Below are positions 1 to 64,000 of a DNA stretch of 64,000 nt, in pieces. Position 1 is the stretch's first letter; each line of letters opens with the position of its first letter. Source of the stretch: Schistocephalus solidus (Eukaryota; Platyhelminthes; Cestoda; Diphyllobothriidea; Diphyllobothriidae). Location: assembly GCA_017591395.1 (NCBI GenBank), contig WEDG01006661.1, forward strand, positions 1 to 64,000, given 5' to 3'. Below the pieces are notes generated by a model. The model did not search any database. It was given only the letters and a program-made list of their open reading frames with translations, and had not been told where the DNA came from. Both the position numbers and the translations under genes were made by a program.

Positions 1-345
1 TGGCGTTTACGGACTCTGAATCCTGTGCCGGTCTTCATGCTGATGGCAATTTTACTGGCTCTGCAGACCTCAATCGGCTTATTTCTCAGTCGACAGTGAA
101 CAGCCGCTCGCCGACTTACCTGCTGGTTCAAGATACCGTATCCGTAACACTGAATGGAGAAGTTCCTCACCGGGGACCTGTGTTAACGCGTCCCTGTCCT
201 GAACTTTAATTACTCAATAAGCTGCAGTTTTTCCTGAAACTGGAAACAACGATCAGGAGTTTTTCTCAATTGACCCTCCACTGTATATATTTTGATCGTG
301 CCTGTAAACTGGCAATATATATATAAATAAAACTAAACTATGCGG
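1..345 (+). mobile_element. CR1-D LINE, 3' terminus (C-terminal ORF2 tail and 3' UTR)
   Basis: The + strand reads the last codons of a LINE ORF2 tail (containing DSESCAGLHADGN) and then a 3' UTR ending in an A/T-rich short-repeat tail near 320-345. The same tail and UTR occur on the - strand at 19,372-19,780 (DSESYAGLHAEGN), where they end a longer element, so this is the 3' end of a second CR1-D copy whose body lies left of the window. It abuts an unrelated LINE on the opposite strand. Confidence 0.75.
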
Positions 346-2680
346 CCTAATGAATGTTCCAAAAGTCTTTAGCGAAGAGATCTTCATCGAAATCCAAAAG
401 GCTCGCTCTGCTGGTATGCAAGCACCGCAAATTGCGCTCTTCGCCACTTTCCAGCAGTGAGATCGTTGATTTTTATGCGTGGTCTTCGCTACACCAGCGT
501 CCTTTTAGGGTTTCCACGTCTTTTGGCGGCTTTCCACCGTTGAGAGTAACTTCTACTTTTTGCAGAGATCCAGATGGGTTGCCTGCTGAAGCTATTGTAC
601 ACTTATCGACGTTGAACCCGCGAAAGCCAATGAGGAGTTGCGACCATCTCCTCCAACCGAGTTAGGGTTGATCTGCGGATTTATCTTCGTCAGCGAGGCT
701 CTGGATTACATTTCTGACGTTTACGCCATCGGCCAAACATTGCTGCTTTCACAGTCAAGAGTTACTGACACAATCTTTCACGTTTTATTGTACACGGTAT
801 TGGCCCTAGTACTGAGCCCTGAGGAACACTCGACCGCAGCGGAACTTTGACTTCTTGGCCGATGCAACAGCGCCGACCGGTGCTGCCGAATCCGGCAGAG
901 GGTGATCCACTTGAGGAGGTTACCTCATCTGTTCTAGCCTCTTGTACAGCAAGCGTGCGGCACAGTACGTCGAAGCGTTTTGAAAGTCAAATGAAGGCAA
1001 TGGGAACCGCGTGTCTATCTTCGACAGTGCTTGGATCCACCTCTGGAGCGAAATACAGCAAATTCGTTGTGCATGATCTTCCTTTGCTGAGGCGTGTTGA
1101 CGGCTTGATAACAAATTATGAGTCTCCCAGGAATTTCTAAACTCTAATTCGCTAAACTTGATGATCCTTTCCATAATCTTGCCAAAGGATGCGCCATCGT
1201 CGCTTATACCATGAATGAGACTGTACTTGTTGCACGCTACCGCTTTTGTACAAAGGGAGTCTAGCGCCAGCTTTCCAATCGAAAGGAAGCGTTTCCGGAG
1301 TCAAAGGACTTTTGAGAAGAGTACTACGGGTGAGGTGCGGAAGAGATGGCGGGCGAGTTCTTTCAGTAGCCGTGAAGCTCTCGTCTGGTCCTGGGGATTT
1401 CTGACTCTTTTAGCTCTTTATTCCGTTATTGGATCGTGAAATTCTGAGCAGTAATATTGGCTTATGCTTGCCTTGCAGTCGGCGGGTTATCCGCACTGAG
1501 GGACGAAGGGAACTCGGCCCGCCGAAGGCTGAGCGGTAGAACTGTGTAAAAGAAGTACTCGGCTCCCCTGTTTTCAGAAATTTCGACGCCCACCGCAGTC
1601 TTAATCAACGGTATTTGATGTTTATTCCTTGTACGTCTATGGAGGTAACTGTAGACTAACTTTGGATTCTGCGTTGCCTATTGGAAGCAAAAGCCTCTCA
1701 AATTCTCTTCGTGTTTTAAGAATAAGGCTTCTCTTTTTGCTTCTCTGAGTATTCATCATTTAAATGATCTTCTGCCCTGATGCTCTGGAGCGGATCACTT
1801 TATTGCTTCCTGTTTTATTTCCCTTTTAAGTTGCTGTCTAGCTACTCAGGACGCCTGTAGTGGACACTCGTTAGTTGAAAATTGTCCATAAGTTGCAGAA
1901 GAATATTTCGGAAAGGACTCCCAATCTTCGTTCACGGTGCTCAGCTTGTTGAGGTCAGTTGATGTGGCTAAAATCTGCTCGCATCTGATGAAAGTTTCTC
2001 CTTGAGCATTACGCCGTTTTCCTCTATAGCAGGCGCAACGGAGACTAAGGAGTAGTAGTCCTGCAGCTCACTACGACCGAGGCAGGCATTGAAATAATCT
2101 CATCCAATACTGCCTGATGTTTCGTGAAAACCAGGTCCAAGACAGTTGTATTCCTTCACGTGTTCTGGTGGGGAAAGGGACATGTACGTGAGGGAGTGCA
2201 GCTTCACGGTCTTTTGCAGAAAGCACATAATCAAAGAGTCGGTTGCGGGCATGATGAGTTGAACAGTGCTCCAGTTGGTTCCTGCAGTTGCGTTGAGTCA
2301 CCCATGAAATCATGACATTAAGGTCGACTGGAGAAATTTTCTAGTGTTCCAGCAAAGTGAGTGTCCGTTGTCTCAGTCTGTCACTGGGTGGCCGATGAGA
2401 CAATGAGGACATCTCTGGACATCGGAGTACCAAGAGCCTTGATGATATTCAACCGTATGGCGCGCTGCGCCAGCTTGCTCATCTTGTCGAGACACTATTA
2501 TGTCTTTCACATACACAATTATTCCACCACCCTGTCGGTTTCTCTGTCCCTCCGACATATTTGGTATACAGACAATGTTATTTCGCTATCTCGAATACTG
2601 CCGACAGCCAGATTTCGGTTACTGCTATCACATCTGGAATGCTTCGGCTTAGAGGCAAATTTTTTAACTCATCAAGTTTT
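346..2680 (-). mobile_element. Degenerate CR1-B-like LINE (endonuclease to reverse transcriptase)
   Basis: Read on the - strand, this stretch holds broken pieces of one LINE ORF2 in the expected order. At about 2,550-2,370 there is an AP-endonuclease piece with NRQGGGIIVYVKD. At about 2,310-2,070 there is the GDFN-region equivalent and following residues. At about 1,170-920 there is an RT piece with ETHNLLSSRQH and a GRSCTTNLLY-like block. At about 447-350 there is the C-terminal FGTFIRP motif. Each piece aligns with the better-preserved copies at 13,242-17,915 and 61,259-63,930. Many stops and frameshifts make it inactive. The sequence after FGTFIRP is missing where the CR1-D end at 1-345 begins. 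Confidence 0.65.
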
Positions 2681-2682
2681 AA

Positions 2683-4035
2683 TGAAGGTAGGAGAAAAAG
2701 CTGCTTAGGAAAAAAATGGTCAGCTGAGTAGAGTAGGGTGATACGGTGGTAGCATTTCAGAATGAGATAATGAACGTCCGAGATGATTGGTTCTTGATCA
2801 CTTAGGCGTATGGAAACAAAATCTCACGAAAAATGCGTCCAATGAACTAAGTCCTCAGCATCTTAGGATCCAGAATTGAATTCTGATGATGGTTAGTATC
2901 CAAAGAAACGGTAGCATTTTAGACTGTGGACCACCGAATGTGTACGTCCGAATGACGTCATCGTTTAGATGACTGGTGATATAAGGAGACATCATAGTTC
3001 ATGGGCGACTCGAGGTAGCGAAAATATAGTTTCAAGAGGGTCACTTAAATTCCCGATGGTCCTTTCTCCGAGTCATGATGGAAAGCTACTGGGAAAAAGA
3101 TGAGGAAAAATAAAAGGTTAAATAGAATCAGTGTTAAGATAAATGTGCAGTCTTTGCTTGAATGCAGATAGACTTGTTTTAATTGGCAAGTTATTCTAAA
3201 GAAAACTGTACCTAGAAGCAAAAGAGAGAGCGTTTACAGTGGAGGATGCAGGGGGAGGTATAATAAGTTCAGAATTTCTTAGGTTTGTGGGAAGATTAAC
3301 GGGGTAATGACAGAAAGCTTGGGGAGAGTTGAGCTATAATTTAGTCGGAAAAAGGAGACAAAAAGTCTGCTTCAAGTCTCCTGACCCAAAAGAAAATTTT
3401 AGCTTCATTATCTGGCATCTTGTTGAGTAGAAAGTAGTTAAAAAGAGTCGGAAATAGGAGTTTTTGTGAAATATCTTTGGACATTTTTCAATTTTTCGAA
3501 CGGCTAGATTCGTTCATTAAACCGAAGAAAGGACAGCAAAATTCAAGAATGGGAAGTAAAAACATACGATAAAGGCTTAATTTATTTTCAAGAAGGTAGA
3601 AATTATAAGAAATAAAGCCGCAAATCTGAGCAGCTCTGGCCGTAATTCTATTGGCCTGAGGTGAAAGATTTAATTTATTGGTGTAGCTTAAGCCCAAGTC
3701 CTTGATGGAGGAACATTCAATCATAGGGCAACCTTCAAAAATAAGAGGTTGCGGCAACCTTACAGGCCCAAAACTCATGTAGCGACACTTAGTAGGTGAG
3801 AACTCCATTAGCCATGTGGAGCTCCAGGCCGAAAGAGCGTATTAGTCTGAATACATTTGTTCTAGGCACCGTTCGGTCGTAGAGAGTTAGAGAAGGAATA
3901 CACGCATTTGAGGTCATCAGCATAAATAAAAGATTGAGCATGTTTGAACTATCGATGAAATATCATATATATATACAGTACAACAACAAAGGACCTAATA
4001 CGGTACCTTGGAAGGACACCACTAACTATCAACAA
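2683..4035 (-). mobile_element. CR1-C LINE, 3' half (RT C-terminus and 3' UTR)
   Basis: The - strand at 3,808-3,488 encodes the RT C-terminal region (MSFGPVRLPQPLIFEGCP and downstream residues), preceded at about 3,930 by the catalytic-region remnant and at about 4,015 by a GVLQGTE-like motif. It is nearly the reverse complement of 18,060-19,365, including the 3' UTR, so it is a second CR1-C copy in opposite orientation. A small indel-rich patch with a short TA run lies at 3,955-3,985. The element is 5' truncated near 4,035. Confidence 0.75.
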
Positions 4036-4114
4036 CATCGTCTCCCAAGCCCCAACCATACCCTCTGGGTTTCCTCCCAGACTTCTCGAGAGAGCCTTGC
4101 ACACGCTAGCAGCC

Positions 4115-4750
4115 TAGAATGTTAAGATCACTTTAAGACAATCCCAGAAGCAACCAACTGCAGGAGGAGGGCGCAAGTCGCCTCGCAACTGGCGCGCTAC
4201 AAGGTGGAAATTGCTGCTATCAGCGAGACCCGATTCTCTGAGCAGGGCCAGTTGGAGGAGGTGTGTGCAGGCTAAGAAAACCTTCTTCTGGAGCGGCCGG
4301 CAAAGGCAGAGTGACGCGATACTGGTGTCGCCTTTGCCATCTGGAACTACATCGTGGGACGTCAGCCCGGCTTACGGCAGGGTATAAATGATCGCCTGAT
4401 GAGCCTCCCCCTGCCTCTTTGGGAGACAAGTTCACCACTATCATCCAGCGCCTACGCTCTCCCAATGACGAACTCTGATGCAGCGAAGGAAAAATTGTAC
4501 GGGGACCTGCGTGCCCTGCTGCTGACTGTGCTAAAGGCGGATAAGTTAATTTTTCATAGGTTATTTTAACGCCCACGTCGGGATAGTCGTGCGTCGTGGA
4601 GAAACGTGTTGGGTCCAATGGTCTCGGTAGCCGTAATAATTACGGTCTTTTTCTTCTGCAAACGTGTGTGGAACACCGTCTCTTGCTGATCAACACCTTC
4701 TTCCGCTTCCCCGGTACGTGCTAAAGGCGACGGTCGAGAAACTGCCACCT
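4115..4750 (+). mobile_element. RTE-type LINE fragment (AP endonuclease domain)
   Basis: The + strand encodes a frame-broken endonuclease domain: QLARYKVEIAAISETRFSEQ near 4,175-4,240, then [13 protein letters not shown], a [19 protein letters not shown] block near 4,450-4,510, and KADKLIF near 4,530. Residue order and wording match the LINE endonuclease often annotated in helminths as craniofacial-development-protein-2-like. Frameshifts near 4,255 and 4,565 and loss of the GDFNARVG motif make it dead. A later part of the same type of element lies at 24,390-24,950. Confidence 0.65.
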
Positions 4751-4938
4751 CTTGGACCAAGCTCAAGGAATACGCTCAGCTTAGAGTTCCTCAATGCAGA
4801 GATCAGTTGTAAATAAGATGGCTGAGCTTATAGCAGTAGCATTGAGCTTTGATATAGATGTGCTGCTGCATCACTTACTCCTGGACTCATTCTCTTATTT
4901 CTGACTCTGATGCTTGCTAGAAATAATTTCAATTTGTA
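4750..4938 (+). mobile_element. CR1-C LINE, left piece (start of endonuclease), interrupted by PLE-1
   Basis: Shifted frames read a FLNAEIS..NKMAELIAVALSF block, matching LLNARSVINKMAQLRAIAF of the CR1-C copy at about 59,325-59,390. The homology stops at 4,938 and resumes at about 10,976, where the endonuclease continues with AEKRGGGCFLYIK. The PLE-1 cluster therefore sits inside this copy. The last 8 bases here (4,931-4,938, AATTTGTA) recur at 10,968-10,975. Confidence 0.7.
4931..4938 (+). repeat. Target-site duplication, left copy (AATTTGTA)
   Basis: AATTTGTA occurs at the left edge of the PLE-1 cluster and again at 10,968-10,975 at its right edge. CR1-C coding sequence lies directly outside both copies, so the pair is a candidate target-site duplication made when the cluster inserted. 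Confidence 0.6.
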
Positions 4939-5211
4939 GCATTTTTCTCCCGGGTATGAATTTAAAGCAGGCGTAAACAGCAGGATTTATTGGTACCAAG
5001 AAATTTCGTGACAGCTTATCAACTGCAACCCGTCTTTTGCATAACACAAGTAACGAATGAAAATGGACAGCAGTTTGAAATTAACAGAAAATATCAATAC
5101 ATAACAGCAAAGTCCAATGGACAACGTACAATAACTTCAAAAAGGAAATGTGAGGGAGAAGCTTATACAACTAGAACCATGAAGCATCTAGGGTGAAAAT
5201 CACCAGGGCAA

Positions 5212-5718
5212 TTGTAGATTAATCACGTAGTCTAGTTGCTTACAAAGATTGGGCTTTCTCCCTCCGTATGTACGCTGCTTCCAAGTAGCGCACGTCCGAG
5301 TTGTTCGTGCCCGAACAAGTACGCGGAAAAGCTGTTTTTGAGGTCTACATAATGACCACTGTCTAGTATATGTTTAGTAATCGAAGAACGTGGTACTTTA
5401 TTTTTCTTGTTTAAATAACCAATTAGGTAAAATGTTCAGTGGCTCTGGTTGCTAATTGCCTTTGCGTTCGCCCAATGTACTTGCATCCACAAGTGCACGT
5501 GAATTCATAAACACAATTTGGGGTGGCGTGCAACGGCAAGGCATCGTTTGGATGGTTGATTGGCAGGCTTCTAGTACGATTGATAAAGAAGAGCTGAGCT
5601 GCATTGTATGTTCTTCCAATGGTGCAGCATAATCGTCGCTTGATAGTATTAGAAATATTGTCACCCTTAAAGGGTAAGTATATGCTAACGGGCTTTTTGG
5701 AACTGAATGTTCCACCAC
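5212..5718 (-). pseudogene. PLE-1 copy B GIY-YIG endonuclease domain (broken)
   Basis: This would nick target DNA for PLE integration. The - strand gives the same residues as the intact copy A domain at 7,852-8,367: a CVYEFTC.CGCKYIGRTQRQL core (the GIY-YIG equivalent), then a Cys/His-containing middle and the AAYIRREKPNLCKQ tail. In this copy the open stretch 5,718-5,452 is in a shifted frame, and extra bases near 5,320-5,440 break the remainder. Two Cys residues just before YIG are typical of PLE endonucleases. Confidence 0.75.
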
Positions 5719-5896
5719 TTTTGGTCGTAAGGTGTTGCTATATTTTTGAATGAAACGTGCAGGATATCCACAGTTAAGTAAGACTGATTTGATGCAGGCA
5801 ATGTCTGTATCTAGAGTTTCACTAGAACAAATATTTCTCGCCGTTTAAAAAAGTGTATGTACCAAATTTCATTTCCATTGTACTGGTACAAAGCAT

Positions 5897-6520
5897 TTAA
5901 AAGTTCAAGTATTGCCCTTTCCAAGTATTTTTGTGGAAGACAGAGCGCCTTATTGAGCCATCATCCTCTCTGACTATGAGGACGTCTAGGTAAGGTAGCG
6001 TGTTTTTCTTTTCCTTGTTCATTGTAAATTTTATCTTATGATGCAATGTATTCATGGTAGAAAGAAGGACTACGGCGTCTTTCTTGTTAGCAACAATCGC
6101 AAATATATCCTCTACGTATCTTCTGTATAATGTTGTCATCTTCAATTTAGAGGACACCTTTTCTTCAAAGTGACCCATAAAAACATCGGCGAAGGTTGGT
6201 CCAAGTGGACTTCCCATTGCGACTCCATCAATTTGTCTATAGATTTGCCCATTAAACAGCAGTTGTACATTTTTGGTGCAAAGTGTCAACAATTCACGTA
6301 GTACTTCAGTCGACAGACGTGTTTTAGTCGCATGGGTGCATATACCATCTATTGTTTCATCCAATGGTACATTTGTAAATAAAGATTCCACGTCCAATGA
6401 AATCATACACTTACCGGCGATGTTTAAGCGCTTAATTACATCAATAAAATGAAAACTGTCTTTTTGTGGTATAAGTGGAAAAACAGTTTTCGAATTGGTT
6501 GTAGCTCCCTTACAAGCCAT
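5897..6520 (-). pseudogene. PLE-1 copy B reverse transcriptase, C-terminal two thirds
   Basis: This open stretch of 207 codons encodes PLE RT motifs: MISLDVESLFTNVP (first catalytic Asp region), [20 protein letters not shown], and YRRYVEDIFAIV, followed by LPYLDVLIVRE. The usual YVDD box reads YVED, so the first catalytic Asp is Glu, as in copy A. Upstream RT residues (6,900-6,530) are present but interrupted by frameshifts near 6,480, 6,640 and 6,750. It is a dead copy closely related to copy A. Confidence 0.85.
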
Positions 6521-7472
6521 TTAGCTAGTCTATGTTGAGGTGCATTAGACATTGAAAGAATTGGCCGTAGAGGTATGTCCTTCTTATGTGTTTTGGGTAA
6601 TCCATATAATCTGGGGATATGTGTACCTTTTTGGTTTTAGAGAGAGCGCAGTATTAGCTTCAATCAGGTTTTTTTGTCCAACAACTGTTTAACCATTTTC
6701 CAAACTGATTTCTCCATTGCTTTAGTTTTGATCTTTCCCTGATGTCTCAAGGTGAAATTTACTTTGGTCATTTAAAATAGATTCCATTTTTTTCTCACAT
6801 AGTCCTTCCGGTTAAGGATAATAACTCCGTGGCCTTTGTCAGGCTTTGGAGATTATTATTTGTTCATGATGTTTCAGTGCGGAAAGGGCAGCCAAGTGTT
6901 CTTTTGTTAGAGGTGTCAGTTGTGTTATAGGCGCTTTTACGGTACTGATGAGCAATGTCCACAAATTTTTGCTTTCAGCCAGCCAACGTCGTCAATGGAT
7001 CTGGGTACTAGATCAGCTAGTTGACAATTCAATTCTTCAAACTGGGTCTCAATTTCAACTGGGTTTATTCTACTGTTCGGCACACAAAAAGTCGAGTCCC
7101 TAGTGATAAAGCTTCTGATTGTAGCTTATTGAGTTTAATGTCTGATAGATTAAGAATAACTTCATCAATGTTCACAGGAAAATTTTCGTCCGTTGGTCTC
7201 TTGCATAAGGACTTCCTTAGTTAAGAGCGATGTGAGCCTCTTTGTCTTACTTAGTATAATGCAAGTATGTTTCATGAACATTAACCAACAGTATAGACTT
7301 ATCTTGTCAAGGACATGTTTTGTCTGATCCAGGCGAGATTTGATGAGTGAAACGGTCTCAACTGAGTCTTCAATTTTTGATTGTGTAAGGCGGTCCAGAT
7401 TTTTTTATCGTTGGACGTAATTTTGCCCCTACGGAGGATCTTGAAGAAATCCACTGGGATACTCCTTGCTAT

Positions 7473-7697
7473 TTATGCAGTTCTGAAGAAATTCAATCCG
7501 TGTATTTTTCCTTCGTTATTTTGCATTTTAATTGTAAAATGTCTATCCAAAGACTTAATTATATCTGGTGGGAGGTGCTGTTTGAGAAATGTAAAGCATT
7601 TTCTCCCGGGTATGAATTTAAAGCAGGCGTAAACAGCAGGATTTATTGGTACCAAGAAATTTCGTGACAGCTTATCAACTGCAACCCGTCTTTGCAT
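7473..7697 (-). pseudogene. PLE-1 copy B N-terminal ORF fragment
   Basis: A 74-codon ORF starts (Met at 7,697) inside the repeat shared with the 3' UTR of copy A and continues into copy B, ending at a stop at 7,473. Past that stop, shifted frames continue with PLE N-terminal sequence down to the RT. This shows that the terminal repeat supplies the translation start of the downstream copy. Function of this N-terminal part is not known; it is basic and lacks a recognised motif. Confidence 0.6.
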
Positions 7698-7851
7698 AAC
7701 ACAAGTAACGAATGAAAATGGACAGCAGTTTGAATTAACAGAAAATCAATACATAACAGCAAGTTCCAATGGGCAACGTAAATAACTTCAAAAAAGGAAA
7801 TGTGAGGGAGAAGCTTATACAACTAGAACCATGAAGCATCTAGGGTGAAAA
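7597..7851 (-). repeat. PLE-1 terminal repeat shared by tandem copies A and B
   Basis: About 255 bp are nearly identical to 4,939-5,211 and, in reverse complement, to 10,738-10,967. On the - strand it is the 3' UTR of copy A and at the same time the 5' leader of copy B, the arrangement known for PLE pseudo-LTRs. Confidence 0.8.
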
Positions 7852-8367
7852 TCACCAGGGCAATTGTAGATTAATCACGTAGTCTAGTTGCTTACAAAGA
7901 TTGGGCTTCTCCCTCCGTATGTACGCTGCTTCCAAGTAGCGCAATGTCCGAGTTGTTCGTGCCCGAACAAGTACGCGGAAAGCTGTTTTGAGGTCTACAT
8001 AATGACCACTGTCTAGTATATGTTTAGTAATCGAAGAACGTGGTACTCTATTTTCTTGTTTAAATAACCAATTAGGTAAATGTTCAGCGGCTCTGGTTGC
8101 CAATTGCCTTTGCGTTCGCCCAATGTACTTGCATCCACAAGTGCACGTGAATTCATAAACACAATTTGGGGTGGCGTGCAACGGCAAGGCATCGTTTGGA
8201 TGGTTGATTGGCAGGCTTCTAGTACGATTGATAAAGAAGAGCTGAGCTGCATTGTATGTTCTTCCAATGGTGCAGCATAATCGTCGCTTGATAGTATTAG
8301 AAATATTGTCACCCTTAAAGGGTAAGTATATGCTAACGGGCTTTTTTGGAACTGAATGTTCCGCCAC
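7852..8367 (-). pseudogene. PLE-1 copy A GIY-YIG endonuclease domain
   Basis: The 171-codon open stretch is the best-preserved PLE-1 endonuclease in the window. It shows SIYLPFKGDN, a C-x-C-x-C cluster leading into KYIGRTQRQL, AAEHLPNWLFKQ, ITKHILDSGH, and ends LQLPW. Single-strand nicking is the known role of this domain in PLEs. It is separated from the RT ORF by a frame change between about 8,368 and 8,545 (the other frame covers 8,013-8,450), so RT and endonuclease are not one uninterrupted ORF here. Confidence 0.85.
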
Positions 8368-8544
8368 TTTTGGTCGTAAGGTGTTGCTATATTTTTGAAT
8401 GAAACGTGCAGGATATCCACAGTTAAGTAAGACTGATTTGATGCAGGCAATGTGTGTATCTAGAGTTTCATTAGAACAAATATTTCTCGCCGTTTAAAAA
8501 AGTGTATGTACCAAATTTCATTTCCATTGTACTGGTACAAAGCA

Positions 8545-9600
8545 TTAAAAGTTCAAGTATTGCCCTTTCCTTGTATTTTTGTGGAAGACAGAGCGCCTTA
8601 TTGAGCCATTATCCTCTCTGACTATGAGGACGTCTAGGTAAGGTAGCATGTTTTTCTTTTCCTTGTTCATTGTAAATTTTATCTTATGATGCAATGTATT
8701 CATGGTAGAAAGAAGGACTTCGGCGTCTTTCTTGTTAGCAACAATCGCAAATATATCCTCTACGTATCTTCTGTATAATGTTGTCATCTTCAATTTAGAG
8801 GACACCTTTTCTTCAAAGTGACCCATAAAAACATCGGCGAAGGTTGGTCCAAGTGGACTTCCCATTGCGACTCCATCAATTTGTCTATAGATTTGCCCAT
8901 TAAACAGCAGTTGTACATTTTTGGTGCAAAGTGTCAACAATTCACGTAGTACTTCAGTCGACAGACGTGTTTTAGTCGCATGGGTGCATATACCATCTAT
9001 TGTTTCATCCAATGGTACATTTGTATATAAAGATTCCACGTCCAATGAAATCATACACTTACCGGCGATGTTTAATCGCTTAATTTCTTCAATAAAATGA
9101 AAACTGTCTTTTGTGGTATGAGTGGAAAACAGTTTTCGAATTGGTTGTAGCTCCCTTACAAGCCATTTAGCTAGTCTATGTTGAGGTGCATTAGACATTG
9201 AAAGAATTGGCCGTAGAGGTATGTCCTTCTTATGTGTTTTGGGTAATCCATATAATCTGGGGATATGTGTACCTTTTGGTTTTAGAGAGAGCGCAGTATT
9301 AGCTTCAATCAGGTTTTTGTCCCACAACTGTTTAACCATTTTCCAAACTGATTTTTCCATTGCTTTAGTTTTATCTTTCCCTGATGTCTCTAGGTAAAAT
9401 TTACTTTGGTCATTTAAAATAGATTCCATTTTTCTCACATAGTCCTTCCGGTTAAGGATACTAACTCCGTGGCCTTTGTCAGGCTTGGAGATTATTATTT
9501 GTTCATGATGTTCCAGTGCGGAAAGGGCAGCCAAGTGTTCTTTAGTTAGAGGTGTCAGTTGTGTTACAGGCGCTTTACGGAACTGATGAGCAATGTCCAC
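8545..9600 (-). pseudogene. PLE-1 copy A reverse transcriptase
   Basis: This 351-codon ORF covers nearly the whole [80 protein letters not shown], and YRRYVEDIFAIV. The last motif departs from the YVDD consensus and probably weakens or abolishes catalysis. The ORF ends at 8,545 in the linker before the endonuclease. It reads upstream without a stop to about 9,650, where the element is cut by the inverted copy C. Confidence 0.9.
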
Positions 9601-9653
9601 AAATTTTGCTTTCAGCCAGCCAACGTCGTCAATGGATCTGGGTACTTGATCAG

Positions 9654-10967
9654 CAAAAATTGTACAACTGCTGTTTAATGGGCAAATCTATAGACAAATT
9701 GATGGAGTCGCAATGGGAAGTCCACTTGGACCAACCTTTGCCGATGTTTTTATGGGTCACTTAGAAGAAAAGGTTTCCTCTTAATTGAAGATGACAACAT
9801 TATACAGAAGATACGTAGATGATATATTTGCGATTGTTGATAACAAGAAAGATGCCGTAGACCCTCTTTCTACCATAAATACATTGCGTCATAAGATAAA
9901 ATTTACAATGAAACAAGGAACAGTACAACACGTTACCTTACCTAGGCGTCCTTATAGTCAGAGAGGATGATGGCTAAATAAGGCGCTCTGTCTTCCACAA
10001 AAATACATGGAAAGGGCAATACTGGAACTTTAAAAGCTTTGTACCAGTACAATGGAAACGAAATTGGGTACATACTTTTTTTTAAACGGCGAGAAATATT
10101 TGTTCTAGTGAAACTCTGGATACAGACATTGCCTGCATCAAATCAGCCTTACTTAACTGTGGATATCTTGCACGTTTCATTCAAAAATATAGCAACACCT
10201 TACGACCAAAAGTGTCGGAACATTCAGTTCCAAAAAAGCCCGTTAGCATATACTTACCCTTTAAGGGTGACAATATTTCTAATACTATCAAGCGACGATT
10301 ATGCTGCCCCATTGGAAGAACATACAATGCAGCTCAGCTCTTCTTTATCAATCGTACTAGAAGCCTGCCAATCAACCATCCAAAGGATGCCTTGCCGTTG
10401 CACGCCACCCCAAATTGTGTTTATGAATTCACGTGCACTTGTGGATGCAAGTACATTGGGCGAACGCAAAGGCAATTGGCAACCAGAGCCGCTGAACATT
10501 TTCCTAATTGGTTATTTAAACAAGAAAAAAGAGTACCACGTTCTTCGATTACTAAACATATACTAGACAGTGGTCATTATGTAGACCTCAAAACAGCTTT
10601 CCGAGTACTTGTTCGGGCATGAACAACACGGACATTGCGCTACTTGGAAGCAGCGTACATACGGAGGGAGAAACCCAACCTTTGTAAGCAACTAGACCAT
10701 GTGATCAATTTACAATTGCCCTGGTGATTTTCACCCTAGATGCTTCATCGTTCTAGTTGTATAAGCTTCTCCCTCACATTTTATTTTTTTGAAGTTATTT
10801 ACGTTGACCATTGGACCTTGCTGTTATGTATTGATTTTCTGTTATTTCAAACTGCTGTACATTTTCATTCGTTACTTGTGTTATGCAAAGACGGGTTGCA
10901 GTTGATAAGCCATCGCGAAATTTCTTGGTACCAATAAATCCTGCTGTTTACGCCTGCTTTAAATTTT
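9654..10967 (+). mobile_element. PLE-1 copy C (inverted, 5'-truncated)
   Basis: On the + strand this copy starts within the RT at the sequence for [14 protein letters not shown] and runs through the RT C-terminus (9,785-9,970, with intact YVDDIFAIV), the endonuclease (10,190-10,735) and the 3' UTR to 10,967. It is inverted relative to copies A and B and joined to the truncated 5' end of A. Frameshifts near 9,680 and 9,940 and a stop at 10,621 inactivate it. Confidence 0.85.
10212..10622 (+). pseudogene. PLE-1 copy C GIY-YIG endonuclease domain (premature stop)
   Basis: The open stretch reproduces the copy A endonuclease through KTAFRVLVRA. A TGA then stops it where copy A continues RTTRTLRYLEAAYIRR. 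The rest is readable past the stop to about 10,735. The Cys-rich KYIGRTQRQL core is intact. Confidence 0.85.
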
Positions 10968-10975
10968 AATTTGTA
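10968..10975 (+). repeat. Target-site duplication, right copy (AATTTGTA)
   Basis: This is an exact match to 4,931-4,938 and marks the right edge of the PLE-1 cluster. The CR1-C endonuclease resumes immediately after it. Confidence 0.6.
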
Positions 10976-12405
10976 CCGACAAGTCTGCGCTGAAAAACGT
11001 GGCGGTGGTTGCTTCCTGTATATAAAGTCATCCTTTGTACTTTCCCGTTTCAGCTGAGCATTTTGTCCTGTTCTTAAAATGTATGCTTTGCTTCAGTCAC
11101 CGTCCCTCACAATAAAAAAGCGTTAATTGGCTGTGTCTATAATCCTCCGTGTTATTCTGGCAACCAAAGCGAACTCTGTGAACTATTTGAAAAAGTTGCA
11201 GACACTCAATTTGATGTCAAAATAATCGTAGGCGATTTCAATCTGCCAGACATTGACTGGCAGGCAAATTCCTCTCCGCCTAAACATCGGAATTTGGTGG
11301 ATACTATTAACTTTTCAAACATGTCCCAACTGCTCAGATCCGTTATTAGAAAGGACAACATTTTAGATTTAATTTTTACAAATAATGTCCACCCTCTCTT
11401 TGTGAATTTTCATCATGATCTTTTCACATGTGACCACACAATCATTCACTGTTGTTTTCCAGTCCCCCTTCTTACGAAGCCTAAGGTTAAATGCAATAAC
11501 CTCGACTTTGCTAATACAAACCATAAAATGATGAATAATTTCGTAAGCACTCTAGATTGGCATAGCATATTCTCAATCAACGATCCAAACCTTTTCCGTG
11601 AGCAATTGCAGAGCTTCACCGAACAAATCCAAGCTTTAATCCCGTTTAAGATTTTTAATTCAAATACAGCTTCTGCTACTGTTCCGCATTTTCTCAAGAA
11701 TAGACTTAGAAAATTACGAAAACAACTTAAAGATTCATCTAAAAGCTCTTTGTCAGTTCACATAAGGATTGCACAAATATTTGAATTAGCATCGAAAATT
11801 AGGCTCGCGAGAGATAAGCGTAGGGAGTCTCGGGCACTAAGTGATGCCAATTCATCCAAATCTGTTGCTCATATCTTCCATGTGCGGTCATCGGTTATGC
11901 GTCTGAATGTAACTCCGCCCTTACTCGAATGTAACAAAACATTTGTTACAGACGATTTGGGCAAAGCAGAGTTGTTAATTTCGTTTTTGCCAACCAATTT
12001 ACACCTGAAACTAGCCCCACTCCCAAAATTCCTCTGCTTATTAAACAGTTAAGGGATTTTCCACCTTAACTAAGCAAGTTATTCTCAGTATTTCTCGAAA
12101 TTGTTTCTTCCCCGATTATTGGAAAACTTCTATTATAATACCAGTTTTTAAATCTGGTTCCCACTCGGACATTCATAAATATCGTGGTATTCATAAAACG
12201 CCCTCTCTTGCTAAACTTTTCAAAAAACTAATTGCAGAACAAATCACGGATTGTTGCGTTAGCAATCAAATTATCAACTTTTCCCAGCTCGGCTTCTTAC
12301 CGGACCGCTCTTTTAAAACCTGCCACATGTCTTTTCTAAATCTACTAACCTCTCTTCGTAATGATCATCTCTCTGTGGTAGTTATTTATTTTGATCTTAG
12401 TAAGG
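10976..12405 (+). mobile_element. CR1-C LINE, middle piece (endonuclease C-terminus, linker, start of RT)
   Basis: The + strand encodes AEKRGGGCFLYIK, then GDFNLPDIDW near 11,235, and an open stretch at 11,294-12,052 with NILDLIFTNN, a DHTIIHCC motif (the SDH equivalent of AP endonucleases) and a basic linker. A frame change near 12,040 is followed by RT motifs YWKTSIIIPVFKSG, YRGI and VVIYFDLSK. The element breaks off exactly at the K of the DxSKAFD motif. The continuation, AFDKVPHK, is found at 17,916. It is non-autonomous through frameshifts. Confidence 0.8.
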
Positions 12406-12720
12406 TCATCGTGTGCAAAGGAACCACGTATCTTTTTGTTCTCCGACTTGGACAGTTTGAAAATCGTTAACACTTCGCTTGTTCTGATTCTGGCATTGAA
12501 ACTGCCACTGCTCTTTGGAATTTTCTGGAAATTTTCTTGTGCCGAATTATCTCACAAAACGACATCAAATTGGAATTTGTTTATCACCTTCGTCAACTTG
12601 ATAAAAACAGCCTCTACACCAATATATTCTGTCAAGTACTCAGTGAACCAAAGTGCAAAACCCCTTGAAGATCTGAAGTTATCCAGGACCTTTGACCTCT
12701 ACAAACGGCTGAGTCGTTCC
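12406..12720 (+). other. Unidentified coding-like fragment at the left edge of the CR1-A insertion
   Basis: This segment is not CR1-C and lies at the left end of the 12,406-17,914 insertion. A frame with one early stop reads about 60 protein-like residues, including ETATALWNFLEIFLCRII and EFVYHLRQLDKNSLYTNIF, ending at a stop near 12,664. I do not recognise the family. It could be a piece of host mRNA joined to the 5' end of CR1-A, or CR1-A 5' UTR that reads open by chance. Confidence 0.3.
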
Positions 12721-13241
12721 TGAATATTCTTCCTATCATTTATTGTTTTTTTAAAGTGGTTTTGAACGAATAGGCGAATTTATTGCTCATACTGTTTCAA
12801 TAGCGGCGTCGTTGGACTTCCGTTTGAAATTCGCTCGTCTCCAAGCTTTTTATTTTTGGCCAATAATCTGTTCCCAAAGTCAGGACTAAACGAAATAAGT
12901 TGTCATTGGATCATATATTTTCTGTTTATCAGGATCAGCCTATAATTGTTTAAAGACATTGTGATATTCAGGAAGACGAAAATTGATATCAGAATCTTGA
13001 ATAATAAGCTAACTCAGCTTCATTTGGATCCTGCCTCATACGGGCTTCAGAAAACATTCTCTCGCCAGGAAAGGTGTCTACATCAGAAAGGAACGGAGAA
13101 CCACTGACAAACTCACTTCGAAGGCTGCATCATTCTTTACTTCGTATTAACATTCGATAGTGAATTCGGTTCGGAAAAGCACTTCTTTTTTGTGCTCAGT
13201 AAACTATTCGCTTGATAATTTAAGCTGCTCGTTAAAACTTA
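12721..13241 (+). other. Non-coding stretch before CR1-A ORF1, probably its 5' UTR
   Basis: No ORF or repeat is recognised. Because the insertion boundary is at 12,406, this segment most simply belongs to the CR1-A insertion as 5' UTR. Confidence 0.35.
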
Positions 13242-14689
13242 ATGCATCCTCGTAGAGATCTTGCTGGCATGGGAAACGCAAATGTTCACGACCCGACCAC
13301 GCGAGAACATTATTCACCGCTTCAGCCAGGACTCGAAACACCAACCTCTCGATTAGCTACCGATGCTCTTGACCGCTCGGCCACGCCCGGGAAGCCAGCA
13401 GAACAAACGAATAGTATACACTACAAAAATAATGATCTCTCCTATCTTTGTAAACCGTTTTCGATTTCATGTGACAAAAACTTACCAGAAATACTCAAGT
13501 CACTCTCAGCAGACCGAGAAGAACCACAAAGCAGCAATAATGAAGAAAGCAGTGCACTACTGAACATTACCAAAACTAAGCTAAACAGCGAACGGCTGGC
13601 ACACTGTGATGGATGCCGAGGACTCACAACCAGAGTTTTGAGATTAGAAGGAGACCTCGATCTCCTATCGGAAATAATATCAGTCCTCATAAAACATAAT
13701 AAAATTAACTCGCCGAAACACGATGAAAATGAGCCGAAAAACATCAGCAAGCTAGAACATAATCATCGAAAGGAAACGGTAGAAGTCAATAGGCACAACA
13801 TTAAGCGAAACAAAAAGAGAAAAAGAACGAAGTCATTAGAACAAACCTCTGAGTCAGTTGAAATACAGATGACCAGAAAAAAATAAGCGAGGAGGAAATT
13901 ATGTCTTGCGTTTCCCCAGGTTCGGGAAATCTGGTGCACATAGAATCCGACTGCACAAAAGTAAATCAGCGATCGACGGTCTCTGAAAAGTCGAAAAACA
14001 GTAATCGTAAGGTTTCTTTACTGCCATCGGACGAGCGACAGCAGCATGCTCTTTTACATGTCCATCGAACAACAATGAAGCAGGGCATGGTAGCCAGCAA
14101 AGTAATGGCGGAAAAAGTGGCCTACGACTTATCGACAGACCTGGATGCCATAAACCAAAAATTCAGGTTTTCCGGGTGCTATTCGTGCAAACGCATTGTC
14201 AGGAGAACTCACGCTGTTTGAAAGATCCATAGAGATGTCTGCTGATCAACCAACAGGCTCATCGATGAAGACAAATTTGAACACAGTATTAAAGACTGTA
14301 TCAAAGGGTATGATTCAACCTTCAATCACTAAAAGAAAGCAGGATGCAGAAACGAGTTTTTTCCCTGACAGGTCATTTGTCTGGTAGTTCAGGGAGTCTC
14401 AGAGGCTACTGGGGATACGCCAAAAGAAAGGGTAAAACAGGATCTGCTGACATTCCAAAATTTATTGAATGATACGCAAGAAACTGGTGTGACAGTCGAC
14501 ATCAAAAAGATCTTTCGATTGGGGCCTCTCGTTACAAATGAAACGCACGAGGTTCGACCAAGACCATTAAAAGTCGTTTTGGGGAGTAAACAGCAGGTAG
14601 ATCTTTTGCTCTCTCGAAAGTCCCAACTACGAAAGAATCATCGTGGAGTTTTTTTTTTCAGCCGGATTACTCTCCCACCGATCGGATGA
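13242..14689 (+). pseudogene. CR1-A ORF1 (nucleic-acid-binding protein), broken
   Basis: The first open part (13,242-13,886, 214 codons) has a CDGC motif followed by a heptad-like stretch LTTRVLRLEGDLDLLSEII and a very basic C-terminus. The second part (13,901-14,221) is in a new frame after a stop. The third (about 14,375-14,689) encodes an RRM-like ORF1 domain: GVSEATGDTPKERVKQDLL, then FRLGPL and RPRPLKVVLGSKQQVDLLL. The same domain occurs in CR1-D ORF1 at 23,159-22,740. LINE ORF1 proteins coat the element RNA. Residues 20-50 of the first part are the antisense reading of a tRNA-like sequence. Confidence 0.7.
13300..13395 (-). other. tRNA-Ser-like sequence antisense to CR1-A ORF1
   Basis: The - strand reads GCGTGGCCGAGCGGTCAAGA (A box and D arm), a TAGCTAA anticodon-like loop with a 4-bp stem, a variable-arm-like stretch, and TTTCGAGTCC (B-box-like). 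The T stem does not pair well, so this is a tRNA relic or mimic and not a tRNA gene. Confidence 0.5.
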
Positions 14690-14791
14690 AAATGAGGACA
14701 CTGGTAGCAGAATTGAAAAGACGTCAATACGAGGGGAACAAAACTTGAAAATAGTAGACAACAAAATAGTCAAAACGGTGCGCTCGTTTTT

Positions 14792-17700
14792 ATGGGAACA
14801 TCCGGTGAAATTGACGGCAACCACGCCGGTCAAAAGCCCTACCAAATGCCTATAGATTTGAACCCAGACAGGAGACTGGATATATCTTGTGAAATATCCA
14901 GCAAAAATCGCCATGTGGAAGAAAGAACTAAAAATCTTCAGAAATCGAGGCAAGGAAACAAGATTAAAATGATGTACACAAATGTGCAGAGTCTATTGAA
15001 CAAAATGGATGAAATTAAACTGGTCGTGGACCATTTACAACCTGACTTCATAGCTCTAACTGAAACATGGTTAAATGAACAAATCGCAGACACAGAAGTC
15101 CGAATAGACGGTTTTCAGCTTATCCGCATGGATAGAAACGGACGTAGGGGTGGTGGAATCGCAATGTTTATACGAGAAGGCATTGACTTCATTCCGGATG
15201 TGCCCTCGCCAAATAGGATCTCGTCTTGCGAAACACTTTGTTGTAAACTGAAAGTCCCAAACCAACCAGACCTCCATATTGCCGTGGTATATCGACCCCC
15301 GGGACAGCGAACGGACACGGACGAAGCACTCATCACAGAGGTAAAGCAAATCTGCCGTAGCAAACATTTATTAATACTTGGAGATTTCAACGCTCCCGAT
15401 ATCGATTGGGTGTCAATGTACTACTCGCGATCGGAAAATTTATTCGAACAGAAATTACTTCAGTTGGTAAATGACGAGTTTCTTACCCAACATGTCACAA
15501 TGAAGACGCGGTTCCGAAATGGGCAGCAGTCAAGCTGTTTGGATCTAATAATTAGTAGAGACGACAATTGCATCCTTGCATTAAGTTCTTACGTGCCGCT
15601 TGGACGAAGTGATCATTGTGTTCTTGCTTGGGATTACAGTCATTTTTCTGTACCCAAACGTCGTGCAGTTAGGCAGAGAAATGTATGGAAAGGGGATTAT
15701 CCCAAAATGAAAGAATTACTGAATGGGATAGACTGGAGCCCTGCACATGCACCTGACCCTAATGCTGCCTGGTTCTTCATTAGTAAATTGATTCACCAAT
15801 TGGTAGAGAAATTCTGCCCACTTAAAAGGCGATCATGCGTCTCCCGACCCGAGTGGGTGACATCGGAAATAAAAAGGAATCTCAAAAAGAAAAGAAGACT
15901 GTGGAGAACATATGCCAGATATCAACAACCCGAACATTTTTCCGCTTTTAAGAAACAGCGAAATCGGTGTCGGAACCTTCTGAGAAAAGAAAGATCAGCC
16001 TTTGAGTCAGAAATAGTTAAAGACATACATAGAAATTCGAAAAGGTTTTATGCTTACGTTAATAAGGCAAAACGAAATCGCGACTGCATTCCTTGTCTTA
16101 AAGACAATCAGGGAAACAGGTTAACTGATAACTCTGCTAAGACCTGCCTCTTATCCAATTTCTTTATGTTCGTGTATACCGAGGAACCATTTTTTGACGA
16201 GGATGAATACTACAGTACTGCCACATCTACAAACAAAATAAGCCCGGTGTCGTTCCCAGTGGACACAGTAAGAAAAACTCTGAAACAGCTACAGCCCACT
16301 AAATCACCTGGCCCAGATGGTATATCCGCAAAAGTTCTCAATGAACTCACAGAACAGCTGGCCTCTCCGCTCTCCAAGATATTTGAAAGTTCGATGGAGG
16401 CGGGGGCTCTGCCTACCGAGTGGAAGATAGCCAATATAACCCCCATCTATAAAGGAGGAGAGAGGACATCACCAAACAGTTTCCGACCAGTCAGCCTCAC
16501 AAGTATCTGTTGCAAAATGATGGAGAAGATAATCAAAACGGAACTGATGAGGCATCTTGAAGAGAATAACTTGCTTAGTTCATATCAACATGGATTTCGA
16601 AGTGGTTGATCCTGCCTCACAAACTTGCTCACATCCATGGAAAGTTGGACAAAATCATTAGAAATGGGTTTGTCAGTCGATGCGGTCTACATTGACTTTA
16701 GCAAAGCCTTTGACAGGGTTCCACACAAACGTCTAATGTTTAAGCTCTGTCAAATGGGTGTGTCTGGCAACCTACTCAAATGGTTGGCCGACTTTCTCAC
16801 AGACAGGCGCCAGCGTGTTTGTATCGGAGACACCAAGTCTCACTGGGAAACCGTTCACAGTGGAGTTCCGCAGGGCAGCGTTCTGGGTCCCATTTTGTTT
16901 CTGATATACGTAAACGGCTGCCTGGATTGTCTGACATGCGAGAAGGTAATGTTCGCTGACGATTTGAAGTTATGGAACTCGATTCAAAAACCGGAGGATG
17001 CGCGAAAATTACAACAAAACTTAGATCGCTTGCAAACATGGTGTGATGAGTGGCTGCTGAACCTTAATCTTAACAAATGCCAAATAATCCGACTGCGGTC
17101 TAGTTCCAGAAGGCTGATTAGATTTGAATACCAGTACTCCATCAGTGGTCACCAACTCCAGGAGGTAAACATTCTAAAGGACTTGGGTATATGGATAACA
17201 CAAACTCTCAAACCATCGTCGCACTGTGCGAATATCGCAAAGAAAGCTATGTGTATCTTAGGCGCAATCAGGAGGTCCTTCGTTAATTTTGACGGGAGAG
17301 CTTTTTGGGCGCGTGTTTGGAACATTTATCCGGCCGGTGTTGGAATATTGCGTTCAGGCGTGGTGCCCTTGGACGAAACATGACTACGCTCTGCTGGAGA
17401 AAGTTCAACGGAGAGCAACGAAACTAGTCAGCGGATTGGAATGCCTACCCTATGAGGGCCGCCTAGAAAGACTTAAAATTTTTCCTCTCTCTTATAGGCA
17501 ATACAGAGGGGATATGATCTTAGTCTTCAAACTGGTCAGAGGAGTTGATTGTGCTCTTCAGATGGCCAACTTTTTTGAATTGGCAAACATGACAAGTCTC
17601 CGAGGTCACCAATACAAACTGAAAAGAAATCACGCCAAACTTGAAGTGCGGGCCAACTTCTTTTCCCAACGGGTGATTGACGAATGGAACAAACTGCCAG

Positions 17701-17792
17701 CCTCAGTTGTTCAGGCTGAAAGCGTTGAAATGTTTAAAAGAAGACTTGATGCATTTTTACTTGATGAACATATAATTAGTCGACAGCAATGA
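14792..17792 (+). pseudogene. CR1-A ORF2: AP endonuclease and reverse transcriptase (one stop, one frameshift)
   Basis: The endonuclease begins near 14,968 (MMYTNVQSLLNKMDEI). It has ALTETWLNE, GRRGGGIAMFIREG, VVYRPPG, LILGDFNAPDIDW and LGRSDHCVLAW. The RT has KSPGPDGISAKVLNEL, PIYKGGERTSPNSFRPVSLT, VYIDFSKAFDRVPH, SGVPQGSVLGPILFLIYVN and VMFADDLKLW, all with intact catalytic residues. A TGA at 16,607-16,609 stands where the CR1-B copy has an Arg codon (FRSGRSC), consistent with C-to-T decay of CGA. A one-base indel near 17,295 shifts the frame, and the C-terminus continues at 17,289-17,792 with FGTFIRPVLEYCVQAWCPW and ends at TGA. Confidence 0.9.
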
Positions 17793-17854
17793 TTGATATA
17801 CTAAAACGAATATCGCCATGTAACATTTGCTTGTTTTGCTAGCGTCTATCTGTA

Positions 17855-17881
17855 AATAGGGTTTTCAAAGGCTCTGCCTAT
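17855..17881 (+). other. Conserved 3' UTR stem-loop of CR1-A
   Basis: AAATAGGGTTTTCAAAGGC leads into the AGGC-TCT-GCCT hairpin, the counterpart of 63,857-63,887 in CR1-B. The ORFs of the two families differ much more than this segment. Confidence 0.5.
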
Positions 17882-17915
17882 CTCCCTTATATATGCTGAA
17901 TTATACTGAATTACG

Positions 17916-19371
17916 GCATTCGATAAAGTGCCCCACAAATGACTTCTAGCTAAACTAGAAGCTATAGGATTTCATAGTCCCCTTACTGACTTTATTAGAT
18001 CATACCTAAATGATCGAAAGCAAAAAGTTTTAGTTGGGTCCTCATACTCAAGTCCTACCCCTATTGTTAGTGGTGTTCTACAAGGTACCGAATTAGGTCC
18101 TTTGTTGTTCTTACTGTACATAAATGATATTTAATCCATAGCTAAACATTCTCAATCTTTTATTTATGCTGATGACCTCAAATGCGTGAATTCCTTCTCT
18201 AACTCTACGACCGAACGGTGCCTAGAACAAATTTATTCAGACTTAGACGTCTTTCGGCCTGGAGCTCCACATGACTAATAGAGTTCTCACCTACTAAGTG
18301 TCGCTACATGAGTTTTGGGCCTGTAAGGCTGCCGCAACCTCTTATTTTTGAAGGTTGCCCTATGATTGAAAGTTCCTCCACCAATAAATTAAATCTTTTG
18401 CCTCAGGCCGATAGAATTACGGCCAAAGCTGCTCAGATTTGCGGCTTTATTTCTTATAATTTCTACCTTCTTGAAAATAAATTAAGACTTTATCGTATGT
18501 TTGTACTTCCCATTCTTGAATTTTTCTGTCCTTTCTTCGGTTTAATGAACAAATCTAGCCGTTTGAAAATTGAAAATATCCAAAGATATTTCACAAAAAA
18601 CTCCTATTTCCGACTCTTTCAACTACTTCCTACTCAACAAGATGCCAGCTAATGAAGCTAAAATTTCTTTGGGTCAGGAGACTTGAAGCAGACTTTTGTC
18701 TCCTTTTCCGACTAAACTATAGCTCAACTCTCCCCAAGCTTACTGTCATTACCCCGTTAGTCTTCCTTGTAACCTAAGAAATTCTGCACTAATTATACCT
18801 CCCCCTGCATCCTCCACGTGTAAACGCTCTCTCTTTTTTGCTTCTAGGTACAGTTTTCTTTGGAATAACTTGCCAATTGAAATAAGTCTATCTGCATTCA
18901 AGCGAAGACTGCACATTTATCTTAGCACTGATTCTATTAACCTTTTATTTTCCTCATCTTTTCCCAGTAGCTTTCCACATGACTCGGAGAAAGGACCATC
19001 GGGAATTTAAGTGACCCTCTTGAAACTATATTTTCACTACCTCGAGTCGCCCATGAACTATGATGTCTCCTTATATCACCAGTCATCCAAGCGCTGACGT
19101 CATTCGGACGTTCACATTCGGTGGTCTACAGTCTAAAATCCTACCGTTTCTTTGGATACTTACCATTATCAGAATTCAATTCTGGATCCTAAGATGCTGA
19201 GGACTTCAGTTCATTGACGCATTTTCGTGAGATTTTGTTTCATACGCCTAAGTGATCAAAAACTAATCATCTCGACGTTTCATTATCTCATTCTGAAATG
19301 CTACTACCGTATCACCCTACTCTACCACCTGACCATTTTTTCCTAAGCAGTTTTTTTCTCCTACATTCTAT
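17916..19371 (+). mobile_element. CR1-C LINE, right piece (RT catalytic half and 3' UTR)
   Basis: Starting at the AFDKVPHK codons, the + strand reads KLEAIGFHSPLTDFIRSYL, VSGVLQGTELGPLLFLLYIN, IYADDLKCVN and, at 18,308-18,652, MSFGPVRLPQPLIFEGCP and the C-terminal thumb. Stops at several points and a frame change near 18,280 inactivate it. The 3' UTR (about 18,655-19,371) is the reverse complement of 2,683-3,480. It completes the CR1-C copy begun at 4,750 and 10,976. Confidence 0.8.
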
Positions 19372-19532
19372 TAAAAAATGAAGGCTTTTTATTATTATTT
19401 TTATTTATTGCCAGTTTACAGGCAAGGTCAAAAGGGATATATACAGTAAGGGGTCCAGCTGACAGTGAAAAAAACTCCTGATCGTTCTTTAAGGTATTTT
19501 CAGGAGAAAAAAACTGCAGCTTGTTGAACAGA

Positions 19533-21120
19533 TTAAAGTTTAGGACAGGGAAGTGTTGACACAGGTGCACAGTGTAGTACTTCTCCTTTCGGTGTTGTGG
19601 ATCTGGTCTTCTGTACTAGCAGCAAGTATGACGGCGAGCGGCTGCTAGCTGTAGACTGAGGAATAACCCGATTACGGACTGCAGAGCCAGCAATATTGCC
19701 TTCAGCATGAAGTCCGGCATAGGATTCAGAGTCCGTGGACGCCATCAGAACGGAAAAGAGCTTCCAGAGAATCAGCACCCAAAATTCGCGGAAGGTGTCC
19801 TGAATGTAGAAAACTAGTGACAGCTCTCGTAAACAAAGGATATTTTTGCTGAATTTTAATACTTCTGGGTAGTTTATTCCAGATTGCTATAGCATTTACC
19901 GAAAAAAACTGACGGTATTTAACGGTGCGTGCCAAAGGAAGAAATAAGAATACATCTCTATGATTGGTGCGCCGACAGTGGTCGAGCTGCCTCAGGGATG
20001 TAAGGGGTTAAAGGTAAAACCGTTTAAAAGCTTGAACAGTAAAAATAGTCCCTTCTGTAATCTACGAAGCCACAACGGGTCGAGGCTTGTAAGCTCACAG
20101 CGTTGTTGGTAGGACAAGTTTCTGTGCTCTGAAGTAATAACTCTTTTTAGTAAAGAAGTGCTGGACTGATTCTATCTTCCTCCGTTCACTCGCGTGCAGA
20201 AGGCTAAATAGAAACGAGCAGGATTCCAGACTAGGTCTGACATACATTTTATAAAAGGCTGGTCCTAATATTGAGGGTTTTAAAATTTCTGAGAATAAAC
20301 CCAGTGGTTTGGCGTGCTTTAGAGACAATCAGGGCGCAGTGCTCTGACAGATTAAGACTACTAGAATATGATATGCCCAGATCCGTTATAAACCCGGGCA
20401 CATTTAAGTCATGACCGTCTATGCTTAGATGAGGGCTGATGGTTGTCACAACTAACCATAACGGAGCATTTGTGCCAAGAGAGCGAAAGGCGCCATGTGC
20501 GACACCACTGAGCGAAGGCTTGAAGATCCTTTTTAAGAGCTCAAGCACAATGTGGCGATCGACCGGTTTATAACGATAGGCAACTTTTAAATCATCAGCG
20601 TACATAAAGGGCCTACCATACTGAAAACAATCAGGAACATCGTTCACAAAAAGGCAAAAATAGAAGCGGGCCGAGTACACTACCCTGAATAACGCCACTC
20701 CCTCACGTGCGTGGGGTTGGAGATAACATCGGAAATTTTTACCCGTTGTGCGCGATCATTCAAATAGGAGGATATTAAGTTCAGAAGCTTGTTACCTATG
20801 CCGAAGGAGGTAAGTTTCAGCAGGAGGAGATCGTGGTCAACACGATCAAAAGCCTTCGTGAAGTCGAAATAAACGGTGTAAATTGCAAAACCACTATCTC
20901 TAGATTGTAGCACATGATCAAAGTAAGAGAGCTGGCAGGTGTCACAAGATCTTTTTTCGAGAAACCCATGCTGAGCCGCATTAAGTAGGTTATTCTCTGT
21001 TAGGTGACGCATCAACTTGTCTTTAATCAAGGTCTCTAATATCTTCGAGGCTGCTGGCAGTGTATTTATTGGCCTAAAGTCGTCAAATGACGTAGTTCTG
21101 CCGTGTTTGGGTATAGGCAA
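19533..21120 (-). pseudogene. CR1-D ORF2 reverse transcriptase (frameshifted)
   Basis: Open stretches in three frames give a complete RT. At 21,120-20,680 are FRPINTLPAASKILETLIKD, AAQHGFLEKRSCDTCQL and VYFDFTKAFDRVDHDLLLLK. At 20,698-20,249 is the catalytic MYADDLKVAYRY box with VPGFITDLGISYSSSLNLSE. At 20,328-20,095 is the thumb, KMYVRPSLESCSFLFS. At 19,935-19,533 are the IWNKLP-type C-terminus and a hydrophilic tail. The catalytic aspartates are kept, and the breaks are indels. Confidence 0.85.
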
Positions 21121-21311
21121 AATGTGCGATTCCTTCCATAAAATAGGGAAGGTTTCACTTTCAAGAGCAAGATTGAATATCTTATACAGAAGTGACGGAA
21201 ATATATCATTTGCATCCGCCTTTAGAACGCTGACCGGGACGCCATCTGGTCCAGGACTGTAAGATTGGCGAGAACGCCGAATGGCTACGGTTACGTCCCA
21301 GAGGGTAAAAG

Positions 21312-22519
21312 TTATGTTTCGAGGACGTTACCGGTCCAAACCCGGACGTTTGGAAAGGGGGCGACCGAATGTTCACTGAAAGTTCTAGACAAGAAAGCAT
21401 TGAAGCTATCAGCCGTCAACTTAGCGTCAGCTATAGGGTTTCCAAAAGCATCTCGAAGTACAGGGTACTGAGTTTTTCTCTGCGATTTTACAGTCCGCGA
21501 AAAGAGTTTTGCAACATTGTACGAAGGGTTTTCGGCAAAGTTAACCTCTTCAGCTAGTCGCTTTTCTTCGGAGAGCCTCTTAGCCTGTTCAAAGATTTGC
21601 TGGATCAATGGCAGGACGGAAGTGTCATTTAGTCGATGAAAACGACGCGAGAGTCTACGCAATCTACGGCGGAAAGGTAAAGGGAGGTAGACTTCATCCT
21701 TGACATTAATTATTTTCTTACGAGGAGCAAAACGAGAAATGAGTGGACCTAGAACTTGGTAGAATGTATCAGTACAAAACATTCACATCCAAACATAGAA
21801 AGAAGTTAGTCCAATCGTGGGAATTAAGATGTGTTAGTAATTCCCCATATTTGCTGATCGGAAATCGTGGAAAAAGCTATATTTTTGAAAACGTTTCATC
21901 AGCCTCGATTTCTAGTGAAGAAGCAACTATAGCATGGTCTGAACTCCCAAGTGGGTCTAAAGGTGAAACTGACAGTGGCTGACAACCTCTGCAGAAGATA
22001 AGATCAAGTATGTTTGATCCTCGGGTGGGAAAATCAACTACCTGATCCCACATGCCAGTATCTATGGCCTCAAGCAAGTTTTCGAACTTTTGCAGGACCG
22101 GAAGGTGGAAACCAATGAACTTCAGTGAGATTGAAGTCACCTGCAATCAAGCAGTACTTCATATTTAGGTCAACTGCGGCATGAAATGCCTGTGAGAGAC
22201 GGAGATCGTAATCCCCACTTGCGTTTGGGGGCGATAGACACAACCGACGAGTAAAAGAGTAGTTATCTTTAAGAACTACTCGGAGCCAACAACTCTCTTC
22301 TACCGCGGTAAATTGTCGATTATCCAACGGCAGAAAGGTAAGTGGCTGCTTAATATAGATGCAGCTTCCTCCGCCACGGCCCTCGTGTCGATCGTTACGA
22401 ATATAGTCGTACCCTTGAATATTGAGTTCAGAGTTGGATACACAGGGTGTTGCCCAAGTCTCTGTAACTATTACAATGTCGGGGCAGTGGATGAAAGCCA
22501 GAGTCTGGAGCAATGGCAT
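21312..22519 (-). pseudogene. CR1-D ORF2 AP endonuclease and linker (frameshifted)
   Basis: The endonuclease reads DIVIVTETWATPCVSN, GRGGGSCIYIK, LCLSPPNASGDYDLRL and CLIAGDFNLTEVHW at 22,519-22,100. After a frame change it continues at 22,090-21,877 with GSNILDLIFCRGCQPL and LGSSDHAIVAS. A basic linker (RKKIINVKDEVYLPLPFRRR) follows at 21,720-21,312. All signature residues of LINE AP endonucleases (E of TETW, D/N of GDFN, D/H of SDH) are visible. Confidence 0.85.
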
Positions 22520-22739
22520 CTTATTAAGCAGAGATCTGGCATTTAATACGAATCATTTAAGCGCGCACGTTTTTGGTTTCTGAGAAGGGACAGTTAGGCT
22601 GTCAGACCGAATGCCTTCGGCCAAAGAAATGTTCTTTTCACTTGAACAATTTGTCCGTTTCTTATTTGGAGATGTGCCTCGCCATTGGTCCTTCGTGTTT
22701 CCAGTTCTATTATTAACTGTCTCATTTTTAGTCTCTCCT

Positions 22740-23840
22740 TCAGTCCGTATTCCGGTTGAAAAAAACTTCAGAATGCAGGCCCCGTAGGGTTGTTTTTCTC
22801 TGTAGCAGGAGCTGTGCCTGTGCTTCGTTTTCCAAGATGATTTTAAGAGGTCTTGGTCGAGAATTTGATTCGGGTGCGGACAGAGCTTTCCCTATTCTAT
22901 ATGCCTTGAGAATGTGGATGGACTCGCCGTCCGTTAGCATCGTTTTTGCATACAATTGAAGGAGATCCAAGTCATGTTTGACTCGCTCCTTTGGAATACT
23001 TGAAGCTGACTCCGGGACCCCTTTAATGACTAAATTATGTTTTCGACTCAAACGAAGGCCCGTTTGTAACTCAGATCTTTCAGCTGAGTGAGTACTGGTA
23101 ACCAATTCACTTGGCCCGGTAGGTCCACATGAACTGGGTGTTGGGCAGGCTAGAGCCAAATCTCTGCAAGACTTGTTCTTCTTAGACCTTTTCTTCTTTG
23201 GCTTAACGAACTCGCCAACCTCTTCAACATCGTATGTTGGTGCATCGTCTACCAGTGATGTGGCGATGGGCGGTAAAGCCAGATTAGTGCTGATGCTACC
23301 CGAACTAAGTACCGGTAGAGTGGCGCAAGGACAAGATGGGGCTCCCTTCGGAAGTAGCGAAATTTCCTCTGGTTTACCGGGTCCAGCAGTCGCGATATGT
23401 TTAATGTGACTTTTATGTAAGCTTGAAGAAGCTATAAATGAATACGAATTTTGCTTTGTTGTAGGTTTATTACGAACAGGGGCGTTTTTAGCAGTTGGGC
23501 GAGATATAGATTTTTAAGTTATCTATTTCTTTGTCTTAGATTCCTTATTTCCTGCTCCATCCCCTGAGAATTTCTGCTGGAGGCTGAAACACCCCATACA
23601 TGTTTCGTCTTCGTAAGCTACATTAGTTAAGCTTACTGAACTTTTACCCCGTTTAGCGGGAGGTGAACAAATAGCAGAATAACGATGGTTAAAATTGTTT
23701 TCTGCTTGTCCATTAACTTGCTTAACAAGATCCCCTGCCAATATGGCCGAGTGGGTAGAGGCGCCGAGAGACGGTCCCAAGCAGCTTGGTCGTGGACCAA
23801 TTTTTTGTGACAATAAACTTATGGAACTTGAGTTTTGCAT
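22740..23840 (-). pseudogene. CR1-D ORF1 (RNA-binding protein), broken
   Basis: At 23,840-23,523 is a Ser/Lys-rich N-terminal part with CMGCFSLQQK (Cys-x2-Cys). At 23,159-22,740 is an RRM-like domain: HNLVIKGVPESASSIPKERV, HILKAYRIGKAL and SRPRPLKIILENEAQAQLLL. It matches the C-terminal ORF1 domain of CR1-A. The segment between (about 23,520-23,160) is low-complexity and Ser/Pro/Thr rich. A further open piece at 24,161-23,859 may be 5' UTR or a degraded ORF1 start. Confidence 0.7.
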
Positions 23841-24389
23841 GTTATAATTGCCACAAAATTAATAGAGAGTCAGCTGAGTTTTCAACAATAAGAATTTGAA
23901 AATATAAGGACTCAGCCTTTGGTTTGAGTCCCTTCCGCGATTGAGAGCAGATGCAGGGATCACACAGCCGGCGTGAGTTTCGGAAAGCAGCAAAGATCGA
24001 GGGTCCAAGTTGCAATTTATAAACTCAGAGGAATATAAAGACAATTCTTTAATAGATTTTCCAACACCGTGTCTTCTACACTGAGGTAGAGACTTAAAAC
24101 TCGTAGGCTCGAGGTACTTGAAATTCAAAACCAATTTCAAACAACGCGCCATTTCCTCCATTTTTATGGTAGGAGTTTTTTTCCTGCCTATTTTTCTAGT
24201 TCACCATTAATTTTAAAACATCACTAACTGTTGACAAAGCAGGACAAGTTATATATTGTTGCCTTTTTGCTGCACACATTGTCATAACTTTATTTCGTTC
24301 CTAATATTTGCTTAGACAGTGCCTTGTCGGTGCTAACCAAATATAAATTCTAAATATGTTTTCGTCTGAAGGCAAGATAAACAGTAAGT

Positions 24390-24950
24390 GCTGGTGACAA
24401 AGGCGATCTACGGTGCCATCGGATGGACGGATCACCGCCTCGTCATCTCCATGATGAGGCAGCGTCTGCAACCACGCAGAAGACCCCAAGGTAAGCTATA
24501 ACAAGGTAAGTTAAATACTGTTTTGTTGAATATGCCTGCTCATTTCAGCAACGAACTGGCCAACCTACTAGGCAACATTCCAGTCCCTCACGCGGACATC
24601 TCCGTGGAGAACCGCTGCTGTCCGCTGAGGGGATATCATCCAATCCACTGCCCTGGATGTCCTTGGCCGCGCACGTGGTTAGCACCAAGATTGGTTCGAT
24701 GACAACGACGCAGCTATCAATGCTCTGATCTTCGAGAAGAACCAGTTGCACAAAGCCTACGTCGATCGCCCTATCACTGCAAACAAGACAGCCTTCTGCC
24801 AAAGTCACCGCCTTGTACAGCACCGGCTGCGGGAGAGACAGGATGCCTGGATAATGCGCAAAGCCGATGGCGCGCGATGCTGATAACGAGACAGAAACAG
24901 AAGCATTCACAGTGACCAACGGCGTCCAAAGCGGCGTCTTGCGAACTCAG
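24390..24950 (+). mobile_element. RTE-type LINE fragment (endonuclease end, linker, RT remnant)
   Basis: The + strand reads GAIGWTDHRLVISMMRQRL and QPRRRPQG at 24,410-24,495, HFSNELANLLGNIPVPHADI near 24,540-24,605, then frame-broken linker and near 24,905-24,945 an EAFTVTNGVQSGV motif of the RT. Large internal parts are missing. It is the downstream counterpart of the fragment at 4,115-4,750, but not demonstrably the same copy. Confidence 0.65.
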
Positions 24951-25544
24951 AAGTTGGGCAACCTGATTCTTTGAGGCCAGTATAAAGTGAAAGTTGCTAT
25001 TCTCCAGGTCGGTCACACACGAAATTTTGACCGTTAAAGTCCGATGCTGCCCTCTGCATGCTCCACACCATGGTGGTGCAGGGACAGAGTCTTGCGCATG
25101 GATTACTTTGAAGCAATAATAGACTCGCGCTGCATCTTCCGCAGCCCTTCCTTCCACCTGAGGCCGCTGTCATGGCAGAGTCAGGAAGACTGGGGGATGA
25201 GAGAGGAAGCAGGTGGTTGGTGCGGCTGGGTGCCCTAGGCATGCCACAAAACATCCCTTTGTTGGGCATTTTTTATGGGAGCGCAACCCAAATAACGCCT
25301 ACCGTGCCCTGGTCCAACACATACCGTGAGCCTGTTTAGGGGCACACACACATGTATATATATATATACTCAGGACACATATAAATTCTGTACTTAGCTC
25401 ATGATTCCGTTCCCAGTGTAATTGTAATGGCCTGATGAGGAATTAATGAAAGCAAGTGTTTGCCAACTAACTTTCCAATGAGCGAGACTTAACACACAAA
25501 TTTCAAAATAGCTTGAGAAACTCTATAAGGTCACTCAAATCCGT
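24951..25544 (+). other. Upstream region of FAM91A1; repeat-like, no gene
   Basis: No coding sequence is recognised. GC-rich repeat-like DNA runs to about 25,320, followed by a short TA run (25,354-25,368) and about 170 bp of ordinary sequence before the start codon. I see no clear promoter element. Confidence 0.4.
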
Positions 25545-28500
25545 ATGTTGCTGGATGACTACATAAAGAAGGACCTTTTGTGGTCAGAATTACCAACTGA
25601 GGTCCAAATCTTTCTCAATAATGATGAAGAAGAATATGATGCGCGTATCCTGGTTTACTTTTTGCAAAATCAGCTTGAATATGGCGGGAAGTTAATAACA
25701 AAGGTAACTGCCTAACGAAGTCGTCACACATGTAGGTTATACGTAGCGAGAAAAGCTACTATCAGCAATTGATACACTACAGCTCACAGTTTTTAATGTT
25801 ATTTCCGTATCATCTGCAGCGGAAGATCGTGGGTGGTCTTAAGATTACCCCTTTTGGTTACTACCGATCTATTGTCTACCGAACAATGCTTGCTGAATCT
25901 TCCTATGATAGGATTCCCAACTTCACGGCTGCTGCTTGCTATCAAGTACTTGGAATAGGAAGAAATGAATACATTGACTTATTAAATACTTATAAAGGGC
26001 TTATTTGTTCGCCACAATCCGATTTAAAGGAACCCCCTTCTGTTATTCTCAACAATCTGCTCCCAAAAGTTCCTCTTGATTGTAAAACGCTGGAACCCTG
26101 GTTTATCGTTCGTGTGGGCTCGGTTAGCTTAAACGACGTTGAATCTTCTAGACCTGAGGAGAAAGCTCTTTTGGATAAGATTATTGACAACGATGTTGCT
26201 CTCAATGCAGAAGCCCGGGAATTATACTCATGTCCTGGGCTTAGAGTTTCCGACGTACCCATCGAACTTCTTCAACAGTTATATCGCCGGGGCCTGATTT
26301 ATTTCGATGTCCCTATTTTTGACGATGATTGCATCTCTGTCCCTACGCTCGACGGTTTCATAATGAATCGAATTACTGGGGACAGCTGCGAGACCATGCT
26401 TTATAAAATTTTTGTTTCTCTCGATCCTCGATCCTGTGTTCGTGATCTTGCTGTGGATCTTGGTGTTCAAACTGAGTTTGTTCGAAATGCCGCTTCAATC
26501 TTCTGTCGACTTGGATTTGCGCAAAAGAGTGAATCTAAGGGTGCTGTTCATGTTTCTTTTGACAATCCTAGTTCTGAGGATCCCTGTGGAAACATTCGTG
26601 ACTCACAGGGTAGCCTGGAGTCACCTGCACATGGTCATACCGATGTACACTTGAAGAAGATTGCCTTTATCTTCGACTCTACGATTACTGCTTATCTTAT
26701 GCTGGGCAACCTCTCGGCCGATCTGAAGAAACATTCTGTAACGATGTTTGAGGTCGGAAAATTGACTGGACACTCACTGGAAGCTTTTTACAAAAAGTTG
26801 AGCGCTGTATCACAACTTCGTGAGCAAGATGTTGGCATATATTATGAACACGCACGGTGTCTCAGTGAAACAATGTGCTCCATTTCAAGAAGCTACTCAG
26901 TTTCTGAAGACACTACCTCTCTTAACCTGGACTCTTTCGATCTCCTGCGTTGTGGTTCGCTTGAATCATTGGAACCCGTAACCAGGTCTCGTATTCTCAC
27001 AAAAAACTACGATCTGCTTGTGTGCATGGCTCCACTTTCATACGAAGAGGCACAGGTTTTTGACGAAAGTTGGCCTCTTGTGATTGGGCCGCCCACCTCG
27101 GAAGCCAGCTCCCCGTGGTTTCGCTTTTTCGTTTGTTGCGCAGCGAGTAAGGCTGGCACCCAGCTGTCCACACAAACTCGCCGTAATTTTGGTACCGAGT
27201 CTTGCACTATGCCAGGTATGTTACTGTGTCGTGGATCCAGGCTCGATTGTCTTCCAGCACCACTTTCCTGTTTTTCACATTTCTTGGTCACATCGTGGGA
27301 CCATGATCCAGTTTTCATGGATATCTACACTTTGTTCAACGCCGTGAATGACCTTATTTTGACTTCGCCTGTATTTATTCAAGTGAGTCCTACTTTCCAG
27401 CCTTTTCTTCCTTCTGCCATACGAATAAAAGCTTTGGCTTCAACATTTAGACCGTTTATCTCTATGAAAATACGTCATTGTGTGCAAGTAGTCCATAGTG
27501 CTAACTTAGGCTCACACAGTTTCTCATTTCGAACCCCTAACTTACGCGCCTTTTTTCCTCTCTAAGCTACATCAGTAACTTTAAATAATTTACAGGCCTC
27601 ATCTATAATTTTCTTGACCTCCAGTCACCTTTTATGCTTCGTTGCAGGTTCGGGCCTGCTATCTCTGGTAGACATACTTCTTTGGCTCCAAGTTTTAGGC
27701 AAGCATTTTCAGTTGTACTTATTCCGTGCAGTGATAAGTGCCCACGAAGTCTTAGTCCTTCAGTTACTAATCTTCCATCCACAGAGATGGATAAATATTG
27801 TTCGATTCGCCCTTTTGGTCATACCTTCGAGTTTTCTCAGGACCGTTGTTTATGAATATCATTATGATAAAGACGGCCAGCAAGAGCTTTAACATATTTG
27901 GTGATAGATTTGCAGGCCGGATCGTCCCTCACTTCATCGGTTTATTTTTCCTTGCCGCTTTCATCCAAACCAGATGCCTCGATGACACAGCTTAGATTAG
28001 GTTTTCAAACTACCCATTAGAGCTGCTTCGCTTGATATTTTTAACAAATTTCTAATGATATCAAATGATACCCTTTTGATACTATTTTCTGAGGCCTACG
28101 ACGATGAAGAAGATGGCGATCCACTTCTTCAGCGTTTTCTACCTCTTCCGCTGTCGCAAAAGTTTCTTGAAGAAAGCGGCAAAAATCTGCGTTGGTTGAG
28201 AAATTTGTCCGAAAAGGTTGACTTAACATCCCTTGTCGGTTTCCTCTCGCTTCTGGTTCCTGACTCTACTGAAAAGACAGAGGACTCTACATTGGACAGT
28301 GCTTCAGCGGCGAGGCAAGCCCCTGCTTATCAAGCCAATACCTCGCAGTTCTTCGAAAACACACTGGTCAACCCCAGGGCTGTAATATCGGAGTCGGAGT
28401 TCGCACAAATTTTGGCTTCAGGACGTCCCATCTGCCTTTTAACTATGCACATGGGCATACCGCTTTTCAATTTGGCACTCAATAAAGCCGTGTTTGCTGG

Positions 28501-28762
28501 CATAACCACTCTCTCTAGCACTGGCGAAGAACACAACGGCCTTTTGTCTTCGGGAATGCGCGGTTCGCTGTCCAAGGCCAATAAGATGTTGCGCTCTCAG
28601 CTTAGGACTTTCATTCGGGAAGTGGGTGGAATGTACGTAAAAATTAACTCATCTTATGACGCCACGGGTACAGCAGAACGCAAAAACATTGCCTCAACTT
28701 GGCCACTCCCTACGAAGTCCTACTGTTGCACGGATGATGGCCTTTCCATTTGGAATGAGTAA
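25545..28762 (+). CDS. FAM91A1: FAM91A1 orthologue (three exons)
   Basis: FAM91A1 binds TBC1D23 and the WDR11 complex and helps capture endosome-derived vesicles at trans-Golgi golgins; this role is known from animals, not shown here. Exon 1 is 25,545-25,703 (53 codons, start MLLDDYIKKDLLWSELP, aligning with the family N-terminus). Exon 2 is 25,736-27,382 and exon 3 is 28,094-28,762, giving about 824 residues against about 838 in human. Introns are 25,704-25,735 (32 nt, GT...AG) and 27,383-28,093 (711 nt, GTGAGT...GAG), both phase 0. FAM91_N motifs include QFLMLFPYHL, LPNFTAAACYQVLGIGRN-like residues, FIMNRITGD and FCRLGFA. FAM91_C begins near residue 360 with KKIAFIFDSTITAYLMLGN and includes NYDLLVCMAPLS, TSWDHDP, KVDLTSLVGF, MGIPLFNLALN and a C-terminal LP.K..DDGLSIWNE. 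It is intact and free of transposons. Confidence 0.93.
25704..25735 (+). other. FAM91A1: Micro-intron of FAM91A1 (32 nt)
   Basis: The intron starts GTAACTG and ends TGTAG. Removing it joins ...LITK to VIRSEKSYYQQL in frame, restoring the conserved N-terminal region of the family. The stretch contains an in-frame stop (CCTAACG), so it cannot be coding. Confidence 0.85.
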
Positions 28763-28883
28763 TTTCAAAAGATGAAATTTCGCAATTTCTTTTCTCCCTT
28801 ATGCTCTCCTTGTGACTTACTGCTCTTCTTGGATATTTTCTTTTTTACTTTATTGCTATCACTTTTTACGTTCTGACTATGTA

Positions 28884-28889
28884 AATAAA
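28884..28889 (+). promoter_or_regulatory. Candidate polyadenylation signal of FAM91A1
   Basis: AATAAA lies 122 nt after the stop codon, in an A/T-rich 3' UTR. It is the first such hexamer downstream. Confidence 0.5.
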
Positions 28890-31800
28890 CCCTTCCATGG
28901 ATATTAAAGAGACCCACTCATTTGCCCCGATCTCTCAGTAGAACTGATTCAAATGTCTTTATTCTGAATATTCTCAAAGCTTCAATTTTGTCCGACTCTA
29001 TTGAGCATGTAGGTAAAGCTTATCATGCTGGCACCAGTTAGGCTGATGCACTACAATAGTTATCCTTATCCTACTGGCTGAAAAATCTTAAACGGTCCAA
29101 GCATTACTCAGTTCACTTTAATTCTACACTTGGCTTTCTTACGTCATCTTTGGTAAAAATCTTCGAAGTTCTGAAACCTCTCTTTACTTATATATCAGAC
29201 TCTGATGAGTCAGTCCATGTCTTAACATGTCCAGGACCGATTAAACGACTGGCTCGATGATGTGGATTTTTACTGAAGAGGCATGTAAGGCCTTGTCTCC
29301 TCGTCTCAGTTTTTTGGGACGTTGCATCTCGTCCTTAGAACAGCACTCATCTTTTGGCTAGTTGCTTTACTGGTCTATCACGCACGTGATTGAACTTGCA
29401 TCTTATCTGTCATCTGACAACTAGTGTGGGTCTCTTGATTTCTTGTTCAATTTCTTAAGGCCATTGTGAAAAATAGTGCATTTTTAGGCTACATGAATCT
29501 GTTGCCAGGCCGACCGAACTTTATTTGGATCGATCAACCACCACCAACTCATCAATAGGTACTAACGCTGTTTCTCTCGTTTCCCACCCTTGCAAGCCTG
29601 TCGGTTCACAATCTGCTTCTAACTTACTGACTACCATAGCCAGACAGCCCTGTCGGATGACTCGTTATCCTCTACATCTTATTGACGTGTCCGCTCAGTC
29701 CCATCCGCGGTCATGCCGATTATAGGCACGTGCGAACTATTTGAGTAAACTTTTGAAAAGCTTGGCTGCCTCCTTATACGTGCATAATGCAGGTTTAACT
29801 TAACAGGTTCCCGTTACATTCGGACTTTGGACGGTCATACGTCAGTTAAGTTGAAAGACGATCGTTCTCTGTCCACTAACGGGCAGTCGAATTAACCGGA
29901 GTCACCTGTATTGTTTTCCGCCTGTCCTAAGGAACTGAGTTATCCCAGTGCGCAAGGTATCGTGGGCACGGCAGGACATGAGGCCTCTTTTGCGAGCATC
30001 TACATTCCAACCCTATTCTACACACCTCGAAAGCGAGGGTTGGGTGCTCGTATACCGCCATCTGTTTTGATCATTGGATGACGCCGGCAGCTCTGGGCAA
30101 GTTGGTAGCTACGTCGTCCTGTTTGCATTCATACTTGCGGTGAGCAGGTCTGACTCTTGTTGACACAGCGCAGCCCATTCTGTGGGCAAACACACGACAG
30201 TTTGAATGTCACAAACGACGACATGACTGGCGCAGGGACAGTAACTTCCGCGTGTGTAGTAGTTTATAGCGATAGTGAATTTGCGAGGCATCTACCGTGG
30301 AGTTAGAGCTTAACTGTCGTTTCCAATGATGTCGAACGCATGCGCCCCATCGGTTTTGGTGTATGTTAGGTGACTTGAGCGTGAATTATTTAATGATGAT
30401 TGTGGACTTTCGCAGCATATACCGCAATTTCCTCTCTCACGTACCTAAGCCCGGTGTCAAGATATAATTAGGAAGGCCGGAGGCCAGACCGTCTACGAGT
30501 GCTACACACACCTGGTTCATGACGGCTCTTATCCCAGCTGAATAGTAGTACCAGAGTAGCCACATCAGAAGGGGACCACTGCATCCTAATTCTCCGTCCT
30601 AAGAGTTGACTTCTCTGGTCAGGGAAACTGCATGATGGATTAACTCTCACGGCTGGAGTACGTGCGGGCGAATTCTCGGCGGCAAAATAATCGCCTCAAA
30701 CACGGCTTTGAAGTTTTACGCTGAGAGATTTCTGGTTGTTAGCGTTTCCTTACTAAATTTCTGCGCCCCATAAGCATGCAAATACCGACTTCATCGAATG
30801 AATTACCTCCGAGTGTGTAGTGTGGGACAGGAACACTACGGTTAGGATTTTACACCTTCAGCCTTGGATCAATGGAATCTTTATTTGGGACGTTTGAACT
30901 AACTGAACTGACTACTAAAAAGTGGACGTATCGTGTGAAAGTATTACAATATAAAGGCTAAAAAGAGCTCACACTAACCAATAGGCGGATGCTGCTGAAA
31001 TACTTCCAAGGAACAACTCCGTTCAGGAAGGAGACGGTTGAGAGTTAAGCAACATCTGGGCGAAAGGCCGTCGAGACAAAACTTTTAGGGTATCTTCAGA
31101 ATTTCAGTCGTACGCCTGAAGTAAGGATACTCACAGCCGACCTTGAGACTTCGTATCTCAAGGACAGTTCTGCAGTCCTTCCATTACCTTCCCATAAAAG
31201 TGTTACCAGAAGACAGCACGGTTCACGCACCGGAATCCACACGCGGTTTACCATTCGCAATTGCGTCACACAACGTCGGCAGCTGGTGAAGGGCGCGAGG
31301 TGTGTAGTGGGACCATTCTCCGTAATTTTGCATTCAGCTTCGGCTTTATAATACACACTATCGAAAAACAGTAGTTTCCTTATTGGCTTTACTCTTATCA
31401 AATAGGGCTACTATTACCGATTACCCGTGAAGGGCTATTAACATGTGCAAGACTATTCTGTATGCCTAAGTAACCTGATGTGTTCCTAAAACGGATCACG
31501 CAGTAGATGGGCTCGATCAACAGTAGGATCAGATCAGGACACGGCAGGTGTTATTGTAAATGTGCACCCGGTACAGACACGCTGCGCCAGCCACCCGCGC
31601 TCAATCCCACCTCCGGTCTTCTGGACGGGCCTCAGGCGGCTGAGGCAGAAGAGCTCGCGGTTTATATCCTGCGCAAGCCTACTAATGCTACTGAATTAAT
31701 TCACGCGCAATTCGCCATCCCTGCGTGCACCCTGTTGTGGAGCCCACGGTGGAGTTTGTCGGAGTTGACGATTGACCTGTCAATCCCATATGTGCAAAAT

Positions 31801-33118
31801 TCATCTGCATGCAGCTACCTAGTGGGGTGTATTTAGGTGCAACCATCTTGAAGGAAATAGCAGTGTCATAACGACATAGGAAGAACCAGTCCTCCAAAAG
31901 GCTATGCTGTAGGTTCGCTCAACTGCTTTACCCTAATTCAGTTGGAAGTCTGCTTGTGAGCCTACGGGTAGGCGCGTCTCCATGCCGAGTGTACAGGCCG
32001 TCTGGAGGATGACGAGAAGGAGCGAAATTAATCCGGATCTCTGCGTTTCCAGTTCTTTCCCGGAGAAAAACCGTGCTGGGTGCGATGCAGGCGAGCCCTC
32101 CTCGACCACCTCAAAAATCTGGACAGAATACAATACACTTACATATTTATCGTTTGTTTTCGGGCAAGGCGGATGGGCCGGTGGAAGACCTACTCTTCTA
32201 GCAGCTAGTGAGTAACCGGTTAGAAAGCATTTGTTCAAAGCAAGCAATTAAACAGGTCAATGAACTTTGGAATTCCAGTTAGCATAATTTAGAACCCTTA
32301 GTATTCTGCGGTTCAGAGAGGTAAACTCTTTTATTTGACAATATTGCTTTACGGGAAATTCTATTGTATAACATAAGGGTAGCGGAACTTATTGTATTAA
32401 ACCAAATCGTGTTCAGGGAAATTCAACCCCCTACTTTTATATTTAATACAAGGTTGCACATTTAATTATGGAGTTTTGACACAATAAAGCGGAGCTAAGT
32501 ACCCTTAAAAATGTCAATGAAATGACATCCACTCCTAACTGCGAGCGTGTAATTTATCCACTAGGTTCTTTCACACCAGCTTATTCATTTCGATGACTTG
32601 CCGGCCAGCTATACACCACCCAAACGTTAGATTTCATTGATTTGCACTGATACCTCAATGATTTCTGGCAAGAATATTAACTACATGTCAAAGAGTACCC
32701 AGGAGGGGATTTGAGACTGATATTCAGAGTTGTTTGTGGGGCATTTATTGAACTTTTCACACTCGATGGTTTTGCCAGTCGCTTTCGCAAGTGCCCAGTG
32801 GATTTTGACCCAGAATTCCACGTGAAAACCTAAACGCATGTCGTAATGTTGTGGAAAGAGAAGATACAACTTACTGATCGGACCGGGATGCTTGATATCG
32901 AGAAGAACAATGTAAGTTTCCACGGGCAAGAGACTCACTTTTAGTGTCCCGAGGAAAAATATTTTAAGAGTAACTGAAGAGATGCTGGGCTAAATGCATA
33001 TTCTTTAAGTTTTCGAAGTACGGCTGATTGACGACACTCGTTAGGCCTGCAGAAACCCCAGTCGATAAAATAACTACCTAAACAGCAGAAGTTTCATTAA
33101 TTTTTCGATGTCTACGTA
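28890..33118. other. Intergenic stretch without recognised features
   Basis: About 4.2 kb were read in six frames. Only short ORFs occur, with no family motif, splice-consistent exon series, or copy of the repeats found elsewhere. The part from 28,920 to 29,720 has several open stretches with scattered stops that might be an old transposon, but no motif could be assigned. Confidence 0.4.
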
Positions 33119-33408
<290 letters not shown>

Positions 33409-33409
<1 letters not shown>

Positions 33410-34851
33410 TAGTTGCTGTCCTGCTGATCATTGATTTTTTTATTCTCCCTCGCCTCGCCTGGGGGCTGTGTCGGGATGGCAAGTGTCATTGACCTCGTCT
33501 GCATTGCCCGCGTTTGGTGTACCGGACCCGCATGTCTGTTTCTCGTCCCTCGTTTGAATCTGTCCGTGCACGGCTCATCGGTGGTTGCTGAGTCATTGCC
33601 GGTGTCTCCGTTCCTACCGGGTTGGAGACGCTCATCATCGGTTTTCGTGCGCAAACTAAGTTCACCTGCGTCCACGTTCATGCCTGGCCGGAGGTCTTGC
33701 TGGTTTGCGTTCTCCGCGGTTATCCCCTCGAATGTGTTGGTGCGTGGCCTAGGTTCACTCAGGCATGTGTTCTGGCTCGTTATGCGATTGCTTGCCACCG
33801 CGAACAGTCTGACTTCTTGCCTGCGATTCTGTTGATTGAGCCGCACTCGTAGGGCCTGGTAGGCCGCCGGGAGAATCGTACAACGGTTAATGGAAGAAGG
33901 TACGGTGTGCCAGGCTTCGAGCGTTTCTCTGGCTCTTTGTTCGATACCTCGGCCTAGGGATTTCGGCGTCCTGGAAAGAAAAATGTGTCCAGAGGCTGCA
34001 CAGTGTTCCGCCACCAACGAGAGCTGATCCATCCTTCTTACGGCCCTTGCGTGCTCACTCATGCGGGTCTGTAGTCGCTTACCAGTCTCTCCGACATAGT
34101 TCGCCTCACAGGAACCGCACTGAACACGATAGACGACGTTCGCCGTTTCACCGCGTGACAGGGGGGCCTTGGGTCTCATTACCAGACGTCTTATTGTCGC
34201 CTCAGGTTTGTGGGCGACGCCGATCCCCAGTGGTTGTAAGAGACGAGCAACAGCTTCAGATACGTTCTCGATATATGGTATTGCCCGCCACACTTTCGGT
34301 GGTTCTATCACTGGTCGTATAACTTGCCTCGGTTGTCTGCTGCGTTCTATGAAGCTACGAGGATAACCGTTGGAGATGAACATTCGTTGAAGATAATGGA
34401 GCTCAGCTGCTTTGTCGCCTTTCTCGCTACAGTGAGTTTCCGCCCGTTTGTAAAGCGTCCGTACGCAGCTACGTTTGTGGCACAATGGGTGGTTACTTTG
34501 GTAACTGAGGACCTGACGCGTGTTGGTGGCCTTTCTATATACCGTTGTCCTTAGGCTGCCGTCGGTCTTACGGTGGACTAGGACGTCTAAGAACGCCATT
34601 TGACTGTTGGCCTCAGCCTCCATCGTGAACTGAATGTCCGGATAGATAGAGTTCAGGAGTGCGTGAAATTCGGTGACCGTTTCGCGCTTGAGAACGACGA
34701 AAGTATCGTCCACATACCGCACCCAAAATATTGGTCTGTGTTTCCTGAACACACGTGTCTCCAACTTTTGAAGGACCGCCTCAGCAATGAAACCAGACAG
34801 TGGCGAACCCATCGGAGTCCCCTTTGATCTGTTCGTAGACCGTTCCCTCAA
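33409..34851 (-). pseudogene. PLE-2a reverse transcriptase C-terminus, GIY-YIG endonuclease and C-terminal extension
   Basis: A 480-codon ORF. RT motifs are KGTPMGSPLSGFIAEAVLQK and FWVRYVDDTFVVLKR (intact YVDD), then AFLDVLVHRKTDGSLRTTVY. The GIY-YIG domain follows with VVYRVQCGSCEANYVGETG, RLQTRMSEHARAV and AEHCAASGH. About 140 hydrophilic residues come after it (for example RHAGPVHQTRAMQTRSMT) and have no counterpart in PLE-1. The first residues (MRERSTNRS) are an out-of-frame artefact, because the true RT enters from the ORF at 35,155-34,825 across a one-base frameshift at a G/A homopolymer near 34,818-34,826. Confidence 0.9.
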
Positions 34852-35155
34852 AGGTGAAGTAGGTTTTGAGGCAGAAAGTGAGCAGCTGGATGAGGTGCGC
34901 CCGTTTAGGCTTATTGATTACCTCGTCATAACGGTTCTCAAGCAAGTCATTGACAGTTTCAATTGCAAGGCTCTGAGGAATTGAGGTGAAAAGTGAGGTA
35001 ACATCAAATGATAACATGACTTCGTCTGCCTTAAGGTTTAAACCACGGAGTCTTTCCAAGAAATGGGCGGCTGAACGTACCGTTGTATCAGAGTCTGGTG
35101 TAAGGCACTTCAGACGTTGGAACAGCCATTTGGCCAGATTGAATGTGGGTGTTCC
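34820..35155 (-). pseudogene. PLE-2a reverse transcriptase, N-terminal part of the remaining ORF
   Basis: This encodes FNLAKWLFQRLKCLTPDSDT, VMLSFDVTSLFTSIP (catalytic Asp), LTFCLKTYFTFEGTVYEQIKG. It joins the downstream ORF by a single-base shift. The open frame extends upstream into the inverted arm to an apparent Met at 35,221, which is a product of the junction and not a native start. Earlier RT parts (the KTHK and LRPI motifs) are absent. Confidence 0.85.
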
Positions 35156-35331
35156 ACTCCCCCACCCCCCTGCAGTGCATCCTGCACGAATAGCTGTAGA
35201 GCCAGCATGTTCAGAACCCATAAATACTGTGAGGCGCCGTACTGGACCTACCTCCGACGATGGAATCTTGTTTGATTTTGAAACGTCAGGATATTAAACC
35301 TTTTGTTCCCGTGATCGCCTCTTCTTCTGAT
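35156..35331 (+). repeat. PLE-2a inverted arm, right, with hammerhead-like motif
   Basis: This is the mirror of the left arm. On the + strand CCGACGA lies at 35,254-35,260, GAAA at 35,280-35,283 and CGTC at 35,284-35,287, with a 3-bp CCT/AGG base for stem I. Confidence 0.85.
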
Positions 35332-35366
35332 TTATGCCCGGGACGCGCATTTTTTTGCTTCAATTA

Positions 35367-35369
<3 letters not shown>

Positions 35370-35456
<87 letters not shown>
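35370..35456. repeat. (TA)n microsatellite, about 87 bp
   Basis: This is a pure TA repeat 38 bp beyond the right arm of PLE-2a. Confidence 0.98.
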
Positions 35457-35458
<2 letters not shown>

Positions 35459-36277
35459 CATAAAATATGCATTCTTATACATGATTGGTGGTAAATCACG
35501 TCTTTAAATTTTCTGCACAAAGAGAGGGTATAATAACAATAACTTTGCTAACTCATGAGATACACGTTAAGTTACGAAATATCTGTAAGCACTCGCAAAC
35601 GGAAAAAAATAATTTATTAATAATGAATAATTAATGAACGGCTTTAAACAAAATGAAAGCGCAGAAGTAAGATTACTTTGTTTAAAAATAGGTAATTATT
35701 AGATAAGGAAAGATTCTTAAACCTCCAAAAATTTACGTCAAGTAGTAAACTTAACATTTAAAATTATGCTTAGCATCTGCATGCAGATAACCGGGTAACT
35801 TAGGCAACACATATAGATATACATTTAAAAAATCTTTTCTAGGGTTGTTTGAATCTAAATATCCGCTTAATAATTGCACATATTTATGTATGGCGGCGAT
35901 TCATTAACCTAAAGTTTACATATAGATTCTGAAACAGCTAAACGCGAATTTGTTGCAATATTTCCGTTTTTGTTTTGATTGAGCTGCGATTGACCAAGAA
36001 AAAGAGAAGTTCGCTTAGTTTTGCCAATTGAGAAATCAGAGGAACGAAATTTTTTGCAAGGCTGGCGGACCAGGTTTGATCTCGAGCCCTGTAGGCAGTC
36101 GCATTGCGACTAGTACAGAATGAGACCATCATAAAGTCAAGAGAGACTAAAATGACCATTTAAAAATACGTAAATAGTCGTTACGCAAAGGCTTTTGAGG
36201 CTCTAACCAGTCCCCAAGACAAAACGACTAGATTACGTAATGCGATCAACAAGCGCCCTCTGTCAAAACCGACAGGA
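35457..36277. other. AT-rich stretch with a possible tRNA-like remnant
   Basis: There is no gene. Around 36,060-36,160 the - strand has a weak tRNA-like piece (CTCGAGATCAAACC region) next to SINE-like body sequence (CATTTTAGTCTCTCTTGAC). The rest is AT-rich and unremarkable. Confidence 0.35.
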
Positions 36278-36380
36278 CAAAGAGCCCGTTACTCTAGGAT
36301 TGGAGCGTGGGACTTCTAACCAACAGAGCGCGAGTTCGAGACTCATAAGTAGCAAACCTGGGGTTAAGTATGACTGGCTG

Positions 36381-36381
<1 letters not shown>
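36278..36381 (+). mobile_element. tRNA-derived SINE head, truncated at a (TA)n array
   Basis: The tRNA-like part carries a B box (GAGTTCGAGACTC), followed by the family body CTGGGGTTAAGTATGACTGGCTGA. The body stops there and runs straight into a TA repeat. The A box is degraded. Confidence 0.6.

Positions 36382-36435
<54 letters not shown>
36380..36435. repeat. (TA)n microsatellite between SINE and retrozyme
   Basis: A TA repeat with one C interruption near 36,392. The hammerhead repeat unit starts at its right end. Confidence 0.95.
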
Positions 36436-36437
<2 letters not shown>

Positions 36438-36647
36438 ATTCATACTACTTGTAGTACTACTTGTTTGTAGAATGGGCATTACGTGGTTATTCCACAGTGG
36501 TTGATTGTCTTCGACCCAAATGTTCATTGAAATTTCGGATCTGACCCTATAAATTCATGTCCGAATCACCTGACTCCATGTCCTGCACTTAATAATTTCA
36601 GAAATTATAAACCCGATTATTCTCTGGAGTCCATATACCAGAAACCG

Positions 36648-36757
36648 CATAGAGAACGCTGGGGGACCCACTGAGGAGCCGAACCCCTCGTTGTTGTGTC
36701 ACACAGCAGCAGAAACATCGGCGAAACACGCGTCTGGGCTTTTAGCTGGTATCTATG
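36648..36757 (+). ncRNA. Type I hammerhead ribozyme, unit 1
   Basis: Core CTGAGGA at 36,671-36,677 (CUGANGA; position 7 is free). Stem II is GCCGA (36,678-36,682) with TCGGC (36,718-36,722). GAAA is at 36,723-36,726. The short stem III is ACACGCGT (36,726-36,733), and C at 36,734 precedes the cleavage site. Stem I pairs CCCA (36,667-36,670) with TGGG (36,735-36,738), then GCT with AGC and CATAG with CTATG across internal loops. All conserved core residues are present. Confidence 0.8.
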
Positions 36758-37001
36758 TCAGAAGTACGGTATAACGTCTTAGTCATATAAGATTCATACT
36801 ACTTGTAGTACTTCTTGTTTGTAGAATGGGCATTACGTGGTTATTCCACAGTGGTTGATTGTATTCGACCCAAATGTTCATTGAAATTTCGGATCTGACC
36901 CTATAAATTCATGTCCGAATCACCTGACTCCATGTCCTGCACTTAATAATTTCAGAAATTATAAACCCGATTATTCTCTGGAGTCCATATACCAGAAACC
37001 G

Positions 37002-37111
37002 CATAGAGAACGCTGGGGGACCCACTGAGGAGCCGAACCCCTCGTTGTTGTGTCACACAGCAGCAGAAACATCGGTGAAACACGTGTCTGGGCTTTTAGC
37101 TAGTATCTATG
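37002..37111 (+). ncRNA. Type I hammerhead ribozyme, unit 2
   Basis: It has the same layout 354 bp downstream: CTGAGGA at 37,025-37,031, GAAA at 37,077-37,080, and the cleavage-site C at 37,088. The first stem II pair is G-T instead of G-C. Stem III reads ACACGTGT, a perfect 8-nt palindrome, as expected for hammerheads that cleave as dimers. Confidence 0.8.
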
Positions 37112-37444
37112 TCGGAAGTACGGTATAACACGGTATAACACGCGTGTGACACTCACTGATGTGGTAAGGATCTCACTCGATCCCATTCTGTCCACCCGCT
37201 AGCCAGCCTGCTACTGGTGACCATCAAACGTTGTGTCTTAGGACACATGCCACATATAAGAAAAATGTACACTGCTAAGGCAAGAAAACAGGCTCGAAGC
37301 CGACAGCTGTTTCACGGTTGGTACCGATCATCAGTACGTCATATGTATTGAGCAGTGAGGTATATACAGAAGTCAAACAAGCTTGTGACAAGGATGTGGT
37401 TAGGATCTCACACGATCGCATAGTGACTTATGGTATCTATGATG

Positions 37445-37610
37445 ATAATGTAGAACCAAAAAAGATAACGGAGACCGATATGACCATTTATGTTCTATTA
37501 GCCGTGATCAGCCAGTCATAACAAATCCAAAGTGTGGACCACCTGGGATTCGAACCCACTACGTTTGATCATTGAGTCGAGCGCTCTATCAATGATCCAC
37601 GGGCCCACTG
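37445..37610 (-). mobile_element. tRNA-derived SINE (- strand)
   Basis: The - strand shows a tRNA-like head with A-box-like GTGGATCATTGATAGAGCG and B box GGGTTCGAATCCC, followed by the family body (TTGTTATGACTGGCTGATCA, then CATAAATGGTCAT). It stands head to head with the SINE at 37,672. Confidence 0.7.
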
Positions 37611-37671
37611 TTTTGTAGGTTGCGATCAGGAATATGGTGATAGTGTGCGGCTCACCGATCTGGTTAGGGAA

Positions 37672-37840
37672 CAGGTATGTCCCATGGCTCATTGGTGAAG
37701 CGTTCGACTTAATGACCAAAGGTCGTGGGTTCGAATCCCAGATGCTCCACACTTGTGATTGTGTATGACTGGCTGATGATGACTTAGAGGTCAGAAATGG
37801 CCATTATATTATCCCTTGTCATTGTTTGTTCTACCTTATC
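37672..37840 (+). mobile_element. tRNA-derived SINE (+ strand)
   Basis: The head has GGCTCATTGGTGAAGCG (A box) and GGGTTCGAATCCC (perfect B box). The body has GTATGACTGGCTGATGATGA and AGAAATGGCCATT, then a CTTGTCATTGTTTG segment. The head resembles a tRNA, but acceptor pairing is poor and the body follows directly, so this is not a tRNA gene. Confidence 0.7.
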
Positions 37841-37860
37841 AACATCTTTAGATATATATA

Positions 37861-38452
37861 ATGTTAAAACATAGTACCAGGTGTAATAAGAGGCTGTCAA
37901 CGTCGAACATATGCCTCACTAAAAATGTCTCACTTGAGAATCAAATACTTAAAACATTTCTAAAACTGCCGAAGACAGTCCAGCCGGTGCAAATGGCAAC
38001 ATCCAGCCCGTGCCCCACGTAGTGGGCGATGCAACGGGGACCTGCGTGTTAATTAGTCTAGGTGAGGCGACAACTATCGCAACCCTCTCCCTCTGCCCTT
38101 ACACATTTTCCTCCGATGGCGTGACCCTGCAAGAGCGGCGTAGGTCTCACATCAGCAAGTTTGGCATAAGATTCACATTGAGAAGGGGCCACTGAGGCCT
38201 GACTCACAGTCCTGAGAAGGATCGAGTTATACAGTCAGTTGGAAGTCTGCCAAGCCAGGACTTTTAGCGAGTCATGATAGATTTAACCGCATCAGCTTTA
38301 TCGTATTAAGGAATACACTAAGGCGCTGTGAGGATGGATTCTTCGGCGTCAGCCTTACTCGATCTCTTCCGTTTCCCACGCGCCATTGCACGTTGTAAGC
38401 TTGTCAACCGGCTGGTGCCGGGACTTTGCGCGCTGGCTGACAGAGTGTGAAT
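37861..38452. other. Non-repetitive stretch with a possible last exon of the coiled-coil gene
   Basis: Mostly featureless. On the - strand, 38,444-38,318 follows a CTGTCAG acceptor-like site and reads a basic tail (MARGKRKRSSKADAEESI...) to a stop at 38,318. It could be the terminal exon of the gene at 39,982-50,893, but its phase does not fit the last proven exon directly. Confidence 0.25.
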
Positions 38453-38454
38453 GC

Positions 38455-38500
<46 letters not shown>

Positions 38501-38575
38501 ACTACTCCTACTACTACTACTACTTCTACTACTACTACTACTACTACTATTGCAACTACTACTTCTACTACTGTC
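38453..38575. repeat. (CTA)n microsatellite, interrupted
   Basis: CTA repeats with a few substitutions. The poly-Tyr, poly-Leu, poly-Thr and poly-Val reading frames here are artefacts of the repeat. Confidence 0.97.
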
Positions 38576-39981
38576 AAGTCTACCTGCCACCACAGACATG
38601 CTAGAAGTAAAGTATGGGCCGGCGTGGAGTAAGCGCGGCCTCTCGTGCGGCGTAAACGTAAAGATTTTACATACAGTTTGTCACCTGACGCAACCAACGT
38701 GATGGTGGAAATTGGGACTATAAATAGCAGGCCCCTAAAACGTTGTGCATTTCAATTATTGGTATAGCCAGTCCTTAAAAATGTCCATATTGCACGCGGA
38801 GTACCTTTCAGCTATGCATTGAATGGCCCATCAATATGCGATCTCATTGAAACTTTGAATACTATGACGTCTGTATTGGTAAAATCAAGTGAAATACTGT
38901 TTGGTTTAATCAACTACATCTCGGAAAAAAACAGAAAAGGAAAATGTTAATCGATTTCTCACAACGTTTGCAGCACGTGATCGGAAACAATAGAGTTAAC
39001 TTTTTGCTGGACTTCATCTAACACTAATTCTGGGAGGAATTTTAATAAAAATGCCTGTAAACAAAGTATTTCTTAAACGTTGCTGAACCTATACGTTTTA
39101 TTTGCATGAACAAGCGTCCTGTGCTCCTAAAACTTCAGTCTCATCACGTAACACGAATTTTCGCGTTTTTTATATTTTCTATTCGCTAAAAATGTTTATT
39201 TTTATAATAAGTGAAGTACAACTTGTAATACTTAATTTGCTTTTTTATTTACGTAAAGGTCATTCATTATTAGTTTGGTGTTTTGGTGGATGCGTTCGTA
39301 CTGGCTTTTGATTATTTAGCTATTTGCCGTTTGCTTAGGCATACTACACGAGAAGGGACGACATATAATGAGGTGTAGATTGACAAAGCAGTGCCTCAGG
39401 CCTACCTGACTAGCAGCTGAGACCATAAACAGAAACAGGCACTCGTAGACAGCGATAAAGGTCACAGATGGGGTCTAGCATATTGATCATACACACTTCC
39501 TCAAAATATGGTCCATCCTTGCGTTGCCATCTGCCATTCTCCATCGGCGCAGACCAGGATGGAATTCTTTTCTATGTTATCAGAATCCCTTGCAGTCCCG
39601 GATTACCAGCGACTCACATGGACGGGACTTTAACTTTCAGCTGCCTAAGATTTAGAGCAATTCGATACTGCTGTTTTTAGATAAATGTTACTCAATATTT
39701 GAATTTACTACTTAAAAGGCGCGTTTCATCGATTACGTGTTCAATGATTAGTATGATTAGCTCGCTCAGGTTTTACCGAATAGCGGTAAAAGTATTAAGA
39801 CACCCGACGCCATTTCTGCAGAACTAGTAGATGCTTCAAGGACAATTGTATGCTCATAATTTATTCCTAATTTAATTGTGAATATTATTGTCTGCTAGGC
39901 ACCAAATGGAAGCCTAGGGATATCTTAGGGCAGTGCAGAATGGTCAGCCCCCGTTTGGGTCACATACGCCCTCCTGATTAC
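38576..39981. other. Intronic or intergenic stretch, nothing recognised
   Basis: AT-rich DNA without repeat copies or coding motifs, lying downstream of the last proven exon of the - strand coiled-coil gene. Confidence 0.4.
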
Positions 39982-42900
39982 CTCTTTCGTCCTCCAAATT
40001 TCCTTATGAAGATACTGCACAAACTCTTCCATCTGGGCGAGACAGTATTCATCACCGCTTAGGCGCAGTGCGTCGTCATCGTTCTTCTGCCAGTCATTAG
40101 CAAGAGCAGTTTTCAAACTTGCGACCGATGAACTGAAGAAACGGAGAATAAACAGGAATCAACTTTGAGTAACTAAAAAAGTCAGTATATTTCGGCACCG
40201 CGGAGAATGAGATTAGCATGAAGGGTGAATAAATTCTTTGAATGGATAAAGTACTTTAAATACAGTATTGAAAACCCACAAATGCTGTGAAAATTTACGT
40301 TGCTTCGTTATCGCTTGTCCACACAACGTAAAGAGGATAGTTTCGCATGTTCATACCACCCAAAAGAGTCTGGATGCCTAGATGGCTCCCGCTAGCGCCT
40401 TGCGCTCGGATGGACGCAACGTCATGAGCGGGTAGTGTTTAACAATTTGATTTGATTGTGGGACGCGGTGTAGGCTTAGCATTGTGGTCTGCAGAAACCC
40501 CATAGACCGTCGCGTGTCAGTCAAACTTCTCTCTAAAAAGAACCTCCACCAGTCTATTGAAGCAGTTCAAACAGTTTGATTCTGCTGAGATGTGCGCAGC
40601 CTATGGTGTAACGACTAATGGGACGCATTCGAACGCGTTAGGGGACAACCTCTTCCCATCAGCCTCGTGTCTCTCTCTCGAGTACATCTAGCAGTCGCAC
40701 AGCGGCTAGTAGCATAAGCAGAATAACATTGCTGACCAAAACAAAAGAAACTGGGATGACCGTTTCTGGCACATTAGCGGTCATCAGTCAGCCATAACCA
40801 ACCCCAGGTGTTGCGGCACCCGAGGCTCAAACCCGCAACCAGTTGTTTAGGAGTCCGTCGCGCTAAACATTGAGCCACAGGCTCTTTATCATGTCGGTTG
40901 CAATCGGATATATTAGCACTGGTAGGGGGACGCTCATCGATCGCGTTTTGGAACCTACGCGTCCCATTGCGCCTTGTGGCTCACTCTTGAGCCCCGCCAG
41001 CCGCCATACAGGGGCTAGTGATATAAGCAGAATGACACACGTTGGCGTTTGAACGTAAGGGTTGCAACCCCTTAGGCTCGAACCTGCAAAACCCCACTGA
41101 CAGGACAACGCGCCCGTGGCTCAGTGGTTAGGATATTGAACTACTATCAGGTCGCGCGTTCGAGCCTCAGGGCTTGCAACGTCTGGGGTTGGCTAGAACT
41201 GGATGCTTACGGCAGAACTGGCCATTCCAGTCACTCTTGTCTTTGTCACAAGTGTTATTAAGCCAATTTTTAACGATTATTCGTCTTCTTAAGTGATTCT
41301 GTACCCTCTGATATAAATGCCAATTACTTTCTATGATGCACACAGACCACAGAGCTTGCTACCGTGAAGTCTTCGGAATTTAGAACACAATCGAACAGAG
41401 CGCCACATTTTTACTGAGGGAAAAAGTCAATGGCCTACGATTTGTAGGGATTCGTCGTGAAACTTATGTCTCTCTTTGTCTGTATTTTCCTCAACTTGTC
41501 ATTTTCTCAGTCTTTATTCTAAACAGGATCTGGTGGTGGTAAATTTTGCCTTATATATGCAGGTATGTTTGCCAAAATACAATACGTCCTCCAATTGCGA
41601 CTTGTTGGACTATGCAAATCCAAGAAAGTAACAAATAGTTTTAGCGTTGTGGACTACAGAGCATATAATTTTAACTCCGGAGTGGAAACAGACCGAAGAC
41701 TTCTCAAAAAGTGGTCAGGTGGCAACTAAAACTATCAGGCGGCTTCCCACAAGATGGCGAGATTTGATAACGCCCTTTTAAGGATTTTGGAGGGCCAGGT
41801 ATCCCAAACCCCCTGGTTTCCATAAGCAAATTTCAAACGTTTTCTTCGACGAAGACTATAATCGTCCTGTTCAGTGTCATTTGGCGCAGTCCACTTAGGC
41901 GCTCTTTGAACAAATACTGCCTCGACGTGAATAAAAACCATCCCAACGAAAGGTAATATCCCGAGCAGACGTAGATGCGGTGATAATTAAACGAGCTTTA
42001 TTCAGACTAGCATTAAACAAGAACGAAGTGGATGAAAGCTGGTTAACTTTCTCTCATTTATTATATGAAAGAAAATAAATATTATTCAATGTCTATACAA
42101 GGTTTGTCATATAAAAACTGTGGCTGCAGGAGTTAAAACTACTGTTCAACAAACCAGTAGGCAGCTATATTCCTGGGGACAGAAGCTCATCTGCATGGGT
42201 CCACAGGACCCACCAACGAACGAAAACAAGAACGCAGGACTCCTTTGAGGCTAACCTAGACTGTCCACAACAGCCAATGAGAGAAATACGTTAAATAATT
42301 CTTGCAGTCAATGGTCATGGTTGTGATGTCTTCGAGGCAGGTTACCGGGCTCCAGACAAAGAGGGCAGAATTCGGATCTCGTTAGCCAAGGAACTCGCCT
42401 TGCCAATTACGATTAAATGTGTTTGCTCGTTCTTCAGTCGCTACATGTCGAATAGTACGTTAACACCACCTCTTGCGTCGGTAGTGTCGTATAGTCTGCC
42501 TTTTTGAGGACTGACGCAACACGAGCTGAGCCTGCCGTCTCACTGATCAACTGACGAAAACGTGCTTTCAGTAGGAGTAAAAAAATAGAACTAGGATGGT
42601 GTGTGTACTTGTGATCCTTGAAAACAATGGCATGGCATCCGCCAGCTTAATTTTTTTACTGATCCTCTAGCCCAACTCCGACCCAGTCCTGAGGTATGAG
42701 GCGGAAACCCTACGCAAACTTCTCGACGGGGAATTCGGAGTCATGCCTAGCGAAATTTTGCGTGGAAACTAATCGTTCCGAAGTGAATACATGACTGTTT
42801 TTTCACCTGGGGTGATGGGCTCGAGGAGAGTAGGGAGGGGATATACGGAAGATTACAAACATGCGAGAAACTGGTTTGCATGTTTAACAACACTGTATTT

Positions 42901-45900
42901 TTATAAATTGAAAATGGCGTTCCAGTTTAAAAAAATTGTTTGGGCCCACAGTTATAATTGCTAAACCACACCTCAGGGAAAAGAAATAATAGAAATTAGG
43001 GTAATTTCATAGCTCACCTCATACGTTCCAATTTTTTGCACAGTTTAATATATGCATTGCCTTCAGCCTCTTCATCAGCGTTTACTTTCAATATCTTCTC
43101 TCGCAGCTCTTGTACTTCCTTTTCCATGGACAAATAAAGCACTGTTCTTTCTTTTGTATCCTTGAAATGGAGCCAATCATGATTATTTTAGTAACTAACA
43201 ATTCAGTTATGAAGAGGTGCTGTCAGCCAAGGTTGGCGACACTGTAATAATCACTTCTGGATATCAAACCATCGTCAGTCAGTCATGCCACAACCAATCT
43301 GCCGACGTACCAGAGTTTGGAACCAGGGCCCACTGAGCCTTTTGAGCCCACCGCCCCTACCGATTGGGTCATCGAATAGTCCTGGGTTATAATTAATGCT
43401 AATACTTTTACTACTCATTTTTGTGGGTAGTTTGTTGTACTGCAATTTATTTTGTCTTTAAAAGTACAAATGTTGATCGTAGAAGAAATCCATGTGGTGG
43501 GCTGAAATACTCAGTTTTGCAAGATTGAGAATATGAAAAGGTTAAAAAAACTGTCGTCCAACGATGTGTCCTGGGTGGAAAGGGATGCTCCTCTTTTGCT
43601 TCAGCTTTCCTTGTCCAGGACCCACCCAGACTGTCATGTGGTATCAACCATCAAAAGGCGCAACCGACACAAAGGGAATGGCACCTTAACGTTGTCTAAA
43701 AATATTCTTTTCCTTTTGGCCCCTTAAGATTTGGAAAATGAGGCGGGAGAACGGAAAATACCAGGCGTTCGTTTGGTACACGCTGCCATGCGCTTAATCG
43801 TGATTACTTATACTCCTAGCAGAGTGTCTAAACAAAGACATTGCGCACGGTCTAGTTTTAGAAACACCATTTTTAGGTCAATTACCGCCAAATACCCGTA
43901 TAAGTGGAATGCTTTTAGTCACCTCAACCAATCATTACTTAAAAGGATTTGTTGCAAGCCTACTGCTAACTCGTATGGCAGAGTAGTCACATACCTGCCG
44001 GCAAACAACACTGAACACACTGTCAATTAGAGCTTAAGGTCATTTTTATCGCAGCTTTAATTGTGACCCGCATTCAACCTCGCTCGCCGAAAAATGGCTG
44101 TTTGACCGAACACGCAATTTCAAAAATGAGTTACCCTCTGTGGAGGGCCAACTTGCCGTAGAGTCCAAAAGGCATCCCTAACCACGCCAGTTCATAATAG
44201 TCAAACTGGAAGTATAACTGCGTATGGGGTCTTGATGTAAGGTGAAAGAGAATGTGGGCAATTTTATCTCCCAATGAGAAACGGGAACGAACCGAAGACG
44301 TTCGACACCACGTAGTACGCTCTGCCTTCGGACAGTCCATGGGAAATCTACAGGCATTGCATACCCGTAAGTTCCTCATACGGACTCACAGGGCCGGTAC
44401 TTCTGGAAATTCGGTCGATTCCCGTTTACTTCTCGTAACCTGCCACAACTAAGCAATACGTTTTGATTTTCGTAAAGACTGCAGACAGCGCCAGATGTCC
44501 AAAGCCGTTACTGATGAGAGTCGCTCTTTTTCTTCTGCGGACATATAGGGCTTTCCATGCTGCATTTTTTAATTTCCCAGAAAATTAAGGCATTCATCGT
44601 AAGCACTCTTTCGGGCTCGGTTTGAAAGTGGATAGGAATATTTGAGTGGAAATCCGTCAGCAACTGCTGAATAGCGGCGTTATATTCCCAAGCTGCCAGC
44701 ACGCAGTGAGTCGTATACTAGTACTGCATTATTTTCCACACAGTATGGTTAATACTTGGATATTTTTACAGTTTTTCATTTCAATCCAAGTTGGAGGATC
44801 ACTAAAATTGGAAAAAAAATCGCTCACTTAGCTAATAAACAGAGATTATATCGTACGGCTGCTAGATACGATTTTGCGGGTTCAGGAGTGGAGTGTAGAC
44901 GGAATAATCAGTGTTGGATAATAAAGGGCCAGTTTGGAACTCCGTATCCCGATAAGGTGCTTCGAAGGTTATAGCGCAAGCCTTCTAACCCACAGAGCGC
45001 GTATTTGATCCTCAAGAGTCGCAACCCGTGGGCTGCGTATGGCTGGCCGATGACAGTTAACAATCCAGAAATTGAGTTTCTCTCCCTTGTATATGTCGGT
45101 AATCTCATTTTAAGCAGAAGAACATTACCGAAAAACAAATGAGACTGGGATTGAAATTTCTGGCTAATTAGCCATCATCACCCAGCCATCCCTAACCCCA
45201 AGTGATGACGACATATAAACCAGAAATGACCATTCAAGTCTCCTTTGTCGTTGTCGGTAATGTTCTTCTACTTATTATACTAGCCGCAGTGTAGCTGCTG
45301 GTGGAGCTCGTGTGTGACCCAAGGCAGAACAGGACGTGTGAGTCCTGTAACCGATCGACGAGCGTCTATCCACCAATGTCATTTTGCCTTTACTGTTAGC
45401 CATTGTGCGCTTGAGTTCGGGGCTCAACGTGTTTCTAGGCCCCTTAATGCGATCGGTCTGCGCCCTCTACCATCGTTAATACATCCGATTGCAACAGCCA
45501 CGGCTCAGTGGTAAGGGCTTTGGGCTTCTAAGGTCGCACTCTCGCGCCTCAGGAGTTGCAAACCTGTGGTTGGATATGGCTGGCTGAGGACGGGTCATAG
45601 GACGAAAATGGCCACACTTTTTCCCCTATTTTCATTCGTAACGTAAAGCTGCCTATACGGTGCTTTAACAGAACCCCGTCTGGAAACTGAGTTACAGAGA
45701 AGACAATCAATTCTTGGCAGCAAAGCAACCTGATTTTCAAAGATTTCCAAAGGCACTGAATAAGTCAGTTAAATTAAGACCAGTATACTGTTTAACAGGA
45801 AGCAAACATTGACGATCAAAGCTCTGGAAGAAGAGCTTTATAAGCCTAACATTTTGGATCCTCTCTCGAACCCATCTGCACAGACTGTCACACAATAGGG

Positions 45901-48900
45901 TCATAGGGGGCAAACGGCTCGTCGGTCCATACTCGAGTCGTTAACTGTCATGATTTCATCACCGTTGTCGATCATTGGCGTGACGATTACTCGACATTTT
46001 GGCCAGCTCTCACCCGGACATATGATCACCCACGTCCTCCTCACGTGGCTGGTAAATGTTTGCCCAGACAAAATCGAAACACAGAATATGGAGGCGGAAA
46101 ATCCTCGCAGTTGTTAACTAAATGTGTGCCGGAGAACCACTAGTCAAGCAGTTCATGGCTAACACGGTTGTAACCTCTGGTGAGAATTTTGGCATCATAA
46201 AACTTGAAGAGGCGGTCGGGTCTCGCTGAATGATCCACGATCTGGGAGTTAGCGTCATTTCTCCTCACCGCTGCTGCATGCTCGGTCATCCGCCTGGGGA
46301 GTAATCTCTCGGTTTCGCTGGCGTATTTGCTTTGTCAAAAACCACACCAGATCCGTTAAATGACTCTCGACGTTTCCTGCCCTGGCACTGGGTCTTCTGA
46401 CCGCATGACATGGTGCCTGATGGTTGCCTCCGGTCTGTGTGCGACTCCAACCCCGAGTGGTGTAAGGAGGCAGCTGATGGCTTTCGAGACATTCTTCAGG
46501 TACAAGAGCGATCGCCAAAATTTGGGACCGGTTTAAGTTTGTCGTTCGTCACATTTGCATATGCAGTGGTTGATGAAGTTGCGTGGGTATCCATTCGCTC
46601 TAAGAACCCGTCGAAGATATTGTCGTTCAGTAACTTGGTCTTCTGGTCCACTGCAATGCGTATCTACACGCCGATGTATCGCCTTTACGAAACTGTGTTT
46701 GTGGCAAGTTGGGTGGTCGCTAATGAAGCTTAGTACTTGCGTTGTTGTTAGCTTCCGAAAGACCTTAGTTTTTAGACCAGCACATTCTTTGCGGCGGACA
46801 AAGCAGCCGAGGAAGACTAGCTGGTTGTTTTCTTCCTCATCCAGCGTGAATTGTATGTCTGAGTAGACGGCGTTGAGATGTTATTTAAATCCCAACACCT
46901 GATCCCGTTTGATAACGACGAGGTATCACCCATATATCGAGCCCAGAATTTCGGTCTGTGGTTTCGGAAGACCAATGACTCCAACCGTTGTAGGACCGCC
47001 TCACCTATGCTTCTCGAAATTGGCGAACGCATTGGCGTGCCTTTCACCTGCTCGTAGACTGTTCCGTCAAACGTGGAGTACGTTTTGAGACTGAACTTCA
47101 GGAGTTGGAGGATTTGGGCGTGTCGATCAAATCAACTGTCAGGTCCTGTGGAATAGAAGTAAAAGCAAATACGCCAGCGAAACCGAGAGATTACTCCCCA
47201 AACGGATGACCGAGCATGCAGCAGCGGTGAGGAGAAATGACGCTAACTCCCAGATCGTGGCTCATTCAGCAAGACCCGACCACATCTTCAAGTTTTATGA
47301 TGCCGAAATTCTCACCAGAGGTTACAACCGTGTTAGCCGTGAGCTGCTTGACTAGTGGTTCTCCGGCACACATTTAGTTAACAACTGCGAGGATTTTCCG
47401 CCTCCATATTCTGTGTTTCGATTTTGTCTGGGCGAACATTTACCAGCAACGCGGGGTGGATGTGGGTGACCAAATGTCCGGGAAACAGTTTGCCAAAATG
47501 ACGAGAAATCGTCTCGCCAAGTATCGACATCGGTGATGAAATCACGGCAAGTAACGACTCGAGTACGGATCGACGAGCAATCATCTCATCAACCACGACC
47601 CCTGGCAAGTACCACGAGGACTGCAAATGGAGTAGGCGGGTGATGGACAGACAACCACAACCAATAAATACTATGCCCCGTGTGCCCTCTATAACCCTTT
47701 TTTGTGCAGATGGGTTCGAGAGAGGATCAGAAACGTCCGGCTAATAGAACCCGTTTTCTACTTATCGTGTCTCCTTCCTCATGACTACTTCCTTGAACTC
47801 GCTCTTCGCTTCTATGATCAAACATCTGTTCCTTGATTAGTTTGAGCCGAGGCCTGGCCAAAATTTGCTTAAGAGAATTTTGGAAGACGTACTGAACTTA
47901 CTTTAACGGTGTCTTTTGTTTTCTTCTCAAAAATTGCATTCACTTCATCGGTAAGTCCCACGTTTCTGGCGAGCTCCTGTTGTTCGGCCTGTAGGCTATC
48001 TTGTCGTGCCATGAGCCCATTGACCCTGGCACCAAGGTTCTGGAATTGCACACTCAGATCGGTATTTTTGATCAGACTGTTGTACTTATTTTCTCGCATT
48101 CTTTTGTCCGAGGCCGTGTTGAAAGCATTCAGTAATCGTAGTTTTTTCTTCTCCAGTTCCTGCATAAGACTGAAAATTTGACCTCTAAGTTCATATAGGT
48201 GTATGTTTGCAACCCTGCAAACGATTCAAGTTCTAAGTGTTAAGTTGTTTTTTACGGCCCTTTTCCAGAAAAGATTACATAAGCAGAGTTTTTTTCGATT
48301 AGAGGTGGTCATTTAAGTAAACTTAAAATATTACTCATCGTGCAGCATAATCCGAGGATATTCGAAGAAATTTTATAGAACTCATAAGCAAAAATATTCT
48401 TCCTTTTATACAAAGTACATTTTCTTTGCATTTTATACTTGACGAAAGGGTATCTTACAGTTTTTAAAATGCTCCAATTACCGAACACTTTTGAACCCGA
48501 CCCTAAAAAGCCGACTTTTAAAACCGAAAAGTATGGAATTTAAACCATACATAATTTTCTTCCAGGTATATTAAAATAACAATTTTTTAAGCATGGTTTC
48601 ATTTTTAAAAAAATATTTTGCTTTATAAGGATACCGAACATCAATGGGAAAGTGCATAATAATTAGGTAATATTTTTACGAAGTACAGTTTTTGCAGGCG
48701 GTTGTAAAGAAGCTGGTTCAAAGGCCAGTATCCTTAGGTGGTCAAAATATCTGAGGATAATGTTTCACATTAGGTAATATCAAATGCCTACTTAAGTAAT
48801 ATTTTCCAATTTTTCGTGAGGTAGCACCTCTACTGGCTAGCCGATTTTCTTTAATAGAATTAACAGTTCACGCAAACCAGCAAATCCCATGTACGATCTG

Positions 48901-49481
48901 TTGGACATTCGTTGATGTCAGTTACTCAAGTTTTCACAAAAAAGCGGTCGCTCACCTACCACCTCGGTTTTTGTGGATTTCAGAAACTCTCTCGACCTTT
49001 TAACCTTTAATTGGAAAAAAGATAATGAGGCCGAAACACGCGTTTAAACTTTCATATGTTGACTACTGGCTATCAGTTCATAAATGCTTGACAGATGTCC
49101 CACTGACGCTTATGGACTTCGGCTCAAATGCTCAAAACCCTTATTCCGAATATTTTACTCCACTTCAGTGCTTTACTTCCGGATGAAACTAAAAATCGGA
49201 AATTTTGAAACTGGAGTATCTATGCGGTACTGAACCGAATCCCTCGCCGCAGCATCATGCAGTGGTAAAAATGGGTGAAAGTTTTGTCTGGCTAATCAGG
49301 CAGCATTTTACTAGATGACGGCTTATCCGGGTAAAACTTACAATTAACCCACTAACCAAAGACAGAAAACGGCGGGCAACATCTGTTCCTTCCATAATGT
49401 TTTGGTTTGACTCAAGTCTTCTGTTTAGCTTTCTCGTAATCTCCGGACAAATAAAGCTTATAAGGTGCACTCCGAGACACA

Positions 49482-49530
<49 letters not shown>

Positions 49531-49703
49531 GAATAACATGACCGACAAAGACAAGACCAGTCTCCCTTGTCTTTTGTCGGTCATGTTATTCTGCCTATAT
49601 CCTTAGCTGCCTTACGGCTGCTGGCGGGGGCTTGAGAGCTAGCCCCAAGGCACAACGGGACGAGTGAGTCCTGTAACCGATCGGTGACGCCCATCTACCA
49701 TTG

Positions 49704-49773
<70 letters not shown>

Positions 49774-50893
49774 TATCTGAAAAGTGACAAGAAAAACTCA
49801 GAAGTCCAAGGAGAAGTAGGATGTCCTGCAGCCCATTGGCTTTGTCCTACTTTTTCATTCGAATTCTTAAAAAAGAAACGCGAAAAAATTATACACCTAG
49901 TACAATCTTTATGATATATTTTTATAGTAAATCGGCCATGTATTTTTGGATTATGAGTGCATTCTTTTGACACAAGTAATTATCAAAAATTATATCAAGA
50001 GTTAGTGCGAGTGGCGATTAGTAAATAACAAACGTCTCAACGCAGTTCAACAAGGAAGTCTTCTGTCTGATGAATATGCCTTACTTTTAGACTAAACTCC
50101 TCAAACGCCTATTTTACAGAGAAGGTTGTATGATTACAAAGGTAATGACGTTAGGAATTTGGGTCAATACACAAAAATCCCAGCCATATCTCCAACGTGA
50201 GCTTTTGTCAGCAAATTACCATCGGAAGCCATTATTCCAATTAGCCATCTATAAATTAGTTTATAAAAACCGTTGCCTACCGACGCTAATTAACTACCTG
50301 TTTTTTTCAATGAGAAATCCTATGTCGAGGACGAAAAGCTCCTTCTTCTTTAGTTTTTCGTTTGCAATGGCTTCTTTAATCAATGCCATTTTTTCGTCCA
50401 TCTCCATCTTTCGTGCCTTGATTTCTGCAAACTGATCTAGCTGCCTTTCTGCATAGGTGAGCATAAATAAACAAAGCCCTCACTGCAAATATCCATTTCC
50501 TTCTGCATCTGAAGTGTAAACGCCTCAACAGCCTTCTGATGCCCGATGTAAAAAGCAATTTGTTCATCTGCGTCAAGTTGTTTTTGCGAGATGGAAGTGA
50601 CAAGAATTTCATTTAGAACGCAAAAGGTGTCATCTGCAATTGACTGGTAAAAACAACACCCTACGGCTTTTGGCTAGAGAAGCCTTGAGATATTCACAAA
50701 TTTCAGTGAAATTTTCGACCTTTTTAGATATTTCAAGATCCAGCTGTAGTTTTCGTTCTTGCAGAACATCACATTGTTTTTGAAGTCTATAGGGTTAAGA
50801 AAACAAAATTTACCTCTGGAAATTTTCTCCTAAAATACTTAAATGATTTTTAAAAATGGTGAATGTCTCCTCTTGATTCGTCATCTGCGTTAC
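39982..50893 (-). CDS. Coiled-coil protein gene, seven phase-compatible exons (partial)
   Basis: Exons on the - strand in transcript order: 50,893-50,814 (80 nt), 50,786-50,665 (122), 50,633-50,484 (150), 50,448-50,298 (151), 48,169-47,902 (268), 43,160-43,018 (143), 40,132-39,982 (151). Every boundary is GT-AG and every junction keeps the frame. The joined reading is about 355 residues of predicted coiled coil, for example QKQCDVLQERKLQLDLEISK, MDEKMALIKEAIANEKLKKK, MQELEKKKLRLLNAFNTASD, LSMEKEVQELREKILKVNA and MEEFVQYLHKEIWRTKE. An upstream candidate exon (51,674-51,626) ends in the matching phase. The first introns are 27, 31 and 35 nt. I do not recognise the family; rod-like ciliary or cytoskeletal proteins look like this. 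Start and stop are not fixed. Later introns hold SINEs and a PLE. Confidence 0.8.
40615..40895 (-). mobile_element. tRNA-derived SINE in an intron (- strand)
   Basis: On the - strand: GCCTGTGGCTCAATGTTTAG (A box), GCGGGTTTGAGCCTC (B box), then CCTGGGGTTGGTTATGGCTG, AGAAACGGTCATCC, a TTTTGGTCAGCAATGTTATT segment and the TCTGCTTATGCTACTAGCCG tail region. It is one of the more complete copies and lies downstream of the last proven exon's neighbour, between the exons at 40,132 and 43,018. Confidence 0.7.
40905..41090 (-). mobile_element. tRNA-derived SINE, 5'-truncated (- strand)
   Basis: The - strand begins with B-box sequence (GCAGGTTCGAGCCTAAG) and continues after a deletion into TCATTCTGCTTATATCACTA and the GC-rich tail with GGCGGGGCTCAAGAG and GATCGATGAGCGTCC. 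The tail matches those at 45,290-45,390 and 49,610-49,705. Confidence 0.65.
41105..41265 (+). mobile_element. tRNA-derived SINE, best-preserved head
   Basis: GCCCGTGGCTCAGTGGTTAG (A box) and GCGCGTTCGAGCCTC (B box) are followed by GGGCTTGCAACGTCTGGGGT, GGCTAGAACTGGATG and AGAACTGGCCATTCCAGTCA, then CTTGTCTTTGTCAC. The tRNA-like part would provide an internal RNA polymerase III promoter. The 3' GC-rich tail is absent here. Confidence 0.75.
41266..43017. other. Intron sequence, nothing firm
   Basis: No repeat family or exon is supported. An open stretch on the - strand at 41,941-41,735 (ending SNLAILWEAA) looks somewhat protein-like. Because the flanking exons join in phase without it, it is not needed for the gene. 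Confidence 0.4.
43255..43390 (-). mobile_element. Degenerate tRNA-derived SINE head (- strand)
   Basis: The - strand shows an A-box-like GACCCAATCGGTAGGGGCGG, a decayed B box (CTGGTTCCAAACTC) and the TGGTTGTGGCATGACTGACTG body. It ends where similarity to the family is lost near 43,255. Confidence 0.5.
43391..44939. other. Intron sequence, nothing recognised
   Basis: There are only short ORFs without family motifs. No tandem or dispersed repeat copy was seen. Confidence 0.4.
44940..45113 (+). mobile_element. tRNA-derived SINE, degenerate head and body
   Basis: The + strand has a decayed A box, a B-box-like GCGTATTTGATCCTC, then CAACCCGTGGGCTGCGTATG, GCTGGCCGATGA and CAGAAATTGAGTTTCTC. It continues with TTGTATATGTCGGTAAT before meeting an inverted SINE piece. 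Confidence 0.55.
45114..45392 (+). mobile_element. SINE 3' half with inverted copy of its own body at the 5' end
   Basis: Positions 45,114-45,213 are SINE body in - orientation and 45,214-45,392 are body plus GC-rich tail in + orientation. CAGAAGAACATTACCGA at 45,117-45,133 pairs with TCGGTAATGTTCTTCT at about 45,256-45,271. The tail GATCGACGAGCGTCTATCCA closes the copy. Confidence 0.6.
45400..45640 (+). mobile_element. SINE tail fragment followed by another SINE head
   Basis: At 45,408-45,475 there is a tail remnant (GGGGCTCAACG, GCGATCGGTCTGCGCCCTCT). At 45,492-45,640 a new head starts with CCACGGCTCAGTGGTAAGGG (A box), a decayed B box (TCTCGCGCCTC) and the body GTGGTTGGATATGGCTGGCT and AAAATGGCCAC. 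Confidence 0.6.
45850..47740 (-). mobile_element. PLE-2b, decayed Penelope-like element with inverted arms, in an intron
   Basis: The - strand at 47,047-46,817 encodes KGTPMRSPISRSIGEAVLQR and FWARYMGDTSS (the YVDD box is lost). Broken endonuclease sequence follows to about 46,255, including SETERLLPRRMTEHAAAVRR-like residues. The endonuclease and 3' part (about 45,850-46,330) recur inverted at about 47,165-47,740. The right arm carries about 90 bp more. It is a relative of PLE-2a with the same architecture and lies between exons 43,160 and 47,902 of the coiled-coil gene. Confidence 0.75.
48170..49485. other. Intron sequence with one hammerhead-like fragment
   Basis: AT-rich DNA without coding signal. 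At 49,030-49,043 CCGAAACACGCG repeats the 3' core of the retrozyme hammerhead, but the CUGANGA half and stem II are not found. Confidence 0.35.
49486..49527. repeat. (TA)n microsatellite left of a SINE
   Basis: A pure TA repeat ending where the inverted arm of the SINE begins at 49,528. Confidence 0.97.
49528..49705 (+). mobile_element. SINE 3' half with 5' snap-back hairpin, between two (TA)n arrays
   Basis: Left arm 49,528-49,555 pairs with 49,566-49,594 (28 bp and one bulged base) around a 10-nt loop. The right arm is genuine SINE body (TTGTCGGTCATGTTATTCTG) and continues through the GC-rich tail (GGCTGCTGGCGGGGGCTTGA, CCGATCGGTGACGCCC) to 49,705. Confidence 0.8.
49706..49771. repeat. (TA)n microsatellite right of a SINE
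   Basis: A pure TA repeat starting directly after the SINE tail. Confidence 0.97.
49772..50297. other. Intron sequence, nothing recognised
   Basis: Sequence between the right (TA)n array and exon 50,298-50,448. No motif or repeat was seen. Confidence 0.4.
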
Positions 50894-52839
50894 CTAAAAC
50901 AGACCGTAGAACATCATACGCAGTCTTCAAAATAAAATTGCAGTGAAATTTTTTAACAGTTAACAAATTGTTATGTGAACTTTCTCAATATTTATTGATC
51001 CAATATGAACAAATTGTTACGATTCCCTTGTAAAAATACATATTTATTATTTTAAATTTGACTTAAATGTGTTATTTTTCTAATTTTACAGGTCTTTGAA
51101 CATAAGAATGTCTTTTTTGCTTTAGAAAATCTCTCTGGTCTCTGTTTTGCTTACTCAGACGAAAGCAAACATGGAAATTAATTTCGAGCCAATATAATGT
51201 GGGTGATTATTGATCACCAAAGTTTTTAGAACTCAAAGTTCGAGCGGATATTTACTGTTTCCTTGTAAACCACACCCAAAGACCGAGTGCCAAAATTTTG
51301 AACCCAAAGGATGCGATTATGTCTAATTGAGGAAATCAGTGGGTTTTTTCAATATGCTTTTGGCTGGGTATAATTAAAGTTTGGCTCACATACTGAAATG
51401 AAATGGGTATACTACTGCTAACGATTTCGCGCAATATTCGATCGATATTCACGATAACAGCTAGCTTTCGTATTAAGCTGAGCATTTTAAACTTTTGCAG
51501 GTGTATAAAGCGGTAATGAAAGGACGCAGGAGCACGTTTGTTACATTCCGATACTCATTAAAAACGAATTTAAATCAACAGATCTATATTAGCATAGAAG
51601 TTGACCAACTGCTATTTCAACTTACTGTCCCATTTCCAGTATAATATCTTTGTAGAGCAAATTCCACTGGCAATCTAAACTGATTGCATTGAGTAAATAT
51701 TGTCAAATATATAGTATGCACTTGCCTTACTGCTTTGCTACTAGACATTTCAGGTGTGTCATTGAGCAAGATGATAAATATTTCAATTTATCTTATTCCT
51801 CCGACAAGTATATTTTTGTAAATAAAATTCCAGGTTTAAAAAGTCTTTTTATATGTTCATTTTGAGATTCTTACGTGAGAATACCTAAAGATCATCAGAC
51901 GTTTATGCAAACCCAGGTCGTTGAATGTAAACAGTTATTCGCCTTTCCAAAATTTTGAAGCAGTGGATTATTTTGGATGGCCAGAAATTTCACGGAACAG
52001 ATATATGTAGGAGACCAAACTCAGTATTAGCCGTCTAGGATATAACGCCTAAATTAGAAGTTTTGACGTAGGTTACAAAGCCCTTTTCGTAATTTTCCAA
52101 AACGCCCATTTCAGTGTGGTGGAACACAATTGGGCGAAGGCCATGATTGTTTTTAAGAGAAACTGTTTCACAAACCTATGGTTTTTGAATTCCTTGTTCC
52201 TCACTAATAAAGTAGTTTGGTTACTAAAGAAAGGACGCAGGTTGGGAAAGAATTAATAAATTTCAAGGAGACTCGAGTTGCGAACAATGTCGGCGAACAT
52301 TACTGCGGACGCAAACATAGTACGTGCACGAAAACCAGGCATTTTTGTGGAAGATAATGACCATCAGGTTATTGCGGCGTTTGGGCAACTACAACTAACC
52401 ATAGCATGTCCCGAATTCACAATTTTTATCATTAAAATTGTATTTTGTTCCGAAATATCGAAGAATGACACAGGATAAAACTCATTTAAAGCATGTTAGG
52501 GATGCTACATTGTTAATACCCATCTATAAATTTCGGATTAGTAGTAACACGAAGAATGTTGTTTTTATCGCTATTCACCCTGCAGTATTATTGGTCAGTA
52601 GGTGACTGTCTATGATTGAAATTGGTCGAATACGAAGACGTGATTAGACGAAAATTTGACGTAACTTAACTCGAACAGTAAAAAATATCCCAGAAGGGCT
52701 GCATGATGCTGCGACCGATAGTTTTCTTAGTCGGTGCACCAAATTATAAAATTTCAAAGTTGCTATTTCATTAGCTACATCCTCTTACAAAGATCTCTGA
52801 ATAATCTATTTAAGATTCAAAACATTTTCTAGACAAATT
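50894..52839. other. AT-rich stretch, possible upstream exon at 51,626-51,674
   Basis: On the - strand, 51,674-51,626 is flanked by TTTAG and GTAAGT and reads LPVEFALQRYYTGNGT, ending in phase 0 as the exon at 50,893 requires. Its 49-nt length makes it only a candidate. The rest has no recognised feature. Confidence 0.3.
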
Positions 52840-54241
52840 AAAAGGAATCACAGTTACACCTGACGAGGTCATGGTTTCATTCGATGTGGTCTCGCTTTTC
52901 ACCGCAATCCCCTTGATTGAGCGAGATCATGCACAGTCGAACTAACTCACGCCTACTTCACTGGTGTACCTGACGATGCTTTACTCCAACTCCTAGACCT
53001 TTGTCTTGAAATCAACTTTCCTTCTCCGGCCAATGCTATAAACAACTTAAAGGGGCCCGTATGGGGTTGCCTATATCCGGCTTCCTGGCTGAAGCTGTAA
53101 TTCAGAAATTGGAATCGATAGCTCTCCCTGGTGTTAAACCAAAATTGTGGCTGTGATACGTTGTTGGTACATTTGTCATTTTCAAGAAAGAACTGTTAGA
53201 CTTGCTTCATAAAAATCTAAACTCAACATTTCCAGGAATTTAATTCACGTTCGAAACGGTAGCTAATGGACAACTCTTATTTCTGGATGTCCTCGTACAT
53301 TGGAAAACTGATGGATCACTTCACCCATCAGTTAACCGCAAAGAAACATATTCTGAATTCATCCTACACTTTGAGAGTTATCATCCTATCTCTCACAAAA
53401 GTAGTTCTGTCTACAGTCTCCTAAATTGAGCCAAAACACACTGCTCTGATGAATAAAGTTATCGAGCAGAAATGAAATACCTCTTTAAATTGTTTTCTAA
53501 AAATAGACAACCACGTTACTTCGTGCATCGATGTCTGAAGCGGCAAGAATCCAAAAAGAAAGGTATTTTAAACAACACGGCCACCCAGGCACCCAAAACA
53601 ATGACCTGGCGAACTCTCCCATACATTTAAAATATATCAAAGCTTGTCGAAAGACAGCTAAGAAAACACCAGATACAAGTAGCACACCACTCTACATCTA
53701 CTTTACGCTCACAGTTTGTACACCCTAAGGACAGGATTGGCTACCTTGATAAAAAAGGTGTTGTCTACAAAATTCCATGTTACAGTTGTAATGCCGTTTA
53801 TTGTGGCTAAACTGGGAAATCTGTCTCAACCCGCCTACACGAACATCAGTTAGTGGTTATGCATACACTGGAAACAGGACATAAATTTGCATGGGAGAAA
53901 ACATGAATTGTTAACATTTACAAAATCAGAAAAGGCCGTGAGATTCCTGGAAGCAAAGCACTCATATGAGGCATGCATCAACCGGCATATCGATTTGGAC
54001 GCTGCATACAAAATCGTTAAAGAAAAATTCAAACATGCAGAATCAATCACGACGGGACGACAAAATGCACTCAACGCGTATTGGTTGAGATTTCGCCCAA
54101 CCTCAGAATCATTTATTAAACACGGTTAATTAATTAATTGTTCCTGTACACTGCCCATAGTCTGACGACGAGCTGGGGGACCAGTCTCGAGAATTTACGT
54201 ATTAAAGTTTCTATTTTCCCTAAGAATTTCTTATTTTCTTT
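52840..54241 (+). mobile_element. PLE-3, decayed Penelope-like element
   Basis: The + strand gives broken RT: ITVTPDEVMVSFDVVSLFTA at 52,850-52,905, then DDALLQLLDLCLEI, GLPISGFLAEAVIQKLE near 53,065-53,115 and a lost catalytic box (YVVGTFVIF instead of YVDD). LFLDVLVHWKTDGSLHPSV follows. The endonuclease has VYKIPCYSCNAVYCG, a stop, then TGKSVSTRLHEH at 53,757-53,850. The C-terminal part is open at 53,887-54,129. A 3' UTR of about 110 bp follows and ends at a short TA run (54,242-54,261). Confidence 0.75.
53887..54129 (+). pseudogene. PLE-3 ORF C-terminal fragment
   Basis: 80 open codons: KSEKAVRFLEAKHSYEACIN, RHIDLDAAYKIVKE and RPTSESFIKHG. Its position after the GIY-YIG core and before the 3' UTR makes it the C-terminus of the PLE-3 protein. 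It is separated from the core by a frameshift near 53,880. Confidence 0.6.
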
Positions 54242-54261
54242 TATATATATATATATATATG
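54242..54261. repeat. Short (TA)n run after PLE-3
   Basis: About 20 bp of TA repeat at the 3' boundary of PLE-3. Confidence 0.9.
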
Positions 54262-57200
54262 CATGCATCCGTGATAGTGCATTTTCGGCAAGTTTTCGGT
54301 TACTATGTGCCTATGATGTGCCCTCTGTGAGGGGGGTAAATAAACTAGTTAAAGCCTTAGTTTTCTCGCCGTCGGTGCACTCCCTCGGAATGCAGTGGAC
54401 GGGGCACTGCTATCGATTCAGCTCATCCTGCCCTGTCATGACCTGCCCTTCATGTACCCCTTATTAAGGTCATTGTTTGGCAAACTCGAAGCTGACAGCA
54501 GAGGCCTTACTCGAAAAGCCTGAATAATATCGATTTTCTCGTCACCGAAGATTTTATTGTAGCTCAGCCATCCCACGTGCGGCAATGAGGTACCATGAGT
54601 AAGCTAAAAAGGCCTAGGTTTACTCACAGCAACAATCTCTGTGGTTGAAAGAGTTTATGGCTTGGCTGTTTGCTATTTGACCAAAAATCGGATGCCTAAG
54701 GCACATTTAAATGCGCCTTAGGCATCCGATTTTGTGATACCACTTTGCTATCAGGCTATGTGGCTACGACTTCCTTGTCTTTTTTGCATCTGAGCTATAA
54801 GATTACAAATGTATATTTATTAATCTTGTGACTCTTTTCGCATAAAATTACATATGGTATATGAAATGTTACTTCCATTTATTATTTTATTTTAATTCAT
54901 TTAAATATGATGCAAGTCATTTCACGTAAAAGGAAGTTCGCTTAGTAAAAGAAAAAGAGCGTTAAAATCAAAGTGATCCATAGTTTCGTGTAAACTCCTG
55001 AAACAGGTATTTCCACGTACCTACTATAAAAAAATTTTGAATTTGTATTTAATATTAAACCCAAACGTGCGAATTTGCAATAAGGTTTTGTATATGCCGC
55101 CAAAACCCCAAGGTCGGTATATCAATCATGCACATGTGAACGTAAAGAAAATCACGCATCCCTAGGTAGCATTTTGGTAAGTTGGTAGTAGTTGTATGCA
55201 TAGGAAACCCATTTCAAACAATTAAATAAAGAAACGGTGGGATAAGCAAAGGGCAACAAACAGATGGACAAATCGCAGTGACTAACATCGGTGCGACCTC
55301 TTTGCCTCAAAATAAACTACATAGAACCAAAATGCAACTGACCCCAATAAATCATGGAAAGACCGCAGAAAAATAGTAGGAGAGTAATATGGATAAGACT
55401 GTCAAGTGCAGATATACAAGGAAATGTGCATAAACAATGAAAAGCTGTAAATACAACTAGATTTTTTGGTTGAAAGATATACTCATACAAACCCCTGTAC
55501 ATTTCAGTGGTTTTGTACGTGCAACCATTCTGGTGGTTGTTTTTATAGTACAGATTTCCTCCTAACTTTTTGGCTTTAATATGTATGAGGATTATTTCAA
55601 GATATTTTGCCAAACTTCACAGATTGTTGTTAGGCTGAGGAGGTACGTTCTCGGGCCATGTCCACATCAATATTTATCTAGTGGGTCCATCGACTGACCG
55701 TTTTTATATGTCCAGTTAAACTGCCTTCTGTAATCTTCCATCGTGCAGTTAAGTCGCGCCAGCATGTATATTTGTCTCCACATGCATTTAACATCTTAAA
55801 GTCTTAATTCCAAATTTTAGATGTTAAAGCCGATGCATCCCACTGAAATATGTCCTAAAGAAGTTACAGATTCCATAATGAGATTTTTTCGAATTTTTTT
55901 GCCATGTTGTACAATCTGATCGGCTAATTCATCGATCTATCTTGTCATTTTCCTGGAATTGAGCTTTTGCGTAAAAACAAAACGCCACCACATGTTGGAA
56001 ACGGCTAGCTATTTTGCAGAGGTTTATGTCTAAGTGAGCGCTTGTAATTATACTAAAATCACCACGAAAAATTTAAAAATCTTACGGTGTTTCGAGCAAA
56101 AGTAACCTAACAGTTTTATCTGAATGTTGTCGAAAGCGGAGCCCCCTTGCCTGAAAGAAGAATTTTCCACATACAGGATATTAACCTGGGGCAGATCAAA
56201 AGGTTATGCCATTAAATAGTTAATATCTTGCACCCGTTCAACAGCATGGCTTACTATTAATAAATATTTAATAAGCATGTATCATAATTTATGTCTAGGG
56301 AGCTTACTCTTCAACGGGACTTTGGCATGCTACATATTGTCGCACAGAAACGGCCTTTCTAGGCAGTTCTCCTTAGAAAGATGGAGGAAACACGTTTAAC
56401 TTTATAAAGTTTTATTAAAAATATTGATACAGCGTTTTTAGTGCCTCCTTACTTTCTTTTAAAATTTTTAAGCTATTTCTTGCTGTCGCCTTTGATAGCT
56501 GAATTAAGTTACCTGTGGAAGTAAAAATTAACGTTAAATTGTCCTTTTGCAATTTATTAGGACCCGTTTTTCACATTCACGGTAGCGTTCAAAAGCTCTC
56601 GGTGCCGATGCCACTGTGTTTATCTCCCATCGCAACGGAATTCATGGTCTTTAGCCTCTTTGCCTCGATCATCCTTAAGGGAGCGCTGCTAACTCCACGG
56701 TGTGCACACAGCAGATTAATGCTTCAGCCTACCATGATCAACTGCTAACCTTAATGGCTAACATCTGGCATTCATGCCCTATCATGCAAAAAGACATGGT
56801 TCCTACAAAATCCTCGTGTCCATGGATTCCTGTTCGGGACTACTCTCACTTGTCGATCTGCAGTCATTTCTTTGGCCTTATCCTAATGTTCCTGATCATT
56901 CTTAGTACTCAAAACTGATGTTTATTTTCCTTGCCAGTTCAAAAGCGTTTATTTACTATTAACTCGATCCACACAATATATATTCATTAAATTCTCCGTA
57001 AAATGGCATTCACTGTGAGAAAAAATTGATGTCGTGCACGTCAACTTTAGGAACTCCTTGGACAGTGTTCTACACCATGGCAAGGTCAAGGCGCGCAGTT
57101 CAATTTTCGAAAGCTAACTGAAATCTCAAATCTTGAACGTATCTTTTCGTTTAAACGGTCGTTATTGGCTTAATTGTAGATAACCATTTTGCATTTCTTA

Positions 57201-57899
57201 CTCTTAGACGTATGCACATACCTGTAGTCTTTGTCTTTAAAAATAGGTTGAGCTATACCGTGTCATAGTGTTCACCCGACAGAGCCTCATTACTCATTTT
57301 CAACTTTTGACGGATTTATTTGTTTTTTGCTTTATTTATTGGCCAAAGCAATAATAAAATTTTGCATTGCTAGCTTTTAGACAACTAAAACTTGCTATCC
57401 CTATAAATCCACGTAGAAAAAGTAGAATTATAAGCGGCTTTTGAAATTGAGCCGCCATCTTTTCTAGCTCGGATAGCCTATTTGGCCCATTTTTCACCTA
57501 ATCTTAACCCTATTTGTTTTTTCGAACAACAAAAATGAGGTCATCGGCGCACGACGCTGGCACCGTTTTGAAAGAAGTCTAATTTGGTCGATATTTTGAG
57601 ACGAATTCAAGAATGAATTTTCATGATGTTCATATGTGCATTCTTTGGCCATTTGTTTGTGATCTTCCGGTTTTGTAGGGCTTGTGTTGACAACATTATT
57701 CACGGTGAATGGAGGACAATTTTTTGCTGAAAGTTTGGGAATTTTACTATCAAAATAAATTTTAGCTCTGTCTGTCAATTTAGGTTGAAATTTCATACAT
57801 TTATTTTACCCTGCGTATCCTGCGTAGATCGTACTCATATTTTCGACGAAAGATGAAACCAACAACCTCAATCCCTTGTTAAACTACATGTCCCGGGAC
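54262..57899. other. Intergenic stretch; one palindrome, no gene
   Basis: Six-frame reading gives only short, unrecognised ORFs (for example 55,613-55,317 on - and 56,515-56,748 on +). The one notable structure is the palindrome at 54,684-54,733. Confidence 0.4.
54684..54733. repeat. 50-bp palindrome
   Basis: The left arm AAAATCGGATGCCTAAGGC and following 6 bases are the reverse complement of the right 25 bases with one mismatch, centred on ATTTAAAT at 54,708/54,709. There is no spacer. Confidence 0.95.
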
Positions 57900-60540
57900 C
57901 AAAACATTGCTTGAATACACCTATTAGTTTCAACATTGACTCAAATTTGCAACCAATACTTAAAACTAAGCAGCTAGATCAGCCCGCCTTACAGAATTGC
58001 AATGACTTCATGAGGAAGTTTAAATTCATTTTATCTATACTCGGCAACCTGTTCGATAGTAAAATATCTAATGTTCTCTCTCAGGATTGCAGACGTCTCG
58101 ATTCGCTTGTTCACTTGGTTGCCAGTGTGTCTTTCGACAGACAGAAACGCTATCATAATTTTCTCATAAATAATGCTCCCATACATAGACGCCCAGTTGA
58201 CGTTGCTACGATTTTTTTCGTACTCGGGTGGTTTCAACTACAAAATGGTGGAAGCAAAATGCCTCTCTTCGCGTAGCAAAAATCCTCCTATTTTAATTAA
58301 ATTGTTTTCAACAGTTGAGGTGGACTCAATTTTTGCTTAACGAGGTCCCACTTCTCGCTATTTGGAAATGACAAAATGTTTCCGTTGTCAAGATCTCACA
58401 CTAATGGAGCGAAGAAATTGGTCCTTCCTATCATCAATTTTTTCAATTTTATATTCATAAGTCTGGTCGTATTTCCACTAACGTCAATGCACCAGTTAGT
58501 TCATCTCCTCAGATGTCCACTTCGGTCAGCCACTCCACTCAACCTTCTACTCCATTTCCCCCGCGGACGAATAATGCAATTTCCGGTGCTTTCAGTCCAC
58601 CTGTAATGTCTGCAACCCCGTCTAAAGCATTTATACCGTCTTACCCATCTTAAGCACTTAGACTGCCAGTTTCGCCTCTTAAACGCAATTCTCCAGGCCT
58701 TTCCGGGAAATTTCCCGAGTCACATCTCATTAATAACCTTCTTCAAATACAAAATGCGCAATCATCTTAATTTAAACTAATTTAACCCTCCCCAAGATAA
58801 CGTGTCTCTTAACCCCACGGGTCATCTCATACCCTCAATTAAATCACCTTAAGCAGGTTTTCCAAAGGACGTTAATCTAATCCAGACCGAAAAGCAAGAT
58901 AACGCAGGTCTCAGTAATCGCATACTGCCTTCTCCAAAACTAAGCAATCTTCTCCAACAGGCAAATCACCCTTGCCATGTTAACCGATATACTAGACCCG
59001 ACTTTTCAGCACTTATTTCTTATAGCCTCTTGCCCTCTCCCACCAGCCTCTTTATTCCATCTTTCTTCCAGTCATTCCGTTTAAACTACTAACAGGCATA
59101 TTTTGGTCGTTACCCCTATGGTGGTTCGATACCGGAAAAATTTATTCCTACGCCTTTTATATATCCCTCTCAGCCTTCTTTTAATGACGTTCCTTATACC
59201 AATCGTTCTGCAGCAGTTAAAAATAACCGTCCAAGTCACAATAACTTCCAACTTAATTACCCACCTCAAAAATCTTTTTTTATAAATAACGATTACCCTA
59301 GTTTGGATACTCGAACTACCCTTAATGTCATTTTACTTAATGCTCGATCTGTTATAAATAAGATGGCCCAACTGAGAGCCATTGCTTTCGAGTTGATGCC
59401 TGATGTTTTATGTGATACTGAATCTTGGACCATCCCTTAATTTCCGGCTTTTTGCTTGTCATAGACCAGTATGCTTTCTACCATCAAGACTGCATAAGCA
59501 AGCGTGGTGGTGGTTGCCTTCTCTATATGAAAGCTTCATTTAACCACTTCCCGATTGATATAAACGTTACGTCATTATCTGGTACTTACTGCTTCGCATC
59601 CATTATCCCGTCGCCCCGCGAAAAAGGTGATTCTCAGATTCATTTTCAACCCACCTTATTCATCATTCGATGATGATGCAAAACTTTGTGAAATTTTTAA
59701 ATTGGTTTTGGAGTCCAATTTTAACTTTAAAATAATCGCTGGGGATTTTAATTTTCCTGAAATTGACTGGATTTCAAACCTTTGTCTACCCAGATTTCAG
59801 CGTCTCCTAGATACCATTAAATTTTCTTATTGGTCCCAGCTTGTCCGTTCTTCAACGAGAGACAAGTATATTTTAGACCTGATTTTCACAAATGACATTG
59901 CTCCCCTCTTCATTGATTTTAAGCAGGGCCTCTTCCAAAGTGACCATACATTATTTCACTGTTGCTAACCAATTGTCTCATGGAAAAAGAGTTGTGCCGT
60001 TCGTACCTATCATGCTTTTTGACCACGCAGATATGAGCTTAATAAACAATTTTTTGACTCATTGGACTGGCAGGCTCTCTCCCTTATGCACGAAACAGCA
60101 AGTCTTTCTGACTTCATGTCAGTTGTTTCAAATAACATTCTGAAATTCGTGCCAACCAAAATTGTTTAAACCTACACTTCGGAATCCACCGTCTATCACT
60201 TTATTTGCTAAGACTGAAGAAATTGAGAAAGCAATTAGAAGATCAATATACTAGTTCGTTATCCGTACATGTAAGGATTGCAGAGATTATAGAATTAGCC
60301 TCTAAGATTTATCTAGCACTTGACAGACAGAGAGAATCTTGTGCATTTAACGAGCCAAACTCTGCAAAATCTGTTGCCAAACTGTTCCGCCGTTGATCCT
60401 GCTATAAACGAGATTATGAAATACCTCCATTACTAAATGAAGCTAAGAACTTCGTTCTCGAAGACTCTGACAAGGAAGAATTGTTGAGTTCCTTCTTTGC
60501 AAATCATCCAAGGGGCATGTGGGAACTTAATACGAATATT
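57900..60540 (+). mobile_element. CR1-C LINE copy with ORF1 and endonuclease, 3'-truncated
   Basis: At 57,911-58,276 there is an open ORF1 part (DCRRLDSLVHLVASVSFDRQ). At about 58,440-59,330 there is a Ser/Pro/Thr-rich, frame-broken ORF1 tail. ORF2 then starts: LLNARSVINKMAQLRAIAFE at 59,330, KRGGGCLLYMKASF at 59,500, FKIIAGDFNFPEIDW and ILDLIFTNDIAPLF at 59,730-59,910, and a basic linker at 60,205-60,396. The copy ends near 60,540 before the RT. It supplies the 5' half that the other CR1-C copies lack. Confidence 0.75.
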
Positions 60541-61140
60541 CGATTGTCGTTTCTACTAAGGATAAGAGCCAAAAGGCTGGAATGCTGCCCATTTCGGAAC
60601 CACGTGTCCATTGTGACGTGTTGCGTAAGGAACTCGTCAGTTAACAACTAAAGTACTTTCTGTTCGAATGGATTTTCTCATCGCGAGCAGTACATCGATT
60701 TCCAATCAATGTCTAGAGCGTTAAATCCCCAAGTATTAATACCTGTTTGCTACGGCAGATTTGCTTGACCACCAAGATGAGTGCTTCGTCCATGTCCGTC
60801 CGTTGCCCTGGGGTTCAATATACCATGGCAAAGTGGAGGTCCGGCTAGTTTGCGATTTTCGATTAACAATTAAGTATTTTGCAAAACGTGTTCCTATTTG
60901 GTGAGGAACCATCCAAAATGTAGCAAATGCAATCTCGTGTGAACATTGAAATAACCCCACCCCTACGTCCGTTACAGTTTACGAGGACAATCTGATATCC
61001 GTCCCATCTGACGTCTGCGTCTGTGATTTACTCATTTAACCAGTTTTCTGTTAGAGCTATGAAGTCGGGTTGTAAATGGTCCACAACCAGTTTGATTTCA
61101 TTCATTTTATTGGATAGAATCTGCATACTTTTGTACGAGT
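60541..61140 (-). mobile_element. CR1-A LINE fragment (endonuclease), inverted
   Basis: The - strand reads SNKMNEIKLVVDHLQPDFIA near 61,130-61,060, matching CR1-A ORF2 at 15,000-15,060. Farther on, LDIDWKSMYCSR, DEFLTQHVTMDTWFRNGQ and LSSHMPLG match the middle of the CR1-A endonuclease. Both ends are truncated and several frames are broken. Confidence 0.7.
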
Positions 61141-62213
61141 TGCGATGTATGTTAAAAGCAATTTTACAGTGCGTGAAATGACGGAGAAGATGACCTATGG
61201 TATTGAGGCTATTTGACTTGAAAATAAAGACACGGGGATCACATTCCTTCGAATTCATGACTCTCTACCGACCATCTGGGACAGACACAGACGCTGATAC
61301 TTGTTTGTTGGAGAACATAAAGGAGATTAGCAGTTGACCTGATGTTGTTCTCATGGGTGACTTCAATGCACCCAGCATTCGATGGAACGATCTGCAGGCA
61401 CAGAGCTCAAAGTTTTCCTTTGATCATCGTCTGCTAAAGACAACACTTGAAGCTCTTTTCACCCAACATGTACTTGTTCCAACGAGAGCGCGTGGAGGAC
61501 AACAGGCTAATTGTTTAGATCTCGTCTTCACTAAAGATCCTGACAGTAAAGACGAGGAACACTGCCTATCTCCACTTGGTCGAAGTGATCATGCAGTACT
61601 TTCATGGGAGTATGGTTTATATTCTGTGCCATCTGCAATAAATGAGCCAGGTCGAATATATGGCGAGGAGACTTTTGCAAGATGAGAGCTGAGGCATCAC
61701 GAATAGACTGGGATCTTCTCTTCTCCGGGAATGTCACTGAGGACTGGAAGTTATTTAAAGAGTGTTTGTTGAATCTAATAAAATGCCATTGTCCGCCATC
61801 ACAACTTCGGATATCTAACAGACCACAGTGGATAACAAGGGATCTAAAAAGAGAGATTAACAGGATAGGAAGGCTTTGGAAGAAATTTCGCCGATCCAAT
61901 GAAAATTAAACCTTGCAAGCATACAAAACTCAAAGAAACAAGGTTAAAAGCTTGATCTTCAATAGCCGACGGGATTACGAGAGGGATTTGCTCCAGAGAG
62001 CAGTTCACAATCCCAAATTGCTCTGCAGCTATGTAAGAAAAAGCACACGTAACAGGAACCCGATTCCTGTTATGAAAAACGATGACGGTTTCGAGATATC
62101 AGAAAATAAAAACAAAGCTGAACACTTTTCTCAGTTCTTAAGTCGGTTTCACTAGAGAAGCTGTTTTTATTCCATCAAGTGACGAGACTATGGAAGCGCC
62201 ACTTATTTAGGAT

Positions 62214-63592
62214 GTGCTCTTTCAAGAAGTGGCGGTCTTTGAAGAACTTAAAAGTCTGAAGGCATGCAAAACCCCTGGCCCAGACGAGATTCCAGCAAAT
62301 CTACTCCTCGAACATGCTCGAGAGCTGGCGAAACCACTATCGTTTCTGTGCCAGAAATCGTTTGATACGGGAATTCTTCCTACCAACTGGAAAACAGCCC
62401 ACACCGCACCGCTTCACAAAAGTGGAAGTCGGGCATTTGCTACAAACTACAGGCCTTTCAGCCTGACCTCACTCTGTTGCAAGGTTATGGAGAAGGTTTT
62501 CAAAAATAAATTAATGATTTATTTAGAAACCCGTAACCTCTTATCGACTGCACAATACGTCTTTCGTAGTGGAAGATCGTGTGTTACAAACTTACTTTAT
62601 ACGATGCAAAGCTGAACAAAAGCGCTCGATGCAAAAGACACTGTGCATGTGGCCTACATTGATTTCCAGAACGCCTTCGATAGTGTTCCACACCAGCGTC
62701 TCCTTTACAAGTTGAGAATGTTTGGTATTGGAGGGAAACTTCTTACATGGATCAAGAATTTTCTCGTTGGTTGTTCCCAAGTGGTCTGTGTAGGCGGATT
62801 GCGATCAAAGCGCACAGTCATCGAGAGTGGAGTCCCACAATGTTCAATGCTCGGACCGATTCTTTTTATATTGTTCATTAATGATTGTGTACAGGAATTG
62901 GACTGTAACTTTGCTATGTTTGAGGACGATATAAAAATCTGGAAAGTTATCCACAATGCTGCCGACGCAGACTATTTCCAAGAAATTCTTCTTCGATTGG
63001 ACGAGTGGTCCCGCAAATGGCTCTTGTCCTTCAACTCAAACAAATGCACCCTACTACGTCTGGGAAATTTAAATCAAGTCACTGATATGCGACCCTACTA
63101 TTTGAACGGTTCACCACTCTGAAAAGCACACACACAGAGGGATCTTGGAGTTTGGATGAAAGACAACCTGAAGCCTTCTACGCAATGTTCCAAGGCAGCT
63201 TAAATCCGCCAATTCAATAGTGTACGCTATCAAGCGGGCATTTAAAGTTTTTCGATGAAGACTGCTTTTCTAAAGTCTTTTGGTACGTTTGTAAGGTCAC
63301 ATCTTGAATATGCGATCCAAGCCTGGCGACCGTGGACCTAACACGACTACTGGACTACAGAATGCTCGAAAGGGTGCAGCGGCGAGCCACAAAATTAGTA
63401 AGAGGCCAAGGTGAAATGCCATATGAGATTCGTCTAAATAACCTAAAGCTCTATCCTCTGAGTTATAGGCAGTTGCTCGGAGACTTGATACAAACCTTCC
63501 ATATCGTGCGTGGCATTGATTGCGCCCTCCTATGTGATGACTTTTTCAACTTGCCCCTACGAATAATCTCCGAGGTCATCCATTCAAACTAA
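62214..63592 (+). pseudogene. CR1-B ORF2 reverse transcriptase (frameshifted, FEDD box)
   Basis: Two long open stretches (62,214-62,615 and 62,643-63,122) in the same element are separated by a stop after YTMQS and a frame change. They hold the fingers, palm and catalytic region. The thumb (63,332-63,592) is in a third frame. Substitutions PQCSML for PQGSVL and FEDD for FADD hit conserved positions, so this copy was decaying before the frameshifts or alongside them. Confidence 0.85.
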
Positions 63593-63856
63593 GTGTGCCC
63601 CAAAAAAGATTGGATGTGAGGAAGTATTTTCTCACCAACCGTGTCGTGGAACCATGACATAACCTACCGGAGGCGATTGTTATGTCCCCGTCTGTGGATA
63701 AATTCAAACATCGGCTTTAAATACATATGTTGCAGCACCACGAAGACTATGTGACTACTTTACCTTAACAATATCAGTGAACCACGTAAATCTGCCTGCA
63801 TTCACTGGACTGTTACTTCTTTACCTTGCTTCTTATTCTTGCTACTTTTATGTAAC

Positions 63857-63887
63857 AAATAGGGATTTCAAAGGCGTAAGCCTATTT
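63857..63887 (+). other. Conserved 3' UTR stem-loop of CR1-A/CR1-B elements
   Basis: AAATAGG...CCTATTT brackets AGGCGTAAGCCT, a 4-bp stem with a GTAA loop. The CR1-A 3' UTR has the counterpart AGGC-TCT-GCCT at 17,869-17,879 with the same flanking AAATAGG and TTTCAA/AAGGC context. A hairpin near the 3' end is the known recognition signal for reverse transcriptases of some LINEs. Confidence 0.5.
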
Positions 63888-64000
63888 TCCTCAAATACAC
63901 TGAGTTGAACTGAACATAATTGACCTCTTGTTTCGTTCTCTCGAGCCCCGGATATAGTTTGTTAGTTCTTGTGTTTGACGATTGAAAAACTTTTAAATCA

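Follow-up and report, generated by a model that had tools for sequence, protein, structure and literature searches.

The question raised by this locus is what kind of element is formed by two tandem 354-bp units that each carry a hammerhead ribozyme motif, and how such units come to lie beside a (TA)n repeat in a tapeworm genome. The locus is part of a 64,000-nucleotide stretch of Schistocephalus solidus contig WEDG01006661.1, hereafter the window, and the repeat family to which it belongs is denoted F354. On the basis of the sequence comparisons described here, F354 is probably a hammerhead-processed, non-LTR metazoan retrozyme that is inserted at (TA)n by target-primed reverse transcription of the type used by Penelope-like elements (PLEs).

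The F354 array occupies positions 36431–37129 of the plus strand. TRF reports a period of 354 bp, about 2 units (1.97) and 98% matches, and the array overlaps none of the stop-to-stop ORFs of at least 110 aa, in agreement with the preliminary description of two non-coding tandem units. The GC content is 42%, and no LTR was seen in F354 loci. Each unit comprises stem I (CCCA/TGGG), the CTGAGGA core, stem II (GCCGA/TCGGY), GAAA, stem III and a predicted cut after GTC. Stem II, which reads GCCGA/TCGGC in copy 1, closes a 35-nt loop II that is itself a hairpin, and the CATAG/CTATG extension of stem I that had been described is present in the fold. Hammerhead copy 1 (36665–36740, plus strand) has its core at 36671–36677 and its predicted cut at 36734/36735; copy 2 (37019–37094, plus strand) has its core at 37025–37031 and its predicted cut at 37088/37089. 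As had been pointed out, the two predicted cuts would free exactly one unit, namely a putative monomer of 354 nt (36735–37088, plus strand) that would form a circle if ligated. The claim that each unit holds a full type I hammerhead stands as far as its parts are concerned, which are found in both copies by a sequence descriptor and by Rfam alignment. It does not stand for stem III of copy 1, which is weakened (ACACGCGT) and retains two pairs; stem III of copy 2 is the full palindrome ACACGTGT.

Searches of the region alone with Rfam Hammerhead_1 yielded 21.6 bits for 36665–36740 and 18.1 bits for 37019–37094, neither of which reaches the gathering score of 34. A default Rfam scan of the 64-kb window reported neither F354 hammerhead, and a permissive whole-window scan reported the one of copy 1 only, with an E value of 1.4. 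The descriptor (CTGANGA, stem II of at least 5 bp, GAAA, stem III of at least 2 bp, NUH, stem I of at least 4 bp), composed post hoc once the F354 site was known, matched the two F354 sites and no others on both strands of the 64 kb; random sequence (134 Mb) matched to the window in dinucleotide composition gave no hit. When the isolated segments were folded, the hammerhead of copy 1 was present in the centroid fold and absent from the minimum-energy fold, and stem II of copy 2 was in neither. In circular minimum-energy folds, stem II was absent from the window unit and the hammerhead was present in a unit from contig C7382. F354 RNA may be a self-cleaving RNA that circularises, as judged from its sequence.

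At least 178 F354 matches are present in the 603.7-Mb assembly (40 of 2169 first-look candidates were scored), and the full-length matches among those listed are 94–97% identical. Contig C7382 (11.4 kb) consists of F354 throughout, with ~32 units end to end. Approximately 174 hammerhead segments of 125 nt, sampled with an exact 5′ anchor and many of them supplied by this 32-unit contig, represent 53 distinct sequences, and 87 of them are one identical intact sequence. F354 is spread over numerous arrays within this genome, which excludes a one-off locus, and with it the outcome of a single locus accompanied by decayed cores elsewhere that the preliminary description had envisaged. A short, ORF-less tandem unit with a type I hammerhead and many dispersed arrays also justifies the designation retrozyme-like. 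A scan of IMG/VR with one exact 27-base F354 pattern, which is a weak test, gave no match.

Insertion junctions were read in 29 fetched stretches and the window, a non-random sample of the best matches. With unit position 1 assigned to the base that follows the predicted cut, the 38 array segments examined provided 31 visible 3′ ends and 30 visible 5′ ends. The 3′ ends are concentrated at two points. Point A, where GTC is followed by ATATA at unit 50–55 (36784–36789 in the window, plus strand), accounts for 20 of the 31, which end at unit 53–57 (..GTCTTTGYCATATA). Point B, where CCCG is followed by AT at about unit 235–237 (36967–36971, plus strand, a window position obtained by arithmetic), accounts for seven, which end at unit 235–242 (..TTTACCCGAT, then TATA). 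These 27 ends pass directly into a TA repeat, which in locus L015 has only about four repeats; the remaining four lie at units 125, 48, 5 and, in the window copy, 41. The 5′ ends are evenly spread along the unit (KS p 0.39), none of the 30 being at point A or B and only one being at unit 1, the predicted cut, which is where synthesis on a cleaved linear RNA would be expected to run off. A fixed 3′ end combined with a free 5′ end indicates target-primed reverse transcription, and because 23 of the 26 complete segments are longer than one unit, a circular or multimeric template is needed. The mobility that had previously been inferred for this family is now supported by its insertion junctions. 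A special proximity of points A and B in the folded circle was also considered and rejected, as the graph distances in four folded units were not special.

The copy in the window does not show the standard 3′ junction: its sequence breaks off at unit 41 and contains a 10-bp duplication, with ACGGTATAAC present twice. Its 5′ end adjoins, at unit 51, a (TA)n repeat that TRF places at 36381–36435, consistent with the (TA)n array reported next to it. On its 3′ side lies a decayed copy of another tandem family, F233 (37137–37381, minus strand, ~80–85% identity), arranged tail-to-tail with F354 and with no (TA)n left between them. Loss of (TA)n between the facing F354 and F233 3′ ends would account for the window junction. 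The nearby SINE of the preliminary description is instead a decayed copy of another hammerhead-like tandem family, F306. Sequence comparison resolved it into a head-to-head pair with a left arm at 37413–37680 (minus strand) and a right arm at 37681–37846 (plus strand), the latter with a decayed hammerhead-like motif from 37773.

Elsewhere in the window, FAM91A1 exons are located at 25736–28762. This gene, near 25.8–27.3 kb, matches a Schistocephalus solidus protein with 100% identity across 96% of the query, followed by two further diphyllobothriid tapeworms at 89–90%, and as a single gene it makes S. solidus the very probable host. A (CTA)n array of ~118 bp at 38455–38572 is translated in ORFs as runs of serine or valine. 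Two copies of a 40-bp repeat, 93% alike, lie at 45318–45357 and 49644–49683, the latter shortly ahead of a (TA)n at 49705–49772. At 49528–49595, GCAGAATAACATGACCGACAAAGACAAG and its complement form an almost perfect inverted repeat that adjoins (TA)n. Matches of Rfam miRNA, snoRNA and pestivirus models to (TA)n were attributed to chance.

The F306 unit measures 302–307 bp. Part of it is tRNA-like, scoring up to 40.4 bits against the Rfam tRNA model, and it also contains a hammerhead-like fold composed of stem I GACTGG/CCGGTC, CTGATGA, GGCT/AGCC, GAAA and ATGG/CCAT. Tandem loci are L037:37-990, L018:73-1010 and L060:788-1409, and one stem II pair of the window copy is changed at both of its bases relative to other copies. 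The schistosome SM-alpha repeat is SINE-like and carries a hammerhead. In description, F306 resembles it as a flatworm repeat with a tRNA-like region and a hammerhead-like motif, and differs from it in forming tandem arrays that end at (TA)n. F306 enters (TA)n at unit 42 and at about unit 153, where 14 of its 31 visible 3′ ends are found; the remaining 17 belong mostly to decayed or broken copies.

F233, the third tandem family, was revealed by a blind descriptor scan. Its unit of 232–235 bp contains the hammerhead-like parts GATGTA/TGCGTC, CTGATGA, CGGT/ACCG, GAAA and ACAG/CTGT, and it has at least 318 matches in the assembly (40 of 653 candidates scored), including at least 37 units in a row at C191:216517-225100. 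A further F233 stretch is at L009:1-1060. Five of seven visible 3′ ends are at its (TA)n points, units 48 and 165. In a forward test on 20 further array ends, seven lay off the fetched stretch, and the 13 visible ones comprised ten at the first point (one of them, L073, with a short (TA)n only and open to an alternative reading), one at the second and two elsewhere. In locus L074, an F233 end at unit 149, off both points, is followed by about five TA repeats and then the PLE-B hammerhead region, possibly a further F233–PLE-B fusion. The hammerhead-like assignment of the companion families rests on the descriptor, because Rfam Hammerhead_1 reports no F306, F233, PLE-B or PLE-C motif at E limits up to 10 or 5. 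The descriptor was loosened for these families by allowing a mismatch at the first stem II pair. The strict form gives 22 matches in the 404 kb of loci that were fetched, 15 to F306 and 7 to F233, as against zero in 134 Mb of random sequence. Folded in isolation, the F306 and PLE-B motifs did no better than shuffles; the PLE-B piece folded, 35245–35285, ends 2 nt short of the predicted cut.

The window also contains putative PLEs, among them PLE-B. This element and PLE-C, which is 58% identical to it at the amino acid level over 332 aa, were named PLEs by eye on motifs and layout. The main PLE-B copy (33230–35157, minus strand) carries an ORF with reverse transcriptase (RVT_1, E 1.4e-8, above the cut-off) and GIY-YIG-like (16.2 bits, under the 22.6 cut-off) regions, and its 3′ end is CTTCTTCTG followed by (AT)n. 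An inverted arm (35156–35369, plus strand) ends at a longer point, ..AATTAGCC followed by (AT)n, and TRF detects (TA)n beyond both 3′ ends, at 33123–33235 and 35370–35456. The inverted arm contains a hammerhead-like core, CCGACGA (35254–35260), which differs from CTGANGA by one core change, with a predicted cut after 35287; the PLE-B ORF starts within stem II of such a motif. Among the PLE-B 3′ ends of 30 loci, 24 enter (TA)n at AATTAGC(AATAT) and six continue into a tandem copy, a count that is biased upward because the query held this end. The other point, CTTCTTCTG followed by AT, is 38 nt earlier and is used in the window, L025, L052 and L053. The two PLE-C points are 30 nt apart. F354 itself is neither a PLE nor, by sequence, a relative of PLE-B: it has no such ORF, the F354 unit has no match to the PLE region at E ≤ 10, and PLE-B has none to the F354 array. 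A different element, PLE-A (4943–10965), consists of two tandem minus-strand copies ~2.65 kb apart followed by a head-to-head plus-strand copy, and its outer ends have no (TA)n. More PLE-type coding fragments, with 37–66% amino acid identity to PLE-B, occur at 46056–47439 and 53016–53912, and a 417-nt inverted repeat is found at 45917–46333 and 47162–47578.

These arrangements have a parallel in PAc, a hammerhead-bearing PLE from the green anole lizard (Frangieh 2024, PMC11167929), which is reported to cut both strands of AT-rich DNA and to begin reverse transcription at two internal points separated by a 30–40 nt 'tail', at a start site that is not homologous to the cut DNA. PLE-B shares with PAc, as described there, the tandem copies and the ORF beginning at hammerhead stem II, and both PLE-B and PLE-C share the two putative start points 30–40 nt apart, the apparent use of both DNA strands and the AT-rich target. 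In contrast to PAc, the tapeworm elements sit in (TA)n, and F354, unlike PAc, is without an ORF.

Some F354 loci are head-to-head double arrays. Where both 3′ ends of a head-to-head pair are visible in a TA repeat, the arms end at different points in 10 of 11 cases (F354 L009, L033, L035 and L036; F306 L045; F233 L041; PLE-B in the window, L025, L052 and L053), the exception being F354 L015. Such a result or better has a probability of ~0.006 under even odds, as calculated by hand. The count leaves out pairs with an end that is hidden or not in a TA repeat (F354 L012 and L028; PLE-B L057 and contig C3534, comprising L042 and L061; F306 L016, L025, L052, L062 and the window pair), as well as the tail-to-tail PLE-B L046. 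Two loci join a retrozyme to a PLE. In L013, ~1.35 units of F354 that end at unit 48 continue without a break into the 3′ region of PLE-C, which lies on the same strand; (TA)n flanks the two parts on the outside and is absent between them. In L036, PLE-C and F306 are head-to-head, separated by ~1 nt of filler, and the 3′ end of each is followed by (TA)n. The simplest reading of both fusions is a single event that used PLE RNA and retrozyme RNA; independent insertions are a possible origin.

Two 3′ points in (TA)n are common to F354, F306, F233, PLE-B and PLE-C, the five families whose 3′ points were compared. Measured from the predicted cut to the last non-TA base, the first point is 50 nt away in F354, 38 in F306, 39 in F233 and 42 in PLE-B, and the second is 235, 145, 163 and 80 nt away, respectively. 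The range of 38–50 nt was chosen post hoc, and the PLE-C points, 72 and 102 nt after the predicted cut, fall outside it. The distances suggest that the hammerhead may position a PLE-type enzyme.

From the observed units, copies, junctions, head-to-head pairs and PLE–retrozyme fusions we infer cleavage, circles and the use of a PLE enzyme, as follows. Transcripts of the arrays would be cut by their hammerheads into 354-nt monomers, which a host ligase would probably close to circles. A (TA)n-targeting Penelope-like reverse transcriptase/endonuclease of the same genome would cut (TA)n DNA, and the freed DNA 3′ end would prime reverse transcription at ..GYC followed by AUAUA (50–55) or at ..CCCG followed by AU (~235–237), as the junctions indicate. 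Synthesis would then proceed upstream round the template, often for more than one turn, giving tandem units with an arbitrary stop position. Both DNA strands may prime, usually one per point, leaving two arrays head-to-head. Against PLE-type insertion stand the off-point ends (4 of 31 in F354, including the window copy, and 17 of 31 visible ends in F306), the lack of 5′ (TA)n in nine of 18 single F354 arrays, counted by eye, and the AT or ATAT that the points carry next to (TA)n, unlike the PAc start of reverse transcription. A more detailed version is tentative, and we would sooner doubt than accept its parts jointly: that three or more hammerhead RNAs with no relation to each other (F354, F306 and F233) parasitise the PLE machinery of one tapeworm; that the hammerhead is both cutter and docking module and sets one reverse transcription start 38–50 nt downstream; that a PLE enzyme acting as a dimer starts synthesis from the two (TA)n strands at different points and keeps copying around the circle; and that one RNA circle can yield single or head-to-head tandem arrays. 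The PLE-C distances speak against so narrow a spacing.

The principal alternative templates and enzymes can be weighed on the same junctions. PLE-type insertion could copy a long, uncleaved multimeric transcript, with the hammerhead trimming ends or docking and circles playing no part. Multi-unit arrays are accounted for equally well by such a template, and the PAc hammerhead was dispensable for insertion in vitro (PMC11167929). The homogeneity of the arrays bears on this point. Across 157 full units in 33 segments, divergence is 0.67% within a segment and 1.52% between segments, with 0 of 200 label shuffles as extreme, although one contig dominates the pooled figure. Averaged segment by segment, the divergence within is 1.12%; of the 24 multi-unit segments, 17 lie below the between-segment mean. 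The lower pooled divergence within arrays is what one small circle predicts, whereas in seven of the 24 arrays the units resemble one another no more closely than units of different arrays do; the data lean to one small template per array without settling the matter. Published retrozymes, moreover, are reported to give abundant circles (PMC7229834), and we consider the uncleaved template unlikely, though with a small real chance. Target-primed insertion by a LINE-type reverse transcriptase, with PLEs merely sharing the (TA)n preference, is improbable. LINE-like ORFs with reverse transcriptase and endonuclease motifs are present in the window (by eye), but the two 3′ points, one per head-to-head arm, and the 30–38 nt 'tail' are PLE features, and the fusions join retrozymes to PLE-C.

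The (TA)n could also be a product of the reverse transcriptase, made by telomerase-like slippage during insertion, and not its target. PLE reverse transcriptases are termed telomerase-like in PMC11167929, and nine of 18 single F354 arrays, counted by eye, have (TA)n on the 3′ side only. However, the other nine have it on the 5′ side as well, and the elements' own RNA cannot template perfect (TA)n after F354 GAUUAUUC, PLE-B GAUUUAUG or F233 GGCUUGUU; we think this origin unlikely. Almost no credence is given to F354 as an ordinary satellite that spreads by unequal crossing-over and DNA circles, its hammerhead being incidental. Long arrays such as C7382, with its ~32 units, exist, but a DNA circle integrating through TA microhomology predicts the same unit position at both ends, which the fixed 3′ and free 5′ ends contradict. 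Point B, moreover, shares no more than AT with its target, and the fusions with PLE sequence are also at variance with satellite spread.

Metazoan non-LTR retrozymes are described as short tandem repeats of 150–450 bp with type I hammerheads and a GC content under 50% (Cervera and de la Pena 2020, PMC7229834), features that F354 shares (354 bp, tandem, type I hammerhead, no LTR seen, GC 42%), and those of mussels are without most of the usual loop contact bases. According to the same paper, genomes with metazoan retrozymes also hold hammerhead PLEs, platyhelminths being among the phyla named, and PLEs were proposed in 2020 as retrozyme movers on the basis of this co-occurrence; the review PMC7761336 also treats retrozymes and the idea of PLE mobilisation. 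RNA circles were shown in the 2020 paper only, whereas junctions, head-to-head arrays and PLE fusions were read here. The W-elements of Schistosoma mansoni are flatworm tandem repeats that came up in a literature search on hammerhead ribozymes and are regarded as mobile, by a mechanism left open (PMC8490949); the terms retrozyme, TA repeats and microsatellite are absent from the main text of that paper. Literature searches returned nothing pairing Schistocephalus with a hammerhead, and nothing relevant by title or start of abstract on a tapeworm hammerhead ribozyme. In searches with incomplete coverage of subscription journals, nothing was found on Penelope-like elements with TA repeats or on comparable retrozyme or PLE junction evidence. 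The locus had been put forward as an undescribed system. As a class, metazoan retrozymes are already published (PMC7229834); F354 is a new retrozyme family, F306 and F233 are its new companions, and what is new beyond the families is the PLE-like mode of insertion that they share, together with the fusions.

The mover of animal retrozymes has been an open question since their first description, and the F354 junctions point to a possible enzyme. If this reading is true, three hammerhead families would be linked to PLE-style insertion by their junction sequence, the tandem layout would be explained by rolling round a small template, and exact priming points would be predicted. The hammerhead of PLEs would also gain a possible job, that of positioning reverse transcription.
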